From: Geminocystis sp. NIES-3709
GTDB lineage: Bacteria > Cyanobacteriota > Cyanobacteriia > Cyanobacteriales > Cyanobacteriaceae
Assembly: GCF_001548115.1 (NCBI RefSeq)
Contig: NZ_AP014821.1
Coordinates: forward strand, 806,001 to 870,000
Reading direction: 5' to 3'
Length of the DNA: 64,000 bases
Shown: positions 1 to 64,000 of the stretch, one piece after another
Position numbering within the stretch: position 1 is the first letter of the stretch
Layout of the letters: each line of letters opens with the position of its first letter
Position numbers and translations under genes: made by a program
Notes under the pieces: model-generated
Seen by the model: the letters and a program-made list of their open reading frames with translations, nothing else
Told to the model about the DNA's origin: nothing
Database searches by the model: none

Positions 1-496
1 AAAGAAAAGGAGTCATATCAAACTCAAATTTATCGTTAACCTTACAATAACCAAAAGGAGGATTCATGGCTACTTTTCTATCTCTTAAATGATTCCAGCC
101 GTGTGATACTCTTTCTGATAATCGATCAACCTCCATTTCTGCAAGAGAACCGAGCATATTAATTTGAAATCTACCAACAGCAGAGGAAGTATCTACATGA
201 TCATCTAATGCAATTAACTTGACATTATTATTTTCGACTATCTTAATAAACTCCTTTAGCTTAACTAAACTACGAGTTAGACGATCGAGTCTAGTACAAA
301 TAACTTCAGAAATTATATTATTTTCAATATCATTAATTAACTGTAAAAAGTTAAATCTTTTATCCTTACTGCCTGAATCTATATCACAGTAAATATATTC
401 TGCACCTTGTTCTCTCACTCTCTTTTCTTGTTGTTCTAAAGCGTGTGAGTTTTCAGCTTGTTCTCTTTTGCTTACTCTACAATACCCTACTTTCAT
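1..496 (-). CDS. Large serine recombinase, N-terminal part (runs off the window edge)
   Basis: No 5'-edge-to-stop frame is closed here; I translated the minus strand from the ATG at 496 and it stays open to base 1, about 165 residues. The start reads MKVGYCRVSKREQ, with the serine nucleophile in the YCRVS motif. TRLDRLTRS supplies the catalytic arginines, and LGSLAEMEVDRLSER is the usual end of the resolvase domain. The sequence WNHLRDRKVAMNPPFGY begins the recombinase (DNA-binding) domain, so this is a large serine recombinase of the XisF/phage-integrase kind, not a small resolvase. An AGGT-type ribosome site precedes the ATG. It sits directly beside broken comM with its start 57 bases from the break, as expected for an integrase at the end of its own element. 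The cargo lies outside the window. Confidence 0.9.
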   Translation of the reverse strand, partial: MKVGYCRVSKREQAENSHALEQQEKRVREQGAEYIYCDIDSGSKDKRFNFLQLINDIENNIISEVICTRLDRLTRSLVKLKEFIKIVENNNVKLIALDDHVDTSSAVGRFQINMLGSLAEMEVDRLSERVSHGWNHLRDRKVAMNPPFGYCKVNDKFEFDMTPFL

Positions 497-552
497 GTTA
501 CCTAGTGGCAAATATTTAAAGTTCTATTATATACTGACATTGTACACCTATT
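497..552. other. Element/comM junction (probable attachment-site arm)
   Basis: The minus-strand comM reading frame loses family similarity right after the residues GVLFL, where the family continues with DELPEF. From 552 down to 502 the frame instead encodes 16 unrelated residues and a stop, and the recombinase ATG follows at 496. This 56-bp segment is therefore the likely left arm of the attachment site. The exact crossover dinucleotide cannot be placed without the other end of the element. Confidence 0.6.
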
Positions 553-1473
553 CAGAAAAAGCACTCCATTATGTGATAGAGATATTTCTCCGGGTTGAGG
601 AAAAGAGCCACCTCCCACAAGGGCAACACCACTGGCAGAATGGTGAGGACTACGAAAAGGACGCTCTCGTATTAATGAGCCTTTGTTTTTAAGTAATCCT
701 GCCACTGAATAAATTTGCGATACTTGCAAGGCTTCCTGAAAATTCAAAGGAGGTAAAATTGTGGGTAATCTCCTTGCTAACATGGTTTTTCCAGCCCCTG
801 GAGGCCCTACAAATATTAAATTATGTCCCCCTGCAGCGGCTATTTCTAAAGCTCTACGTCCGTGATTTTGTCCTTTTACATCTTTTAAATTATAAGCTCG
901 ATCGAGCAAATTATGACGATCGTTTTCCTCCTGAAAAACAGTCCGTTGAAAGCTAGATGGATTTTGTAAAAATTCTGCAACTTCGTTAATATGATTCAAC
1001 CCATAAACTTTTATTCCTGCTACCACCGCCGCTTCTTGGGCGTTATCTTTTGGCACGATTATCCCACTCAAACCCAATTTTTCTGCCGTAACCGCTATAG
1101 GTAAAACTCCAGCAATCGATCGTAATCCACCATCAAGAGAAACCTCTCCCAAAAACAAATAATCATTTAAGTAAGTCGGATCAATTTGCTCTGAAGCGGC
1201 CAAAATACCAATACTAATAGGCAAATCAAAACTAGGCCCTTGTTTTTTTTAATCGGCGGGAGATAAATTAATCGTTATCTGACGTACTGGAAAAGCAAAA
1301 CCTGAATTTTTTAAGGCCGCTTTTACTCTTTCCCTTGACTCTTGTACTGCGGTATCAGGTAAACCTACCACAATAACTTTAGGCAATCCCCCCGACACAT
1401 CGACCTCAACTCCTACTTTTACCGCATCAATACCGACAATAGTGGCACTCCAAACTCTAGCTAACATAAGCAA
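502..1473 (-). pseudogene. comM: comM/yifB, Mg-chelatase-like AAA+ ATPase, broken by insertion and nonsense codon
   Basis: The N-terminal half of a YifB/ComM protein: [17 protein letters not shown] at the start, then a LonC-like fold, then the Walker A motif [10 protein letters not shown]. In naturally transformable bacteria ComM is a hexameric helicase that aids branch migration of incoming DNA. There are two lesions. First, codon 75 is TAA at 1251-1249 where the family has Leu ([15 protein letters not shown]). The reading frame is the same on both sides, so a single T-to-A substitution explains it. Second, the gene is cut after GVLFL at about 553 by the recombinase element, losing Walker B and the whole C-terminal half. 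The remaining 3' part probably lies beyond base 1, on the far side of the element. Confidence 0.9.
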
Positions 1474-1675
1474 TTAAAAATTAGCAACTTATAACTAATT
1501 ATGCTACCAAATCGATCATTATGAAAGATTTTTTATTTAGCTAAAGATTTTTTTGATACGATCGTAATAATGCTATTAATTTAACTAAGGTGATTTCTGA
1601 AAAAGGATCTACCCAAAAAATCAAAATTTTGCGATAATCATAGCTGTACAATAAAGATAATTGGCGTTACGTTTA

Positions 1676-1915
1676 ATGGATCAAGCTATTGAATTAACAC
1701 AATCTCAGATTGAAGATATACGAATGGCTGCAAGTAAAATGTATGGTGCTTTTCGCCGCTCATTTCAAGCAGAAAGAATTTGGGGATGGGGGCGAGATAA
1801 TGTTCAACTTGGTTTGGAAGAAGAACGTACTGGTATTATTTGTTGGGAGCAGGTCAAATTTGCCGAACAAAAAAACTACTTGACAAAAGAACTAAAATGG
1901 TTTTTGGTTAACTAA
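1676..1915 (+). pseudogene. ISAzo13-type transposase, N-terminal remnant
   Basis: The frame begins MDQAIELTQSQIEDIRMAAS and includes RSFQAERIWGWGRDNVQLGL and RTGI, which I recognise from the N-terminal helix-turn-helix part of cyanobacterial ISAzo13/Rhodopirellula-type transposases. A dozen or so residues normally found between RSFQAE and the WGWGRD motif are missing, and similarity fades after RTGIICWEQ. The matching C-terminal remnant lies at 3590-3799, with an ISKra4-type remnant between. Family assignment is from memory of the motif, not from a search. Confidence 0.6.
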
Positions 1916-2417
1916 ATTAATCTTAATTCTCTTATTTTCTTTAAAAATGATCCCTGAACAACAAGCACAACTGAATCTACATATTCGAGCTATTGCCAAT
2001 ATTCTTTATCAACAATCTGATGTTAATCAACTTCATAATTTGGCTACTATAGAAGAAACTATTCGAGAACAAACCCTTAAATATATTACTCCACAAATAG
2101 GATTTTTTTTATCCAAAACATCACAAACACCCAATCGGGAAGAACCCGAAACATCAGAAGTATAATTGGGGAATTACCCATTACTGAAAAACAAGCCATT
2201 AGATTAAATTTAAAAACAAATCAAAGAATTAGTCCTTACCTGGAGAAAAAAGAGAAATACTTGATTGGTATCATTTGATGGAAAACTTAAACAAAATGGG
2301 AGGAAGTAGGAAAAGATTAAAGGAAGCAGAAAATTTGCTTTGGTGTGGGAAAATAGATGAAACAATCACATTAATGTCACAGGTGAAGAAAAAAAAAGCA
2401 GAAAATTTCTGTAACTA

Positions 2418-3369
2418 TAGTCATTAAAAATAAGAATGAGACACTTAACTGTCACAATAACTGCGGATTATTTCATCTAAACTAATATCTTCTTTACTAT
2501 ACATTCTTGCCCTTTTTAATGCACTAAAATCATGTTCAATATCATTAAAGTCAGGAGAATAAGTTGGCAAAAATATCACTTGATGCCCTGCATTTTTTAC
2601 TAACTCTTTTATTTTATTTTTTCTATGAATTGGTGCATTATCCATGATCAGTATTGAAAATTCTTTCAGGGATGGTAATAAATATTTTACAAGCCACCCT
2701 TCAAAACTTTCTGCATTTAAACTTCCTCTGAAAATCATTGGTGCAATAAAGTCTCTTTCTTTTTTTCTTCTTCCTGCTACTAAACTTTCTCTTTTTCCTC
2801 GTTTTCCTTGCTTATTTCCATAAATTTTTTTCCCTTTTTTTGACCATCCATAAATACAACTACTTTTTTCTTCAAACCCAGATTCGTCAATAAATACAAG
2901 ACTTTTGATGCCATGTTTTTTTACTAATTCTCTTATTGTTATTAAGTATTTTATTCTCTCTGTACTATTTCTCTCTCTATAGCGTAACTGTTTTTTTTTC
3001 TAGTAATCTTCATTCTTTTAAAAGCATAAGATATAGCGGGAACTGTTACTCCAAACTTGTTTGCTCTCTCAATTAATTTATCATCGGGATTTTCTATCAC
3101 ATCACGGTATAATGCTGACCAATTTAATTTGCGATGTCGATATTTCACGATAGTTGGTTTTAAGTTTTCTCTGGTTAACCAGCGATATATTGAAGCTCTT
3201 GATACCCCGAAAATTCTACTTGCTTTAGTTACACTACCTTTATTCTCTACATCGTCAATAACCTTTTCTCTCAATTCTAAATTATGATACATTATAGTAT
3301 TAGTAAAATCTGAATATTTGTTGATTTTAATTCTATCACTAACTGTCTCAGTGTTATTTTAAATAACTA
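2418..3369 (-). mobile_element. IS630-type insertion sequence, copy 1 (952 bp)
   Basis: The element starts TAGTCATTAAAAATAAG at 2418 and ends with the imperfect complement TTATTTTAAATAACTA at 3369. A duplicated TA flanks it (2416-2417 and 3370-3371), the hallmark of IS630/Tc1-mariner insertion. A near-identical 952-bp copy lies at 20504-21455; I noted about six base differences, four of which change an amino acid. The element sits inside the ISKra4 remnant, so it arrived after that element. Confidence 0.95.
2445..3292 (-). CDS. IS630-family transposase, copy 1, read through a -1 frameshift
   Basis: Two overlapping frames form one DDE transposase. The upstream frame (3292-2951, 113 residues) starts MYHNLELREKVID and carries a helix-turn-helix (SRIFGVSRASIYRWL). 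Slippage by -1 on a run of nine A (plus-strand T run, 2991-2999) continues as KKKQLRYRERNSTERIKYL into the catalytic frame. That frame has the three acidic residues in LVFIDESGFE, ILIMDNAPIH and YSPDFNDIEHDF. The fused product is about 282 residues, normal for the family. The identical slippery run in the second copy argues for programmed frameshifting and against decay. Confidence 0.9.
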
Positions 3370-3589
3370 TATTTGGAGACTCATAGAGAGCGGATTGTTA
3401 ACTACGGTTATTATTAGGAAGAACAAATTTGTTCTATTGGTTCAGGAGCGGTAGAATCAACGGTAAAGCAAATAGATAGGCGACTCAAAATTTCAGGTGC
3501 ACAATGGAACAAAGAAAACATCGCTCAAGTACTCAAACATAGATGTGCATATCTCAATAATTGTCTTTAAGCAGTCAATAGTACTTTTG

Positions 3590-3799
3590 TTTCGCATAAC
3601 TGACTTTCTCCCTGTAGAAACTATGTTAGCTTGGGCAAAAACCATGACATGGAAAGGATTAAGACCAATTGTTAACTTCAGTGAGAAAGTATATGAAAAA
3701 GGAATCTCTTTAACAAAAAAAGAAATGAAAAACATTGAAATGCACTTGGAACGTAATCCAGACTTGCCAAAATGGGATATTCTTATCCGATCTTCTTAG
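3590..3799 (+). pseudogene. ISAzo13-type transposase, C-terminal remnant
   Basis: The frame reads MLAWAKTMTWKGLRPIVNFS, then VYEKGISLTKKEMKNIE and LERNPDLPKWDI, and stops at 3799. This is the usual C-terminus of ISAzo13-type transposases. It follows the ISKra4 stop at 3570 directly, and with the fragment at 1676-1915 it brackets the ISKra4 remnant. This supports insertion of the ISKra4 element into the ISAzo13 gene. The central catalytic part is missing. Confidence 0.6.
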
Positions 3800-4032
3800 C
3801 GGGTAATTTCTTTCTAAGAAATCACCTTAAGTGAATTATAAAAATAATTAATGATTAATTATTAAAGGATCAACTATCTAGTTTTAACTAATTTTCTTTG
3901 GTTGAACTGAAGGTTAATTTAACACTGCCACGACTGATATATAAACTTTAAAGATAGGAAAGATTGCAAAATCACATAGAATTAAATATTATAGTTATGG
4001 TAAAATTTAGCAAGTTAAATACAGACAATAAA

Positions 4033-4806
4033 ATGTCAAAAAAATCATTTTTAAAAGGGCTATATATTTTTTGTTTAGTGTTATTAGGAATAATCTATTT
4101 TCCCTCTATAACAAGAGGAAATAATAATCCAAAGATTTTAGTAGGTGCAGCGGCTAGTCTTCAACCAGCTTTAAAAGAATTCAGTAAAAAATATCCTCAA
4201 AATGTTGACTATAGTTTTGCCTCTTCTGGTATTTTACAACAACAAATTGAACAAGGAGCTCCTATTGATGTATTTATTTCTGCTTCATCGAAACAAATGG
4301 ATACTTTAGAGAAAAAGAATTTATTATTATCTAATAATAGAAAAAATTTATTACTTAATCAAATTGTCTTAATTACTCCTCAAAAAAATTCTTTATCTTT
4401 AACTAATTTTTCTCAATTAGCACAACCAAAAATAAAATTAATTGCAATTGGTGAACCACGAAGTGTACCCGCAGGACAATATGCCATAGAAGTATTTAAA
4501 AACTTAGGAATTTTAGCCTCCTTAGAATCTAAATTTGTATTTGGAAATAATGTCAGAGAAACTTTAACTTATGTAGAAACAGGAAATGCTGATGCAGGAA
4601 TTGTCTATTTGACTGACGCTAAAAGTTCTGATAAAGTAAAAGTAATAACGATCGCAGATAAAAAGTTACACACATCAATTATTTATCCTGTGGCAGTCAT
4701 TAAAAGTAGTAAATCTCAGCAAACAGCAAAAAAATACTTAGAATCTTTACAAAGTAAAACTGCTAGAAAAATTTTTCAAAAATATGGATTTGGCATCGCT
4801 AAATGA
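4033..4806 (+). CDS. modA: ModA, molybdate-binding periplasmic protein
   Basis: Periplasmic solute-binding protein of the molybdate ABC importer. From the ATG at 4033 the product begins MSKKSFLKGLYIFCLVLLG, a signal peptide or anchor. It continues with LVGAAASLQPAL, then FASSGILQQQIEQGAPIDVF, the ModA motif that contributes oxyanion ligands, and ends with LTYVETGNADAGIVYLTDA and KKYGFGI-type C-terminal residues. A longer frame from 3964 would add 23 residues before the signal peptide, so I prefer 4033. The stop overlaps the modB start by four bases (ATGA), implying translational coupling. Molybdate feeds Mo-cofactor enzymes such as nitrate reductase. Confidence 0.92.
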   Translation: MSKKSFLKGLYIFCLVLLGIIYFPSITRGNNNPKILVGAAASLQPALKEFSKKYPQNVDYSFASSGILQQQIEQGAPIDVFISASSKQMDTLEKKNLLLSNNRKNLLLNQIVLITPQKNSLSLTNFSQLAQPKIKLIAIGEPRSVPAGQYAIEVFKNLGILASLESKFVFGNNVRETLTYVETGNADAGIVYLTDAKSSDKVKVITIADKKLHTSIIYPVAVIKSSKSQQTAKKYLESLQSKTARKIFQKYGFGIAK

Positions 4807-5462
4807 CAATTAATTTATCTCCTTTATGGATTTCTTTAAAAGTATCATTATTTGCCAGTATAATTACTTTTATTTTAGGAATTACTATTGCCTATACACT
4901 ATATCAATATAAAGGAAAATGTCGATCGCTAATTGAAACAATTCTACTTATTCCCCTTGTTTTACCGCCTACTATTGTAGGCTTTTTAATATTAATATTT
5001 CTAGGAAAAAATACCATTATTGGTCAAATATTATCACGATGGAATTTTAATATTATCTTTACATGGTATGGTGCTGTCATTGCCTGTATAATTATTGGAT
5101 TTCCTTTAATGTTTCGATCGACTTTAGGTACGTTTGAACAAATTGATTCATTGTTATTAGATGCGGCAAGAGTTGAAGGTGTATCAGAAATTGCGATATT
5201 TTATCATATTACTTTACCCTTAGCTTTTCGTGGAATTTTGTCAGGTATAATCTTATCTTTTACTCGTATGCTAGGAGAATTTGGTGCAACTTTAATGGTA
5301 GCTGGAAATATCCCTAATAAAACTCAAACAATTCCTATGGCTATTTATTTTTCCGTACAAGCCGGAGAATTTAAAGAAGGTTGGTTTTGGGTTATTATTC
5401 TTTTGTTTTTTTCATTTTTTACTATTTTTATTGTTAATAATTTATCTCGGTATAAATTATAG
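4803..5462 (+). CDS. modB: ModB, molybdate ABC transporter permease
   Basis: Inner-membrane permease of 219 residues with about five hydrophobic segments. The EAA loop reads LLLDAARVEGVSEIAIFYHI, followed by TLPLAFRGILSG. GEFGATLMVAGNIPNKTQT is typical of ModB. Many cyanobacteria carry a ModB-ModC fusion, but this protein ends with LSRYKL after the last membrane segment and has no ATPase domain. No modC follows on this strand; the next gene is convergent. The ATP-binding subunit must therefore be encoded elsewhere or be shared. Confidence 0.92.
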   Translation: MTINLSPLWISLKVSLFASIITFILGITIAYTLYQYKGKCRSLIETILLIPLVLPPTIVGFLILIFLGKNTIIGQILSRWNFNIIFTWYGAVIACIIIGFPLMFRSTLGTFEQIDSLLLDAARVEGVSEIAIFYHITLPLAFRGILSGIILSFTRMLGEFGATLMVAGNIPNKTQTIPMAIYFSVQAGEFKEGWFWVIILLFFSFFTIFIVNNLSRYKL

Positions 5463-5571
5463 GTTTATTCAGTAAAATCACAGTATTATTTCATACATTT
5501 AAGCAAAAAAAGATGGTAAAATAATAAATAATTAAATTACCAAATTACATCATTAATTATTAGTAATCAAA

Positions 5572-6348
5572 TTAAGCCGCAACAGCTAAGGCTTCTTTTC
5601 CGTGCGATCGTAATAGTTCCATTAATTCATCACGATAGTCATGAAATTGGCTATGACGCTTGACTTGAGCATTCCGTTCTGGTAAATTAATACTCATCTC
5701 TTTTCTGACTGTACCCGGACGAGAACCTAAAGCATAGATTCGATCGGATAAAAATACAGCTTCTTCTACATCATGGGTGATCATAAAAATAGTTAACTTC
5801 GTGCGTTTCCACAAGTCCAAAATAAATTCGTGCATAGATTCTTTGGTGTGAATATCCAATGCACCAAAAGGTTCGTCCATTAGTAATACTTTGGGTTCTG
5901 AGGTTAATGCACGGGCAATCGCCACTCGTTGTTTCATACCTCCCGACAATTCTTTTGGTAAAGATTTCGCAAAATTAGTTAACCCTACTACACTTAAATA
6001 ATAACTAGCTTTTTCTTTGCGTTCTTTTTTTGATACTCCTTGTAATTTCAAACCAAATTCAGTATTTTCTTGTACATTTAACCAAGGATAAAGAGTATAA
6101 TGTTGAAAAACCATTCCTCGATCGGGACCGGGAGAAGTGATCGTTTTTCCGTCAATTTTTACTTCTCCAAAACAAGGTTTATCTAATCCAGCTATTTGAC
6201 GTAATAAAGTTGATTTACCAGAACCTGAAGCACCGACAGCACAAATAAATTCTCCTTCTTTTATGGCCATATTAATATCTTTTAATACAGCTAATTTACC
6301 ATTTTTTGTTTCAAAATTTTTATGTAAATTACTTATTTGTAAAAACAT
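5572..6348 (-). CDS. ABC importer ATP-binding subunit, probable guanidine uptake (Sll1082-like)
   Basis: An ATPase of the nitrate/sulfonate/taurine type, 258 residues. Walker A is GASGSGKSTLLRQ, the Q-loop is FQHYTLYPW, the signature is LSGGMKQRVAIARAL, and Walker B is VLLMDEPFGALD. An H-loop histidine lies in ITHDVEEAV. A GGAG ribosome site lies about eight bases before the ATG at 6348. It is the last gene of the riboswitch-led minus-strand operon, the same order as Synechocystis sll1077-sll1082. The family alone would suggest nitrate, sulfonate or bicarbonate; guanidine is inferred from operon position. Confidence 0.85.
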   Translation of the reverse strand: MFLQISNLHKNFETKNGKLAVLKDINMAIKEGEFICAVGASGSGKSTLLRQIAGLDKPCFGEVKIDGKTITSPGPDRGMVFQHYTLYPWLNVQENTEFGLKLQGVSKKERKEKASYYLSVVGLTNFAKSLPKELSGGMKQRVAIARALTSEPKVLLMDEPFGALDIHTKESMHEFILDLWKRTKLTIFMITHDVEEAVFLSDRIYALGSRPGTVRKEMSINLPERNAQVKRHSQFHDYRDELMELLRSHGKEALAVAA

Positions 6349-6384
6349 GATTTTTCTCCAAGATTAAACTAAATTTAATTAAAA

Positions 6385-7218
6385 TTAACGTTTTTGACTA
6401 GACCAATTACAGGAAAGTCTTAAAGCATATTGAAACAATAAATCTAAAGATAAACCGATAATTCCAATGACAATTAAACCGACAAAAATTTCGTCAGTTC
6501 TCAGAAATCTTCCAGCTACACTTATCCGTCTTCCTAAACCTTCCGTTGACGCAATTAACTCTGACACGATTACTAATTGCCATGCGGCGGCTAAATTAAT
6601 GCGACAAGCATCAAGAATGCCGGGCAAAGAATGGGGTAAAATCACTTGAGTTAAAATCTGCCAACGATTACCCCCTAAAATATACGTTGATTCGATCAAA
6701 TCTTTTGATACAAATTTTACAGTATCCATAACCATTAACGCATTAAAGAAAAATACACCTATAAATATAAGGGTGATTTTTGGTTCTTCTCCAATACCGA
6801 GATAAAGTATAAGAAGGGGAATAAAGGCAGGTGCCGGCATATAACGCATTAAACCAAATAGAGGCTCGAATAATGCTCGAATACTGGCAAAACTACCCAT
6901 TAAAATCCCAATGGGAATAGCGAATAAGGCGGCAAAGAAAAAACCAAATCCCACACGCCACAAACTAGCTATGGTATCTTTCTGTAAATCACCACTATTC
7001 CACAATCGCCCAAAAGCCTGTAAAACTCTACCCGGAGATGGTAAAAATTTGGGATCAATATCACCGATAGTTGTAATTAACCACCAAACCACAAAAGGAA
7101 TAGCGATCGAGGCAATGGTTAGGGTAATATATAAGGGTTTGGGAATATCCTCCGATAAGCGCCAAAAACCGTTAAGTATATTTGCTTTGCTTTTTTCCAT
7201 GTTTTTGGTTATCATCAT
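6385..7218 (-). CDS. ABC importer permease, probable guanidine uptake (Sll1081-like)
   Basis: A SsuC/NrtB-type permease with about six membrane segments. The EAA loop is LIESTYILGGNRWQILTQVI followed by LPHSLPGILDACRINLAAAW. I use the ATG at 7218 (MMITKNMEKSK); the longer frame from 7251 would need a TTG start and adds a charged, unlikely N-terminus. It lies 36 bases upstream of the ATPase gene and downstream of the binding protein. Substrate assignment rests on the operon, not on this protein. Confidence 0.85.
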   Translation of the reverse strand: MMITKNMEKSKANILNGFWRLSEDIPKPLYITLTIASIAIPFVVWWLITTIGDIDPKFLPSPGRVLQAFGRLWNSGDLQKDTIASLWRVGFGFFFAALFAIPIGILMGSFASIRALFEPLFGLMRYMPAPAFIPLLILYLGIGEEPKITLIFIGVFFFNALMVMDTVKFVSKDLIESTYILGGNRWQILTQVILPHSLPGILDACRINLAAAWQLVIVSELIASTEGLGRRISVAGRFLRTDEIFVGLIVIGIIGLSLDLLFQYALRLSCNWSSQKR

Positions 7219-7385
7219 AATTACTATTCTTTTTTTGCATGATGTTCTCAAGTTCGTATAATTAGGAGTTGCACTATTAGAGAATTAGATTATTTCTCAC
7301 CAAGACACAAAGGGTATTAGAAAGAGTGTTAAGTGATTAAATGAACTTGATTTTGGTTAGTTTTAATCGAATTTACAAGAGAATG

Positions 7386-8441
7386 TTAACTTTTAGTTTT
7401 GTTCTTTTCTGCATAGGCTTTGACAAATCGATCGTCAAAAATATTAGTAATATCTGCAGGTTGAGTTGCTAATCCCACATCTACTAAAAATTTACTCATT
7501 TCTTGACCAGAAAAATAAAGAGATTTCATATCATTACCCTCCTTAAATGCCTCTAAATTTTCCTCAATAGTGAATAATTTTGTCCCTCCTGCATATTCTT
7601 TATATTCATCAACGGAAACTCCTGCCCGTTTTGCCATAATTTCATTAGCTTGATCTGGGTTTTGTTGAATATAGTCTAAGGTAGCGAACCAAGAATCAAC
7701 CATTGCCTGTACTTGTTCTGGGTTTTCCTCTACAAATTTACGGGTAAAAACAAGGTGATCGGAAATTGAACCGGGGAAATCCTTAGAACTAAATAATTCT
7801 TTACTATTTGGACGAGTTAAGGCTTGAGTCGTAAAGGGTGCAAACACTGCCACCGCGTCAACTTGCCCTGCCACAAATGCTGCTGCAGCTGAACCTGTTT
7901 CAAGGGGTACAAATTCAATATCATCAGGAGATAAACCTGCTTCCTTCATGCCCAAAAGTAAGAGAAAATGATCTACGGTGCCTTCTTCTGCTGCTACTTT
8001 TTTGCCTTTCAAATCTTGAACAGAATTAATCCCTTCACTGACGATGATTTTATCGTTACCTGTGGAGTTGTCATTGACTAAGACTACTACTTGATCAGCA
8101 CCTCCGGCGATCGAATTTACAGTATCTCCTAATGTTTGACTATTTGCGTCAATTTGTTGAGCATTTAAAGTACTAATAGATTCAAGATAACCGTCAAACC
8201 ACTTGAGATCAACCTTGACATTATTTTGATCAAAAATACCTTGATCATTTGCTACTTGCCAAGGAAACCAACCAGGCCAAGCACTAAAACCTAATCTGAC
8301 TTCAGTTTCAGTGGAAGTGTTTGGAGTTGTCGGGGTTTCTGTGTTAGTCTGACTATTAGATGCGGGGTTAGAACAAGCTACACTTAAGCTAACAGTTGCC
8401 AAGAATATGACAATATATGATAAGAGCGATCGTCGTTTCAT
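7386..8441 (-). CDS. ABC importer substrate-binding lipoprotein, probable guanidine binding (Sll1080-like)
   Basis: From the ATG at 8441 the product begins MKRRSLLSYIVIFLATVSLS and has the lipobox SVAC, so it is a lipoprotein anchored on the outer face of the plasma membrane. A Thr/Ser/Asn-rich linker follows, then a SsuA/NrtA-like fold (VRLGFSAWPGWFPWQVANDQ, LKGKKVAAEEGTVDHFLLLL, VAGQVDAVAVFAPFTTQAL). A GAGAG ribosome site precedes the ATG. The gene lies between hypB and the permease, matching sll1080. Alternatives are aliphatic amines or sulfonates, but the riboswitch and gdmH in the same operon make guanidine the best guess. Confidence 0.83.
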   Translation of the reverse strand: MKRRSLLSYIVIFLATVSLSVACSNPASNSQTNTETPTTPNTSTETEVRLGFSAWPGWFPWQVANDQGIFDQNNVKVDLKWFDGYLESISTLNAQQIDANSQTLGDTVNSIAGGADQVVVLVNDNSTGNDKIIVSEGINSVQDLKGKKVAAEEGTVDHFLLLLGMKEAGLSPDDIEFVPLETGSAAAAFVAGQVDAVAVFAPFTTQALTRPNSKELFSSKDFPGSISDHLVFTRKFVEENPEQVQAMVDSWFATLDYIQQNPDQANEIMAKRAGVSVDEYKEYAGGTKLFTIEENLEAFKEGNDMKSLYFSGQEMSKFLVDVGLATQPADITNIFDDRFVKAYAEKNKTKS

Positions 8442-8516
8442 GGTTATAACTCTCAAAAGATTAAATGTTGATCAAAATGAAAAATTAATTGAGTTGAATA
8501 ATTGCTAATAAATTTT

Positions 8517-9224
8517 TTAAACAATGGTAAACTCTTTTATTTGTGAGTTTTTGCGATCGTTAACCTGATTTTTGACCCAAGTAAACCACTCGTTTAAACC
8601 CATTTCTGTCTTACTGGATACAGGAATAATAGTTACATCAGGATTCATTTGTCTGACATTATTAATTAATTTATCCAAGTCAAAATCCAAATGTGGTGCT
8701 AAATCCATCTTAGTAATGAGGAGGCAATTGGCTTCTTGAAACATAATGGGATATTTAAGGGGTTTATCTTCCCCTTCGGTGATGCTCAATAAAGCTACTT
8801 TTGCGTGTTCACCTACTTCAAACTCCGCAGGACATACTAAGTTACCAACGTTTTCTACCCACACCAGATCAAATTGTGAGGGATCATATTTAGCGACTAA
8901 TTGATGAATACCTCCCGATACCATCTTGGAGTCTAAATGGCACGATCGACCCGTATTAATGGCGATAACAGGCACATTATGGAGGCGTAATCGATCAGCA
9001 TCTAATTCTGTCGTCATATCCCCTTCAATTACAGCCATTTTCAGATCTTGATTAAGAAGAGAAAGAGTTTTTTCGAGTAAAGCGGTTTTCCCAGCCCCGG
9101 GGCTACTCATAAGGTTGAAGCAAGTAATACCCCATTCGTCAAAGTGCGATCGATTGTGATCAGCACCTGCTTGATTGGCATGGAGTAGATTAATTTCTAA
9201 AGCGGCATCGAATGTTTGGTGCAT
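8517..9224 (-). CDS. hypB: HypB-type nickel GTPase, accessory to guanidine hydrolase (GhaB-like)
   Basis: A SIMIBI-class GTPase that delivers nickel to apo-enzymes. Walker A is [14 protein letters not shown], and the metal site at the dimer interface is [10 protein letters not shown] plus NLVCPAEFE. The guanine-specificity motif is TKMDL. The N-terminus lacks a long His-rich stretch. HypA/HypB usually serve [NiFe]-hydrogenase, but no hydrogenase or hypC-F gene is present here. The pair sits between gdmH and the importer, the same arrangement as sll1078-sll1079, whose products load Ni into GdmH. I therefore read it as GdmH-dedicated. Confidence 0.9.
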
Positions 9225-9278
9225 AATAATTAGGAATTAGGAATTAAGAATATAAAAGTCCCCTTTTGTAAGAGGGAT

Positions 9279-9641
9279 TTAGGGGGAGCAAACACAAGAA
9301 TACTCAAGTCGATCGATTTTTAACTCTCTACCAGAGCGAATGTCATCCATAGGGGAATGACACTTAGGGCAGAAATACTGTAAACCGATTTCAGGTTTGT
9401 ATTCTTCTTGGCAATGATGACAATAAGCCACTAAGGGAATTTCTTTAATTGCCAATTTTGCACCGTCAAGGAAAGTGTTACGGGTTTGAACTTCAAAGGC
9501 AAATTCGAGACTAGCAGGTTCAACTCCTGTAAAATTTCCTACCAATAGATGAACTTTATCGATTTTGTAAGGTTCAGGTTGTGATTCGTACCAGTCTTTT
9601 ACTGTCATAATTAATGCCTTTGTCATGTCTGTTTCGTGCAT
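9279..9641 (-). CDS. hypA: HypA-type nickel metallochaperone (GhaA-like)
   Basis: A 120-residue HypA. The N-terminal MHE triad binds nickel. A zinc ribbon is formed by YCHHCQEEY and YFCPKCHSP, with a further CVC near the end. A GAGG ribosome site lies just upstream of the ATG at 9641. It hands nickel to HypB or directly to the client enzyme. In this operon the client is most likely GdmH. The gene is 54 bases upstream of hypB. Confidence 0.92.
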   Translation of the reverse strand: MHETDMTKALIMTVKDWYESQPEPYKIDKVHLLVGNFTGVEPASLEFAFEVQTRNTFLDGAKLAIKEIPLVAYCHHCQEEYKPEIGLQYFCPKCHSPMDDIRSGRELKIDRLEYSCVCSP

Positions 9642-9650
9642 GATCCTCTT

Positions 9651-9890
9651 TTAATTTTTTTCTAAATTTTCAATTCTGCGAGTGAGTTGTAATAATCTTT
9701 CCTCATAGTCAATGTGCTTTATTTCATGGGTGATATGAAGATTTAGTAATTGCTCTAAGGCTTGATTTAGTTTCAATTGTTCATCATGGAGTTTGATTTG
9801 AGACTCCTGTAACTTTAATTGAGACTCCTGTAAACCTCTTTGAACAGCTAACATACCCTCAATCGTATTTTGAATGTCCTCTATATTCAT
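9651..9890 (-). CDS. Small coiled-coil protein in the guanidine operon
   Basis: A 79-residue product beginning MNIEDIQNTIEGMLAVQRGL. It is almost wholly helical by composition, with a repeated unit LQESQLKL / LQESQIKL / LHDEQLKL and then a heptad-like stretch to LTRRIENLEKN. No cysteine or membrane segment is present. It is packed 9 bases upstream of hypA on the same strand, so it is very probably co-transcribed. Similar short coiled-coil proteins are scattered in cyanobacteria without known function. I cannot assign a role; a scaffold or oligomerisation partner is only a guess. Confidence 0.7.
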   Translation of the reverse strand: MNIEDIQNTIEGMLAVQRGLQESQLKLQESQIKLHDEQLKLNQALEQLLNLHITHEIKHIDYEERLLQLTRRIENLEKN

Positions 9891-9959
9891 CGTCTTAATC
9901 TAATATTTGATTAATTCTTAGGATAATTCATAGATTTAATCATCGACAGATAACTTTTC

Positions 9960-10568
9960 TTAAAATCTATAGGTAATGGGAATATAGTCAGGTTTCTGCT
10001 CAATACGATTCAACCAAGAAAGAATTGAGGGAAACGATTGTAAATTAAATCCTCCTTCTTCTGCTACATGGGTATAAGCATATAAAGCAATATCGGCAAT
10101 GGTATATTGTTCATTGACAAAAAATGATCTTGTTTGCAAATGTGCTTCCATTATTTTTAAAGCATGGTATCCTCCTTGTTTTTTTTTCTCTAATTCCCTT
10201 TGATATTCTTCAGGTTGATTGAGAATTGTTAACCAATATCGAGAAGTTGCTATATATGGTTCATGACTGTATTGCTCAAAAAATAACCATTGCATTACCT
10301 GAGCGCTATACCATGAATCAGAAGGAAAATAGGAAGTATTTTGACTTAAGTGGTAAAGAATAGCGTTAGATTCAGCTAAATATTGATTAGGAGAAATTTC
10401 TAATACTGGTATTCTACCATTGGGATTTTTCGTCAAAAACTCAAACTTTCTTGTTTCTTCTCTTAAAATATCAACTTCTATCCAATGAAAAGGAATTTTG
10501 AGTTGACTTAATAGCAATCGTACTTTGTAACCATTTCCCGAAGGCAAAAAATCATAAAGACGATACAT
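9960..10568 (-). CDS. Glutathione S-transferase family protein in the guanidine operon
   Basis: A complete cytosolic GST fold of about 202 residues. It has the thioredoxin-like domain (MYRLYDFLPSGNGYKVRLLL), the cis-Pro and glutathione-binding motif NPNGRIPVLEI, and the AESNAILYHL motif. The all-helical C-terminal domain includes YTIADIALYAYTHVAEEGGF. I choose the ATG at 10568, five bases after the gdmH stop; the longer frame to 10583 starts with TTG inside gdmH. The tight spacing implies co-translation with gdmH. It lies between gdmH and the nickel chaperones, where the Synechocystis cluster has no gene. Substrate unknown; a role in detoxifying guanidine-linked compounds is speculation. Confidence 0.88.
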   Translation of the reverse strand: MYRLYDFLPSGNGYKVRLLLSQLKIPFHWIEVDILREETRKFEFLTKNPNGRIPVLEISPNQYLAESNAILYHLSQNTSYFPSDSWYSAQVMQWLFFEQYSHEPYIATSRYWLTILNQPEEYQRELEKKKQGGYHALKIMEAHLQTRSFFVNEQYTIADIALYAYTHVAEEGGFNLQSFPSILSWLNRIEQKPDYIPITYRF

Positions 10569-10573
10569 TTTAC

Positions 10574-11731
10574 TTAACTCCAAGGCTCATCAACCACTTG
10601 GGCTTCTTCATGAATATAGTAGGGTTTCTCTTTGCGAGGTAACTGCCCAGAAACGACTAAATGAGCCATCGTATCGCAAATAACACGGGTTGCCATTAAA
10701 GAAGTCATATCACTAACATCATAGGGAGGTGAAACCTCCACTACCTCAATTCCGCAAACAGTCGTATTTTGGACAATTTTCTTAAGCAAGTATAAAGCCT
10801 CACGAGGTAATAATCCTCCCGGCTCAGGCCAACCCGTACCCGGCACAAAACCTGCGTCTATACAGTCAATGTCAAAGCTAATCCAAACACAATCAGTACC
10901 ATCCGTTGCTTTTTCGATCGCAAAATCGGCGGCCGCATCTAAACCCATCTCCATAATATCGGTGACAGTAAGGATATTAGTAGCCCTTTCACGACATACT
11001 TTGACACCCTGACGAGGCACTTGCCAACCGCCAATACCGAGTTGTACAAGGTTTTTTGCTGGTGCATTTGCCATATTAGTCGCATGAAACCAAGGGCAAG
11101 TGTGCATTCTTTCGTCTAAGTCTGTCTCTTGAGTGTCCACATGGCGATCGAAATGGATGATTCCCACCTTCTTATCTCCCAAGTGCCGACAAATACCTCT
11201 GACGGTAGGAAAACCAATAGAATGATCTCCTCCTAAGATAATAGGAAATGCTCCTGACTTGAAAATATGGGCAATACCTTTGGAGATTTGATCGAAAGAT
11301 TTTTCGTTGTTAGCAGGAATAGTAAATATATCGCCCACGTCACAGAGTTTAATTTGTTCCCTTAAATCGACTCCCAACTCAAAGTTATAAGGAGTATATA
11401 AGGCACTAATACGGCGAATACCTTGAGGGCCAAATCTAGTACCGGGGCGGTAAGTAGTACCAGAATCATGGGGTACACCAACGATCGCTATATCATAGTT
11501 ACCAACTTTATGGACATCCTCTATATAAGGTGCTTTGAGAAAAGTATTGATACCGGCATAGTGGGGTAATTCTCCACGGGAGAAAGTGGAAATAGTGCGA
11601 TCTTTAATACTGTCAGCCGCTTCTAATCCATAATTTAAACCGTCTTGTACTTCCTGTTGCCAACCTGTAAAAGATAATTGAGTCTCCTTTTGCAGTGCTT
11701 TTTGAGCTTCACTTTCTGGTTGATTAGTCAT
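10574..11731 (-). CDS. gdmH: Ni-dependent guanidine hydrolase (GdmH, Sll1077-like; ureohydrolase family)
   Basis: Hydrolyses guanidine to ammonium and urea; often annotated as agmatinase (speB). The ureohydrolase metal ligands are all visible: His170 in GGDHS, Asp195/His197/Asp199 in FDRHVD, and Asp287/Asp289 in SFDIDC. GTGWPEPGG follows, with Trp after GTG. The product is 385 residues, longer than ordinary agmatinase, with an N-terminal extension of about 70 residues (MTNQPESEAQKALQKETQLS...). An AAGGAG site lies eight bases before the ATG at 11731. Functional naming rests on the guanidine-I riboswitch just upstream, the downstream hypA/hypB, the ABC importer, and the match in order to Synechocystis sll1077-sll1082. 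Confidence 0.9.
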   Translation of the reverse strand: MTNQPESEAQKALQKETQLSFTGWQQEVQDGLNYGLEAADSIKDRTISTFSRGELPHYAGINTFLKAPYIEDVHKVGNYDIAIVGVPHDSGTTYRPGTRFGPQGIRRISALYTPYNFELGVDLREQIKLCDVGDIFTIPANNEKSFDQISKGIAHIFKSGAFPIILGGDHSIGFPTVRGICRHLGDKKVGIIHFDRHVDTQETDLDERMHTCPWFHATNMANAPAKNLVQLGIGGWQVPRQGVKVCRERATNILTVTDIMEMGLDAAADFAIEKATDGTDCVWISFDIDCIDAGFVPGTGWPEPGGLLPREALYLLKKIVQNTTVCGIEVVEVSPPYDVSDMTSLMATRVICDTMAHLVVSGQLPRKEKPYYIHEEAQVVDEPWS

Positions 11732-11761
11732 GGGATATTCTCCTTTACTTATAAATACAAA

Positions 11762-11810
11762 TGACAAAGCCCAGAAGGGTGACAGTCATACCATCACTTC
11801 CTCCCGGGCT
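11762..11810 (-). terminator. Expression platform of the guanidine riboswitch (terminator-type hairpin)
   Basis: On the minus strand AAAGCCCGGGAGG can pair with CCCTTCTGGGCTTTG about 20 bases further on, giving a strong stem. The 5' arm overlaps the AAGCCCGGGAG segment conserved in the aptamer, so ligand binding and hairpin formation should be mutually exclusive. The following U run is poor (GUCAUUUGUAUUU), so the terminator may be weak or Rho-aided. It lies between the aptamer and the gdmH ribosome site. Confidence 0.7.
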
Positions 11811-11916
11811 TTTCTCCCTCCGTGTAGCTACTTTTATCGTTGTCTTTTCTAAAAATCTTTTTAGTAGCTCGTTTCTCTCGGACCAGCCATGTCTTAGCAT
11901 CGGAACCCTAGAAACC
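11800..11916 (-). promoter_or_regulatory. Guanidine-I (ykkC-yxkD) riboswitch aptamer
   Basis: Minus-strand RNA shows the class signatures in order: CUAGGGUUCCG (11911-11901), CUGGUCCGAGAG, a variable stem, ACGGAGGGAGAAAAG and GCCCGGGAGG (to about 11800). These are the conserved elements of the guanidine-sensing ykkC aptamer. It lies about 70 bases upstream of the gdmH start and downstream of a promoter, so it should control the whole minus-strand operon, turning it on when guanidine binds. Confidence 0.93.
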
Positions 11917-11941
11917 TTCTTTATTGCTTTATTTTGGCTAT

Positions 11942-11984
11942 AGGATACCAAACCCCCCGAAGGCATTACTGTATATAAATATAC
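11942..11984 (-). promoter_or_regulatory. NtcA-activated promoter candidate for the guanidine operon
   Basis: The palindrome GTATATTTATATAC (11984-11971) fits the NtcA consensus GTA-N8-TAC exactly. On the minus strand it is followed after 23 bases by TATCCT (11947-11942), a TA-N3-T type -10 box. This is the spacing of class II NtcA promoters. Transcription would start near 11935, about 20 bases before the riboswitch aptamer. NtcA is the cyanobacterial nitrogen-limitation activator. Motif match only; not tested. Confidence 0.7.
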
Positions 11985-12618
11985 TAAATTCAAAAAATAT
12001 TTTGACTTTTTATAACCGAATATATCCGCCCTAACAATTATTTATAAACTTTTAAATATATCGATAATAATTCTAAAAGTTTCTTTATTTCTAAATTCTA
12101 AATTTTGACTCAATCAAAATCTTAAAACTCACGGAACATAGCTATATCAATAATTTTGTTTGTATAACTAATAAATAATTATTTTGTATTGTTAAGATTT
12201 ATACTGAGTACTTATACTTATTTTATATCTGAAATCAAAAATTGTAGCAATTATTAACAATTATCTTTTTTTGATACTTTTTAATGGTGATTTTAACAAT
12301 TTTATAAGAATAATTACCTAAAGTCGATCTAGCCCAATTAACCTAAAACCCTATAAATTACTAAGATTTTAAGAAATGTATCAATATTTTTTAGTTATTT
12401 TTTGCTTTTATACAAATTTATAGTAATTAAAGTATAAAAATTGTAAAATAAAGAATAATAAACTTTTATAGGTGATTAAAGACACTGAAATAATTATTAA
12501 GAATTTATAATCATAATTACTTTTATTTAGTACCTAAACTGAAACTTGCACCCCTTTTCATTTCTAAAAAATTAGTCAATAATGCCATTAGTGCAAATAA
12601 ATCAGGAATTATAAAAAC
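11985..12618. other. Gene-free divergent region between the gdmH promoter and chlL
   Basis: About 630 bases, very AT-rich, with no credible coding frame on either strand. It must hold the chlL promoter. The chlL start at 12619 is preceded by a weak AGGAA ribosome site. TATAAT at about 12508 is a possible -10 box, but I cannot point to a convincing -35. No riboswitch or sRNA signature recognised. Confidence 0.5.
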
Positions 12619-13491
12619 ATGACTTTGACATTAGCAGTTTACGGAAAAGGCGGTATCGGCAAATCAACCACCAGTTGCAATATTTCTACAGCTTTGGCTA
12701 AACGGGGTAAAAAAGTATTACAAATTGGATGTGATCCAAAACATGATAGCACTTTCACTCTCACGGGTTTTTTAATTCCCACGATCATCGACACTCTACA
12801 AGAAAAAGATTTTCACTATGAAGATATTTGGGCAGAAGACGTTATTTATAAAGGTTACGCAGGTGTTGATTGTGTAGAGGCAGGTGGCCCTCCTGCTGGT
12901 GCTGGTTGTGGTGGTTATGTGGTAGGAGAAACCGTAAAACTGTTAAAAGAGTTAAACGCTTTTGATGAATATGACGTGATTTTATTTGACGTATTGGGTG
13001 ACGTGGTATGCGGAGGATTTGCCGCACCTCTCAACTATGCTGACTATTGTTTAATTATCACTGACAACGGTTTTGATGCGTTATTCGCTGCCAATCGTAT
13101 TGCGGCATCCGTCAGAGAAAAAGCGCGTACCCATCCCCTCAAGTTAGCTGGTTTAATCGGTAATCGCACCTCTAAACGAGATTTGATTGATAAATATGTT
13201 TCCCATGTGGCAATGCCTGTATTAGAAATTTTACCTCTGATTGAGGACATCCGAGTATCGAGAGTTAAGGGTAAAACCTTGTTTGAAATGGCGGAAAAAG
13301 ATCCTAGTTTAGATTATGTTTGTCAATATTACCTTAACATTGCTGATCAGATTTTAGCTTTACCTGAAGGAGTTGTGCCTAGTGAAGCACTCGATCGAGA
13401 GTTATTTGGATTACTTTCAGATTACTACTTAAATCCTCCTGCGGATGCGCCTAAACAAGAAAAAGACGAATTAGAGTTAATGATGGTATAA
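12619..13491 (+). CDS. chlL: ChlL, iron protein of light-independent protochlorophyllide reductase
   Basis: NifH-like ATPase (290 residues) that donates electrons to ChlN-ChlB, allowing chlorophyll synthesis in the dark. Walker A is [11 protein letters not shown]. The two cysteines that hold the inter-subunit [4Fe-4S] cluster lie in [10 protein letters not shown] and [11 protein letters not shown]. The switch regions DPKHDSTFT and [12 protein letters not shown] are intact. The last residues are rich in acidic amino acids and Met (ELELMMV). It heads the chlL-DUF5331-chlN cluster; chlB is not in this window. Confidence 0.97.
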
Positions 13492-13493
13492 AT

Positions 13494-13513
13494 CAATTAA
13501 CAATTAACAATTG
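13494..13513. repeat. Heptamer short tandem repeat after chlL
   Basis: CAATTAA repeated twice and a third partial unit, starting three bases after the chlL stop. One of several heptanucleotide STRR-type repeats in this window; the others lie near 9230, 26987, 32684, 48591 and, inside chlH, 61341. Confidence 0.6.
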
Positions 13514-13531
13514 TTTTTATCTTTTTAGTGT

Positions 13532-13906
13532 ATGGGAATTGTGGAAGAATTTGAAGAATTAAAACCGATTTTACAAGAAAAATGGTTAGATTTTTACTCA
13601 CAAAATCAAAGTGTAATTTTGAGATATTTTAAAAATTCAAGCCTTATTAAATATGAATCAATTTTAGGAATTTTAATAGGTCTTGAACCAAAACTGCCAA
13701 TAGCTATAAATAATTATCTTAACATTTGTGATTATCTTCGCATACAACCTCCATCAATTGACATTTTATTGAATATTTTAGAAATTCCTATTGATGTTAA
13801 TAGTCTTAATAAACAAGTCAAAGAAAGGCAAGAAAAAATTAAAAACCAGTTAATTGAGCCTCCTTCACCTTTAGATGATTTTAGGAAACAAATAAATCAA
13901 TCATAA
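13532..13906 (+). CDS. DUF5331 family protein between chlL and chlN
   Basis: A 124-residue soluble protein, MGIVEEFEELKPILQEKWLD at the start. It resembles the short cyanobacterial DUF5331 proteins found between chlL and chlN in other genomes: LKPILQEKWLDFYSQNQSVI, then LGILIGLEPKLPIAI, then a proline-rich end (IEPPSPLDDFRKQ). Co-localisation suggests a role linked to dark protochlorophyllide reduction, but no activity is known to me. No catalytic motif, cysteine cluster or membrane segment is visible. Family assignment is by position and pattern memory. Confidence 0.65.
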   Translation: MGIVEEFEELKPILQEKWLDFYSQNQSVILRYFKNSSLIKYESILGILIGLEPKLPIAINNYLNICDYLRIQPPSIDILLNILEIPIDVNSLNKQVKERQEKIKNQLIEPPSPLDDFRKQINQS

Positions 13907-14021
13907 TCCTTGTATCTTAAAAACATCACCTTTGAACCTTTGCGAGACATTTCAAAAATTATTGGGTGACAAACAGTAACCCAACCTACAAATAAAAAAT
14001 AAATTATATAAATAGGAGTAA

Positions 14022-15440
<1,419 letters not shown>

Positions 15441-15468
15441 TTTTTAATGATCAGAAACGATCGAAAAT

Positions 15469-15506
15469 AAAAGCCTCTCAATTTATTTTAACTAGGGGGC
15501 TTTTTT
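15469..15506 (+). terminator. Rho-independent terminator after chlN
   Basis: AAAAGCCTCTC pairs with AGGGGGCTTTT across a short AT-rich loop, followed by a T run. It lies 29 bases after the chlN stop and closes the chlL-chlN unit. Confidence 0.85.
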
Positions 15507-15569
15507 CCGTGTATATAATTTTATAATTTGGTTAAATCTATCATTAAAATAAGAACTATAATAATAAAA

Positions 15570-16673
15570 ATGGCTCACGAAAATAAAATAAAAATTGCGA
15601 TCATCGGTACTGGTTTTGGCAAACAAATTCATTTACCAGCTTTTCAAATTCATCCTCGCACAGAGGTTACAGCAATCTATCATCATGATTTAAACAAAGC
15701 AAAATCGATCGCTCAAGAGTATAATATTCCCTTTGCTAGTGATAATTTAGAAGATATTTGTTCTTCACCTAATGTAGATGTGGTTAGCATCTCAACACCG
15801 CCTTTTTTACATTATGATATGGCAAAAATAGCTCTTGAAAATGATAAACATATTCTGTTGGAAAAACCAATTAATCTTAATAGTAATGAGACTAAAAAAT
15901 TATGGGAATTAGCTCAGAAAAAAGGTAAAATTGCAGTAACAGATTTTGAATTTCGTTTTATTCCTGCTTGGCAATTACTAAAGGAATATTTAGATCAAGA
16001 TTTTGTTGGTAAAACTCGTTTAATTAAAATAGATTGGTTAGTAGCTTCTCGTGCTAATCCCGATCGACCATGGAATTGGTATTCTGTTAAAGAAAAAGGA
16101 GGAGGTGTATTAGGTGCGATCGGATCTCATGTTTTTGACTATATCAATTGGTTATTTGGCGAAGTAAATACCATTTCGGCTCATTTAAGTTGTGCGATCG
16201 AGCAACGGCCTGATCCCTTCTCTGACAACGAATTAAAGCCCGTTACTGCCGATGATACTTGTTTAATTACTCTTGAATTAAAAAACTATACACCAGTACA
16301 AATTAACCTAAGTTCTGTCACCTATCAAGGAAGAGGACACTGGTTAGAAATCTATGGAGAAAAAGGTACGTTAGTATTAGGGAGTAGTAACTTAAAAGAC
16401 TATGTCCATGGTTTCAAACTTTATACTTCTAAGGAAGATAAACCCTTAACAGAGGTGGAAATCCCCAAAAGATTAGCGTTTCCTCAAGTTTACACTGATG
16501 GCAGACTAGCACCTTTTATTCGAGTTGTCGATCGATTAGTCACCAGTATAAATACGAATACGAATCTTGAACCATCTTTAAAAGAAGGATTTTATTCGCA
16601 ATTATTAATGGATTTAACCCATCAATCTGATCAACAAAAACAAAGATTACAAGTAATTTATAGAAGTATTTAA
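15570..16673 (+). CDS. Gfo/Idh/MocA-family oxidoreductase
   Basis: NAD(P)-dependent oxidoreductase of about 367 residues acting on a sugar or similar substrate. The Rossmann motif is IAIIGTGFGKQIHLPAF, then VDVVSISTPPFLHYDMAKIA and the active-site lysine motif ILLEKPINLN. The C-terminal substrate domain includes GGGVLGAIGSHVFDYINWLF. I use the ATG at 15570 (MAHENKIKIAIIG); the upstream extension to 15528 is Lys/Ile-rich and unlikely. The substrate cannot be told from sequence. Confidence 0.88.
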   Translation: MAHENKIKIAIIGTGFGKQIHLPAFQIHPRTEVTAIYHHDLNKAKSIAQEYNIPFASDNLEDICSSPNVDVVSISTPPFLHYDMAKIALENDKHILLEKPINLNSNETKKLWELAQKKGKIAVTDFEFRFIPAWQLLKEYLDQDFVGKTRLIKIDWLVASRANPDRPWNWYSVKEKGGGVLGAIGSHVFDYINWLFGEVNTISAHLSCAIEQRPDPFSDNELKPVTADDTCLITLELKNYTPVQINLSSVTYQGRGHWLEIYGEKGTLVLGSSNLKDYVHGFKLYTSKEDKPLTEVEIPKRLAFPQVYTDGRLAPFIRVVDRLVTSINTNTNLEPSLKEGFYSQLLMDLTHQSDQQKQRLQVIYRSI

Positions 16674-16696
16674 AATAAATGAAAATTAGCTTTTTT

Positions 16697-17077
16697 TCAG
16701 TCTTGAATATAATCTTCTCCTGTTTTTAAAGCGTATTCCGCCCGCATAAACTCTCTACCTAAATAAGCCCCATGATCTAGCATACTCACAGGAGTAGGTT
16801 GAGTTTTTTCTAACAAATTAACACAAATTTCCTTCGCTGTTCTACCTGTAAAGGTTTTTGTCGGCATTCTTGGTTTACTACCTTTACAAGCTATAACTTC
16901 TCCTGTATCTGGATCAACAGCCAATCCTTGATCATTTATAGCGTTAGTATAATGATCTGCACAAATTAATCCGTCTTCTCGATTTATATATATAATAAAG
17001 TAACCGTCAGGATCTAACTGTATATCCCTTTTTGATAGTTCATTGTCTAATTCTGTTAATGATAAAGTTGCTGTCAT
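16697..17077 (-). CDS. DUF4346 domain protein
   Basis: A 126-residue protein from the ATG at 17077 (MTATLSLTELDNELSKRDIQ). The motifs YFIIYINREDGLICADHYTN, KTFTGRTAKEICVNLLE and SMLDHGAYLGREFMRAEYAL match the cyanobacterial DUF4346 family, which is related to domains next to folate/pterin-type enzymes. The longer frame from 17140 would overlap the upstream gene and is unlikely. The function is unknown. It lies 28 bases downstream of the ADP-ribosylglycohydrolase-like gene on the same strand. Confidence 0.8.
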   Translation of the reverse strand: MTATLSLTELDNELSKRDIQLDPDGYFIIYINREDGLICADHYTNAINDQGLAVDPDTGEVIACKGSKPRMPTKTFTGRTAKEICVNLLEKTQPTPVSMLDHGAYLGREFMRAEYALKTGEDYIQD

Positions 17078-17105
17078 AGTGAATTTTTTTCGTTTATTTC
17101 CTTTC

Positions 17106-17861
17106 TTAATTGTCCATTTTTCCTTGCCAATTGGCAACAAGTTTTTTACTTAACATTTCTATTTGTTTTATTTTAGGATTCAACTCGATCGATCTTCGCC
17201 ATTGATAAGGTATATTCCTATAACCATGATATAAACCTAATAAATATCCTGTTAAAATTGCGGTTTCTTGAAATTGTTGATCAAAATAAATACTTCTTTG
17301 TAAAGAATTTTTGAGATTATAAGTATTACTGAAAAAAGAATATAAACTTTGATAAATAGCTATGGAATCTTCTTCAAAGTTTTGCTTAAATATTTCATTA
17401 ATTTTTGTTAATGAGCATTTATTGACAATCAATTTATCTATTAATTTAAAGTGATTAAATATTTTTGAGTTTTCTTGATCTAAATAAGGAATTATTTGAG
17501 AAGTTAGGCTATTAAATTCTAAGGATTTACTGAGTATAATATTAACTAATGTTGTTAAAATTTTTACATTATATTTATTATGTTTTTCTTCATTAATTAT
17601 TATGTCTAATATTTCTATATTTTGATAACTATAAATTATTAAGGGAAAAATCTCGATCGTACTTTTACTTGCCGTGAATAATCGATCTATTTTATGATTA
17701 TTAATTAAACTGTTTAGTATTTCAAAAGATCTCATCAAAAAAGAATAGTTATCATCTAAAATACCGATATTAACATCTCGATCATTGCCTAAATTTTGTC
17801 CGATTAAAGCGGTGGCAAAACTACCTAAAACTTTATCAGTAGATAAATATATTAATGTCAT
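17106..17861 (-). CDS. Conserved cyanobacterial protein, degenerate ADP-ribosylglycohydrolase-like
   Basis: A 251-residue helical protein. The N-terminus (VLGSFATALIGQNLG) and the C-terminus (TAILTGYLLGLYHGYRNIPY with WRRSI) recall ADP-ribosylglycohydrolase-type folds. However, the acidic metal-binding motif near the N-terminus of active enzymes (GxxxGDALG-like) is not visible, so it is probably a non-enzymatic relative. The middle is Ile/Asn/Lys-rich and poorly conserved. It is upstream of the DUF4346 gene on the same strand. The assignment is weak. Confidence 0.5.
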   Translation of the reverse strand: MTLIYLSTDKVLGSFATALIGQNLGNDRDVNIGILDDNYSFLMRSFEILNSLINNHKIDRLFTASKSTIEIFPLIIYSYQNIEILDIIINEEKHNKYNVKILTTLVNIILSKSLEFNSLTSQIIPYLDQENSKIFNHFKLIDKLIVNKCSLTKINEIFKQNFEEDSIAIYQSLYSFFSNTYNLKNSLQRSIYFDQQFQETAILTGYLLGLYHGYRNIPYQWRRSIELNPKIKQIEMLSKKLVANWQGKMDN

Positions 17862-18029
17862 TTTATTCAGGATAATACCATCTAATTTTATACAAATTAT
17901 AATTGATAAAATATTTATTAAATTGATGAGATTTACGAATTATACTAAATGATTTGCTATCATTTCTAATACTTAAAATAAACAATAAAAAATGAAAGAT
18001 TGCTAGAGTTTATATTTATTAATTAGTTA

Positions 18030-18125
18030 TATAGCAATTCTTATATTTATGAGGTACTCCAGAGCAGAGTCAAACCCATTGCTATTAAGAAATAGGTGTA
18101 CCTTACTATTTAGATAAACGCTATA
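18030..18125. repeat. MITE-like inverted repeat element (about 96 bp)
   Basis: The left side TATAGCAATTCTTATATTTA...GAGGTACTCC and the complement of the right side, TATAGCGTTTATCTAAATAG...AAGGTACACC, form imperfect terminal inverted repeats of about 35 bp around a short centre. TA dinucleotides lie at both ends. No coding capacity. This is the layout of a miniature transposable element mobilised by an IS630/Tc1-type transposase; its ends differ from those of the resident IS630. Confidence 0.55.
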
Positions 18126-18139
18126 TTAAGTATTTTTCC

Positions 18140-18589
18140 TCAATGGTTAAGTCTGAATTTTTTAGGAGTTTGTATAATTTTTTTTTGCAATGATTTCTTT
18201 ATATCTTCTAACTTTTTCTGATTATCGATCGGATTTCGTGGTTTCGGCAACTCATTATTAGGCCAACCTTCAACATCACTGCAAACACAGTTAGAATCTT
18301 GAACACCTATCTCAATCATCGGTATAGGCATATCACAACGGTAGCAATTGGTTATATCCCATTTCGGGGATAATAATTCTTGAATGCTTTGTACCGTGCC
18401 TTCTAAATAACAATCTCCTGTTTTCTTTTCTGCAATTAATGCCCAACATTCTTCAAATTCTACACTATAGCGATCGCCACTAATAATTTTAGAGGGTAAT
18501 AAAGAGATATTTCGACTAGGAATAATAATTTTTTTTCCCAGTTGAAACCAATATGCTAAGTATTTTTTAACTTCTGTTTCTGATGCCAT
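18140..18589 (-). CDS. Conserved hypothetical protein with cysteine pairs
   Basis: A 149-residue product from the ATG at 18589 (MASETEVKKYLAYWFQLGKK). It has an ICXX-type pattern: TNCYRCDMPIPMIEIG followed by SNCVCSDVEGWP, four to five cysteines that could bind zinc or form disulfides. The C-terminus is Lys-rich (LEDIKKSLQKKIIQTPKKFR). I recognise the pattern only as a conserved cyanobacterial protein of unknown function. No membrane segment. It stands alone between the MITE-like element and a 300-base AT-rich gap (18590-18888) in which I see nothing. Confidence 0.65.
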   Translation of the reverse strand: MASETEVKKYLAYWFQLGKKIIIPSRNISLLPSKIISGDRYSVEFEECWALIAEKKTGDCYLEGTVQSIQELLSPKWDITNCYRCDMPIPMIEIGVQDSNCVCSDVEGWPNNELPKPRNPIDNQKKLEDIKKSLQKKIIQTPKKFRLNH

Positions 18590-18888
18590 AATAAACAAGA
18601 ATTGAGTTTTTACCCATGCTAACTTTTTATGGGTAATATTGCCTAAATCTTCAACTAATTTCCATATTTCAATATTGATTTGATCTTTATTTTGACTCTA
18701 AAGTAAAAGAAATTTTCAGACTAGAAATATAATTTCTCCTACTTTTATTTAAGATTACACTTATTTAATAAATTAGATTTTAATAAATAAAATAGGTAAT
18801 AGTTATCATAATTGACGATTTATTACCTTAAATTAATTTTATTCCTAATTTTTAAAACTATTTACTAGAAATTTTAAATTTATATTAA

Positions 18889-19821
18889 TTATTTAATTTC
18901 AATACGGTTACGAAAATCATCGATCGTGCGTTGTAAACCTTCCTTGAGAGGAATAGTTGGTTGCCAACTTAAATAGTGCTTTGCTTTAGTAATATCAGGT
19001 TGACGTTGTTTGGGATCATCTTCTGGTAAAGGTTTGTAAACTAATTCAGCATCAGGATTAACCATTTCTTGAATAGTTTGCGCTAACTCTAAAATAGTAT
19101 ATTCCCCCGGATTACCTAAATTTACGGGCCCAATATAATCATTATTCATCAGACTCATTAAACCTTCGACTAAATCCGAAACATAGCAAAAACTGCGAGT
19201 TTGTAAACCATCTCCATAAATGGTTAAGGGAATCTTTCTAATCGCTTGGGCGATAAAATTACTAACTACTCTACCGTCTTTTTCTAACATTCTCGGGCCA
19301 TAAGTGTTGAAAATTCGTGCAACTCGTACTTCTAATTTATGTTCTCTATAATAGTCAAAGGATAAAGTTTCAGCAACTCGTTTACCTTCGTCATAACAAC
19401 TACGAATACCAATACAATTTACATTACCTCGATATTCTTCCGGTTGAGGATGTACATCTGGATCTCCATACACTTCAGAGGTGGAAGCTAATAAAAACCT
19501 AGCTTTAACTCGTTTTGCTAACCCCAACATATTTAACGTACCCATCACATTTACTTTAATCGTTTTGACGGGGTTAAATTGGTAATGAATAGGGGAAGCA
19601 GGACAGGCTAAATGATAAATTTGATCTACTTCTAAGCGGATCGGTTCGGTAATATCGTGACGAATTAACTCGAAACGAGGATGATTAAACCATTGTTGAA
19701 TATTATTTTTTGTCCCCGTATAAAAATTATCTAAACATAATACTTCATGTCCTTGTTCCATAAGTCGATCGACTAAATGAGATCCGACAAATCCAGCACC
19801 ACCAGTAACTAAAATTCTCAT
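18889..19821 (-). CDS. UDP-glucuronate decarboxylase (UDP-xylose synthase), SDR family
   Basis: Extended short-chain dehydrogenase of 310 residues that converts UDP-glucuronate to UDP-xylose for surface polysaccharides. The Rossmann motif is [35 protein letters not shown] is diagnostic of the UXS group, as are the catalytic SYDEGKR-type residues ([15 protein letters not shown], with Tyr and Lys) and [10 protein letters not shown]. Cysteine replaces serine before DEGKR-Tyr in SCYDEGKR, as in other members. It is a single-gene unit between AT-rich gaps. Confidence 0.93.
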
Positions 19822-20033
19822 ATAATTCCCATGTGAAGAATTTACAATTAATCTATAAATACCTGAGCAAAATTATTGATATAGTAACAACGGGTTTAAG
19901 AAGAGACTAAAGTCTTTTACTCTGCCTGTAAACCTTTGAAAAACAATAATCATTTATTTTGCACACCTACTTAAATTAACCTTTATTGGTTACTGTGAGC
20001 AAATTTTTTGATCAATTAAATACTTAAAACCCT

Positions 20034-20255
20034 ATGGAATCTTTAAATATTAAATCAGGTGATCGAGTGAGAGTAATCGAGTTACCACCGTATATCAAAA
20101 CGGCGGATCCTATGCCCATGTTACGATCGTCTAAAGTAATTTGTGTGGGAGAAGAAGGAATTATTTTAAATCCTCGCCCTGCTGGTTATTGGGCAATTCG
20201 TTTTACTCAAGGTGCTTTTTTATTGGAGAATAAATATTTTCAATTAATTAACTAA
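20034..20255 (+). CDS. sipA: SipA, NblS/Hik33-interacting regulator (DUF3148)
   Basis: A 73-residue beta-barrel-type protein. The core SGDRVRVIELPPYIKTADPM with PML and EEGIILNPRPAGYWAIRF and GAFLLENKY matches SipA (Ssl3451 in Synechocystis). SipA binds the histidine kinase NblS (Hik33) and modulates responses to light and nutrient stress. Its 3' end overlaps the convergent HNH gene by eight bases. Confidence 0.93.
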   Translation: MESLNIKSGDRVRVIELPPYIKTADPMPMLRSSKVICVGEEGIILNPRPAGYWAIRFTQGAFLLENKYFQLIN

Positions 20256-20490
20256 AATGACGGCGAAAACGGAGATCAAGATTAGCTTTTTTGTGTTGAT
20301 TACAATTAAGGCAAAGAGTCTGTAAATTACTCATATCATTACTTCCACCTTTCGCTAAGGGAATAATATGATCAATACTTAAAGTAGTTTCTTCAAGTTT
20401 TTTTCCACAACTTTGACACTGATATTTATCTCGATTATAAATATATTTTCTCACTTCGATCGGGATAAGAATACGGGGAGTTTTTTCCAT
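20248..20490 (-). CDS. HNH endonuclease family protein
   Basis: An 80-residue protein from the ATG at 20490 (MEKTPRILIPIEVRKYIYNR). It carries the HNH fold: YQCQSCGKKL, then LSIDHIIPLAKGGSNDMSNL, then LCLNCNQHKK. The two CxxC pairs bind zinc and the DH...N...H residues form the metal-dependent nuclease site. The IS630 copy ends 13 bases upstream of its start, so its original promoter or operon link is interrupted. Before insertion it lay about 17-20 bases downstream of the KGK gene. Confidence 0.88.
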   Translation of the reverse strand: MEKTPRILIPIEVRKYIYNRDKYQCQSCGKKLEETTLSIDHIIPLAKGGSNDMSNLQTLCLNCNQHKKANLDLRFRRHFS

Positions 20491-20503
20491 TTTTTTATAA
20501 TTA

Positions 20504-21455
20504 TAGTCATTAAAAATAAGAATGAGACACTTAACTGTCACAATAACTGCGGATTATTTCATCTAAACTAATATCTTCTTTACTATACATTCTTGCCCTT
20601 TTTAATGCACTAAAATCATGTTCAATATCATTAAAGTCAGGAGAATAAGTTGGCAAAAATATCACTTGATGCCCTGCATTTTCTACTAACTCTTTTATTT
20701 TATTTTTTCTATGAATTGGTGCATTATCCATGATCAGTATTGAAAATTCTTTCAGGGATGGTAATAAATATTTTACAAGCCACACTTCAAAACTTTCTGC
20801 ATTTAAACTTCCCCTGAAAATCATTGGTGCAATAAAGTCTCTTTCTTTTTTTCTTCTTCCTGCTACTAAACTTTCTCTTTTTCCTCGTTTTCCTTGCTTA
20901 TTTCCATAAATTTTTTTCCCTTTTTTTGACCATCCATAAATACAACTACTTTTTTCTTCAAACCCAGATTCGTCAATAAATACAAGACTTTTGATGCCAT
21001 GTTTTTTTACTAATTCTCTTATTGTTATTAAGTATTTTATTCTCTCTGTACTATTTCTCTCTCTATAGCGTAACTGTTTTTTTTTCTAGTAATCTTCATT
21101 CTTTTAAAAGCATAAGATATAGCGGGAACTGTTACTCCAAACTTGTTTGCTCTCTCAATTAATTTATCATCGGGATTTTCTATCACACCACGGTATAATG
21201 CTGACCAATTTAATTTGCGATGTCGATATTTCACGATAGTTGGTTTTAAATTTTCTCTGGTTAACCAGCGATATATTGAAGCTCTTGATACCCCGAAAAT
21301 TCTACTTGCTTTAGTTACACTACCTTTATTCTCTACATAGTCAATAACCTTTTCTCTCAATTCTAAATTATGATACATTATAGTATTAGTAAAATCTGAA
21401 TATTTGTTGATTTTAATTCTATCACTAACTGTCTCAGTGTTATTTTAAATAACTA
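20504..21455 (-). mobile_element. IS630-type insertion sequence, copy 2 (952 bp)
   Basis: It has the same length and ends as the copy at 2418-3369, and is flanked by a TA duplication (20502-20503 and 21456-21457). The few differences I noted include four missense positions in the transposase. It is inserted between the KGK gene and the HNH gene, which were adjacent on the same strand. Confidence 0.95.
20531..21378 (-). CDS. IS630-family transposase, copy 2, read through a -1 frameshift
   Basis: Same two-frame layout as the first copy: a helix-turn-helix frame (21378-21037) and a DDE frame reaching 20531, joined at the nine-A run. The catalytic motifs LVFIDESGFE, MDNAPIHRK and SPDFNDIEHDF are all intact. 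Substitutions relative to copy 1 include Asp to Tyr in VIDYVENKG, Asp to Gly in YRGVIENP, Gly to Val in ESFEVWLVKY, and Lys to Glu in KELVENAGH. Both copies look functional. Confidence 0.9.
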
Positions 21456-21460
21456 TAATC

Positions 21461-21772
21461 TTAATTTAATGATGATTCTTCAGGGCAAAATTCTACGGTA
21501 ACTTTCAATTTTAATTTGCCTTTTTGCCAACCTAAGCTACCAACTTTTAATACTTCTACGTCAACACCGTCATTAATCCATTTTTTACGATTATTATGAC
21601 TATTTTCTTTCTTTAAATCATTATTAGATATATCGATTAATTTACATTTAATACCTTCAAGTAAATATCCCAATTTAAACATAGATTGTCCCACATAAAA
21701 GCGATGTACATCTTCATCGATAATATTAATAGCGTGGGCTTCATTTTCCAAAGGTTGATAATTTTCTGACAT
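21461..21772 (-). CDS. KGK domain protein
   Basis: A 103-residue protein. The C-terminal segment KWINDGVDVEVLKVGSLGWQ then KGKLKLKVTVEFCPEE is the KGK domain, a small family seen mainly in cyanobacteria and of unknown function. The N-terminus (NIIDEDVHRFYVGQSMFKLG) also fits. It is 43 bases downstream of the Uma2 gene on the same strand, with the IS630 copy starting six bases after its stop. Confidence 0.8.
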   Translation of the reverse strand: MSENYQPLENEAHAINIIDEDVHRFYVGQSMFKLGYLLEGIKCKLIDISNNDLKKENSHNNRKKWINDGVDVEVLKVGSLGWQKGKLKLKVTVEFCPEESSLN

Positions 21773-21815
21773 GACTTAATTTGATTTTTGACTTACACAA
21801 AAAATTATATAATAT

Positions 21816-22376
21816 TTAATCTAAATCTTCATATAAACTAGAGACGGCACAATTAAAATTAACACTTTTTATTACTAAATTTTCTTCTTCAGAAAAAGAC
21901 TCTAATATCCACAAATTATTATCTTGTTTTGTGAATGAATCTACTCTTTTTTTACTTTGAGAAATAAGCACATATTCCCTTAAACTTTCTATTTTTCTAT
22001 AGTCAGCAAATTTGTCTCCTCGATCGAAAGATTCCGTACTATCGGAGAGAACTTCTATAATAATTTGAGGATATTTTTTATAATAATTTAAACCTTTATC
22101 TTCTTCACTACAAGTAACTATCACATCAGGATAATAAAACACATTTAAACGATCGATTCTTACCTTCATATCTGCATTATAAACCCGACAATTACTACCT
22201 TTCAAGTGACTTTTTAACAAAAAAAACATATTTCCTGCAATAGTAACATGAGCCGAACTTGCACCAGGCATTTCGTAAACCTCACCATTAATATATTCAT
22301 GTTTGATTAAATTAGTTTTTTCCTGAGATAAATATTCTTCGGAAGATAATTTTTTAACGTCTTGAATAGCTATCAT
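21816..22376 (-). CDS. Uma2-family endonuclease-like protein (DUF820)
   Basis: A 186-residue PD-(D/E)xK-fold protein, a family greatly expanded in cyanobacteria. HEYINGEVYEMPGAS gives the N-terminal Glu, VFYYPDVIVTC carries the catalytic Asp, and PQIIIEVLSDSTESFDRGDK carries the E...K pair. YRKIESLREYVLISQ is typical. Function in vivo is not known; roles in mobile DNA have been proposed. Confidence 0.88.
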   Translation of the reverse strand: MIAIQDVKKLSSEEYLSQEKTNLIKHEYINGEVYEMPGASSAHVTIAGNMFFLLKSHLKGSNCRVYNADMKVRIDRLNVFYYPDVIVTCSEEDKGLNYYKKYPQIIIEVLSDSTESFDRGDKFADYRKIESLREYVLISQSKKRVDSFTKQDNNLWILESFSEEENLVIKSVNFNCAVSSLYEDLD

Positions 22377-22511
22377 TTTATTTACCTAATTATTCTTATT
22401 TTATGGTTACTATAGCAAATATTTTTAGTTAATCTTCTGAATTTAATAGAAGAAGGGGGGAATATTATTCAACCCCTACAAACAAAAATGTTTGGTTTTA
22501 AAAACCTACTT

Positions 22512-24902
22512 TTAATTTGATTCGTTAATGTCAATTAATGGTAATTTTCGTTCGTAAACTTGCATGGCTTCTAAGCAATTATTAATGCTAGAAATCCCTT
22601 GATTATAAATTATACAATCTTCTTTTATTTCTGTCATTAATTGTTGATTATAAGCTAATTTTTCTTTGACTTCTTGTTCTAAATTTTGTTGTAAATTTTC
22701 TCTCGCTAAATCATATTGATCTAAAATATTTTCTCGTATTTGTTCTGCTAATGGTAATAAATTTGTCTTGAGAGTTTGATTAATTGATTGCCGAAAAACT
22801 TCTCGAATTGTTTTGTTTACTTTTGGCTCAAAATCCAATTTTAACAGTTGACGAATAGCTGGTTCTGCCTCTACCATTGCAGATACATCATAGGTTTGTG
22901 ATGTCTGTTTTAATGTCTCCCGAAATTGATAGATAGAAAATGTACCTTCACTATAAAACTGTGGTGTTTCTCTTACATATCGATCGCACTCTGTCGTAGC
23001 AACAGTTGTCAGACCGTAGTATAAATTATTCTCTAAAACATTGAATTGATTTTCAATGCCACTATCATTACCTAATAAACGATAAAGTTGACGATAACAA
23101 TCCTGTTGACGTACATCAAGAGTTAAATTAGTAATCAAGTTTTTAACTAAGTCTTTTAATTCTTCAACTAAAACATCTTCAAGGGAATTTGCAAGATAAT
23201 ATAAAGCCTCCACTAAAACTGCAATTAAAGGTGCTGTAGAGTTTCTAGGATGTGCTTTAACGGCTAAACTATAGGTATCACTCACTGAAAATGTTTGTAA
23301 TAATTCATCTAATCGATTGACAAAACGTGTTTGCATTTTATTAAAATCTTGATTAAATAACTTATTTTCTTGATTAACAATTTCGTTTATTTCTTTTTCT
23401 ATATAACGATAAAATTCATCGCCAATTTGCTGTAATTGAGTGTTTAAACGAGCTAATTCTTGTTGTTTCATTGCCTCAATTTCTTGAGGTTGACTATCTA
23501 AATCTGTTTGTTGATTTTGATAAAATTTCTTGATAGCAATGGCAATAGGTTGTAAATCATCAGCTAAATTAGTAAATAATTGTGGTCTTTTTTCTTCTGT
23601 TAAATAACGGGTAATTTCTTGTTTAAAATTATCAATTCCACTATCATTTATTAACTGATCAATTAAGGGCATTCCCCATTCACTTAAAATTCTTAAATAG
23701 TTTTGATTAGGGGTTTCATAACCATGGACAGAAACTTTAAAATTAGTGCGAGTTAATTTACCAGAGACACAGTAGTTATTAAATTCACTAATGAATTGAG
23801 GGGTTTCTTCTTCTCCTCCTAATCCTTTTATACTGTCTTTAAATATGCTATCTAATCCGAATCGATCGTTAAAGGAAGTTTTCTTAATTTGTGTGCCATA
23901 AAAACCTAATAATCCACTGGTTTTATAGACTCGATTTGTGTGATTAAATTCTGTAGCAATTAAATGCTCTAATCGTTGTCTTAATTGACCAGAAGACCAT
24001 GTTTCATCAATGCGATTAAACATATAAAAAACTCGATCTCTGATAGCAGGATTAGATTTAATTTTTTCTAATAAATTCGTCTCCGCTTGAGTTAATTCTC
24101 CGGCAGAAGCTGGTTTTAAGACACAAACAACAAGAGAAGTATCAGGATTTTCGATTTTATCATAGGCTAACTTGGCATCTTTTTGAATGGGAGCATCGAT
24201 ACCGGGTAAGTCAACCAAAACGTTGCCATCTTCAAGGAGGGGATGATGACAATAATAATCAAGACGTTTTAAGACAGCTGAATTTTTGCCTCGACGAGCA
24301 TAAGTTGCCGCTTCTGTGAGATTATTAAAGTTAAATTGCTCCATTGAATAAGTAGCATTAGTATCAAGTTTAATTTTGTCTTTGTTGTCCTCAAAACCTT
24401 CTAATAATAGGTTTAAAGCGTTAGCTTGTTTTGCTTCTTCTGACTTGTTAATTCCCCCTTCTTGGTTGATAATTTGTTGGGCTTCTTGCCTTAATTGTTC
24501 AATAACATGAATTTGATTAACGTAAATATCGGTTAAGTTGATATTTAAGCGCTTAGAAATCATCAAAATTTGCTCAATAATTTCATTTTCACTCAAGAAC
24601 GTTAATACTACTTTTTCCTTTTGTGGAGGTGCATATTCGATGTAACATTCAATTCCCGTAGCGTGACCTTCTGCACTATATAATAATTCACGTCCTAATA
24701 AAGCATTGATTAACATCGATTTTCCGGCACTAAACGCACCGGCAAAAACTATCTCGAAACGAGGAGATATAGCTTTTCTCAGAGATGTTTCTAATTGGGA
24801 AGTATCTTGATGCGATCGAAGTTGTGGATTTTTTTGCAATAATTCAAGTATTTGACTAACTTGGGAAGCCAAATTAAGACATTGGGGAGGAATTTTTGTC
24901 AT
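22512..24902 (-). CDS. Bacterial dynamin-like GTPase
   Basis: A large 796-residue GTPase. G1 is FAGAFSAGKSMLINALLG, the switch region has the conserved Thr in EGHATGIECYIEY, G3 is LVDLPGIDAP, and G4 is MFNRIDETW. A long helical stalk follows, rich in Gln and Glu (residues about 470-790). Family members act at membranes in fusion, repair or phage defence. I see no obvious transmembrane paddle; the hydrophobic stretch APLIAVLVEALYYLANSLED could be the membrane-facing tip. It is monocistronic as far as can be seen; bacterial pairs of dynamin genes are common but no second one is here. Confidence 0.85.
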   Translation of the reverse strand: MTKIPPQCLNLASQVSQILELLQKNPQLRSHQDTSQLETSLRKAISPRFEIVFAGAFSAGKSMLINALLGRELLYSAEGHATGIECYIEYAPPQKEKVVLTFLSENEIIEQILMISKRLNINLTDIYVNQIHVIEQLRQEAQQIINQEGGINKSEEAKQANALNLLLEGFEDNKDKIKLDTNATYSMEQFNFNNLTEAATYARRGKNSAVLKRLDYYCHHPLLEDGNVLVDLPGIDAPIQKDAKLAYDKIENPDTSLVVCVLKPASAGELTQAETNLLEKIKSNPAIRDRVFYMFNRIDETWSSGQLRQRLEHLIATEFNHTNRVYKTSGLLGFYGTQIKKTSFNDRFGLDSIFKDSIKGLGGEEETPQFISEFNNYCVSGKLTRTNFKVSVHGYETPNQNYLRILSEWGMPLIDQLINDSGIDNFKQEITRYLTEEKRPQLFTNLADDLQPIAIAIKKFYQNQQTDLDSQPQEIEAMKQQELARLNTQLQQIGDEFYRYIEKEINEIVNQENKLFNQDFNKMQTRFVNRLDELLQTFSVSDTYSLAVKAHPRNSTAPLIAVLVEALYYLANSLEDVLVEELKDLVKNLITNLTLDVRQQDCYRQLYRLLGNDSGIENQFNVLENNLYYGLTTVATTECDRYVRETPQFYSEGTFSIYQFRETLKQTSQTYDVSAMVEAEPAIRQLLKLDFEPKVNKTIREVFRQSINQTLKTNLLPLAEQIRENILDQYDLARENLQQNLEQEVKEKLAYNQQLMTEIKEDCIIYNQGISSINNCLEAMQVYERKLPLIDINESN

Positions 24903-25017
24903 GAAATGATAGTCTAATAAAGTTTCATGTTACTATCATATATTAGAGATTATGTAAAAACAGGAAATTTCAAGATTTAATTAATAATTGTTAATTTGAT
25001 TTTGGGGAATACAATTT

Positions 25018-25734
25018 TTAAATTAAGTGTCCATCTTCCAATTCAATAATTCTCTCCGCTACGTCTAAAATACGATCGTCATGGGTAACAATAAGAATCG
25101 TACAACCTTGCTCTTTTGCCAATTTTTGCATAATTTCCACCACATCTCGACCAGATTTACTATCTAATGCCGCCGTAGGCTCATCGGCTAAAACTAGCTT
25201 GGGGTGAGACACTAAGGCACGAGCGATCGCAACTCTTTGTTTTTGTCCTCCCGATAAATTATCAGGGTAGTAATCAACTCTGTCACCTAATCCCACAGCA
25301 GTTAACATTTCGATCGATTTTTCTTTGGCTTCTTTAGGAGAATATTGTGAATGTAGCTCGATCGACATTTGTACATTTTGTCTAGCAGTAAGGGATTTTA
25401 ATAAATTATGAGCTTGGAAAATATAACCAATATTTCTTCTAGTTTGAATTAATAAATTATTATTAGCATGAATTAATTGTTTACCAAAGACTTTCAAACT
25501 ACCATGACTGGCAGTTCTTAAAGCTCCCATTAACGTTAACAAAGTAGTTTTTCCTGAGCCAGAAGGCCCTTTCATAATAAGTACTTCTCCTTTTTTTAAA
25601 GTTAAATTAATATCAAAAAGAGTTTGTTTTTTAATATTATTATTACTATAATAAAAGTCTAAATGTTCTATCTCAACAACCTTATCATTATCTAACAAAC
25701 TAATATCATTCGAGATTTCTGTTAAAGTAATCAT
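25018..25734 (-). CDS. DevA-family ABC transporter ATP-binding protein
   Basis: A MacB/LolD-type ATPase of 238 residues. Walker A is MKGPSGSGKTTLLTLMGAL, the Q-loop is FQAHNLL, the signature is LSGGQKQRVAIARALV, and Walker B is LVLADEPTAALD. FDINLTLKKGEVLI and LDVAERIIELEDGHL fit the DevA group, which works with DevB/DevC to export glycolipids in heterocystous strains and other products elsewhere. No devB/devC lies beside it; the neighbour upstream is a small membrane protein. Its partners must be elsewhere. Confidence 0.83.
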   Translation of the reverse strand: MITLTEISNDISLLDNDKVVEIEHLDFYYSNNNIKKQTLFDINLTLKKGEVLIMKGPSGSGKTTLLTLMGALRTASHGSLKVFGKQLIHANNNLLIQTRRNIGYIFQAHNLLKSLTARQNVQMSIELHSQYSPKEAKEKSIEMLTAVGLGDRVDYYPDNLSGGQKQRVAIARALVSHPKLVLADEPTAALDSKSGRDVVEIMQKLAKEQGCTILIVTHDDRILDVAERIIELEDGHLI

Positions 25735-25793
25735 AATTTATAAAAAAATTTTTCAGTTAATAATTTTAATTAATTAAATAGATATTTTTTATA

Positions 25794-26201
25794 TTAAATA
25801 TTAATAAAATTTTGTAAATATTTAATCCATTTTACTGCTAAATTAACATCAGTAAAAGGTACATTTATTAAATTATTATCGATTAATAAAAACTGCAAAT
25901 TAGCCTCTCCTCGATCGGGCGAACTATCAATATTTACTATTTTATTTTTAATAGTTAAATCAATTTTAGCTATATTTTGCAATGAAAAAGTTTGCAGATC
26001 TATAATACCTTTAGGAGTAGGTTTTCCCCATGTAATTAAATTTCCTTTTTTCCCTAAAACGGAATAAATGTCATATTTTGCATTATCAAATTGTTCAGCC
26101 CAAAGTTTATAAGCCTCAACTTTTTCATATTCTTTTTTGCCGGTGATAGCTAGCCAGATAAAAACCACTAACAGAGGCAACCACAATAAACCACGTTCCA
26201 T
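25794..26201 (-). CDS. Conserved hypothetical protein with one N-terminal membrane anchor
   Basis: A 135-residue product. GLLWLPLLVVFIWLAITG near the N-terminus is a membrane anchor. The remainder is a beta-rich soluble domain (YDIYSVLGKKGNLITWGKP, IVNIDSSPDRGEANLQFLLI) ending VKWIKYLQNFINI. I recognise it only as a cyanobacterial protein of unknown function. It lies 59 bases upstream of the DevA-type gene on the same strand. Confidence 0.65.
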   Translation of the reverse strand: MERGLLWLPLLVVFIWLAITGKKEYEKVEAYKLWAEQFDNAKYDIYSVLGKKGNLITWGKPTPKGIIDLQTFSLQNIAKIDLTIKNKIVNIDSSPDRGEANLQFLLIDNNLINVPFTDVNLAVKWIKYLQNFINI

Positions 26202-26290
26202 GTTAAAATTGGCAACAAAAATTAAATAAGACTACCATAGAATAAAATTAGTCTATCAAAAATATAGATTTACTAACTAAGAATAATTAT

Positions 26291-26986
26291 ATGACTTCTT
26301 ATACAACTTCCTCCGCTAGAGCCGAAATGAATGAATTGAGACGACTCAAAACTTTACTCCCCCCAGAATTGCAGAGTTGGGTGATGATAGAAGCATCTAC
26401 GGAAGTTAATCCCCCTTTAATCCGCAGTGAAGAATTAGGCAAAGACGAAGTAGAAATTCAAATTGACTTAGCAAAGTGGGAAAACTTGGCAATTGATCAA
26501 CGAAATTTGATGTTTTGGCATGAAGTAGCCCGTATTCAAAATGATAGTATTCCCCGAGAAGGTTGGGAAATGGCCGCCTTAGCGATTGGTTTAGGTGGTG
26601 CGGTAGGTGAGTTGTGGGTACAGGATGGTTTATTGTTATTATTAGCATTAGGTTTATGTAGTATTTCTGGTTATCGACTTTGGCAGAAAAATAATGGTGA
26701 CAAGAATCTCAAGGAAGCCATCGAAGCAGATGAAAAAGCGATTATTATTGCCACTCGTTTCGGTTATTCTATGAAAAATGCTTATCAAAGTTTAGGTAGT
26801 GCATTTAAAACTTTAATAGAACAAACTCCGAATCGTAGTCAACGAAAGAAATATGAAGAACGTTTACAAGCATTACGTCGTAGTGCGGCCAAAGCTAAAC
26901 AAAAACAAGATCAACCTTCAGAAAATCAACCCTTGAAGACTCCTCCTGTTCGATCGAGAAGTAGTGCTAGAATGAAAAATATTTAG
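26291..26986 (+). CDS. DUF3318 domain membrane protein
   Basis: A 231-residue protein. ARAEMNELRRLKTLLPPELQ and the HEVARIQNDSIP motif are typical of the cyanobacterial DUF3318 family. Two hydrophobic segments around residues 95-130 (AALAIGLGGAVGELW; LLLLLALGLCSISGYRLW) are probably membrane-spanning. The C-terminus is Lys/Arg/Pro-rich. Function unknown. Confidence 0.8.
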   Translation: MTSYTTSSARAEMNELRRLKTLLPPELQSWVMIEASTEVNPPLIRSEELGKDEVEIQIDLAKWENLAIDQRNLMFWHEVARIQNDSIPREGWEMAALAIGLGGAVGELWVQDGLLLLLALGLCSISGYRLWQKNNGDKNLKEAIEADEKAIIIATRFGYSMKNAYQSLGSAFKTLIEQTPNRSQRKKYEERLQALRRSAAKAKQKQDQPSENQPLKTPPVRSRSSARMKNI

Positions 26987-27014
26987 GGAATGAGGAATGA
27001 GTAATAAGGAATAA
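26987..27014. repeat. Heptamer short tandem repeat after the DUF3318 gene
   Basis: Four heptamers, GGAATGA, GGAATGA, GTAATAA, GGAATAA, starting one base after the stop codon. Confidence 0.7.
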
Positions 27015-27085
27015 GGAATTTTTAACATAACCCACTTTGAAATTTATTTCAAATCTAATAGTGAAAGTCAGCTAAAGCGACTATG
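27015..27085 (+). repeat. Dispersed palindromic repeat, copy A
   Basis: GGAATTTTTAACATAACCCA, then the palindrome TTTGAAATTTATTTCAAA, then AATAGTGAAAGTCAGC. It matches, in opposite orientation, the repeat at 28333-28402 on the other side of the glycosyltransferase gene. Confidence 0.65.
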
Positions 27086-27155
27086 AGCAATTAACTGTTC
27101 ACTAAAAACTCATTATCTCTTTCCATTCTCAACTTTTCATTTATAAAAATTTTTG

Positions 27156-28268
27156 TTAGTTTAAATATTTTTTGATGACTTCAACAGTGTCTTTTCCCGT
27201 TTTTTCCCAACTAAATTTTTTAGCTCTTTTTAAACCTAATTCTATCAGTTGTGATCGAAGTTGATCATCTTCAGCCATTTGATTCATAGCTGAACTAATA
27301 CTGTTAATATTGTGGGGATTAACTAATAATCCTGCCTCTCCTACTACCTCTGGTAAAGAAGATATATTAGAAGTAATAACAGGAGTACCACAAGCTATCG
27401 ACTCTAATACAGGAAAACCGAAACCTTCCCAAAGAGTAGGAAAGACAAGAGCTTGAGCTTGATTAAGTATTCGTGGTAAATCTTCAGAAGAAACATAATC
27501 TAAAAATTTTACTTGATTTTCAATTCCAAGTTCGATGGATTGTTGTTGTAAAAATGGAGTATATCGATCGTCAGAAGGCCCTGCTAACCATAACTCATAA
27601 TTTTTCTGATATTTAAACTTAGCAAAAGCCGAGATAATTTTACTAACATTCTTATGAGGATCATGTCGGCCTAAATAGAGAAAATAAGGAATTTTGTCGT
27701 GGGGTTTTAATGAGTCTAAAACCTTAAAATTTTCAGGATTATAACCTAAGTAAATAGGTGTTATTTTTTGAGCCCGAATATGAAAATAATTGATAATATC
27801 ATCAGCCGTTGCTTGGGAATTGCAGATAATATGTTCGGCTTGTTGACAAACTTGGGGAATATAATAACGAAAGTAAGGAGTTAGAGGAGATTTTTTCTTC
27901 GGAAAACGAATAGGGATTAAATCATGTACCATAACAATCCCCCGACACTTAGAAAAAAGAGGCATTTCTGGCACAGGAGAAAATAATAAATTCGCCCTCA
28001 AATTATGATAAAGATTTGGTAACTGAAACTGAGTCCACTTTAATCGTAAAAAATGCCCTTTACTTCCATAATCAGGACTTAAATTTTCACTGATAAAAAT
28101 AGGATTTTGATAATTATCGTTAAGATATTTTTCCCCTAATAAACTTGTGTAGGGTAAAGAAGAAAAATAAGGTATGATATTATTAATATAATTGGTGATT
28201 CCCGTAGGTTTAGTCACCAACATTGACAAATTTAAAAGTAGTTTTTGAGATTTATCTATATTAGTCAA
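27156..28268 (-). CDS. Family 4 glycosyltransferase (GT-B)
   Basis: A 370-residue GT-B enzyme acting on surface glycans. The N-terminal acceptor domain has [11 protein letters not shown] and [20 protein letters not shown]. The C-terminal nucleotide-sugar domain starts [20 protein letters not shown] and has the [20 protein letters not shown] and [20 protein letters not shown] motifs, with the E-x7-E pattern retained. A retaining glycosyltransferase, likely mannosyl- or glucosyl-type; the acceptor is unknown. The gene is bracketed by two inverted copies of a dispersed repeat. Confidence 0.9.
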
Positions 28269-28332
28269 TATAATTTTTCACTGGATAGAGAAGAAGAATT
28301 GAAAATTAGGTTTTAGTCAATAGTCATTGCTA

Positions 28333-28402
28333 ACATTCCTTTTCGCCGACTTTTACTATTCGCCTTGAAATTAATTTCAAAGTGAGTAGTGTTAAAAATT
28401 CC
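28333..28402 (-). repeat. Dispersed palindromic repeat, copy B (inverted relative to copy A)
   Basis: On the minus strand it reads GGAATTTTTAACACTACTCA, then TTTGAAATTAATTTCAA, then AATAGTAAAAGTCGGC, clearly the same unit as copy A. It lies between the glycosyltransferase and sodB. Confidence 0.65.
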
Positions 28403-28435
28403 TAATTCTAACTCCTCATTCATAATTTTTAACTA

Positions 28436-29041
28436 TTAAGCGGTAGCTTTGGCAAAATTGTCAGCTACAAAATCCCAGTTAACTAATTTACCGAGAAAAT
28501 CGCTAATATAGTCAGGACGCTTATTTTGATAATCTAAATAGTAAGCGTGTTCCCATACATCCATTGTTAACAAAGGAATTTGTCCAGCAGTAAAGGGATT
28601 ATCAGCATTACCCGTTTTAGTAACTTTTAAAGCACCACCGTCTAACACTAACCATGCCCAACCGCTACCAAATTGAGTCGCCCCTGCGGTTTTAAATGCT
28701 TCCACAAACTTGTCAAAACTTCCAAAATCTGCCTCAATTTTGTCCGCCAATGCACCGCTAGGAGTTCCACCTCCATTGGGTTTCATACATTGCCAATAAA
28801 AACTATGATTCCATGCTTGGGCGGCATTATTAAAAATACCTGCTTGACTTGGATTAGTAGCCGTAATGGTGATGACTTCTTCAATGGATTTAGAGTCTAA
28901 TTCCGTACCTTCCACAGCTTTGTTAAAGTTAGTAACATAAGCCGCATGATGTTTGTCGTGATGAAACTCTAAGGTACTTTTAGAGATACAAGGCTCTAAA
29001 GCAGTATATTCGTAAGGAAGTGTTGGTAATTGATAAGCCAT
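28436..29041 (-). CDS. sodB: Iron superoxide dismutase
   Basis: A 201-residue Fe-type SOD that dismutates superoxide in the cytoplasm. The metal ligands are in TLEFHHDKHHAAYV, NNAAQAWNHSFYW and DVWEHAYYLDYQNKRPDYI. QFGSGWAWLV and the FGSFDKFVEAFKTAG region fit FeSOD. No signal peptide, in contrast to many Mn-type enzymes of cyanobacteria. Confidence 0.95.
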   Translation of the reverse strand: MAYQLPTLPYEYTALEPCISKSTLEFHHDKHHAAYVTNFNKAVEGTELDSKSIEEVITITATNPSQAGIFNNAAQAWNHSFYWQCMKPNGGGTPSGALADKIEADFGSFDKFVEAFKTAGATQFGSGWAWLVLDGGALKVTKTGNADNPFTAGQIPLLTMDVWEHAYYLDYQNKRPDYISDFLGKLVNWDFVADNFAKATA

Positions 29042-29159
29042 ATTATTGATCTTGTTATCTGATCTTATTATCGGTTACTTGGTTTATATTATAGTAATTG
29101 GTGTCTTTAAACAATCCCTATGGGGGGGATAAGAAGAAGCAAGTTAAACCCCGTTAACT

Positions 29160-29180
29160 AACTTTGAAATCAATTTCAAC
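29160..29180. repeat. Dispersed palindromic repeat core, copy C
   Basis: AACTTTGAAATCAATTTCAAC shares the palindromic core of the repeats at 27015 and 28333, lying between the YciI gene and sodB. Only the core is conserved here. Confidence 0.45.
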
Positions 29181-29228
29181 AGAGGGTTAGGGAATTCGCG
29201 ATAAAAATTTGACACTTTTAAACAACTT

Positions 29229-29498
29229 CTAAAAGGCTTGAATCCACTCTTTAATTTCGTAATCAGTCCAAATATTATTTCGCCAATAAGGATCCGATTC
29301 TACTAAATTTTTGACTATTTCCTCAGTTTCTGCCTCATAAATACCAAAGACTTTAGTATTATCTTTTGTTGGACCTAAAGTAATTAAAATACCTGCTTCT
29401 TTTTGTTTTCCTAAGCCTTCTAAATGTGCTTGGCGATAAGGTGTTCTTTTTTCTAAAGCATTGTCACAATAACTTCCAAATAAAATGTATTTTGCCAT
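29229..29498 (-). CDS. YciI-family protein
   Basis: An 89-residue ferredoxin-like fold protein: MAKYILFGSYCDNALEKRTP, YRQAHLEGLGKQKEAGILI, VFGIYEAETEEIVKNLVESD, PYW. These fit the YciI-like family (related to muconolactone isomerase folds). The His in QAHLEGL is the conserved putative active residue. Cellular role unknown. Confidence 0.88.
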   Translation of the reverse strand: MAKYILFGSYCDNALEKRTPYRQAHLEGLGKQKEAGILITLGPTKDNTKVFGIYEAETEEIVKNLVESDPYWRNNIWTDYEIKEWIQAF

Positions 29499-29589
29499 AA
29501 ATAATTAATTAATAGTGAATAAATTAAAGGGCTTTTGTCTTTACTACGAATATATTGATTTATCTTTTTAATATCTCAAACCTTTGCTG

Positions 29590-30909
29590 TTAATAATAAT
29601 AGTTGGAAGATTGAGTTGTTTGTTCTGGTGCAAATGCCAACCATAGGGGAAATTTTAACAGTGAAAGGCTAACTTTGTCATCAGTTTGATCCATTATGAT
29701 TAATGGTAAATCTTTTTCTTCGACAATGCGATCGCCTTTTTGAATTAAGGCCTCTGAAGTTTCAAATAATACGACTCCCCGATTAGGGCCGAAATCACTG
29801 CGAGAAATACCTAAACAGTCTTGTAAACCTCGTCTCCATTCTCCTAGTCTTTCAGGAGTGTCTGCTAAAATTAAGGTTCTTGCTCGATCGCCGTATAATT
29901 GAGAGAGAATGGACATGATAGCTGAAGCTATTAAAATATTTTGTAGTCTTGATCCCATACTGCGTAAAGTTCCCCTACCTCCTTGAGTAAAAAACCATTC
30001 TTTAACTCTTTCAGCGTGGATAGGTTCAAAGGTACGGCGTAACTGCCAAGGTGGCCCATAGTAATCAGGTCGAGTACGATATTGATCTAATAAACTACGG
30101 ATTTGACGGGTTTCTTCTTTAAAGTTTTTTTCGACAAATTGAGGGTTAGGATTATTGTTTTGGGGAATGGGGATAGGATTGGGAGTTTTTTCCCATGATT
30201 GAGAGTTGTTACTCGGTAATTCTAACTGTTCGGCTGCAGCGGCTAAGTCTTGTAAACTACCAACTAAATAATCTTTGAAACCTTGTACTCGAATAGCTAA
30301 GTCTTGAGAAACTCCGGAAAAAGTTGTTTTCATTTCTCGATCGATTTTCTCTTTTCGGCGTTCTAATTTTTGAATTTGCAACTCTAAATCTTGTTTTTTT
30401 TGTTCTAATTCTTTTAGTCCTTCTTGAAGTAACAAATTGATATTTTCTCTAATTTTTTCTTGATCTTTTATCAAGTTTTGTTTTTGAATTTCTAAGGTTT
30501 TAATTTCTGTTATTAAGTCTTGATTTTCTATTGATATATCGTCGATTATTTCTCTCTCAGTTTCTTCCCATTTAACTTCGATTTTGTCATGTTCTAAAAC
30601 TGAATTAGTTTCATTTTTTTGTTCTAAATCTATCTCCATTTCTTCGATCGATAAATTTTCTAATTCTGTATTATTTACTTCATGAGCATCATAGGAATGA
30701 TTTTCTTTTTCTTGGAAATCTGAACTAGGATTTATGGTTAATTCTTCTATATTTGCACTGGAATTTACCGTTGATTCTTCAAATTCGATCGACTCTGTCT
30801 CTAAATTAATAGTAGATGTTTTTTCTGATTGTGCTTCCCATAAATCATCATCATTAGAATAATCTAAATCTATGTTTTTTTCTTGTAATTCTTTTTTTAT
30901 ATCTGACAT
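29590..30909 (-). CDS. DUF3086 domain protein with long acidic and coiled-coil N-terminus
   Basis: A 439-residue protein in three parts. Residues 1-130 are acidic, low-complexity, Glu/Asn/Ser-rich. Residues 130-200 form a coiled coil (LEQKKQDLELQIQKLERRKE). The C-terminal half carries the DUF3086 domain: YRTRPDYYGPPWQLRRTFEP, VKEWFFTQGGRGTLRSMGSR, FGPNRGVVLFETSEALIQKG. It is restricted to cyanobacteria and of unknown function. DUF3119 is encoded just upstream on the same strand, a recurrent pairing. Confidence 0.82.
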   Translation of the reverse strand: MSDIKKELQEKNIDLDYSNDDDLWEAQSEKTSTINLETESIEFEESTVNSSANIEELTINPSSDFQEKENHSYDAHEVNNTELENLSIEEMEIDLEQKNETNSVLEHDKIEVKWEETEREIIDDISIENQDLITEIKTLEIQKQNLIKDQEKIRENINLLLQEGLKELEQKKQDLELQIQKLERRKEKIDREMKTTFSGVSQDLAIRVQGFKDYLVGSLQDLAAAAEQLELPSNNSQSWEKTPNPIPIPQNNNPNPQFVEKNFKEETRQIRSLLDQYRTRPDYYGPPWQLRRTFEPIHAERVKEWFFTQGGRGTLRSMGSRLQNILIASAIMSILSQLYGDRARTLILADTPERLGEWRRGLQDCLGISRSDFGPNRGVVLFETSEALIQKGDRIVEEKDLPLIIMDQTDDKVSLSLLKFPLWLAFAPEQTTQSSNYYY

Positions 30910-30992
30910 GGTAATTTAAAATAGTGAAATTTATTTTACTTAATAGAGAGGAATAATATCGTAGATAAATTAATAAATAATTATTGTTACTG

Positions 30993-31370
30993 TCAGTTTT
31001 TACAATATTTTTCTAAACATTCTTTTAAGGCAACAGGATCAAAGATTATAGGGATAAAATGAATACTATTGACTTCTTTAAAGTATAATAAAATAGGTAC
31101 AGGTTGCCAAAAAATAGCCCAATTTTCCCACTCTTTATAAGGAAATGTTCTGATATTTTTTTCTCCTCGATAAACTTCTAATGCGATCGAGGTAAATTTT
31201 AACTTAATTATGTTAGCTTGAATAAATAAAAATATGCCGAATAATGTCACTACAACACCGAGAATAATTTGTAATAAACTTAAGGCAATTCCACCAATAA
31301 TAATCACAAAAGGAATGCGATAATTAGGAGCTAATATTACGGATTCTGAGGACAAAACACTGCTTTTCAT
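30993..31370 (-). CDS. DUF3119 domain membrane protein
   Basis: A 125-residue protein with two closely spaced hydrophobic segments (RIPFVIIIGGIALSLLQII; LGVVVTLFGIFLFIQANII), then a PH-like soluble part with WENWAIFWQPVPILLYFKEV and HFIPIIFDPVALKECLEKY. This matches DUF3119. It lies 83 bases upstream of the DUF3086 gene; the two are probably transcribed together. Confidence 0.8.
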   Translation of the reverse strand: MKSSVLSSESVILAPNYRIPFVIIIGGIALSLLQIILGVVVTLFGIFLFIQANIIKLKFTSIALEVYRGEKNIRTFPYKEWENWAIFWQPVPILLYFKEVNSIHFIPIIFDPVALKECLEKYCKN

Positions 31371-31517
31371 TAGTTTTTTAACTAAAATCTTGGTTTAATA
31401 TTCTTTATATTTTAAGTCGATCGTGCTAAAAATGGGAAATAAGTAATTAGGGATGAGGAATTAATACATTTTCTCCCAGTATCTTAGTTCACCTGTTTTC
31501 TTGATTCTGAAGCATCA

Positions 31518-32603
31518 TTAAATTCTTTCCCCCGAAATGGGATCAAAAATGTGGCTATAATCTAAGGTAAATTTTATCTTAACTCGATCGCCTCGTTTTC
31601 CTGTCCATTGAATCGGCAACTGTAAGTTAATATTTATATCCGAGTCCAGAATAATAGCATTGACTAAAATTTCTTTTCCTAAAGGCTCGATTACTTCCAC
31701 TTGGGCTAAAATATCATTATCTGAAAAACTCTCCTCATTTACACTAATATATTCAGGACGAATACCTAAATCCCAACCTTGCCCATTATGAGGGGGTATT
31801 TTCTCCTTCCAATAAGGAGTTAAGGGGAGAGATTGTTGTTGATTAATCCACAATGCACCATCATGATAGGTAACGGGAATAATATTCATGGCAGGTGTAC
31901 CTAAAAAAGTTGCTACCATACGATTAATAGGATTATTATAGATTTCTGCAGGTGTGCCAATTTGTTGTATTTTTCCTTGATCTAAAACTACAATTCGATC
32001 GCCTAGAGTCATAGCTTCTACTTGATCATGGGTAACATAAATCGTAGTAATTCCTACTTTATTATGAAGTTTTTTTAATTCTGTGCGTGTTTGATCTCGT
32101 AATTGAGCATCTAAATTTGATAAAGGTTCATCTAATAAGAATACTTTAGGTTGTCTAATAATTGCTCTACCTAGTGCAACTCTTTGTTGTTGTCCACCAG
32201 ACAAGTCTTTAGGTTTACGATGTAATAAGTGGTTTATATCAAGAATTTGGGAAACAAACTCAACTTTTTCAGCAATAAGGGATTTGTTGACTCCTCGCAT
32301 TTTTAAGCCAAAACTAAGGTTTTGTGCAACGGTAAAATGAGGATATAAAGCATAATTTTGAAAAACCATTGCCACATCTCTTTCTCTGGCAGGGATGGTA
32401 TTCATTAACACATCGTCAAAATATAAATTACCTTCACTAACAAACTCTAAACCAGCGATCGATCTTAGTATAGTAGATTTACCGCAACCAGAGGGGCCAA
32501 CTAATACCCAAAACTCTCCATCAGGTACTTGAAAACTAATATCAGAAATAACCTTGACGTGATTAAAACTACGGGCAATATTTTCTAAAGTTACTGTCGC
32601 CAT
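31518..32603 (-). CDS. CUT1-type (MalK/UgpC-like) sugar ABC transporter ATPase
   Basis: A 361-residue ATPase. Walker A is VGPSGCGKSTILRSIAGL, Q-loop FQNYALYPH, signature LSGGQQQRVALGRAI, Walker B VFLLDEPLSNLD, and the switch His is in VTHDQVEAMTL. The C-terminal OB-like regulatory domain (LGIRPEYISVN) marks the MalK group, which energises sugar or polyol importers. No permease or binding protein is adjacent, which is common for shared MsiK-like ATPases. Confidence 0.9.
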   Translation of the reverse strand: MATVTLENIARSFNHVKVISDISFQVPDGEFWVLVGPSGCGKSTILRSIAGLEFVSEGNLYFDDVLMNTIPARERDVAMVFQNYALYPHFTVAQNLSFGLKMRGVNKSLIAEKVEFVSQILDINHLLHRKPKDLSGGQQQRVALGRAIIRQPKVFLLDEPLSNLDAQLRDQTRTELKKLHNKVGITTIYVTHDQVEAMTLGDRIVVLDQGKIQQIGTPAEIYNNPINRMVATFLGTPAMNIIPVTYHDGALWINQQQSLPLTPYWKEKIPPHNGQGWDLGIRPEYISVNEESFSDNDILAQVEVIEPLGKEILVNAIILDSDININLQLPIQWTGKRGDRVKIKFTLDYSHIFDPISGERI

Positions 32604-32683
32604 CTTGAATTTATACTTAGCAAGGTGATAAATTAATCTAGTGTAAGATACTAACGGGGCAACAGTGAATAATCAAGAATCAG

Positions 32684-32718
32684 TAATTGTTAATTGTCAA
32701 TTGTCAATTGTTAATTGT
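32684..32718. repeat. Heptamer short tandem repeat beside psbV
   Basis: Five heptamers of the form TAATTGT/CAATTGT, ending three bases from the psbV stop codon. The unit is its own near-palindrome (CAATTG). Confidence 0.75.
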
Positions 32719-32721
32719 GAA

Positions 32722-33213
32722 CTACGGTTCGATGAGTGAACGTTTACCCCATTTAGGATCGGCGTTAGTTTGAATTAAGATATAACCGGCAACCGCTTTA
32801 ATATCTTCATCGGTGTAATTACGAATTTCAGGCCAAAGATCAGGTCTTTCGGTGCTTAAATGATATAAGGAAATATCCTCTTCACCATCATAACTGGTAG
32901 GGTTTTTAATATAATCCACTAAACCCAATAAATTGTCTCTAGCAGGAAGTGCGTTAGCTAAACTTTCTTTACTTAAACCAACGTTAGGGTTAGTTTTGGT
33001 TTTACCTTGGATGTGACATTGAGAACAATTATCAATGAACAATTTTGAGCCAAGTTGTGCGTCTTTATTTGATAAAGTGATTGACGCACCATCTTCATTT
33101 AAAGGCACTGTGCGAATTTCATTACTTAAGCTAAGAGCATTTGCAGTTCCGGCAAAAGACTGCCACGCAAAAATGACTCCTGCTACTAAGATTAAAAAAA
33201 CTTTTTTCAACAT
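32722..33213 (-). CDS. psbV: Cytochrome c550-type protein (PsbV-like) with unusual C-terminus
   Basis: A 163-residue secreted c-type cytochrome. The signal peptide is VFLILVAGVIFAWQSF with cleavage near ANA-LSL. The heme motif is CSQCH, and TKTNPNVGLSKE follows as in PsbV. The distal His ligand is probably that in SLYHLSTERPDLWPE, followed by RNYTDEDIKAVAGYILIQ. PsbV normally ends in WGG(x)IYF/Y, a tail that lies in the PSII extrinsic region; here the last residues are KWGKRSLIEP. It may be PsbV with a changed tail or a PsbV2-like paralogue. It acts on the lumenal side of PSII. Confidence 0.8.
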   Translation of the reverse strand: MLKKVFLILVAGVIFAWQSFAGTANALSLSNEIRTVPLNEDGASITLSNKDAQLGSKLFIDNCSQCHIQGKTKTNPNVGLSKESLANALPARDNLLGLVDYIKNPTSYDGEEDISLYHLSTERPDLWPEIRNYTDEDIKAVAGYILIQTNADPKWGKRSLIEP

Positions 33214-33523
33214 AATTCTAAAACAAATATTTTTTTTTGGATATTTTTTGAGGGTTTCAGATTATACCCTAATCATTTTCTCTCAAAATTGGTTCATATT
33301 TGAGGAATTATTGTAAAGTTTTGTTAATAATTATTATTGATCCCTAATTCAGAATTTTAAATAACTAATAATTAAGTACTATAAGTTTTGTTTGGTAATC
33401 TTTAATTACAGAAAAATATACAGTAATAAATCTTGATTAATTACAAAAAATACTAGAGATCTCGATAATTTCGACGATATTAATAAAAAGGTTTCTCACA
33501 TTGAACTCAGGTTAGCTTAATAT
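33214..33523. other. AT-rich gap upstream of psbV
   Basis: About 310 bases with no coding frame I trust. It should hold the psbV promoter on the minus strand and possibly one for the O-GlcNAc transferase unit on the plus strand; neither can be pinned down by eye. Confidence 0.4.
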
Positions 33524-33706
33524 TTGTCCACTTTCTTATCCCGAACTGAGATTAAACTAATAAGATTTATCAATGACCATATTTTCAATGATGTTGAAGT
33601 AGTATTGAATAAAATTAAAGAATTTACTATTCAATACCAATTAATCTTAAAACAACAAGAACAGACTCCTCCTGTATTGGGTGATTTAACGGTATTAGAG
33701 CATTAA
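33524..33706 (+). CDS. Doubtful small ORF
   Basis: A 60-residue frame with only a TTG start and no ribosome site. The product (RTEIKLIRFINDHIFNDVEV...PPVLGDLTVLEH) has a plausible amino-acid mix and ends 75 bases before the transferase start. It could be a small real protein or a remnant. No similarity recognised. Confidence 0.25.
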   Translation: MSTFLSRTEIKLIRFINDHIFNDVEVVLNKIKEFTIQYQLILKQQEQTPPVLGDLTVLEH

Positions 33707-33743
33707 TTATCTTTATATCCTCCGAGTTTGAAGGAGAAAAAAT

Positions 33744-33785
33744 ATGAGTATAAGTATAATAATAGTTTTAACAGATCGAATATGA
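33744..33785 (+). CDS. Possible 13-residue leader peptide coupled to the transferase gene
   Basis: ATG at 33744 follows an excellent AAGGAG site (33731-33736). It encodes MSISIIIVLTDRI and its TGA overlaps the downstream ATG at 33782 (ATGA). The transferase ATG has no good ribosome site of its own, so translation is probably coupled through this short frame. Confidence 0.4.
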   Translation: MSISIIIVLTDRI

Positions 33786-35959
33786 AAAACTGGCATCCTT
33801 CGGTAATACCTTTTTTAGAACAGAATAACTATCAACAAGTAATCCAAATCTATGAAGAAATAACAGAAAATAACCCCGATGAACTTGATAATTACTGGTA
33901 TTTAGGGTTAGCTTATTTATTAAACAGGCAAGAAACAGAAGCACAAACTACTTGGTTTATTCCTTTTGGTAATGCTGATGAGGAAGAAACTGAGTTATGG
34001 ACTGAAGAATTAGTTAATATATTATGTTTTGAAGCTGTTCAACAAGAACAAAATAAATCTTATGATTTGGCTTGGGATATTCGTTCTGTTATCAAAGAAA
34101 TAAATCCAGAAAATTTAGATAATCTTTTGTATCTATTAAACTTGTCGATCGAAACTAACAACTTCAATATTCTTTACATTATTGATTGGGGTATTTTACA
34201 ACTACTAAAAGCGGAGAATCCTCAATCTATTTCCCCTCATATTTTGTTAAGAGTTTTAGATAAAATTGTCAGATTACCAACTAAAGAAAGTCTTGAATTA
34301 GCGGAAGCTGCCTTAATTTATGATTTCAATAATTCTGATATTAAAAACCAAATAAAGTATATAGCTCATTTATTAGGAATAGATAATTGTTCATATATTT
34401 TATATGCGATCGATCTTTTCAAGTTATGTATTAAATTTATGCCCGAAGATTTAAGTTTATATATCGGGTTATATATAATTTACTTAAACATTTATAAATA
34501 TGAAGATGCCATTAGAATGGCGGAAACAATTAAACAAAAAAAACCTGATTTTGAAGGAAGAATTTTAAGCAATAATTTTTTATTTTATTGTTATCTCAGT
34601 ATTGGAAAATGGCAAAAAGCATCTGAAATACAAGCAGAACAAGTTAAAGATTGGACAGAAATCATTACTGAAAATTCTGTAGTGAAAGATCCCTCTATTA
34701 AAACCACTTTTTTAGCCGGTTTAATTTCATCTTTATATCTACAAGATAATTTAATTCATAATCGCCATCTATTTAATGGTATTTCCTCTTTATTTTATCG
34801 TTCCAATGAAAATACAAATCTGTCAGAAAAAAGAATTAATCACTCTGAAATTAAAGACAAAAAACATCTAAAAATTGGTTATATTGGCTATACATTTCGT
34901 GGTCATTCAGTGGGCTATTTATGTCGTTGGTTAATTAATCATCACGATTCAAATTTATTTAAAATATATATTTATGCGGTGCAAGGACCAGAAGATAATA
35001 TTACAAAAAAATGGTTTAAGGAAAAATCTGAAGTTTTTTTTGCAGGGGAAAGAAATATAGATGATTTAGTGAAAAAAATTGCTGAAGATCAAATTGATAT
35101 TTTGGTAGATCTTGATAGTATTACGAATAATATAACTACTTTAGTTTTGTGTCAAAAACCGGCACCAATTCAAGTGACATGGCTAGGCTTAGATGCTTCT
35201 GGTTTACCCACGATCGATTATTACATTGCCGATCCTTATGTCTTACCTGATTATGCAGAAAAATATTATCGAGAAAAAATTTGGCGTTTACCGAATACTT
35301 ATCTTGCTATTGATGGTTTTGAAATTGCCACACCAACTCTGCGTCGAGAGGACTTAGATGTTAAAAATGATGATATTATTTTTATGAATTTACAAAATCC
35401 CGCCAAACTTAACCCCGATATTCTTAAGTCTCAACTAAAAATTATTAAAGCAGTGCCTAATAGTTATTTATTTACTAAAATTCGTAAAGATGAGGAAGCC
35501 TTAAAAGAATTAGTCAAGGAGATTGCTCAATCGGAAAATATCTCTGTCGAGAGATTACGTTTTATTCCTTCTGATGCCAGTGTAGAAACCCATCGAGGAA
35601 ATTTATATATTGCTGATGTGATTCTTGATACTTATCCCTACAATGGCTCAACTACTACTCTTGAAGCACTTTGGGCAGAAATTCCTGTAGTTACGAGAGT
35701 AGGAGAACAATTTGCCGCTCGTAATAGTTATACTTACATGATGAATGCAGGTATCACTGAAGGTATTGCATGGAGTGAGGAAGAATATATTGAATGGGGT
35801 ATTAAATTTGGTACTGATGAGGAGTTGAGAAAAGAAGTTAGTTGGAAGTTGCGAAAATCCAAAAAAACATCTCCTTTGTGGAATAGCAAACAGTTTGCGA
35901 GAGAAATGGAAAAGGCTTATCAACAAATGTGGGAGATTTATGTTCGAGAGAATACATAA
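33782..35959 (+). CDS. SPINDLY-type O-linked N-acetylglucosaminyltransferase with TPR repeats
   Basis: About 725 residues. The N-terminal half is helical with tetratricopeptide-like pairs (QVIQIYEEITENNPDELDNY, YWYLGLAYLLNRQETEAQ). The C-terminal half is a GT41 glycosyltransferase: KIGYIGYTFRGHSVGYLCRW, then ITTLVLCQKPAPIQVTWLGL, DYYIADPYVLPDYAEKYYRE and ILDTYPYNGSTTTLEALWAE. It would modify protein Ser/Thr (or act like SPINDLY with fucose). I start at the ATG at 33782 because it overlaps the leader stop; the frame opens earlier at TTG 33728. Confidence 0.88.
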   Translation: MKNWHPSVIPFLEQNNYQQVIQIYEEITENNPDELDNYWYLGLAYLLNRQETEAQTTWFIPFGNADEEETELWTEELVNILCFEAVQQEQNKSYDLAWDIRSVIKEINPENLDNLLYLLNLSIETNNFNILYIIDWGILQLLKAENPQSISPHILLRVLDKIVRLPTKESLELAEAALIYDFNNSDIKNQIKYIAHLLGIDNCSYILYAIDLFKLCIKFMPEDLSLYIGLYIIYLNIYKYEDAIRMAETIKQKKPDFEGRILSNNFLFYCYLSIGKWQKASEIQAEQVKDWTEIITENSVVKDPSIKTTFLAGLISSLYLQDNLIHNRHLFNGISSLFYRSNENTNLSEKRINHSEIKDKKHLKIGYIGYTFRGHSVGYLCRWLINHHDSNLFKIYIYAVQGPEDNITKKWFKEKSEVFFAGERNIDDLVKKIAEDQIDILVDLDSITNNITTLVLCQKPAPIQVTWLGLDASGLPTIDYYIADPYVLPDYAEKYYREKIWRLPNTYLAIDGFEIATPTLRREDLDVKNDDIIFMNLQNPAKLNPDILKSQLKIIKAVPNSYLFTKIRKDEEALKELVKEIAQSENISVERLRFIPSDASVETHRGNLYIADVILDTYPYNGSTTTLEALWAEIPVVTRVGEQFAARNSYTYMMNAGITEGIAWSEEEYIEWGIKFGTDEELRKEVSWKLRKSKKTSPLWNSKQFAREMEKAYQQMWEIYVRENT

Positions 35960-36083
35960 GTTAATAAATAAATGATAAATATAAGAAGCAAAAAATTTAT
36001 TAAAACAAAGTCATAGATACTTGATTAAGGTAGAAAATGAGTAATAGTAATAATACTTTATCTAAAAATATTAATATGGTCTT

Positions 36084-37346
36084 TTATGCAACCCATAATT
36101 CTTGAGCAAAACGAATAGAAAATAAAAATAATAAAAGAGTAAAAAAAGCCATTACACAATAACCCCAACGATGATTTCGAGAAAGTAAAATTCCTAATGC
36201 AATACTTAACGGTACGATACCATAAGCTAAACGATTCAGAGAAATTGTTCCCCCAGAAGTCAGCAATAAACCTAAACCTAAAAAACCATAAATTAAGGTT
36301 GCTTTATCTAAGGAAAAACGAAGATAATATAATAAATATATTCCACCGATTATAGGAATCGTATTAAGTAAAGGATCTCCAGCTAATAGCCATAAACCAA
36401 AACATAAAAAACACAAAATATAATCGGTCTTTATTTTTCCTAATTTATTAGATAAAAAATGTGTTGAAATGAAAAGCAATACAATTAAAATAAAAACCAA
36501 AGGATGAAGCCAATCAACTATTTTGCCTTCTTTATAGTTATAACTTCCAATAATAATTTGCATAAACATTTTTTCCCAACCTTGCCAATCAAAACCTTTT
36601 TTTCTTTCCCAAATTTCATGTTGAACTTGAATAAAAGTAAAAAAGTTGCCAAATTTTAACCAACAAAAAAAACCATAAAAAATAACTCCTAAACTAGCCG
36701 TTAAACTAGAGATATAGGCAACTAAAGAAAGTTTTTTTTGCCAACAAACTATCAAAAATGCAATAACTAAAGCTAATCCTGTAATTCTTGTAGCAGTAGC
36801 TAAAAAACCAAATATACTTAAGGCAATATATTGTTGTTTTTGGAATGCTCTTAATGCACCAATACTGAAACATAAAAATAAGCCTTCTGTATAAATTACG
36901 CTACCAAATAGAGATAGTGGAGAAAATGCTAAAACTAAAATTATCCATTTTACTTCTTTAATTTTTAGTTCATCTTTAAGCCAATCATATAATAAAAATA
37001 AAGCTATTAAAAAACTTAAGTTATTAATGATTAATCCTGCAATTTCTGGTTGAATTCCAATTCTTGTGCCTAAATGAATTAGTAATGGAAATAAAGGAAA
37101 AAAAGCAGAATCTGCTCCGGCATTTCCATCTATATATTCATATCCAGAAGAGGCTATTTTTAGATAAAAATTACTGTCCCAAGCTGAAAATACTTCCCAC
37201 CCAAATTTAGCTTCTACACCTCCATGGGGTGCAGATAATAAAGGGGCAATTCCTAATATTGCTACTAAAATTATAGTTCTTGTTAATAACCAAATTTTGA
37301 AAGGATAAAATAAATTTTTTTTTTGAAAATAATTATTTAGAAACAT
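36084..37346 (-). CDS. Multi-spanning mannosyltransferase-like membrane protein (PIG-V family)
   Basis: About 420 residues with roughly ten membrane segments. The first lumenal loop AWDSNFYLKIASSGYEY and the nearby FFPLFPLLIHLGTRIG match PIG-V-type polyprenol-phosphate-sugar-dependent mannosyltransferases (GT-C). The acidic residue in AWDSNFY is the likely catalytic Asp. I prefer the ATG at 37346 (MFLNNYFQKKNLF); a start at 37382 is also open. The acceptor is unknown; a role in glycolipid or exopolysaccharide synthesis is plausible. Confidence 0.8.
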   Translation of the reverse strand: MFLNNYFQKKNLFYPFKIWLLTRTIILVAILGIAPLLSAPHGGVEAKFGWEVFSAWDSNFYLKIASSGYEYIDGNAGADSAFFPLFPLLIHLGTRIGIQPEIAGLIINNLSFLIALFLLYDWLKDELKIKEVKWIILVLAFSPLSLFGSVIYTEGLFLCFSIGALRAFQKQQYIALSIFGFLATATRITGLALVIAFLIVCWQKKLSLVAYISSLTASLGVIFYGFFCWLKFGNFFTFIQVQHEIWERKKGFDWQGWEKMFMQIIIGSYNYKEGKIVDWLHPLVFILIVLLFISTHFLSNKLGKIKTDYILCFLCFGLWLLAGDPLLNTIPIIGGIYLLYYLRFSLDKATLIYGFLGLGLLLTSGGTISLNRLAYGIVPLSIALGILLSRNHRWGYCVMAFFTLLLFLFSIRFAQELWVA

Positions 37347-37504
37347 GATATATTCATTTCTACCAATTGATAATTGATCCATTCAAGGTTTAAAGCCTTC
37401 TCTTTTTAAGGAGAAAAAGATTATAAAAAGTTTCCATTCTATAATTTAATCCTCTTCTTTTTTAGCTAGAGATAACTGTCAATTGTACATTGTACATTAT
37501 TCAA

Positions 37505-40500
37505 TTATTTTTCATTTTTTCTTAACATAAATAAACTAGGATGATGGAAAAAATCAAAGGCATTTTCTGGACATAATGGACGAGAAAATAAATAACCTTG
37601 TCCTAATTTACAGCCTATTTCTTCTAAGATAATTAATTGTTTTTTTGTTTCAATGCCTTCAGCGATAACTTCTAAGCCCAAATCTTCTGCTAAGGATAAA
37701 ATCGCTTTAACAATTTTAATTTTGTTAGGATTTTCTTCCAGATTAGAGGTAAAAAATCGATCGAGTTTTAAACCATGAATTGGTAGTTTATGTAAATAAC
37801 TTAAACTAGAATATCCTGTGCCAAAATCATCTATCCATAATTGAATTTTTCGATCGATTATTTGTTGTAAAATATCGAGGGTAAATTCTTCTTGAAAAAT
37901 ACAACAACTTTCAGTAATTTCTAATTTAATATATTTAGGATCAAGTCCTGTTTCTTCAAAAGTTTTATCTAAGGTTGTTAAAAAGTTTTCAACATTAAAT
38001 TCTTGACAGGATAAATTAACACTAAGAATAGGTAATTCCAGTCCGTGAGGATTATTTATTAATAATTCTTGATGCCATTGTTTTAATTGTTTACAGGCTT
38101 GTTTTAAAACACCAAAACCCATCGGAACAATTAACCCAGTTTGTTCGGCTAAATTAATAAATTGGTTAGGAGTAACTAATCCTTTCTGGGGATGATTCCA
38201 ACGAATTAAACTTTCAAATCCTTTTATTTGTCCACTATAAATCTCCATTATTGGTTGATAATAAAGACAAAATTCTTCTTCGATTAAACCCTGTCTAATT
38301 TCGTTTTCTAATTGCAATTCTGCTAAGGCTTCATTGTGCATTTCTCCTTGAAATACTTGATAATAACCTCGTCTTTGAGATTTAGCTTTGTAAAGAGCTG
38401 TGTCCGCATACTGTAGTACTTGCGAAGAAGTTAAATGCTCATATTCTTCAATGTCAACACTACTACTAAAAAAGATACCGATACTAACTCCACAAAATAG
38501 CTTATGTTTATTAATAACAAAGGGAGGTTGAAAAACTGAGTTAATTTGTTCTGCTAATTTAACTACTTGTTTGATGTCCGTTACCTCATCGCAAAGAATA
38601 GTAAATTCATCCCCTCCTAATCTGGCAACAATATCTTTTTCTCCCAGACAATTTTGTAGTCTTTCTCCAATGGCTATTAATAGTAAATCTCCTACTCCAT
38701 GACCTAAACTATCATTAACAGCTTTAAATCGATCGCAGTCGAGAAATAAAACGCTAAACTGATAATTCGATGATGAAAATTCCCTCAATTTATGAATACT
38801 ATTACTAAGATGTTGTAGGAAAAGAGTCCGATTCGGTAATTGAGTTAAATTATCGTAAAAGGCTTGACGATGCAATTTTTCTTGAGCTTCTCGATATTTA
38901 GTAATATCTTCCACCGTACCCTCATAATAGAGTAAATCTCCTTGAATATTTCTCACCGCACGAGCATTTTCCGAAATCCAAATAATACCGCCATCTCGGC
39001 GATAAACTTGAGATTCAAAGTTAGTAATCGCTTCGTTTTGCTCTAATAATTGTATGAATTCTTTTCTTCTATCTGGTTGTACATATAAGCGATTTTCTAT
39101 ATCATTCAAATTTTCAATCAATTGTAGAGGGGTATCATAACCATAAATTCTAGCTAAAGCCTTATTGGCGTTAAGATAATAACCATCAACAGTGGTTTGA
39201 AAAATTCCTTCAATGGCATTCTCAAAAAAGTGCCGATAGCGACTTTCTGCCTGAGATAAGGCTTCTTCCATTTGTTTTCGATCGCTTATGTCTGTAATCC
39301 AACCTTCAATACCTAATAAACGCCCTTCTCGACTAAAGATACCTTTCCCTTTTTCCCAAACCCATTTTTCTTGATTATCTTTGGTAAAAATACGATATTC
39401 TACGGTATAACCTTGACGTTTTTCAATACTATTTTTAATTAAGTTTAAAACTCTCTGCAAATCGAGAGGATGAGTAAATTTTGTTAAGTCAATTTTCCCT
39501 TTTACTAATAATTCAGAAGCCGAATAACCTGTTAGGATAGTACATCCTTTACCGATATAATCTTTTCCCCAATTATCATCACAAGCAATGCGAAAAAACA
39601 TTCCCGAAGTAGAATCAACAATGGTTGCTAATTGTCTTTGACTTTGATGCAATTCTATTTCTATTTGTTTATGTTTAAAAATAGTTCCTAGTTGAGAAGC
39701 AATACTTTCTACTATACCTAATAAATTTTTATCGATCGTGAGACATTGACGACATAAAAAAATTAAAATAGCAACAACTTCTTCTCCCGCTAAAATAGGG
39801 ACTCCAAAAGCAGTTTTTAAACCACATTTTTTAGCTAAATCTTTGCGCAAAAACCAATCTTCTTGAGTAATATCTTCTATCCAAATAGCTTTTTTTTCTG
39901 TGGCAACATTTCCGGGTAATCCCACAGAAAATGGGAAGGTAAAATTATGACTTTCTTGTTTAAAATCTCCCAAAGAAATCATATCAGGAGACAATAAATT
40001 TTTGTCTGAGGAAAACCATGCCGTCGAATAATAAAAAAATTCTTCCTCTTGATTTGGCAACCATGCCTCACCAAAATCCCAATCAGTTTCTTGACATACT
40101 TTTTGTAAGGTATAAAGCAAAGCGGTTTCAAAATCGACTGAAGTAGTAATTGCTTGAGTTATATCTAACAGCAAGGATTTTTCCTGTTCCGTTTTTCTTT
40201 TTTCTGTAACATCAACGATGAATCCTTCTAAAAAGAGTAACTCTCCTGTGGGTGAATATATCCCTTGCCCTTGTTCCCATACCCATTTGATTTCGCCCGA
40301 TCGAGACACTATTCTGTAATCAATTTGAAAGATAGTTCGAGAAGCAATAGCTGCATTAACTTCTTCTCTGACTAATTTACGATCGCAAGAATAAATTAAA
40401 TCTTGATAACTAATAGTGCTATTATTAAGGAGATCGATCGCTTCATAACCAGTTAAATTCCAACAGTTTTGACTAATATATTCCATTGTCCATTGGGAAT

Positions 40501-41020
40501 CATGACGACAACGATAAACTACAGATGGTAGATTATTTAATAAAGAGGATAAATGGGATAATTCTGCTGTTAAATCAACCACCGATTTTTGTGTAATAGG
40601 ATGAAAAATAGAAATTATAACTTTTTCAGACTTCCACGTCACTAGATGTAGAGATAAGCTATATAAATCAAAATTATTTTCTGATTTACTATCATTATTA
40701 TTATCGGAATTGTGGGGAATAAATAAATAGGGATTTTCTCCCGCCAATGCAAAAATTTGCTTAATATTATAAGGCTTTATATAATCTTCTAAGGTACTTT
40801 CTTCTAAGATATTTTGATTATAAATCTCAAATATTTGTTTAAAAGTATCATTGGCATAAATTAAATGATAGTTATTAGTTTTTATTAAAGCGATGGGAAT
40901 ATGAATACTATCTAAATCAATAGATGAAGAGTCAAGACTACCAGACAAGTATATACATCGATCGAGATAATTAAGGGACTTATGATTATTTTGATTTTTC
41001 CTACTTAACATCCAATTCAT
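37505..41020 (-). CDS. PAS/GAF sensor with GGDEF and EAL domains (cyclic-di-GMP turnover)
   Basis: A 1171-residue cytoplasmic sensor. Order: PAS-like N-terminus; PAS/PAC at about 160-275 (KWVWEQGQGIYSPTGELLFL); GAF at about 280-455; two more PAS/PAC at 460-580 and 590-715; GGDEF at about 725-890 (ARLGGDEFTILCDE); EAL at about 900-1160. The EAL signature reads ESL (GFESLIRW). The remaining phosphodiesterase residues (SVNLSCQEF, LEITES, IDDFGTGYSSL, AEGIETKKQL) are intact. The inhibitory RxxD motif five residues before GGDEF is absent (GEKD). It probably makes and/or degrades c-di-GMP under sensory control; no histidine kinase domain. Confidence 0.93.
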   Translation of the reverse strand: MNWMLSRKNQNNHKSLNYLDRCIYLSGSLDSSSIDLDSIHIPIALIKTNNYHLIYANDTFKQIFEIYNQNILEESTLEDYIKPYNIKQIFALAGENPYLFIPHNSDNNNDSKSENNFDLYSLSLHLVTWKSEKVIISIFHPITQKSVVDLTAELSHLSSLLNNLPSVVYRCRHDSQWTMEYISQNCWNLTGYEAIDLLNNSTISYQDLIYSCDRKLVREEVNAAIASRTIFQIDYRIVSRSGEIKWVWEQGQGIYSPTGELLFLEGFIVDVTEKRKTEQEKSLLLDITQAITTSVDFETALLYTLQKVCQETDWDFGEAWLPNQEEEFFYYSTAWFSSDKNLLSPDMISLGDFKQESHNFTFPFSVGLPGNVATEKKAIWIEDITQEDWFLRKDLAKKCGLKTAFGVPILAGEEVVAILIFLCRQCLTIDKNLLGIVESIASQLGTIFKHKQIEIELHQSQRQLATIVDSTSGMFFRIACDDNWGKDYIGKGCTILTGYSASELLVKGKIDLTKFTHPLDLQRVLNLIKNSIEKRQGYTVEYRIFTKDNQEKWVWEKGKGIFSREGRLLGIEGWITDISDRKQMEEALSQAESRYRHFFENAIEGIFQTTVDGYYLNANKALARIYGYDTPLQLIENLNDIENRLYVQPDRRKEFIQLLEQNEAITNFESQVYRRDGGIIWISENARAVRNIQGDLLYYEGTVEDITKYREAQEKLHRQAFYDNLTQLPNRTLFLQHLSNSIHKLREFSSSNYQFSVLFLDCDRFKAVNDSLGHGVGDLLLIAIGERLQNCLGEKDIVARLGGDEFTILCDEVTDIKQVVKLAEQINSVFQPPFVINKHKLFCGVSIGIFFSSSVDIEEYEHLTSSQVLQYADTALYKAKSQRRGYYQVFQGEMHNEALAELQLENEIRQGLIEEEFCLYYQPIMEIYSGQIKGFESLIRWNHPQKGLVTPNQFINLAEQTGLIVPMGFGVLKQACKQLKQWHQELLINNPHGLELPILSVNLSCQEFNVENFLTTLDKTFEETGLDPKYIKLEITESCCIFQEEFTLDILQQIIDRKIQLWIDDFGTGYSSLSYLHKLPIHGLKLDRFFTSNLEENPNKIKIVKAILSLAEDLGLEVIAEGIETKKQLIILEEIGCKLGQGYLFSRPLCPENAFDFFHHPSLFMLRKNEK

Positions 41021-41404
41021 AAATCCCCCCTATTTTTAACAAATACCCTTGGAAATTTTACATAACAGTCTTAAATCAATTTTGCAAAGATAAAACAAAT
41101 TTCTTGTTTCATAGCAAAAAAGAGGTGTCCATATCACAAAAATCAATGACAGCTATTCGCTATATCTCCACTCATAAATAATTTTACTAACAATTTTTTT
41201 ATGAAAATGTTTTTCATGAGGATAAATTGAAATTATTGACTTTTTTTGTTCACTTAGATGAAGCATTAAGATAAATATTGTATTAGTATGACAAATAATT
41301 AACTGTTAAGATCAAAAAATCTATTTTAATATAGTTTACATCAATTATTATCACTATCTCTTAGCTTAATCATTAAAAGTTGATAAAAATACAAATTTAG
41401 AGTT
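41021..41404. other. Gene-free region
   Basis: About 384 bases, AT-rich. I see only a small palindrome around ATGAAAATGTTTTTCATGA near 41200 and a possible TTGACT promoter-like hexamer near 41236. No RNA gene recognised. Confidence 0.4.
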
Positions 41405-42367
41405 TTAGTTAGAAGTATCTGAAGTTAATGATTCGTTAGTGGTAAGTTGTAAAAACACATCTTCAAGGGAAGGATGACTTCTTTTCATCTCGTAAAGACC
41501 CAATTTTTCCTGAACAATAGTACTAGCAATATCTTTTCCTAATTCATAATTTTTATCAAGGGTAACATTAATCAGAAAACGATTATTTTTGTCCATTATT
41601 TCCTTTATGTTCACACTTTTAATTCCTAACATTTTTTCTAATTTTGGTAATAAATTACTGGTGTCTCCTTCTACTTCTATTTCATAACCACTATTACCCT
41701 GCATTTGTTGTAAAAGTTCGTCAGGTTTTCCTGTGGCTACCACTGCACCTTTATTAATAATTGTGACAAAATCACAAGTCATACTCACTTCCGGCAGAAT
41801 ATGAGTAGATAAAATAACAGTTCTTTCTCCTGCTAAACTTTTAATTAAATTCCTGACTTCAATAATTTGACGAGGATCTAAACCAACTGTGGGTTCATCT
41901 AATATAATAACAGGAGGTTCATGAACGATCGCTTGGGCTATACCGACTCTTTGGCGATAACCTTTCGATAATTTGTGGATAATAGTATTAGCACGATCTT
42001 CCAGTTGACAACATTTTAAAGCCTTTTGGATTTTTTCCCCTCGATCGCCACTAGAAATTCCCTTAATTTTTGTCACAAAACCAAGATATTCTGTCACCGT
42101 CATATCCGTATAAAGAGGGGGCGTTTCTGGTAAATAACCAATTCTTTCTCTGACAGCCATAGGATTTTCATGGACTTCAAAACCTGCTATGGTAGCTTTT
42201 CCAGTCGTTGCAGGGATATAACCGCTAAGGATACGCATAGTTGTAGTTTTACCCGCACCATTTGGCCCTAAAAACCCTAAAATAGTACCCTTTTCCACTG
42301 AAAAAGAAATATCTTTAATCGCTTGAGTTGCACCGTAAATTTTACTTAAATTTTCGACTTCAATCAT
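41405..42367 (-). CDS. ABC-2-type transporter ATP-binding protein
   Basis: A 320-residue ATPase for an ABC-2 exporter. Walker A is GPNGAGKTTTMRILSGYI, the signature is LSKGYRQRVGIAQAIV, and Walker B is VIILDEPTVGLDPRQI. The GYLPETPPLYTDMTV motif after the Q-loop and the C-terminal ferredoxin-like extension match the GldA/CcmA-type group. A permease would normally be next, but none is adjacent; the neighbour is cpcE. Confidence 0.9.
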   Translation of the reverse strand: MIEVENLSKIYGATQAIKDISFSVEKGTILGFLGPNGAGKTTTMRILSGYIPATTGKATIAGFEVHENPMAVRERIGYLPETPPLYTDMTVTEYLGFVTKIKGISSGDRGEKIQKALKCCQLEDRANTIIHKLSKGYRQRVGIAQAIVHEPPVIILDEPTVGLDPRQIIEVRNLIKSLAGERTVILSTHILPEVSMTCDFVTIINKGAVVATGKPDELLQQMQGNSGYEIEVEGDTSNLLPKLEKMLGIKSVNIKEIMDKNNRFLINVTLDKNYELGKDIASTIVQEKLGLYEMKRSHPSLEDVFLQLTTNESLTSDTSN

Positions 42368-42514
42368 AATATATAACTCAAAAAAGATTAAGAAAATAGA
42401 ACTTGGAAATATTTACTCACAAATAATACTTGGTATCATTATAAGCCCCTTCCCTCTTCTCTCTTCCTTTTTCCCTCCTCTCACCAAAATACTTTTTCAG
42501 CAACTTGCCTTAAA

Positions 42515-43357
42515 TTATAAGAGTGTGTCCATTAAATTCATTAACTTGATGCTATCAGGAGACAATTCACTATTTTGATCTTGTTTGATCTGATATTCTA
42601 GTAATCCTTTCATGGCAATTAATTTTAAGCTATTTTCGGCTAATGTCTCTGTAATTGCCTCTCCTGATTTTACATAACCAATAGCGCCTAAATCCATTAA
42701 AGCCGATCTTCTTAATTGTAAGTCTTCTCCTTCTAATGCACTTACTAACATTTCTCCATAAATATCATCACGAGTTAACTGATACATCGCTCTCGCCGCC
42801 GCATAAGCGATTTTAGGAGTAGGATGATCAAGAAATGGTTTAATTAGATTTAGAGCATCTTTAGCCTGAAGTGTGCCTAAAGCCTCAATAATAGCCTCAT
42901 AGGGTTGATTGAGATGAGGTTTTCCAATCACTCCAGATAACGCATAATCAGTTAGTTTATCCTCTTCAACGGCATTGTCTAAAAGATTGATTAGAGGTGT
43001 AATTGCTCTTGAATCTCCTAACATTTCTAAGGCTTGGGCGGCAGATTCTCTTACATAATAATCATCGCATTCAAAACAGTTAATTAAAGGCTCAACTGCC
43101 CTCAAATCATCTAGTTTGCCCAGGGCTTTGGCGGCATTTCTACGTAAGGGAAACCCCCCGTCGGGAGCTCTATCTTCTTCATCTTCAAGGGCATTCATTA
43201 AACTTTCTACTGCTACGGCTGTTTTTACCCGAAATTTTCCTAACCACCAAGCGGCATAGTATCTTAGTCCTAAATCTTCTTTTTGGTTTAAATTGGCGAT
43301 CGCAGTACGACCTTCAGTAATGACTATTTCTGGGGTAATAGATATTGGGGTATTCAT
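42515..43357 (-). CDS. cpcE: CpcE, phycocyanobilin lyase subunit alpha (HEAT repeat protein)
   Basis: With CpcF it attaches phycocyanobilin to Cys84 of phycocyanin alpha. The 280-residue sequence consists of HEAT/PBS-lyase repeats, and the motifs RYYAAWWLGKFRV, EDRAPDGGFPLRRNAAKALG and YYVRESAAQALEMLGD match CpcE, as do KPHLNQPYEAIIEALGTLQA and LQLRRSALMDLGAIGYV. The length is typical. cpcF and the cpc operon are not in this window, so cpcE is unlinked here. Confidence 0.88.
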   Translation of the reverse strand: MNTPISITPEIVITEGRTAIANLNQKEDLGLRYYAAWWLGKFRVKTAVAVESLMNALEDEEDRAPDGGFPLRRNAAKALGKLDDLRAVEPLINCFECDDYYVRESAAQALEMLGDSRAITPLINLLDNAVEEDKLTDYALSGVIGKPHLNQPYEAIIEALGTLQAKDALNLIKPFLDHPTPKIAYAAARAMYQLTRDDIYGEMLVSALEGEDLQLRRSALMDLGAIGYVKSGEAITETLAENSLKLIAMKGLLEYQIKQDQNSELSPDSIKLMNLMDTLL

Positions 43358-43504
43358 AATAAAACAGTTTTAAAAAAGTCAAGATTTCTATTTTAACCTC
43401 AGTTCTTCATTTTCCTAAATTTAGTTATTTTTACGGAGAGGAAAAAATCGATCGAGTGGTATAATCTGAAACATTATTTTCGCTAGTTAAGAACTATCAA
43501 AATT

Positions 43505-45268
43505 GTGAAAGATTCTCACTATAGATTATTAGACTTAGTGGGCGAAGGGCAGTTCGGAAAAGTATATACAGCTATCCATCGTCAAACAGGGGAATTAGTG
43601 GCATTAAAAGAATTAAATCCGCAAAAATTCTCTACTAAAAAATTCTTAAAAGAAATGCGAATTCTCCTGAGTTTAGATCATGTCAATATTGTTCGTTGTC
43701 ACGGTATTAAACATAATGAAAAAGGACGTTTTTTAATAACAGAATACTGTGAAGGCGGTACTTTAAGAGATTTATTAGAAACATCGTTTGAGCTTAGTTT
43801 AGAACAAAAATTAAAAATTATTACAGACATTTTAGAAGGATTAAATCATGCTCATATAGAAGGTATTATTCATCGAGATTTAAAACCAGAAAATATTTTA
43901 TTATGTGTCACCCCTCAAGGTTGGAATGCAAAAATATCAGATTTTGGAGTGGCAAAAATTGAATTAGAAGATCAAAATGTAAACCCCAGTACTATGGGGG
44001 ATACTGGCTCACCTGCTTATATGGCACCTGAGCAATTTTATGGGAAATACTCTTATAGTTCCGATCTCTACGCAGTAGGAATTATATTATATGAATTACT
44101 TATGGGTTTTCGTCCTTTCAGTGGTAGTCCTTATGAGATTATGATCAAACATTTGAATCAAACTCCAAAAATACCTGATGATATACCTTTCCCTTTAGGA
44201 CAAATTGTTAGTCAGGCTCTACAAAAACTACCTCAACATCGATTTCGTACTCCTCAAGAAATGAAAACTGCTATTTTAAGAGCAACGTTAGAATTGCAAA
44301 CCTATAATCAATCCTTATATAAAAATATTCCTTATAAGTCAATTTCTTTAGATTTAATTTATGATGAGTCACCTCCTGAACAAATTAATTATTTAGTGAC
44401 AAAAGATAATGTTATTTATTTAGCTGGGGAAAAAACGTTATGGATTAAACATTATCAAGAAGATTTTGATACGAATAAAATAAGTTTAAATGAAGGTATA
44501 AAACATCAATTTAATGATCAAGTTATCGATGTTAAAGTGGTTAATGATGGTTGTGTTGTCGCTACGAGAAGTTTGTTTAAATATAACCAATATAATTTAT
44601 TTCATTGTGGAAAAAATATTAAAAATTTAATAGAAATAGAAAGTGAGTTTTTTACTTTTGCTTTTCCTGATAACTATTCGTGGATTGCTCTTAATAAAAA
44701 TCAAGATTTAGATCAAGGTTTTCAGATTATTAAAACTAAAAATTCTTCTCCTATTAATACTTTAGTGAAAGATTTTTTACCTAAACAAATTATTAGCATC
44801 GATCGACATCATGGAGTAGCAATATATAATCAATTAGACATTAATAAAAATCAAACCTTTTTCCGCTTTTTTAATCGTCGGGGGGGATGGACTGATAGCT
44901 ATATGGTTTCTTTACTTTTACATGATCTTCTTTATAACCCTGCAATTTCTAATACTTTCTTGTCCAGAGAAAAACAAACCAATAATTTAGTTTTAATTAA
45001 GTTTAATCCTTTTTCAATTCGTCGTATTCCTCTTAATTTTAAAGCTGATTTTTGGGTTCCTAGCAATAAGGGTTTTATTTGCGGTAGTTCATCAGGTGAC
45101 ATTGCTTTTTTAGATTTGCAAGGTAATTATTTAGGAGAAGCTAATATTCTTTTATCTATTAATTCGATCGAGATGTTAACAGAAGATAAAATAATAGTAA
45201 TTACTAATAATAAAAAAGAACAAAGAAAACAAATTTATAAAATTCAAGTATTAGGTTTAAGAAGTTAG
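43505..45268 (+). CDS. Eukaryotic-type Ser/Thr protein kinase
   Basis: A 587-residue kinase starting at GTG. Residues 1-265 hold the kinase domain: glycine loop GEGQFGKVY, the catalytic Lys in VALKEL, HRDLKPENI, DFGVAKI, and APEQF. All residues needed for activity are present. Residues 290-587 are a beta-rich C-terminal part (IYLAGEKTLWIKHYQED, GFICGSSSGDIAFLDLQG) that might be a propeller sensor domain. No transmembrane segment separates the two. The substrate is unknown. Confidence 0.92.
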   Translation: MKDSHYRLLDLVGEGQFGKVYTAIHRQTGELVALKELNPQKFSTKKFLKEMRILLSLDHVNIVRCHGIKHNEKGRFLITEYCEGGTLRDLLETSFELSLEQKLKIITDILEGLNHAHIEGIIHRDLKPENILLCVTPQGWNAKISDFGVAKIELEDQNVNPSTMGDTGSPAYMAPEQFYGKYSYSSDLYAVGIILYELLMGFRPFSGSPYEIMIKHLNQTPKIPDDIPFPLGQIVSQALQKLPQHRFRTPQEMKTAILRATLELQTYNQSLYKNIPYKSISLDLIYDESPPEQINYLVTKDNVIYLAGEKTLWIKHYQEDFDTNKISLNEGIKHQFNDQVIDVKVVNDGCVVATRSLFKYNQYNLFHCGKNIKNLIEIESEFFTFAFPDNYSWIALNKNQDLDQGFQIIKTKNSSPINTLVKDFLPKQIISIDRHHGVAIYNQLDINKNQTFFRFFNRRGGWTDSYMVSLLLHDLLYNPAISNTFLSREKQTNNLVLIKFNPFSIRRIPLNFKADFWVPSNKGFICGSSSGDIAFLDLQGNYLGEANILLSINSIEMLTEDKIIVITNNKKEQRKQIYKIQVLGLRS

Positions 45269-45517
45269 ATATTAGGTTTTAAAAGAATTTTAATACTTTA
45301 TGAAAATAATAAATATCGAATAAATAATTGAGAATTGATAAATAAAAATTTTTCTTTTGAGTGATCGATTTTGACCATATAAATAATTTGTATGAATACC
45401 TGTTATACTCATGTGTGTAATAAATAGTTAAAAAGGTTTGTTATAATTGAAGTTTAAACACCTAATAATTTAACAATCTTAAACTATTATTAACTATTCT
45501 TTAAGTTAAAAAAACTC

Positions 45518-46033
45518 ATGAATAAAAAAAATATATCTCGCTTAATAATCTCTTTTTGTTTATTTTCTTTACTACTTATATCCTCTTGTTCTCCTCAACC
45601 TCCTTCTCGTTTTGAACAGGCACAACAAGAAAGTAATAATGCAGGAAATAAAAATATTGCGGTTGATAAAGATGCTGTAAAGGGAGCTAGTTTTAATAAA
45701 TTTTTTCCTATTAGTAGTGGAGAATATGAAAGAGTTTTTACTCAAGAAAAATCAGGATTTGTTCAAGCAAAATTAAAACGCAACGGTCAAGATTTAGCTG
45801 TTTTAGCTATTTTTGATACTATGAGCAATCCTTCTGCTAAAGAAGATTTTAAGAACTCTACGGACAAAATTAATGGTTTTCCTGTGGTAGAAAAAGGAAC
45901 TAATAATACTGCGGTTTTAGTCGCCGATCGTTATCAAGTAAGTATAAAATCTAGTAGTACTGACTTTGATTTGGAGCAAAGAAAAGATTGGTTAAGTAAA
46001 TTCGATCTCAGCAATTTAGCTAAGTTAAATTAA
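45518..46033 (+). CDS. Putative lipoprotein of unknown function
   Basis: A 171-residue protein with a signal sequence (LIISFCLFSLLLISSC) and lipobox LISSC followed by SPQPP, so it is anchored in a membrane. The mature part begins with a Gln/Asn-rich linker and contains FNKFFPISSGEYERVFTQEK and FSTMS-like beta segments (AIFDTMSNPSAKEDF). I recognise it only as a cyanobacterial lipoprotein; no enzymatic motif. It precedes the next gene by 90 bases and may be co-transcribed with it. Confidence 0.7.
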   Translation: MNKKNISRLIISFCLFSLLLISSCSPQPPSRFEQAQQESNNAGNKNIAVDKDAVKGASFNKFFPISSGEYERVFTQEKSGFVQAKLKRNGQDLAVLAIFDTMSNPSAKEDFKNSTDKINGFPVVEKGTNNTAVLVADRYQVSIKSSSTDFDLEQRKDWLSKFDLSNLAKLN

Positions 46034-46123
46034 ACAATTTAATTGAACTCACAAGATAGATGAACTCACAAGATAGATAAATTATTAATTATTTCCTTAA
46101 AAAATATTAAACAGAGGTAGAAA

Positions 46124-47011
46124 ATGAGTAAAGCAATTTTTGAATTAGTTGATGACTTACCCCAAAATAATATCACTACGATGGTATTAAAATCTCTTGA
46201 TTTTGTTATACCCGGACAATGGCAAAATACCACTAATTTTGAACAAATGATTCGGGAAGTGACAGGGGAAACTGACGAGCAAATAATCCAAAAAATAGGC
46301 GATCGAGCAGTATGGTTGTTTAATGATAAAACTCAAGGTTATCAAAATGCGTTATGGTTGTATCAAACAGTAGATAAAGCTGACTATGCTTTAGGTGCAG
46401 CCGCTTTAGCTAATAAAGTTGGTTCAAAAATTGGTTTACTAAGTTTTCTGAATCGGTTAACTCCCAATAACGAGAAAGCCCAAGCCATCGATTTAGCCAT
46501 AAAATTAGTAGTGGAAGTAGTTGCATTTTGTCAAATAAATGGTTTACCCGGTGACAGTATCGGAGATTTTGTAGCGGCATTGAAAGAATATGAATCGGAC
46601 TCTTTAATGCGTATGACAGCCTTAATTTGCCTTGATGGTTTAGTACCTTTCGGAGCAGATTTTATCCTTAAAGTAGAATCGACTATTAACAATCTTACCA
46701 CAAAGGAATTGAGTAATAATCCTGCTTTTGATAGTGTCAGTCGCTTAATTCCAGGAGGAAATCCTGCTGGACAATTACAGTTTATTGGTAATAGCTTTTC
46801 TGCTGTTAAAGGGTGGATGACAGGATTTGTAAGCAGTCACAATGTCACTCAAAGTGCAGTTATGAAAAATCTCCATAGTTTTGTGGAATTTTCTGAAGAT
46901 CAATTTGATTATGTCGCCGCTTTCATTGATATGTCAACTAATTACTTTGAACATACTGGTACACAATCGATCGCCAAAAGTTTAATTTCTCGTGCCATGA
47001 TGGAAGTTTAA
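46124..47011 (+). CDS. Conserved hypothetical helical protein
   Basis: A 295-residue protein from an ATG after a GAGG ribosome site. The product is mostly helical and Asn/Ala-rich: LPQNNITTMVLKSLDFVIPG, then ALGAAALANKVGSKIGLLSF, then LVPFGADFILKVESTI, and ends ISRAMMEV. The alpha-helical middle is weakly hydrophobic but has no clear membrane segment. I do not recognise a family. Confidence 0.65.
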   Translation: MSKAIFELVDDLPQNNITTMVLKSLDFVIPGQWQNTTNFEQMIREVTGETDEQIIQKIGDRAVWLFNDKTQGYQNALWLYQTVDKADYALGAAALANKVGSKIGLLSFLNRLTPNNEKAQAIDLAIKLVVEVVAFCQINGLPGDSIGDFVAALKEYESDSLMRMTALICLDGLVPFGADFILKVESTINNLTTKELSNNPAFDSVSRLIPGGNPAGQLQFIGNSFSAVKGWMTGFVSSHNVTQSAVMKNLHSFVEFSEDQFDYVAAFIDMSTNYFEHTGTQSIAKSLISRAMMEV

Positions 47012-47436
47012 CCTCAGTTCGACAGAAGAAAAATGATGAAGACGAGACAGGAGGACAAGTGGACAGGGAGAAAAATTTTTAATATTTGTATATTTTGAGA
47101 GAATTTTATTCATTTACAAAAACTACAATCTAATCTACCTGTTTCCCTGTGTGTTTGTAAACGGGAGTCAGTCATTGTAATCAACTATTTTTATAGTTCA
47201 CTCAGGTGAAGTTTAGGATTTGGGAGTTGAGATGAGTTTCACCTTAATTTCTCATTCCTCATTGTCTATTAAACTTAGATACTAACAGCTTACTGTTATA
47301 ATAATGTAACTTCTTAATGTAAAAGTAATGGTATTTTTTCCTTAATGGACACGATCGATTTTGCGATCGACAGAAGATAAAGAACAATAAAACGTAACAA
47401 TTATTATTATTTTTCAGAATTTATTTTAAATATATT
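47012..47436. other. Gene-free region upstream of prfA
   Basis: About 425 bases without a credible coding frame. It presumably contains the prfA promoter; a CGATCG octamer-rich stretch (ACGATCGATTTTGCGATCGA) lies near 47350. No RNA gene recognised. Confidence 0.4.
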
Positions 47437-48549
47437 ATGGCTGAATCTTATTTATTAGAAAAATTAGCATCGGTAGAAAGCACATTTACCGAATTAACTC
47501 GTCGATTAGGAGATCCGGATATTGCCACCAATCCCGATGAATTGCAAAAAATAGCAAAAATGCGATCGTCTTTGGAAGAAACGGTTATAACTTATCAAGA
47601 ATGGCAAAAAGCACAATTGGACTTAAAAGGTGCAAAAGAAATTTATAAAGAGTCTAACGCAGATCCGGAAATGAAGGAATTAGCAGGGTTAGAAATTGAT
47701 GAATTAGAGGAAAAAATTGAGCAGTTAGAAAAACAACTCAAACTATTATTACTACCCCGTGACCCTAATGATGACAAAAATATTATGTTAGAAATTCGTG
47801 CGGGTACTGGCGGTGATGAAGCTAGTATTTGGGCGGGAGACTTAGTGCGAATGTACTCAAGATATGCGGAAACTGTTAATTGGAATGTGAAACTTTTAAG
47901 TGAATCTCCTGCCGAAATGGGAGGATTTAAAGAGGCGATTCTCGAAATTACGGGGGATAGTGTCTATAGTAAACTCAAATTTGAAGCAGGAGTACATCGA
48001 GTACAACGAGTACCTTTAACAGAAGCAGGAGGACGAGTTCACACTTCCACAGCGACAGTGGCAATTATGCCTGAAGTGGATGAGGTAGAAGTACACATCG
48101 ATCCTAAAGACATTGAACTAACAACCGCTCGATCAGGGGGTGCTGGAGGACAAAATGTTAATAAGGTGGAAACTGCGGTAGATTTGATGCACAAACCAAC
48201 GGGAATTCGAGTTTTTTGTACGGAAGAACGATCGCAGTTAAAAAACCGTGAACGGGCGATGCAAATTTTACGAGCAAAACTCTATGAAATTAAAATGAAG
48301 GAACAACAGGACGAAGTAACCTCTATGCGTCGCTCTCAGGTTGGTACGGGCGCTCGATCGGAGAAAATTCGTACTTACAACTATAAAGATAACCGAGCAA
48401 CAGATCATCGACTGGGTAGAAACTTTGATTTGAACAGTGTATTAGAAGGAAAAATCGAAGATGTGATACAGGCTTGTATTGGTCAAGATCAACAAGAAAG
48501 ATTAGAACAAATGGCCGCATCTCCTACCACTGCGGAAGCCTTAATTTAG
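47437..48549 (+). CDS. prfA: Peptide chain release factor 1
   Basis: Class I release factor for UAG and UAA, 370 residues. The catalytic GGQ motif is in [19 protein letters not shown]. The stop-codon recognition region (PxT-type) and [20 protein letters not shown] are intact. [20 protein letters not shown] and [20 protein letters not shown] fit RF1. The gene stands alone. Confidence 0.96.
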
Positions 48550-48590
48550 TCAGTGCTGAAAAAGTATTTTGGTTTGGTAGAGACAAGGTT

Positions 48591-48618
48591 TTAGGTATTA
48601 GGCATTAGGTATTAGGTA
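48591..48618. repeat. Heptamer short tandem repeat after prfA
   Basis: TTAGGTA, TTAGGCA, TTAGGTA, TTAGGTA in tandem about 40 bases after the prfA stop. Confidence 0.75.
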
Positions 48619-48797
48619 AAGAATTGATAAACAACTATCAATAATTGATTTCCTCCTCGATTAATTTAGTTAAATAATTGAACGAAAATTGAAAAATTAA
48701 CCTAAAACCTAAAGGTATCGAGTCTAAAACTTACCTAAATCAAAAATTTTTGCGTTGAACTCAAGTAACTTTACGATCGCCTTTAAGAATCCTGTGA

Positions 48798-50363
48798 CTA
48801 AATTCTAACAAGTTCTTTTGTTTTTGTTATAGGTGCAGTGAGTGCTTCTTCTAAATCCGCACAGCCTAATTTTTGCTCAAGAATATTAAACACTTCTCGC
48901 CCGAAATCTAAAGGGTTTTGTTTCCATGCCTGTAAACACACTTCGCCAAAAAATGATCCTAATGGTTCGGGGTTCCAAAGCAGTTTTTTAGCTGTCCAAG
49001 GCATCATACTCATAGGGTTGTAGCCTTCTTTAAGAATGTTTTTTTCTAGGGCGTATTCTTCTAAGTGAGTATGGGGTTGTAAACCAATGAAGAAGATTGC
49101 CGGTTCAACTTTATCACTACCAAAAATATTTTCTAATTCTCGATGATAAGCGATCGTTTGGCGAATAGTATCAAAAGTTTCATCTATAACATTAAAAGAG
49201 TAGTTAACCGAAACCACATCATTAAATCCTGCGGTTTTTAAATCCCGACAATTTTGTAAGACATTTCTTAGGTTATAACCCATGCGCATTTTACGCACTA
49301 ATTCCTGTGAACCGCTAGTTATACCAATCTCAAAGTAATTCATCCCCGTTTTTACCATCAAATCACATAATTCAGGGGTAAGATTGTCAGCACGAATGTA
49401 GGAAGCCCAGTGTATATTCTGCATACCAGATTCAGCTATTTTTGTCAAGAGTTCGATCGCATCATTTATATACATTTTTGCCGGAATAAATTGAGCATCA
49501 GTAAACCAGAAATTGCGAATACCTCGATCGTACAATTGACGCATTTCCCTTACTACTTCTTCCGCAGGGTTGATTCTAACCTGTTTACCTTCAACTACTG
49601 TATAGACACAATAACAACAATTATGGGGGCAACCGCGCTTAGTTTGTACCCCAATATAAAAGTCATTTTCTTGAAAATAATAATCAAATTCTGTCCAAAT
49701 ATTCGCAATATAATCGTAATTACAGGCAGTTTTTTCGAGAGGGCTAGGTTGTTCATGAATTAAGCCTTTTCTTGGTTCATTACTCCCCACTACATAACAA
49801 CGCTCATTAGTAAAATCTTGGTTAGTGAGAATTTTCTCCATCAAGGTTTCTCCCTCTCCCACTGATACGATCGTACCTTTTGGTAATTCGGTTTTCAACT
49901 GTTCATAAAAGACACTTACTGCACCACCGCCCACCATCACTTTAACATTGGAATTATACTTACTAGCTTGTTTTAAGCCTTTTTTAATTAGTCTTGCATT
50001 ACGCCACAATTCCCCATAATAAGCCGTTGCTACCTTTAAACCACCGAATGCACCTCTCAATCTAATTAACGGATTTTTGGCATAATAAAACTCAAAAGCA
50101 TTTTGTAACGGATTGCCTCCTCTACCACCAACAGGGGCATAAATTTGAATATCCCGCCATGAATAAACTAACATGGTAGGCTTAAATTCATCAATACATT
50201 CTATCAAAGCTCGATCGAAATCTAAAGGAGGTACTGTGCCTAAATCGAAGATTTTTTGTTCTATTTCAGGAAATAATTTATGTACATGATCAGCTAAATA
50301 TACAACACCAATAGGGAAGATTGGGTTACAAGGAAGTCTCAGGTATAATATTTTTTCTGTCAT
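48798..50363 (-). CDS. B12-binding-type radical SAM protein (PSII high-light acclimation family)
   Basis: A 521-residue protein. The N-terminal third is a cobalamin-binding-like domain (LRLPCNPIFPIGVVYLADHV, VLVYSW-type strand LVYSWRDIQIYAPVGGRGGN). The radical SAM cluster motif is GCPHNCCYCVY (CxxxCxxC), followed by YDRGIRNFWFTDAQFIP. The N-terminal sequence matches cyanobacterial proteins annotated as PSII high-light acclimation radical SAM proteins, as best I recall. The reaction is unknown to me. It would act in the cytoplasm. Confidence 0.85.
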   Translation of the reverse strand: MTEKILYLRLPCNPIFPIGVVYLADHVHKLFPEIEQKIFDLGTVPPLDFDRALIECIDEFKPTMLVYSWRDIQIYAPVGGRGGNPLQNAFEFYYAKNPLIRLRGAFGGLKVATAYYGELWRNARLIKKGLKQASKYNSNVKVMVGGGAVSVFYEQLKTELPKGTIVSVGEGETLMEKILTNQDFTNERCYVVGSNEPRKGLIHEQPSPLEKTACNYDYIANIWTEFDYYFQENDFYIGVQTKRGCPHNCCYCVYTVVEGKQVRINPAEEVVREMRQLYDRGIRNFWFTDAQFIPAKMYINDAIELLTKIAESGMQNIHWASYIRADNLTPELCDLMVKTGMNYFEIGITSGSQELVRKMRMGYNLRNVLQNCRDLKTAGFNDVVSVNYSFNVIDETFDTIRQTIAYHRELENIFGSDKVEPAIFFIGLQPHTHLEEYALEKNILKEGYNPMSMMPWTAKKLLWNPEPLGSFFGEVCLQAWKQNPLDFGREVFNILEQKLGCADLEEALTAPITKTKELVRI

Positions 50364-50683
50364 GATTTTTAAAATTCCTTAACTAAATGAGAGTAAACGG
50401 TTTTAATAGATAACTTTCTTTCTCATCTATCTTAATATATTTTTACATTAGGCATTTTTTAAATCAATTTTTCTTATTTTACCTTTTGCCTATCTTCACC
50501 GATAATTTTATATGGAACTGACTGAGATTAATATTAAACTATCCAACTTCTATGGGTTTTAGCTTACTGGGATTTTCAGTAATTTTCTTTTATTGAACTC
50601 AGGCTTTAAATTCCTAAGTAATTAATTGTTAATTTTCTGTTATAATCCTTGCTTATTGTTGTTTAAATAGAGTAAATTCCGCT
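50364..50683. other. Divergent gene-free region
   Basis: About 320 bases between the divergent radical SAM and ABC ATPase genes. Promoters for both must lie here but I cannot assign them. No riboswitch or RNA signature seen. Confidence 0.4.
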
Positions 50684-51946
50684 TTGGCACAGGTTATTAT
50701 CGACAATCTCTACAAAACCTATACTCCCTCTGGCACTAAGTTTTCTCCCTCTTTTGCTTTGGGAGTGTCTGGAGTCAATAACTCTCCTGAAATACAGGAA
50801 AATTCTTCAACTTCAACGAATGTATTAAAAGGAATTAATCTGAAAATTCATGATGGGGAGTTTATGGTGTTAGTAGGTGCTTCTGGATGTGGTAAAAGTA
50901 CTTTATTGCGTTTGATTGCTGGATTAGAAGAAATTAGTGGTGGTAAAATTATAATTGGCGATCGCATTGTGAATGATTTACCACCCAAAGCGAGGGATAT
51001 AGCGATGGTATTCCAAAATTATGCCCTTTATCCTCATCTGAGTGTTTATGATAACATTGCCTTTGGCTTACGGCGGATGAATCAACAAATCTCCTTTACT
51101 CCAGTTGATAAAATTTTGACTACCGTCACGAGAAAGTTACCAGAAAAATGGTGTTATCTTTCCGAAAGTGAAAAAGAAATTCAGAAAAAAGTCAATATCG
51201 TTGCTGAAATGTTGCAAATCGATCACTTGTTAAAACGTCTGCCAAAACAACTATCAGGAGGACAAAAACAACGGGTTGCATTAGGAAGAGCGATCGCTCG
51301 TAACCCTCATGTATTTTTGATGGATGAGCCTTTATCTAACCTTGATGCTAAATTGAGAACAGAAACACGAGGACAAATAGTTAAACTACAAAAACAGTTA
51401 GGAGTGACAACGATTTATGTAACTCATGATCAAACAGAAGCCATGACGATGGGCGATCGTATTGCAATTATGAATCAAGGAGAAATTCAACAAGTGTCCA
51501 CTCCTTTAGAAATATATCATCAACCTATTAATAAATTTGTTGCGCAATTTATTGGTAGTCCTCCCATGAATTTTCTTGAGGTAAACTATCAAAAACCAGA
51601 TTTAATTATTCATTCTCACTTTAAACTATCTTTATCCTCTAAGTGGCAGGATGTTTTTAAACAATATAATTATGAGAAAATTTGGTTAGGAATTAGACCA
51701 GAGTATTTTATATTATCTCCAGAATTAGACAATAATATTCCCGTGATAGTTAATCTTGTAGAAGCATTGGGAAATGAGTCTATTTTAACGGTAAATTTAC
51801 TAGGAGAGAAACAGCAAAATTTACAAGTAAAATTATTTACTGATAAGACAATAAAAATAGGAGATAAATTAAACTTAAGTATAAACTTAGATAAAGTTAG
51901 TTTCTTTGACTATTATCAAGAAAAGAATATTAGTTTTATCGATTAA
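50684..51946 (+). CDS. CUT1-type ABC transporter ATPase with extra insertions
   Basis: A MalK-type ATPase of 420 residues (TTG start), longer than the usual 360. Walker A is VGASGCGKSTLLRLIAGL, Q-loop FQNYALYPH, signature LSGGQKQRVALGRAIA, Walker B VFLMDEPLSNLD, switch VTHDQTEAMTM. Extra segments lie at residues about 15-45 (between strand 1 and Walker A, Ser/Asn-rich) and about 135-165 (RKLPEKWCYLSESEKEIQKK, before the signature). A regulatory OB-like domain follows. It is 18 bases upstream of the next gene and likely co-transcribed. Substrate unknown. Confidence 0.88.
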   Translation: MAQVIIDNLYKTYTPSGTKFSPSFALGVSGVNNSPEIQENSSTSTNVLKGINLKIHDGEFMVLVGASGCGKSTLLRLIAGLEEISGGKIIIGDRIVNDLPPKARDIAMVFQNYALYPHLSVYDNIAFGLRRMNQQISFTPVDKILTTVTRKLPEKWCYLSESEKEIQKKVNIVAEMLQIDHLLKRLPKQLSGGQKQRVALGRAIARNPHVFLMDEPLSNLDAKLRTETRGQIVKLQKQLGVTTIYVTHDQTEAMTMGDRIAIMNQGEIQQVSTPLEIYHQPINKFVAQFIGSPPMNFLEVNYQKPDLIIHSHFKLSLSSKWQDVFKQYNYEKIWLGIRPEYFILSPELDNNIPVIVNLVEALGNESILTVNLLGEKQQNLQVKLFTDKTIKIGDKLNLSINLDKVSFFDYYQEKNISFID

Positions 51947-51964
51947 AATTAAGCACAAAATACT

Positions 51965-53488
51965 ATGATTAAAACATCTTTTTTTCGAGTACCCATAGAT
52001 AAAATATGCTTTACAGTGATTGCAAGTCTTAGTTTTGTCATAGTAATTTTAGTCGGTGGTAGTAAACTTTGTCAGAATAATGAGTGTTTGTTTAAAAATC
52101 AACCTCATGTAGAAGAATTTAGTTGGGAAAATCAAAAAATAAGTAATAAAGATTATGGATTTTCTCTAACATTCGATCGACCTATGTCTCAAGAAAGTGT
52201 AGAACAAAATTTAAAAATAGAACCTCCTTTAGATGGCAAAATAAGTTGGTCAGGAAAAAGGTTAGTTTATACTCTCAATAATGTAATTTCCTATGGTAAA
52301 AATTATCGTTTATCAGTCAAAAATGCTCAAGAAAAATTTAGAAGTAATTTAGGTGCACAGATAGAACCTTTTGTGGCAGAATTTCAGAGTAGAGATCGTG
52401 CTTTTGCTTATATTGGCAGTCAAGAAGAAGAAAGTGGACGACTAATTCTCAATAATTCTACAAAACAAAATAAAACTATTCTAACTCCAGAACATTTAAC
52501 AGTAGTGGACTTTAAATTCACTCCTGACTCTGAAAAAATTGTCTTTTCTGCTATTGATGAAAGCAAAAAACATGAGGATTTCAAAAAACTAGATATTTAT
52601 GAAGTTTCTACCGGTTTATCTAATGATTTAACCACAAAAATACCAACTCAATTAAGATTAGTTTTAGATGGAGAAGAATATCAGAATAATAAGTTTGATT
52701 TAGCGGGAAAAAATGGAGAGATTCTCATCGTTCAAAGGATAAAATATGATAATCCTGAAGATTTTGATCTGTGGAAAGTTGAAGTTGGAAAAATTCCTCA
52801 AAGACTAAATACAAAAGGTGGAGATTTTATTATAACTCCAGATAGACAAGCCATCGCCATTGCTCAAGGAGAAGGAATCGCTATTATACCGATAGAAAAT
52901 CAAGAAAATGATCAATCAGTTAATTTTTTACCGAAATATGGGCAAGTTGTTACTTTTTCAGCAGAAGGTGATAGTGCGGTGATGATCAATTATAATAAAG
53001 ATGATTCTGAATTACGTTATACTCGATCGTTATTTTATGTGAATAATCAAGGCATTGAGAAAGAATTAATAAACATAGATGGCTCAATTATTGATTGTAA
53101 ATTTAATCAAAATGGGAAACAATTATTTTGTTTATTAACGAAGTTAACAGAAACTGAAACTGAATTTCAAGAAAAACCTTATTTTGTAGCGATCGATATT
53201 AACTCAGGAGAGATAATTCCTTTAGTAGCGTTGCCTAAATTTCAGGATATGAAAATAAGCATTGCACCCGACGGATTTGGAATATTATTTGATCAATTAA
53301 TAACAGAAAATGATGTTCCTCAAAACTCCTTAAAAACTGCCTTACCTGATGATGATTTACTCACCGATTCCGCCGAATTAATTCTAAGCAGTCGATTGTG
53401 GTTATTAACATTACCTTCTCCAGAATCAACACAACCGCAATTACAAGAATTACCGATCGCAGGATTTAAACCCCAATGGAGTCCATAA
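51965..53488 (+). CDS. Membrane-anchored protein with Ig-like and TolB-propeller-like domains
   Basis: A 507-residue protein. The N-terminal anchor is FTVIASLSFVIVILVG. Residues about 55-130 look like a bacterial Ig-like fold (FSLTFDRPMSQESVEQNLKI). The rest resembles a TolB/WD-like beta-propeller, with repeats such as VVDFKFTPDSEKIVFSAIDE and KISIAPDGFGILFDQL. The domain would face the periplasm. Its partner in the operon is the upstream ATPase. Function unknown. Confidence 0.65.
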   Translation: MIKTSFFRVPIDKICFTVIASLSFVIVILVGGSKLCQNNECLFKNQPHVEEFSWENQKISNKDYGFSLTFDRPMSQESVEQNLKIEPPLDGKISWSGKRLVYTLNNVISYGKNYRLSVKNAQEKFRSNLGAQIEPFVAEFQSRDRAFAYIGSQEEESGRLILNNSTKQNKTILTPEHLTVVDFKFTPDSEKIVFSAIDESKKHEDFKKLDIYEVSTGLSNDLTTKIPTQLRLVLDGEEYQNNKFDLAGKNGEILIVQRIKYDNPEDFDLWKVEVGKIPQRLNTKGGDFIITPDRQAIAIAQGEGIAIIPIENQENDQSVNFLPKYGQVVTFSAEGDSAVMINYNKDDSELRYTRSLFYVNNQGIEKELINIDGSIIDCKFNQNGKQLFCLLTKLTETETEFQEKPYFVAIDINSGEIIPLVALPKFQDMKISIAPDGFGILFDQLITENDVPQNSLKTALPDDDLLTDSAELILSSRLWLLTLPSPESTQPQLQELPIAGFKPQWSP

Positions 53489-53554
53489 AGTATAAAAATT
53501 AAAAACAGAGAATAGATAGTTAATTAAGGTTTTGTAATTATTATTAAGTTGACT

Positions 53555-54196
53555 CTAATTACATAAAATAGAAGGACAAACATTCATTTCCTTAGTTTCT
53601 TCTTTCGTTTCTGAAGAAGGAATGGGATTAGGATTACTATTCAAAACTTCTCCTTCCTTGGGATTGTCGGTATTTTCCGTCACTTCTGCTGTCTGTAAGA
53701 AATCATCTATAGGAACTACAAATTTCCCCTCTGGATCTCTACTTACAGGCGTACCACCTACTCTGGCGGCATTACTAAAAAGACTTTTTAAAATTTCGTT
53801 AGAGTTGTCACTTGACTGTAAGGTAATCAACAATCCATCTTTAATACAAGTATATCCTTTTCCGGGGAACTTTTGACCTACGCAAATTACAGGCAAGTTT
53901 TTTTGAACTCCAGTAGTTACAAATTTTAATTTTCCACTATCAGAAAATTTTTGAAATCTGGTGGTTACTTCTTGACATCTTTTTTGAGGTGTCCACCCTG
54001 AATTGCGAAAAAATTCACTTTGCCAAGTAATTAGCTGTATTCTTCCTCTCGGAGTATCAACTATAGTGGTGGGAATACCTTGATTATTAATACATTTATA
54101 GGTATTTTTAGCTCCTTGTGCTTGAATAGTGTTTGTTATTCCTACCCAAAATAATCCACTGAAAATCAATAATCTGTTGATAAAATGAATATTCAT
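53555..54196 (-). CDS. COP23-domain secreted protein
   Basis: A 213-residue protein with a signal peptide (FINRLLIFSGLFWVGITN). The domain has YKCINNQGIPTTIVDTPRGR, RIQLITWQSEFF, GWTPQKRCQEVTTRFQ and GKLKFVTTGVQKNLPVICVG, which match circadian oscillating protein COP23 of cyanobacteria. The C-terminus is a Ser/Pro/Glu-rich tail ending NVCPSILCN. Role unknown beyond the circadian-cycle membrane protein in the type strain. Confidence 0.85.
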   Translation of the reverse strand: MNIHFINRLLIFSGLFWVGITNTIQAQGAKNTYKCINNQGIPTTIVDTPRGRIQLITWQSEFFRNSGWTPQKRCQEVTTRFQKFSDSGKLKFVTTGVQKNLPVICVGQKFPGKGYTCIKDGLLITLQSSDNSNEILKSLFSNAARVGGTPVSRDPEGKFVVPIDDFLQTAEVTENTDNPKEGEVLNSNPNPIPSSETKEETKEMNVCPSILCN

Positions 54197-54712
54197 ACAC
54201 TAACCCCTTTTAATTTTTCAAACTTACTTACGTAATTATACTTGATTTTATTTTTGTGTACTATTATTATTTTTTGCACATTAAAAATAGTATAACAATT
54301 CCAAATAAGTCAATGTAAAAAATTAATCAAAAAGCCAAGAAAGAAAAGGGATTATTTTTAATAATATTTCGTTATAAATTTTTTTATTCTTCCAAATCAT
54401 TTATTTTTTTAATCATAATCGATCGAAACTTATTTATGATTTCATTAAACTAAGATAGTATGTTTTACTAAATACTATTGTATGTCTAAATTCTCCAACA
54501 TCGATCGTTAAGCTAAGACGCATTTAACTTACTTCTTCACCTTGATTGAATTTGCATCCACAAATTGACTGAAAATAAGAATCTCAAAATGTCAATCGTA
54601 TTATGACGACTGCTATATTTTTGTGAGAATTATAGAAGTTGTAAGTTGAGTCCATAATATAATGTAAAGTATGATTGATATTTACTACATCACCTCAATA
54701 AAAATGAGTTAA
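54197..54712. other. Gene-free region
   Basis: About 516 bases, AT-rich, between the COP23 and methyltransferase genes; no credible frame and no RNA signature. It marks the edge of the accessory stretch to the right. Confidence 0.4.
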
Positions 54713-55750
54713 TTAAGGAATACCTTTCCAAAATAATTTAGAAGTCAAAATATTAGTCTCATTGGGTATGTATAAAAGATCAGTTTGACTATTAATAGTC
54801 TGCAAAATGGATTTTAATACATTAACAACTACACTATTCCCGAATTGTTTATAAGCAATATTATTGCTATTACTAATAATAAAATCATCAGGAAAACCCA
54901 TAATTCTAGCACATTCTCTCGGTGCTAATTTCCTGATTTTACCATTAATTAAATAAATACCAGTTTTTGCACCAATACCGCCACCATAAGCAGATAATGT
55001 GATAGCATGACCAAGTTGATGATAAATTCTTTCACCCTGTCCACCCTTATTAATCGTGCCGATTCTAATCGGTTTTTGTGGATAATTACCTAAAATATCT
55101 CTAGTTATCTCTAAATTTTCTTGAATTTTTATATCACTTCTATTAATAATAAAATCCTTAGTTTCTGAGTCATCTAAACAAAAGTCTATTAAACTGGTTG
55201 CCTTACTATAACTATTAGGAAAAGTAAACTTTTTAACCTTTAAATCTTTTCTAAAACCTAAAATATAGATTCTTTCTCGCTTTTGAGGTACACCAAAATT
55301 AGAAGCATTTAAGACTTGATAAAAAACATCATAACCAATTTCATTTAAACTATTTTTAACAACTTTTAAGGTTTTTCCCTCATCATGTTTAGCAAAATTT
55401 TTCACATTTTCTAAGATTAATAACGACGGTTGATGATATTTAGCAATTCTCACAATATCAAAAAATAATGTACCCCTAGTATCATTAAATCCTAATTGTT
55501 TTCCTGAAATACTAAAAGCTTGACAAGGAAAACCAGCACACAAAATATCATGACTAGGAATTTCTTTTTCGGGAATTATTGTTATATCTCCTTCAGGTAA
55601 AATACCGTAATTTTTTAAGTAAATTTCCTGACAATATTTATCCCATTCAGAAGCAAAAACACACTTAGCACCATAGTAACTTAATGCTTGATGAAAACCG
55701 CCAATTCCTGCGAATAAATCACTAAATTTTACATCTTTTAAAACTTTCAT
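54713..55750 (-). CDS. C5-cytosine DNA methyltransferase
   Basis: A 345-residue 5-methylcytosine methyltransferase. Motif I is DLFAGIGGFHQAL, motif IV is AGFPCQAFS with the catalytic Cys, motif VI is LILENVKNF, motif VIII is QKRERIYILGF, and the C-terminal motif X is YKQFGNSVVV. No restriction endonuclease gene is adjacent. Its ATG directly follows the DUF5615 stop (TAA-ATG), so DUF433, DUF5615 and the methyltransferase form one transcript. It may be an orphan. The recognition site cannot be read from sequence; CGATCG (HIP1 core), which some cyanobacterial methylases target, is a guess. Confidence 0.92.
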   Translation of the reverse strand: MKVLKDVKFSDLFAGIGGFHQALSYYGAKCVFASEWDKYCQEIYLKNYGILPEGDITIIPEKEIPSHDILCAGFPCQAFSISGKQLGFNDTRGTLFFDIVRIAKYHQPSLLILENVKNFAKHDEGKTLKVVKNSLNEIGYDVFYQVLNASNFGVPQKRERIYILGFRKDLKVKKFTFPNSYSKATSLIDFCLDDSETKDFIINRSDIKIQENLEITRDILGNYPQKPIRIGTINKGGQGERIYHQLGHAITLSAYGGGIGAKTGIYLINGKIRKLAPRECARIMGFPDDFIISNSNNIAYKQFGNSVVVNVLKSILQTINSQTDLLYIPNETNILTSKLFWKGIP

Positions 55751-56122
55751 TTATTCATTTTTAACAGGTAAATATCGCACACGATAATTCTTATCTTTGA
55801 TAGTAATAATTGCCCCATTTTCTAGGATATTTTGACATTCTTGTAAAACAGGATTTAATTTAGATAAAACATAATCAGGATTTGCTTTTTCTAATCTAAA
55901 AATAATCACACTTGGCAAAGAATCACCACTAAAAGCTAACAATTCCCCAAAATCCAAATCGAAAGTTAAAATTATCCTTCTTTCTTCCTTGGCCTTGACA
56001 ATAATATTTTCATCAGAGAGTTTTTGTAATTTTTCATCTCTAAGATGTATGGCATCATAACCATAATTTCGCAGAGTATTGATTACAGTTTGAGAAACTC
56101 CCATATCACCTAAAAATTTCAT
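55751..56122 (-). CDS. DUF5615 PIN-like protein (putative toxin)
   Basis: A 123-residue small protein. FLGDMGVSQTVINTLRNYGY and VKAKEERRIILTFDLDFGEL, with the acidic residues Asp in LTFDLDFG, fit the DUF5615 (PIN-like) family, usually paired with DUF433. It overlaps the DUF433 gene by four bases and abuts the methyltransferase start. Predicted nuclease-type toxin; activity not shown. Confidence 0.85.
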   Translation of the reverse strand: MKFLGDMGVSQTVINTLRNYGYDAIHLRDEKLQKLSDENIIVKAKEERRIILTFDLDFGELLAFSGDSLPSVIIFRLEKANPDYVLSKLNPVLQECQNILENGAIITIKDKNYRVRYLPVKNE

Positions 56123-56370
56123 GCCACTTTTTCCTCAAAAGAGTAAACTTTTTCATCTGCTAATAAAGCGGCATAGTTAAGGGAGGCTTGAATATCCTCT
56201 AATTCTAAATCAGGATACTCTGTTAAAATTTCATCGATCGTCATATCACTGGCTAACAATTTTAACACTAAAGCAACTGTAATGCGCATTCCTCGAATAC
56301 AAGCCCTTCCTCCCATGATTTCAGGGTTAAAGGTGATTCTTCCTAAGATAACTTTTGTATTTTCTATCAT
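56119..56370 (-). CDS. DUF433 protein (putative antitoxin)
   Basis: An 83-residue protein. ILGRITFNPEIMGGRACIRG, RITVALVLKLLASDMTIDEI and LTEYPDLELEDIQASLNYA match DUF433, the usual upstream partner of DUF5615. It contains a winged-helix-like DNA-binding fold and likely represses the operon. Overlaps the toxin gene (ATGA). Confidence 0.9.
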   Translation of the reverse strand: MIENTKVILGRITFNPEIMGGRACIRGMRITVALVLKLLASDMTIDEILTEYPDLELEDIQASLNYAALLADEKVYSFEEKVA

Positions 56371-56432
56371 CTTTTATTTGATTTTTGTATCTTAATTTTA
56401 TTGTATGGCATTATCTATTTGCTCGATCGCCA

Positions 56433-57800
56433 CTAAGATATTTTCAATCGTGTTTTTAAATTATCACGAGCAACATAAATAATTGTTTTACCTTTTCTTG
56501 CTTTAGTCGCTAAAAATAAATCTTTTTCAACTAATTGATTAAGATAATTTCTAGCTGTATTTGGTGTTAAACCTAAATCATTAGCGACTTGTTGAGCAGT
56601 AAATTCTTTACCGATATTTTTTAAGGCTTGTTTTAAAATTTCTAGGTGATTTTTATTTAATGTTTTGGCAACAATACTATTATCAATCCAGTCCATAAAT
56701 TCATAAAATTCAGTTTTTTTCTTGTCTATATATTCATATAAAGAATTAATGGCTTTAATGATTATATCTACTTGATGGTAAAGAAAATAAGTAAGATCAA
56801 AATCATCTGTTTCCACATAAATAAAGGCTTTATCATAATCATTTCTTTTCTGCTGAATAAATTTACTAATAGATATATATTCAAATAACCAATAACCAGA
56901 TTTTAGGATACTCCAATAAAAAATTGCTCTAGCAGTTCTACCATTTCCATCAGCAAAAGGATGAATATAAGCAATCATAAAATGTAAAATAATTGCCTTT
57001 ATAATAGGATGAATAAAATTACTATAATTATCACTATTATTATCTATTGTATTAGCAAACTCACATAGTTCTTGTAATCTTTCCACAATGGTTTGATAAT
57101 CTGGAGGGTGAAAGGAATTTTCATTATATAAATCAGAAACAAAAATATTATTATTATTTCTAAACTCTCCTGCTGTACCTTCATTTTCGATCGCATTATG
57201 AACAGCAATTTTATGCAATTCTAAAATAAATTCTATGGATAATTCCTCATCTTTTTTTTCCACAACTTTTTTCATCAACAGATAATTATTTAAAATCATT
57301 TGTTGTGATTTATCTTGAGGAGGAAGATTTTTACTAAGCATTTCTTTCGCCACTGTGCGAGTGGTTGATGCACCTTCAAGTTGAGAAGAAGTTATTGCTT
57401 CTTCCTGTATTAAACTTTGAACAAGGTAACGATTTTTTTCTGATTTAGTCACTAAATTACCATCACTAATATCTTTTCCTCCTCCTGTTAATTTATCGAT
57501 TTTATGGAGTTGAGCAAATAATGATTCAGGTACACAATAATGAAATACAGTATCTTTTTCTGCTTGTAATGGTAATTTTTTAGCAATGGAAGCCCGTGCC
57601 ATTTTTGTCGCAATCCATGCTAAATCTTCATTATCACCTTTTTTTACTCTCCATTGAAATTGATCCCAGTGTAAATATCTTCCTTTAGAATCGATCGATC
57701 TATATTCTGATTGTAATAAGAAAAACTCGTTATATTTTATTCCATTATTAATATTCTTTAAAAGTTGAGATACTGATTTTGGCTTTCTAATTTTTCCCAT
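56433..57800 (-). CDS. Fic-family protein with C-terminal winged helix
   Basis: A 455-residue Fic protein that would transfer AMP (or another nucleotide part) to a target protein. The active-site motif HPFADGNGRTARAIF is intact. The auto-inhibitory helix motif [S/T]xxxE[G/N] is present upstream as SSQLEG, in SSQLEGASTTRTVAK, so it is a class II, self-inhibited Fic. The C-terminus holds a helix-turn-helix (EFTAQQVANDLGLTPNTARN). I use the ATG at 57800; a GTG nine bases earlier is also in frame. Confidence 0.92.
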   Translation of the reverse strand: MGKIRKPKSVSQLLKNINNGIKYNEFFLLQSEYRSIDSKGRYLHWDQFQWRVKKGDNEDLAWIATKMARASIAKKLPLQAEKDTVFHYCVPESLFAQLHKIDKLTGGGKDISDGNLVTKSEKNRYLVQSLIQEEAITSSQLEGASTTRTVAKEMLSKNLPPQDKSQQMILNNYLLMKKVVEKKDEELSIEFILELHKIAVHNAIENEGTAGEFRNNNNIFVSDLYNENSFHPPDYQTIVERLQELCEFANTIDNNSDNYSNFIHPIIKAIILHFMIAYIHPFADGNGRTARAIFYWSILKSGYWLFEYISISKFIQQKRNDYDKAFIYVETDDFDLTYFLYHQVDIIIKAINSLYEYIDKKKTEFYEFMDWIDNSIVAKTLNKNHLEILKQALKNIGKEFTAQQVANDLGLTPNTARNYLNQLVEKDLFLATKARKGKTIIYVARDNLKTRLKIS

Positions 57801-58154
57801 TACAACCACATAAACTAAATTTTTGATTTTTGAGTTTATTTTAATTATAGGGAAAGAAAACGTAATTTTGTTAAATTGATTTTAGGCTACAATATCGATC
57901 GATGAAAGATGATAATTCATCCACTGTTTGTATGAGGATAAGACAGGATTCAAGGATTAACAAGATTTTTTCTTCTCATGTATTCGTTGATTATCAAATA
58001 ATTTAGATTATTCATAAGAAAAACCAAAGCATTATCAACAACTATCGTGAATATTCTTTAGTTTTGTAAATCCTGATGCTGACATTACAGAATATTAAAT
58101 ATCACATAAGCCAGTTCACTGATATTAATTAACCTACACGAGAAAGATCATTAT
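57801..58154. other. Gene-free region
   Basis: About 350 bases between the Fic gene and the EACC1-like gene. AT-rich; no credible frame. A CGATCGATG sequence near 57900 is one of the HIP1-type sites. No RNA signature recognised. Confidence 0.4.
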
Positions 58155-58988
58155 TTATTCAGAAATCAAAGATAGAATTTCTTTTTTAAATTTATCAAAA
58201 ACATTAAGTTTTTCTACTTCATAACGAACATATCCTATATTATCTATGATTTTAATTTGATTAGATATTTCAATAAAAGCAAACAAGTTTTCTTTTTCTA
58301 AAGAACCAAAAATCTCTTGACAATGTTTAACTTCTTCTATAACTAAATAGTTACTTTGTGTTTTAGAAAATAAAAGAAAATCAAGTAAATTGATTTGCTC
58401 CAATTTGATTTCATAGATGACGATTGATTGCTCTTTTAATTCATATTCTAAATGAATCAGTTTTCTAATATTTTTAAGACGATTTTTTAAATCAAATAAT
58501 AATGATTTAATTATCATCAATTGTTGTGTTTTTTCTAGATCTTCTTGAAGAAGAAGTGTTTTTTTATGTACTAAAATCTTATCAGTTAGATTTTCAACTA
58601 ATTTTATACATTTTTTCTTTTCTGCTTTTGTTATGTTTGATGGAATGTTGAGATTTATTTGCTCACCGTCACTACTGCTTATATTTAAAGAAATTGTGGT
58701 TTTATCAGATTCACATACATCTTTTTTGCGAATCATTTCTTGTATGTTAATTTTAGCTTCCTGTATTTTAATTATAGAAAGCACAATACTCATTATCTGA
58801 GCCACTGTGCCTGCTCCATAAAAGCTACATCGAAGTACTGGCAAAATTTGCTGTATATCAATACTATCCGCTCTATATTCACTAATAGTAGTATTTATTT
58901 TAATATTACTCTCTTTATAATTTTCTTTTATTAATTGCTCAATCTTCTCTAAATCATTACGTAACCCAGAAATTCTAATTTTAGTCAT
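58155..58988 (-). CDS. Unknown protein; N-terminal half resembles EACC1 effector-associated family
   Basis: A 277-residue protein. Residues 1-50 are an alpha/beta start (MTKIRISGLRNDLEKIEQLI). Residues 56-73 are a Gly-Ala-flanked hydrophobic helix (FYGAGTVAQIMSIVLSII). Residues 99-115 give two beta strands around SSSDGEQ (ISLNISSSDGEQINLNI). This order (short alpha/beta, hydrophobic helix, strand-DG-strand, helix) is that of EACC1 effector-associated components of bacterial conflict systems. The C-terminal 140 residues, helical then beta-rich, match nothing I know. Resemblance is a layout match, not proven. Confidence 0.45.
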   Translation of the reverse strand: MTKIRISGLRNDLEKIEQLIKENYKESNIKINTTISEYRADSIDIQQILPVLRCSFYGAGTVAQIMSIVLSIIKIQEAKINIQEMIRKKDVCESDKTTISLNISSSDGEQINLNIPSNITKAEKKKCIKLVENLTDKILVHKKTLLLQEDLEKTQQLMIIKSLLFDLKNRLKNIRKLIHLEYELKEQSIVIYEIKLEQINLLDFLLFSKTQSNYLVIEEVKHCQEIFGSLEKENLFAFIEISNQIKIIDNIGYVRYEVEKLNVFDKFKKEILSLISE

Positions 58989-59059
58989 TGTTTAAATTAA
59001 CTATAAGTATATATGAACTGTTTTTATTATAGACCATATATAATTTTTTGTGTATTTCT

Positions 59060-62000
59060 CTAAACAGCAACTCCCTCTAATTCATCCTCAGTTTTCTCGT
59101 ATAAATCTTTAAGTTTATCTAACTTCTCCTCATCTGCATCCCAAAAACCGCGCCCATTCGCCTCCAACATCCGCCCTACAATATTGCGGAAGGCTTCGGG
59201 ATTCGCTTCCCTTAACTTATTCGCCATGTCTTGATCTAATACATAAGTATCAACCGCTTGATCATATACCCAATTATCGGTAAAATCCGCTACTCCTCCC
59301 CAACCAATTAAAGCCGTCATCCGTTGAGAGATTTCGTAAGCACCACCAGAACCCTGATCAGCCATAGCTTTCGCCCATTTGGGGTTAAGTAATTTAGTGC
59401 GGTATTCCATGCGCAAAACTTGGTCTAATTTGCGGGGAGTGGTATCCTGAGAGAAACTTTCCACAAAACTAGCCGTTACCTTCTTACTGCTTTGTTTTTC
59501 CGCCGATCGCTTCAAGCCTCCTGTGTTAGCATAATATTCTTGAATATCCGTCAAACCATATTCAACAGAATCGATTTCCTGCACCACCGTAGCGCTAGTT
59601 TCTAATAGTTTATCTAAAATTTCGGGGCGGGTTTGCCCTTTATCCTTTCTACCGTAGCTGAAAACATTGCGACTTTTCCATGTATCCGCTAATTCATCTC
59701 CTGAATCCCAGTTACCATCCACCACTCGATCGTTTACTAACGAGCCAAAATCACCGCTAGGATTAGAAAATAGTCGTGCGGAGGGGTTATCGATCCCTTT
59801 TTGCTGTAATTCTAAATAATGTTTGCGAATAAAGTTATTTTCGATCGATTCTTCCGCAGTAGAAGCACGGTAAAATAAATCATCCAACAATTCGATAATA
59901 TTAGTAAAAGTATCACGGAAAATCCCCGATAAATTGCCCAAAACATCGATGCGCGGATGCCCGACTTTTTCCAATGGCATTAACTCATATCTTACTATAC
60001 GCCCGGTACCTTCTTTAACAGGCTCTGCTCCCACTAATTCTAGTAAAATGCCGATCGACTCCCCCTTAGTTTTAATGGCATCTAAACCCCATAACATGAG
60101 GGCGACGGTTTCAGGATAACTGCCGTTTTCTGCTAAATTTTGCTCAATAATCTTCTTACCAATCTCCCTACCTCTTAAATACGCACCCTGAGAAGGCATC
60201 CGATAGGGATCTAATGCGTGGATGTTACGACCCGTAGGTAGGACTCCAGCACCATCTCGCAGTAAATCACCGCCGGGTGCAGGGGGGATATATTCACCGT
60301 TTAAACCTCTTAATAGATTAGTCAATTCGTCTTCCGTTTGCATTAACAAGTCACTGATTAACTGTTGTTGTGCAAAACGTTGCTTTAATTCTTCTTCTTT
60401 TTCGGCTTTCTTCTCAACTCTGGCGAATAAATCACTATTATTTAACTCTTGGGCGAAGTTTTTTTGACTATAAGTATCATTAAAATAAGCCTCAAGGTAA
60501 GATTGCAGTTGCTCTGGATTGGGTTTTTCTCCTAAGATGTGTAAACCAGAAGAAAATAATCTTTGCTCGACAATTTGCAAATAGTCATAAATTTGGACAA
60601 AATAATCGTTAAGTGCCTGTTTACTAAATAACTTGGCATTGTCAGCAGTAAATTCGATACCTAGCTTTTCCCCTTCGGTAAATTTGCAATCTTTATATAA
60701 GCCACTATCGACTATTTTTTGGATAATATCCCCTTTTAATGGCTGATTTTTCTCTGTATCTTCTCGATACTCGTTAATTAACTCTTTTAATGCCATTAAC
60801 TCTTTATATAACCCTGCCCTACCGTAAGGAGGTACATTATGAGAGATAATCACACCATAACCCCGTCTTTTTGCCAACATGGATTCTGAGGGATTATTGG
60901 CGGCGTAAATGTAGAGGTTAGGAATATCGCCCAATAGTACATCTGACCACGAGTATCCCGTATTACCAAGAGGATTACCCGGCAACCATTCTACTGTGCC
61001 GTGCATTCCGAAGTGTATAATCGCATCGGCTTGAAAGTCATTTTGCAACCATTTATAAAAAGCTGTGTATTGGGGATGGGGTGTTAAATCCTTTTCAAAC
61101 ATAAGCCTCATGGGATCTCCCGCTATACCGAGAGGAGGTTGTACTCCAATCCAGACGTTACCCAATTGAATACCGCCGATTTGGAATTTGTCACCGATGG
61201 TTTTTATGCCTGTTTGAGTAAGATTTCCCCATTGTTTTTGGATTTTATTTATTAGTATATACCCTAACCATCGATCGAGGGTCTTCACATCAACAGTATT
61301 AGAGTTAATAGTTAATAGTGACTTGTCAATAGTTAAATTACCTTCTGCCTTCTGCCTTCTGCCTTCTGCCTTTCCTGAATAGGAGATAAAATCATCGGCA
61401 GTTTTGACTTGTTTAAGAATTTCCTCGCCGTTTTCGGGAATATTATCAACGTTATAACCTTCTTCCTTCAATGCTGTTAGTAATTTTTGCAAAGATTTAG
61501 GCACATTTAATAATGCGGCTGTGCCAGTAGCACCGTAACCGGGAGGGAAACCATATAAAATAATAGCAACTTTTCGATCGAACTTCTCCTTTCTTCTTAA
61601 CTTAATCCAGTTATTAACTCTACCAGTGAGACGCTTCACTCTTTCAGGAATAAGGTATATATCTTCTCCCACTAAACCACCCAATGGCACGGTATCGATC
61701 GAACCATCTAACTCAGGTAAAGCGTATAATACCACACTTTGCAAACCACCGATACCCTTTCTTACCCATGAGTGAATATCTTGGATTAACAAAGGCGCGG
61801 CGACAATGTAGGGAATGTTTTTCGCCGTTAAGATACGTTTTGCCACTTCTACCTGTCTGCCACCCTCCATACTACCAGCAGGGCCACCCACCAAAGGAAA
61901 TCCAATAGTAGATACGATCGCATCTACCTTTACCGCATCTTTTGATAACGAGGGAGTTTCATTAATACCCTGACTACGTTTTTCTTGTTCATAATCTGTT

Positions 62001-62887
62001 GTCATCCAATCTCTTACAGCCACATGACCTTCTACTCCATTAATGAAAATGGGAAGGGGAATCAATCCTGCTTCTTCAAAGTAACGGATAAGTTGAGGAA
62101 TATAAGGTAGTTTACTGATAACGTGCTTACGATATAACAAAACCCCCACTGTTGGCAACAACGTTTTACTACTTTCTCCCCCTATCTCCCTATCCACCTT
62201 TCCCCCCATCTTCCCTTGATACCAACTCAAATACTCACTAGGAGAAGTGAAATAACCCTCATAGTCAGGATGAAGTAAACCCATATTAGGAGTTTCGATG
62301 ACGGGAGGAATTTCCGATACCTTTAAACCGAGATAATTTTCCGCTAAATACCAACACATAGAGGCAACATTATCAACCCCTCCTGCATTCCAATAACCGT
62401 AAATAATCAACCAGTTGCGTAAATCTTGGACTTTTTTGACGGGAATGTATTTTAATAATTTAGGTCCTGTTTTTAAGAAGCTGATATATCCTGCAAGTTT
62501 ATCTTCTTCTTTGCTATTGGTAAACTTACTCAAGATGAATTGTACAGGTTTAGGGATCCCTTTTGGTTTATCACCGATGGCAAATTTGCCTATTTGAGTC
62601 AAACTCATCAACTCTAAAGCCGACTCGAAAACTAAACGAATGGGAATATTACTTACTTTTTCCCTCAACCACATTACTTGATCATAATCAAAAATGAGAC
62701 TAGCAAAAAAAACGTCAGCAGTTTTTAAGGCGGATTCAACCTTTTCTTTTTCGGTGTTGATATTCTCATCACTGAAGACGATTACTTCTAAATTGTCACA
62801 CCTTGATGTAGCGAGATTTGCTGATTGAAGATATAAACCAGTGTTGAAGGTTTCAAATCCTGTAATTAAAACTATGCGTTTCATCAT
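59060..62887 (-). CDS. chlH: ChlH, magnesium chelatase subunit H
   Basis: The porphyrin-binding large subunit (about 1275 residues) of Mg-chelatase, which with ChlI and ChlD inserts Mg2+ into protoporphyrin IX. It starts MMKRIVLITGFETFNTGLY at 62887 after AAGG. Diagnostic stretches: GVLLYRKHVISKLPYIPQLI, IGFPLVGGPAGSMEGGRQVE, IHFGMHGTVEWLPGNPLGNT, NPSESMLAKRRGYGVIISHN, GGAYEISQRMTALIGWGGVA and LLNPKWAKAMADQGSGGAY. Two low-complexity, in-frame insertions occur at residues about 224-238 and 507-529 and are separate features. It forms a single-gene unit. Confidence 0.95.
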   Translation of the reverse strand: MMKRIVLITGFETFNTGLYLQSANLATSRCDNLEVIVFSDENINTEKEKVESALKTADVFFASLIFDYDQVMWLREKVSNIPIRLVFESALELMSLTQIGKFAIGDKPKGIPKPVQFILSKFTNSKEEDKLAGYISFLKTGPKLLKYIPVKKVQDLRNWLIIYGYWNAGGVDNVASMCWYLAENYLGLKVSEIPPVIETPNMGLLHPDYEGYFTSPSEYLSWYQGKMGGKVDREIGGESSKTLLPTVGVLLYRKHVISKLPYIPQLIRYFEEAGLIPLPIFINGVEGHVAVRDWMTTDYEQEKRSQGINETPSLSKDAVKVDAIVSTIGFPLVGGPAGSMEGGRQVEVAKRILTAKNIPYIVAAPLLIQDIHSWVRKGIGGLQSVVLYALPELDGSIDTVPLGGLVGEDIYLIPERVKRLTGRVNNWIKLRRKEKFDRKVAIILYGFPPGYGATGTAALLNVPKSLQKLLTALKEEGYNVDNIPENGEEILKQVKTADDFISYSGKAEGRRQKAEGNLTIDKSLLTINSNTVDVKTLDRWLGYILINKIQKQWGNLTQTGIKTIGDKFQIGGIQLGNVWIGVQPPLGIAGDPMRLMFEKDLTPHPQYTAFYKWLQNDFQADAIIHFGMHGTVEWLPGNPLGNTGYSWSDVLLGDIPNLYIYAANNPSESMLAKRRGYGVIISHNVPPYGRAGLYKELMALKELINEYREDTEKNQPLKGDIIQKIVDSGLYKDCKFTEGEKLGIEFTADNAKLFSKQALNDYFVQIYDYLQIVEQRLFSSGLHILGEKPNPEQLQSYLEAYFNDTYSQKNFAQELNNSDLFARVEKKAEKEEELKQRFAQQQLISDLLMQTEDELTNLLRGLNGEYIPPAPGGDLLRDGAGVLPTGRNIHALDPYRMPSQGAYLRGREIGKKIIEQNLAENGSYPETVALMLWGLDAIKTKGESIGILLELVGAEPVKEGTGRIVRYELMPLEKVGHPRIDVLGNLSGIFRDTFTNIIELLDDLFYRASTAEESIENNFIRKHYLELQQKGIDNPSARLFSNPSGDFGSLVNDRVVDGNWDSGDELADTWKSRNVFSYGRKDKGQTRPEILDKLLETSATVVQEIDSVEYGLTDIQEYYANTGGLKRSAEKQSSKKVTASFVESFSQDTTPRKLDQVLRMEYRTKLLNPKWAKAMADQGSGGAYEISQRMTALIGWGGVADFTDNWVYDQAVDTYVLDQDMANKLREANPEAFRNIVGRMLEANGRGFWDADEEKLDKLKDLYEKTEDELEGVAV
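61300..61368 (-). repeat. In-frame heptamer repeat within chlH
   Basis: On the plus strand CCTTCTG is repeated four times (61341-61368), next to GTTAATA-type heptamers (61305-61340). In the chlH frame it encodes AEGRRQKAEG, a heptapeptide-type repeat because 7 and 3 are coprime. It lies in a variable loop region of ChlH. Confidence 0.85.
62172..62215 (-). repeat. Second in-frame low-complexity insertion within chlH
   Basis: A pyrimidine-rich plus-strand stretch (CTTTCTCCCCCTATCTCCC...) encodes a Gly/Lys/Glu-rich stretch KMGGKVDREIGGESSK, just before the conserved GVLLYRKH motif. It resembles intergenic GGGAGA-type repeats of cyanobacteria. Confidence 0.6.
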
Positions 62888-63052
62888 CTTTGCCTTTTCA
62901 AGAATCTTTTTTTTTGTTAAGTAATGTAAACATTCTAACAAGTGATGAAAAACTTAACTTCATAATCTCATGAGGATAACCGACAAATAATCAAAACCCT
63001 TTGCGTCTTTATGAGTGATAAAAATCTTACCATGAAGTTTCAAAAAATGGAC

Positions 63053-63097
63053 AAACCACCCCTCCCGGAGCGCTACGGCTCAAGAAAAGGTGGCTTT
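63053..63097. terminator. Bidirectional-type hairpin between chlH and the IS701 remnant
   Basis: AAACCACC pairs with GGTGGCTTT with a nested GGAGCGCTACGGCTC hairpin in the loop, followed by T-rich sequence on the plus strand and A-rich on the minus. It lies just upstream of chlH (minus) and downstream of the IS701-type transposase, so it probably terminates that transposase. Confidence 0.5.
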
Positions 63098-63263
63098 ATT
63101 TTTATCTTTTAATTATAACATTTTTTTCTAAAAATAACAAGATAAGAATGAATCAATTTTCTAAAAATTATAATTTGATAAATAGATAAAAATTAAATTT
63201 AATTTGATTAAGTAAAAAGTTGCTAATTAACCAAAAATAGTAATAACGGTACTTAGACAAAAA

Positions 63264-64000
63264 TTATGCCCAAATAAACCCTAAACTAGCTTTATATAAA
63301 CTAAATACTTCCACATTGTCTTTTAACCATTGAAAAAAGCGAAAAGACACAGCATTACGAAACGCTTCCAATGCCTCAGCAAAAGTATTTAACGGTTTAT
63401 TCCCCCATTGTCTTCTTAAACCTCCTGTCAAACGATGCCATTGAATAAAAGTGTAGGCACAAAATACCAAGATAAAATGTCTCATTAAACTTCTTTTATT
63501 TCTCACTTGGTATTGTGATAACCCTAACCATCCCTTGATTTCACGGTAAAATACTTCTATCCAATTTCTTTGTGTATAAGTTTCTACTATCCAATTTCCA
63601 CACACTTTTTCTCCTATTTCATTAGTCATTAAATAATCAATATCTGTGGAATTTTCAAAAGTATCTGCATTCATGACGATAGCTACAGTTTTTATTCCCG
63701 ACAAAGCTGATAATTCAATATTTATCGTTGCTACCCAAAGAGTTTTTTCTCGATTTTTTCCTATTCTTATTTTTTCAAAACTATCTTGGGGTAATGATTT
63801 TGCTATTTCAGCTATGGTTTTTTCAGACTCGATAAAATCTTGTTTTACCAATTTTACTAATCTATTTTTAGCAATAATTCCTATATATTTTAAATTCTTT
63901 TTTTCTAGTTTGCCTAATAAATTAGTATTGTTTCCATAACCACCATCCATTAAAATTATTTGGGGACAATAATTTCGATTTAAACATTTTTCAATTAAAT
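63264..64000 (-). CDS. IS701-family transposase, C-terminal part (runs off the window edge)
   Basis: The open frame continues beyond base 64000; the visible 245 residues include the fragment CLNRNYCPQIILMDGGYGNN near the window edge. The end is typical of IS701/IS4-type DDE transposases: YTQRNWIEVFYREIKGWLGL with the catalytic Glu and the YREIKGWLGLSQYQVRN signature, then FCAYTFIQWHRLTGG. A DDE Asp is likely in LMDGGYG. The gene's start and the left end of the element lie outside. Confidence 0.85.
   Translation of the reverse strand, partial: LIEKCLNRNYCPQIILMDGGYGNNTNLLGKLEKKNLKYIGIIAKNRLVKLVKQDFIESEKTIAEIAKSLPQDSFEKIRIGKNREKTLWVATINIELSALSGIKTVAIVMNADTFENSTDIDYLMTNEIGEKVCGNWIVETYTQRNWIEVFYREIKGWLGLSQYQVRNKRSLMRHFILVFCAYTFIQWHRLTGGLRRQWGNKPLNTFAEALEAFRNAVSFRFFQWLKDNVEVFSLYKASLGFIWA

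Follow-up and report, generated by a model that had tools for sequence, protein, structure and literature searches.

A CAGAAGG heptamer array and other small repeats in three variable loops of ChlH2, a cyanobacterial paralog of the magnesium-chelatase H subunit

The window analysed here, a stretch of 64,000 nucleotides from Geminocystis sp. NIES-3709, harbors a long minus-strand gene for a paralog of the H subunit of Mg-chelatase, in which two adjacent heptamer modules are translated inside the second of three variable loops. The features discussed below are the following.

59060-62941, minus strand: chlH2, an Mg-chelatase H-subunit paralog, putatively of BchH2 type, of 1293 codons counted from TTG, with a TIGR02025 match and Pfam CobN-Mg_chel, in a clade apart from ChlH1
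62156-62221, minus strand: loop 1 of ChlH2, residues 241-262, insertion-tolerant, G-rich here and holding other elements in congeners
61298-61390, minus strand: loop 2 of ChlH2, residues 518-548, insertion-tolerant, holding both heptamer modules and coinciding with a peak of the whole-gene scan
61341-61372, minus strand: heptamer array CAGAAGG (CCTTCTG on the plus strand), 4.6 units, encoding KAEGRRQKAEG
61303-61336, minus strand: degenerate TATTAAC heptamer module (GTTAATA on the plus strand), two perfect units, encoding LTIDKSLLTIN
60362-60475, minus strand: loop 3 of ChlH2, residues 823-860, conserved within Geminocystis and repeat-filled in many Nostocales

Directly upstream of chlH2, a DDE transposase (DDE_Tnp_1) is encoded at 63264-63998, its frame being open at the window end, while a 277-aa ORF without Pfam match is located downstream at 58155-58988 and holds a 21-bp direct repeat (58737-58777).

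The first-pass annotation had named the host gene as the essential chlH, a label which did not survive comparison with protein profiles and other genomes. The window ORF matched TIGR02025 (BchH) with 1523 bits and its Pfam domain was CobN-Mg_chel, whereas its 966 bits against NF009140 fell under the cut-off of 1300, which was passed by the ChlH1 of the same genome with 2252 bits. Against Synechocystis ChlH (4zhj), the window ORF gave 704 bits in two stretches, and the canonical ChlH1, located at G000:C1:2531510-2535316, gave 2569 bits over its full length; CobN is also encoded in this genome. In a quick tree, ChlH1 and ChlH2 formed separate branches with SH-aLRT values of 99-100, and two cyanobacterial H isoforms, a common ChlH1 and a patchy ChlH2, are distinguished in a published tree, as described in part of PMC10156173. 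The weak NF009140 and 4zhj scores, the canonical ChlH1 elsewhere in the genome, the separate branches and the published two-isoform tree together identify the window gene, on sequence grounds, as the paralog ChlH2, which is distinct from ChlH1. Canonical ChlH1 identity was rejected on the NF009140 score and on the absence of ChlH2 from 10 of 37 near-complete genomes, and this absence also shows the essential label to be wrong. The window gene resembles the published ChlH2/BchH2 isoform in being patchy and in occurring alongside ChlH1; loop insertions are unmentioned in the isoform passages of PMC10156173.

ChlH2 can be described as a dispensable-looking sister of ChlH. Its frame is open at full length in about 100 genomes, and when loops 1 and 2 are left aside, dN/dS values of 0.05-0.09 indicate purifying selection, which shows the gene to be functional. 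Homologs align from about residue 20 of the ORF, where an ATG pair occurs (MMKRIVLI), and translation probably begins at one of these two ATGs, residue 19 or 20 (62887 or 62884), instead of at the TTG.

The heptamer tract at 61341-61372 spans 32 bp with zero mismatches, made up of four complete CCTTCTG units and 4 further nt, and its TRF score of 64 is the second highest in the window. When the window was simulated 100 times with a third-order Markov model, the longest perfect period-7 tract reached a maximum of 22 bp with a mean of 15.8, and the observed 32-bp tract is not due to chance. The in-frame array of four CCTTCTG units in a coding loop, as described in the first pass, is real; the interval given for the repeat, 61300-61368, stops 4 nt before the end of the tract at 61372. 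The GTTAATA units reported nearby are likewise present, but just two are perfect (61304-61317) and the others in the 61303-61336 stretch are degenerate (74% match by TRF). Read on the minus strand, in frame within the 1293-codon ORF, both modules together give GKAEGRRQKAEGNLTIDKSLLTIN. Of the 16 period-7 arrays checked in the window, only the CAGAAGG and TATTAAC modules and one 2.1-copy array fall within ORFs of 100 aa or longer. An in-ORF heptamer, AATAACC x2.1, is found at 56884-56898 in a 458-aa ORF (56433-57809, minus strand), and the highest TRF score in the window belongs to a perfect 17-bp tandem duplication outside ORFs, TGAACTCACAAGATAGA x2.1, at 46044-46078.

The segment, which had been proposed for a check of uniqueness to this strain, is common to three of five Geminocystis species (G000, the present genome, with G001 and G003), and four CAGAAGG units are found in loop 2 of each. 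The ChlH2 of G003 is identical to that in the named record of Geminocystis sp. GBBB08, in agreement with the assignment to this genus. The inserts of these three differ at 3-5 positions in 87 nt, and dS over the rest of chlH2 is 0.48-0.52. In the Geminocystis genomes G002 and G004, loop 2 holds an unrelated palindromic element, CCCCAAAATTGGGG, at the same place, and in G008 and G011, from a neighbouring genus, the loop is occupied by G/C-rich palindromic elements of other kinds; the same residues are thus not shared by all relatives. Given the same four units in three species and other elements in their congeners, the array is not confined to one strain and shows no visible slippage; loop 2 changes through the exchange of one element for another, and the array length stays constant. 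The rule that only multiples of three units keep the frame is arithmetically right, but the length has not changed among the species examined, elements having been replaced instead. A phase-variable contingency locus was rejected in this species-level comparison, the unit number being four in all three carriers.

An alignment of 103 distinct cyanobacterial ChlH2 genes places these replacements in a wider frame. In a 24-gene subset, nearly all length variation of ChlH2 was concentrated in the three loops (residues 240-263, 517-548 and 822-861 in this comparison), with ranges of 41-49 aa compared with 8 for the next segment, and loop 2 spanned 4-45 aa; the largest segment length range in ChlH1 was 18 aa, measured in 23 genes of which most came from genomes of the ChlH2 subset. 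By eye, no fewer than eight repeat families could be distinguished in the translated loops, and E and R abound in the majority of loop-3 inserts of Nostocales. An AlphaFold model of ChlH2 residues 20-870 was of moderate quality (mean pLDDT 69.8), and it weakly suggests flexible loops, its low-confidence segments including loop 1 (231-240) and loop 2 (501-527 of the fragment) together with some conserved stretches. Foldseek with this model recovered ChlH 4zhj at an E-value of 4.5e-33 with poor global superposition.

The origin of the loops was investigated by BLAST against 453 kb of flanking DNA in which chlH2 was fully masked, a step that matters, as unmasked chlH2 pieces in the flanks of loci L135, L138 and L132 gave 10-13% control matches. 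Dispersed flank sequence was matched by 37 of 101 copies of loop 1, 21 of 98 of loop 2 and 19 of 93 of loop 3, and 56 of the 103 genes possess at least one repeat-matching loop; these counts refer to genes instead of independent insertions and overstate the number of events, many Nostoc loops being shared by descent. For loops 1 and 2 together, 58 of 199 matched, versus 9 of 995 random control segments of the same genes (Fisher p 4e-39, uncorrected for relatedness). Unbiased tiling of ChlH2 yielded main peaks at residues 240-279, 500-559 and 820-859, and a fourth, lower peak at 1240-1279, which came almost wholly from two loci and probably reflects leftover gene copies. The flanks of L086 and L112 match the C-terminal part of ChlH2, possibly as a second partial copy. 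Only 4 of 1463 ChlH1 tiles (0.3%) gave a match. Moreover, 39 of 42 matched flank sites lay outside ORFs, though ORFs cover 47% of the flank bases (p 5e-8). The three loops of ChlH2 have been filled repeatedly, in many cyanobacteria, by different and mostly intergenic small repeats. The first-pass proposal that an intergenic-type repeat had invaded a coding loop is borne out by the in-frame array and by the dispersed repeats in the loops of relatives.

Several of the loop elements were traced to repeat families of their genomes. Across the order, 109 of 391 genomes contain three consecutive CAGAAGG units, with up to 685 matches and few for the reversed control. In the own genome and in its family, no perfect CAGAAGG x3 was found outside chlH2; the only relatives in the own genome are about nine other degenerate two-unit sites with up to two mismatches, and these do not prove a recent local donor of the array. 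The second module may be a dispersed repeat; the exact pattern GTTAATAGTTAATA was found 9 times in the AT-rich own genome versus 15 for the reversed control, which is no enrichment. Genomic matches to the loop-2 palindrome of G002 and G004 number 63 and 25 in the two genomes that carry it, compared with 0-3 in each of five others searched. For the CCCCCC..GGGGGG element of loop 1, there are 9-45 matches in G002, G003, G004, G008 and G011 and 2 each in G000 and G001. Carrier genomes hold tens of matches to the palindrome GTAGAGACGTTGCATGCAACGTCTCTAC seen in Nostocales loops, and Anabaena azotica has 65 near-exact copies. Two further observations concern individual loci: loop 1 of the Nostoc ChlH2 genes L081 and L125 contains CAGRAGG-like heptamers, which apparently entered independently of Geminocystis loop 2, and in L127, L094, L090 and L076 one 28-bp palindrome is found in both loops 1 and 2 of a gene, in two different frames.

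The reading frames used by these elements are informative about how they were retained. All six frames of the CAGAAGG unit are free of stops, so that an array of whatever length can be translated, while TATTAAC brings a TAA in every 21-nt cycle, which caps an array in its chlH2 frame at about two units. The Nostoc palindrome is read as CRDVACNVST in loop 1 and VETLHATSL in loop 2, which are its two open frames, and its third frame, which holds a TAG, was not seen in the translated loops of the ChlH2 genes aligned. Such use of open frames only is what insertion at the DNA level followed by selection predicts. In addition, all four combinations of loop-1 and loop-2 types occur among the four congeners G001-G004, and the trees of three chlH2 segments conflict, most conflicting branches having supports of 0.87-1.0. 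The gene is a mosaic, which means that identical arrays may have been passed on by exchange in addition to descent.

The array probably belongs to a large set of small dispersed cyanobacterial repeats that have settled, in frame, at three loops of ChlH2 where insertions are tolerated. Mostly intergenic repeats, such as heptamer arrays and short palindromes, would be copied or inserted at many places; insertion would be lethal or costly in most genes and in most parts of ChlH2, and stop-free, frame-restoring insertions in the three tolerant loops would survive selection, after which recombination between related species would shuffle the loops. A filter on random insertions is favoured over targeted insertion, and the loops themselves would contribute little function; where a single loop is concerned, targeted insertion, or slippage in situ from a short seed, would produce a similar picture. 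Active selection for filled loops, as linkers or docking segments of useful length or charge for which repeats were the raw material, is considered unlikely: the loop-2 insert is indeed as conserved as its surroundings in three Geminocystis species, and the charged residues of most Nostocales loop-3 inserts would suit such a role, but one and the same loop holds widely differing peptides, and loops as short as 8-14 aa occur often, with no apparent harm. It is also rather improbable that the loops are interchangeable cassettes, swapped by recombination so as to alter partner contacts, with selfish repeats supplying regulatory linkers.

Tandem 7-base units can slip and steps of three units keep the frame, which lent some appeal to the first-pass idea of a slippage-prone sensor, a contingency locus whose heptamer count would vary between strains and tune ChlH2 by frame or loop length. 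However, the array is short, it has kept four units in all three carriers despite dS of about 0.5, and other species hold an unrelated element instead of a longer or shorter array, so the locus does not look slippage-prone; the sensor was without support, and this explanation is very unlikely. An ancient conserved functional loop can hardly be entertained, for the position of the loop is constant in the alignment, but its sequence and length are wholly different between relatives (8-53 aa for loop 2). That ChlH2 is a decaying pseudogene tolerating anything, as its patchy presence might suggest, is scarcely credible in view of the open frames, the low dN/dS and the limitation of inserts to three loops.

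The dispersed-repeat reading is related to several known systems. STRR heptanucleotide tandem repeats have been described from Calothrix PCC 7601 and Nostoc PCC 7120 (discussed in PMC4692102), and the present array resembles them in its perfect 7-bp tandem units, about four in number and dispersed in cyanobacteria; STRRs are mostly intergenic, whereas the ChlH2 array interrupts a conserved protein midway, and its genome has no other perfect copy. Rickettsia palindromic elements (Ogata 2000, 2002; summarised in PMC10969869) are a known analogue, for they too are small repeats that have entered protein genes without breaking the frame and are translated; they are about 100-150 bp, carry a conserved peptide of their own and occur in many genes, whereas ChlH2 has unrelated short families in three loops of one protein. 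Membership of the CAGAAGG array in this group was rejected, as it is non-palindromic and 32 bp long; short palindromes occur in the loops of some other species. In TAACTGA heptamer repeats (PMC4679880), as in the present case, stop-codon content decides which orientation is possible in coding sequence; they are situated mainly upstream of start codons, whereas CAGAAGG, a unit free of stops, is found within a gene. In the open-access literature searched, no report of the repeat-filled loop pattern of ChlH2 was found.

ChlH2 and ChlH1 constitute a natural experiment on non-coding repeats becoming protein, the two sharing the same fold in the same or related genomes, with ChlH2 filled at three loops and ChlH1 not. 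When a cyanobacterial protein contains a peptide like AEGRRQK, PPLIRGE or CRDAINRVST, that peptide can be a translated repeat, and the loops of ChlH2 may be read as a record of the repeat families active in a lineage.
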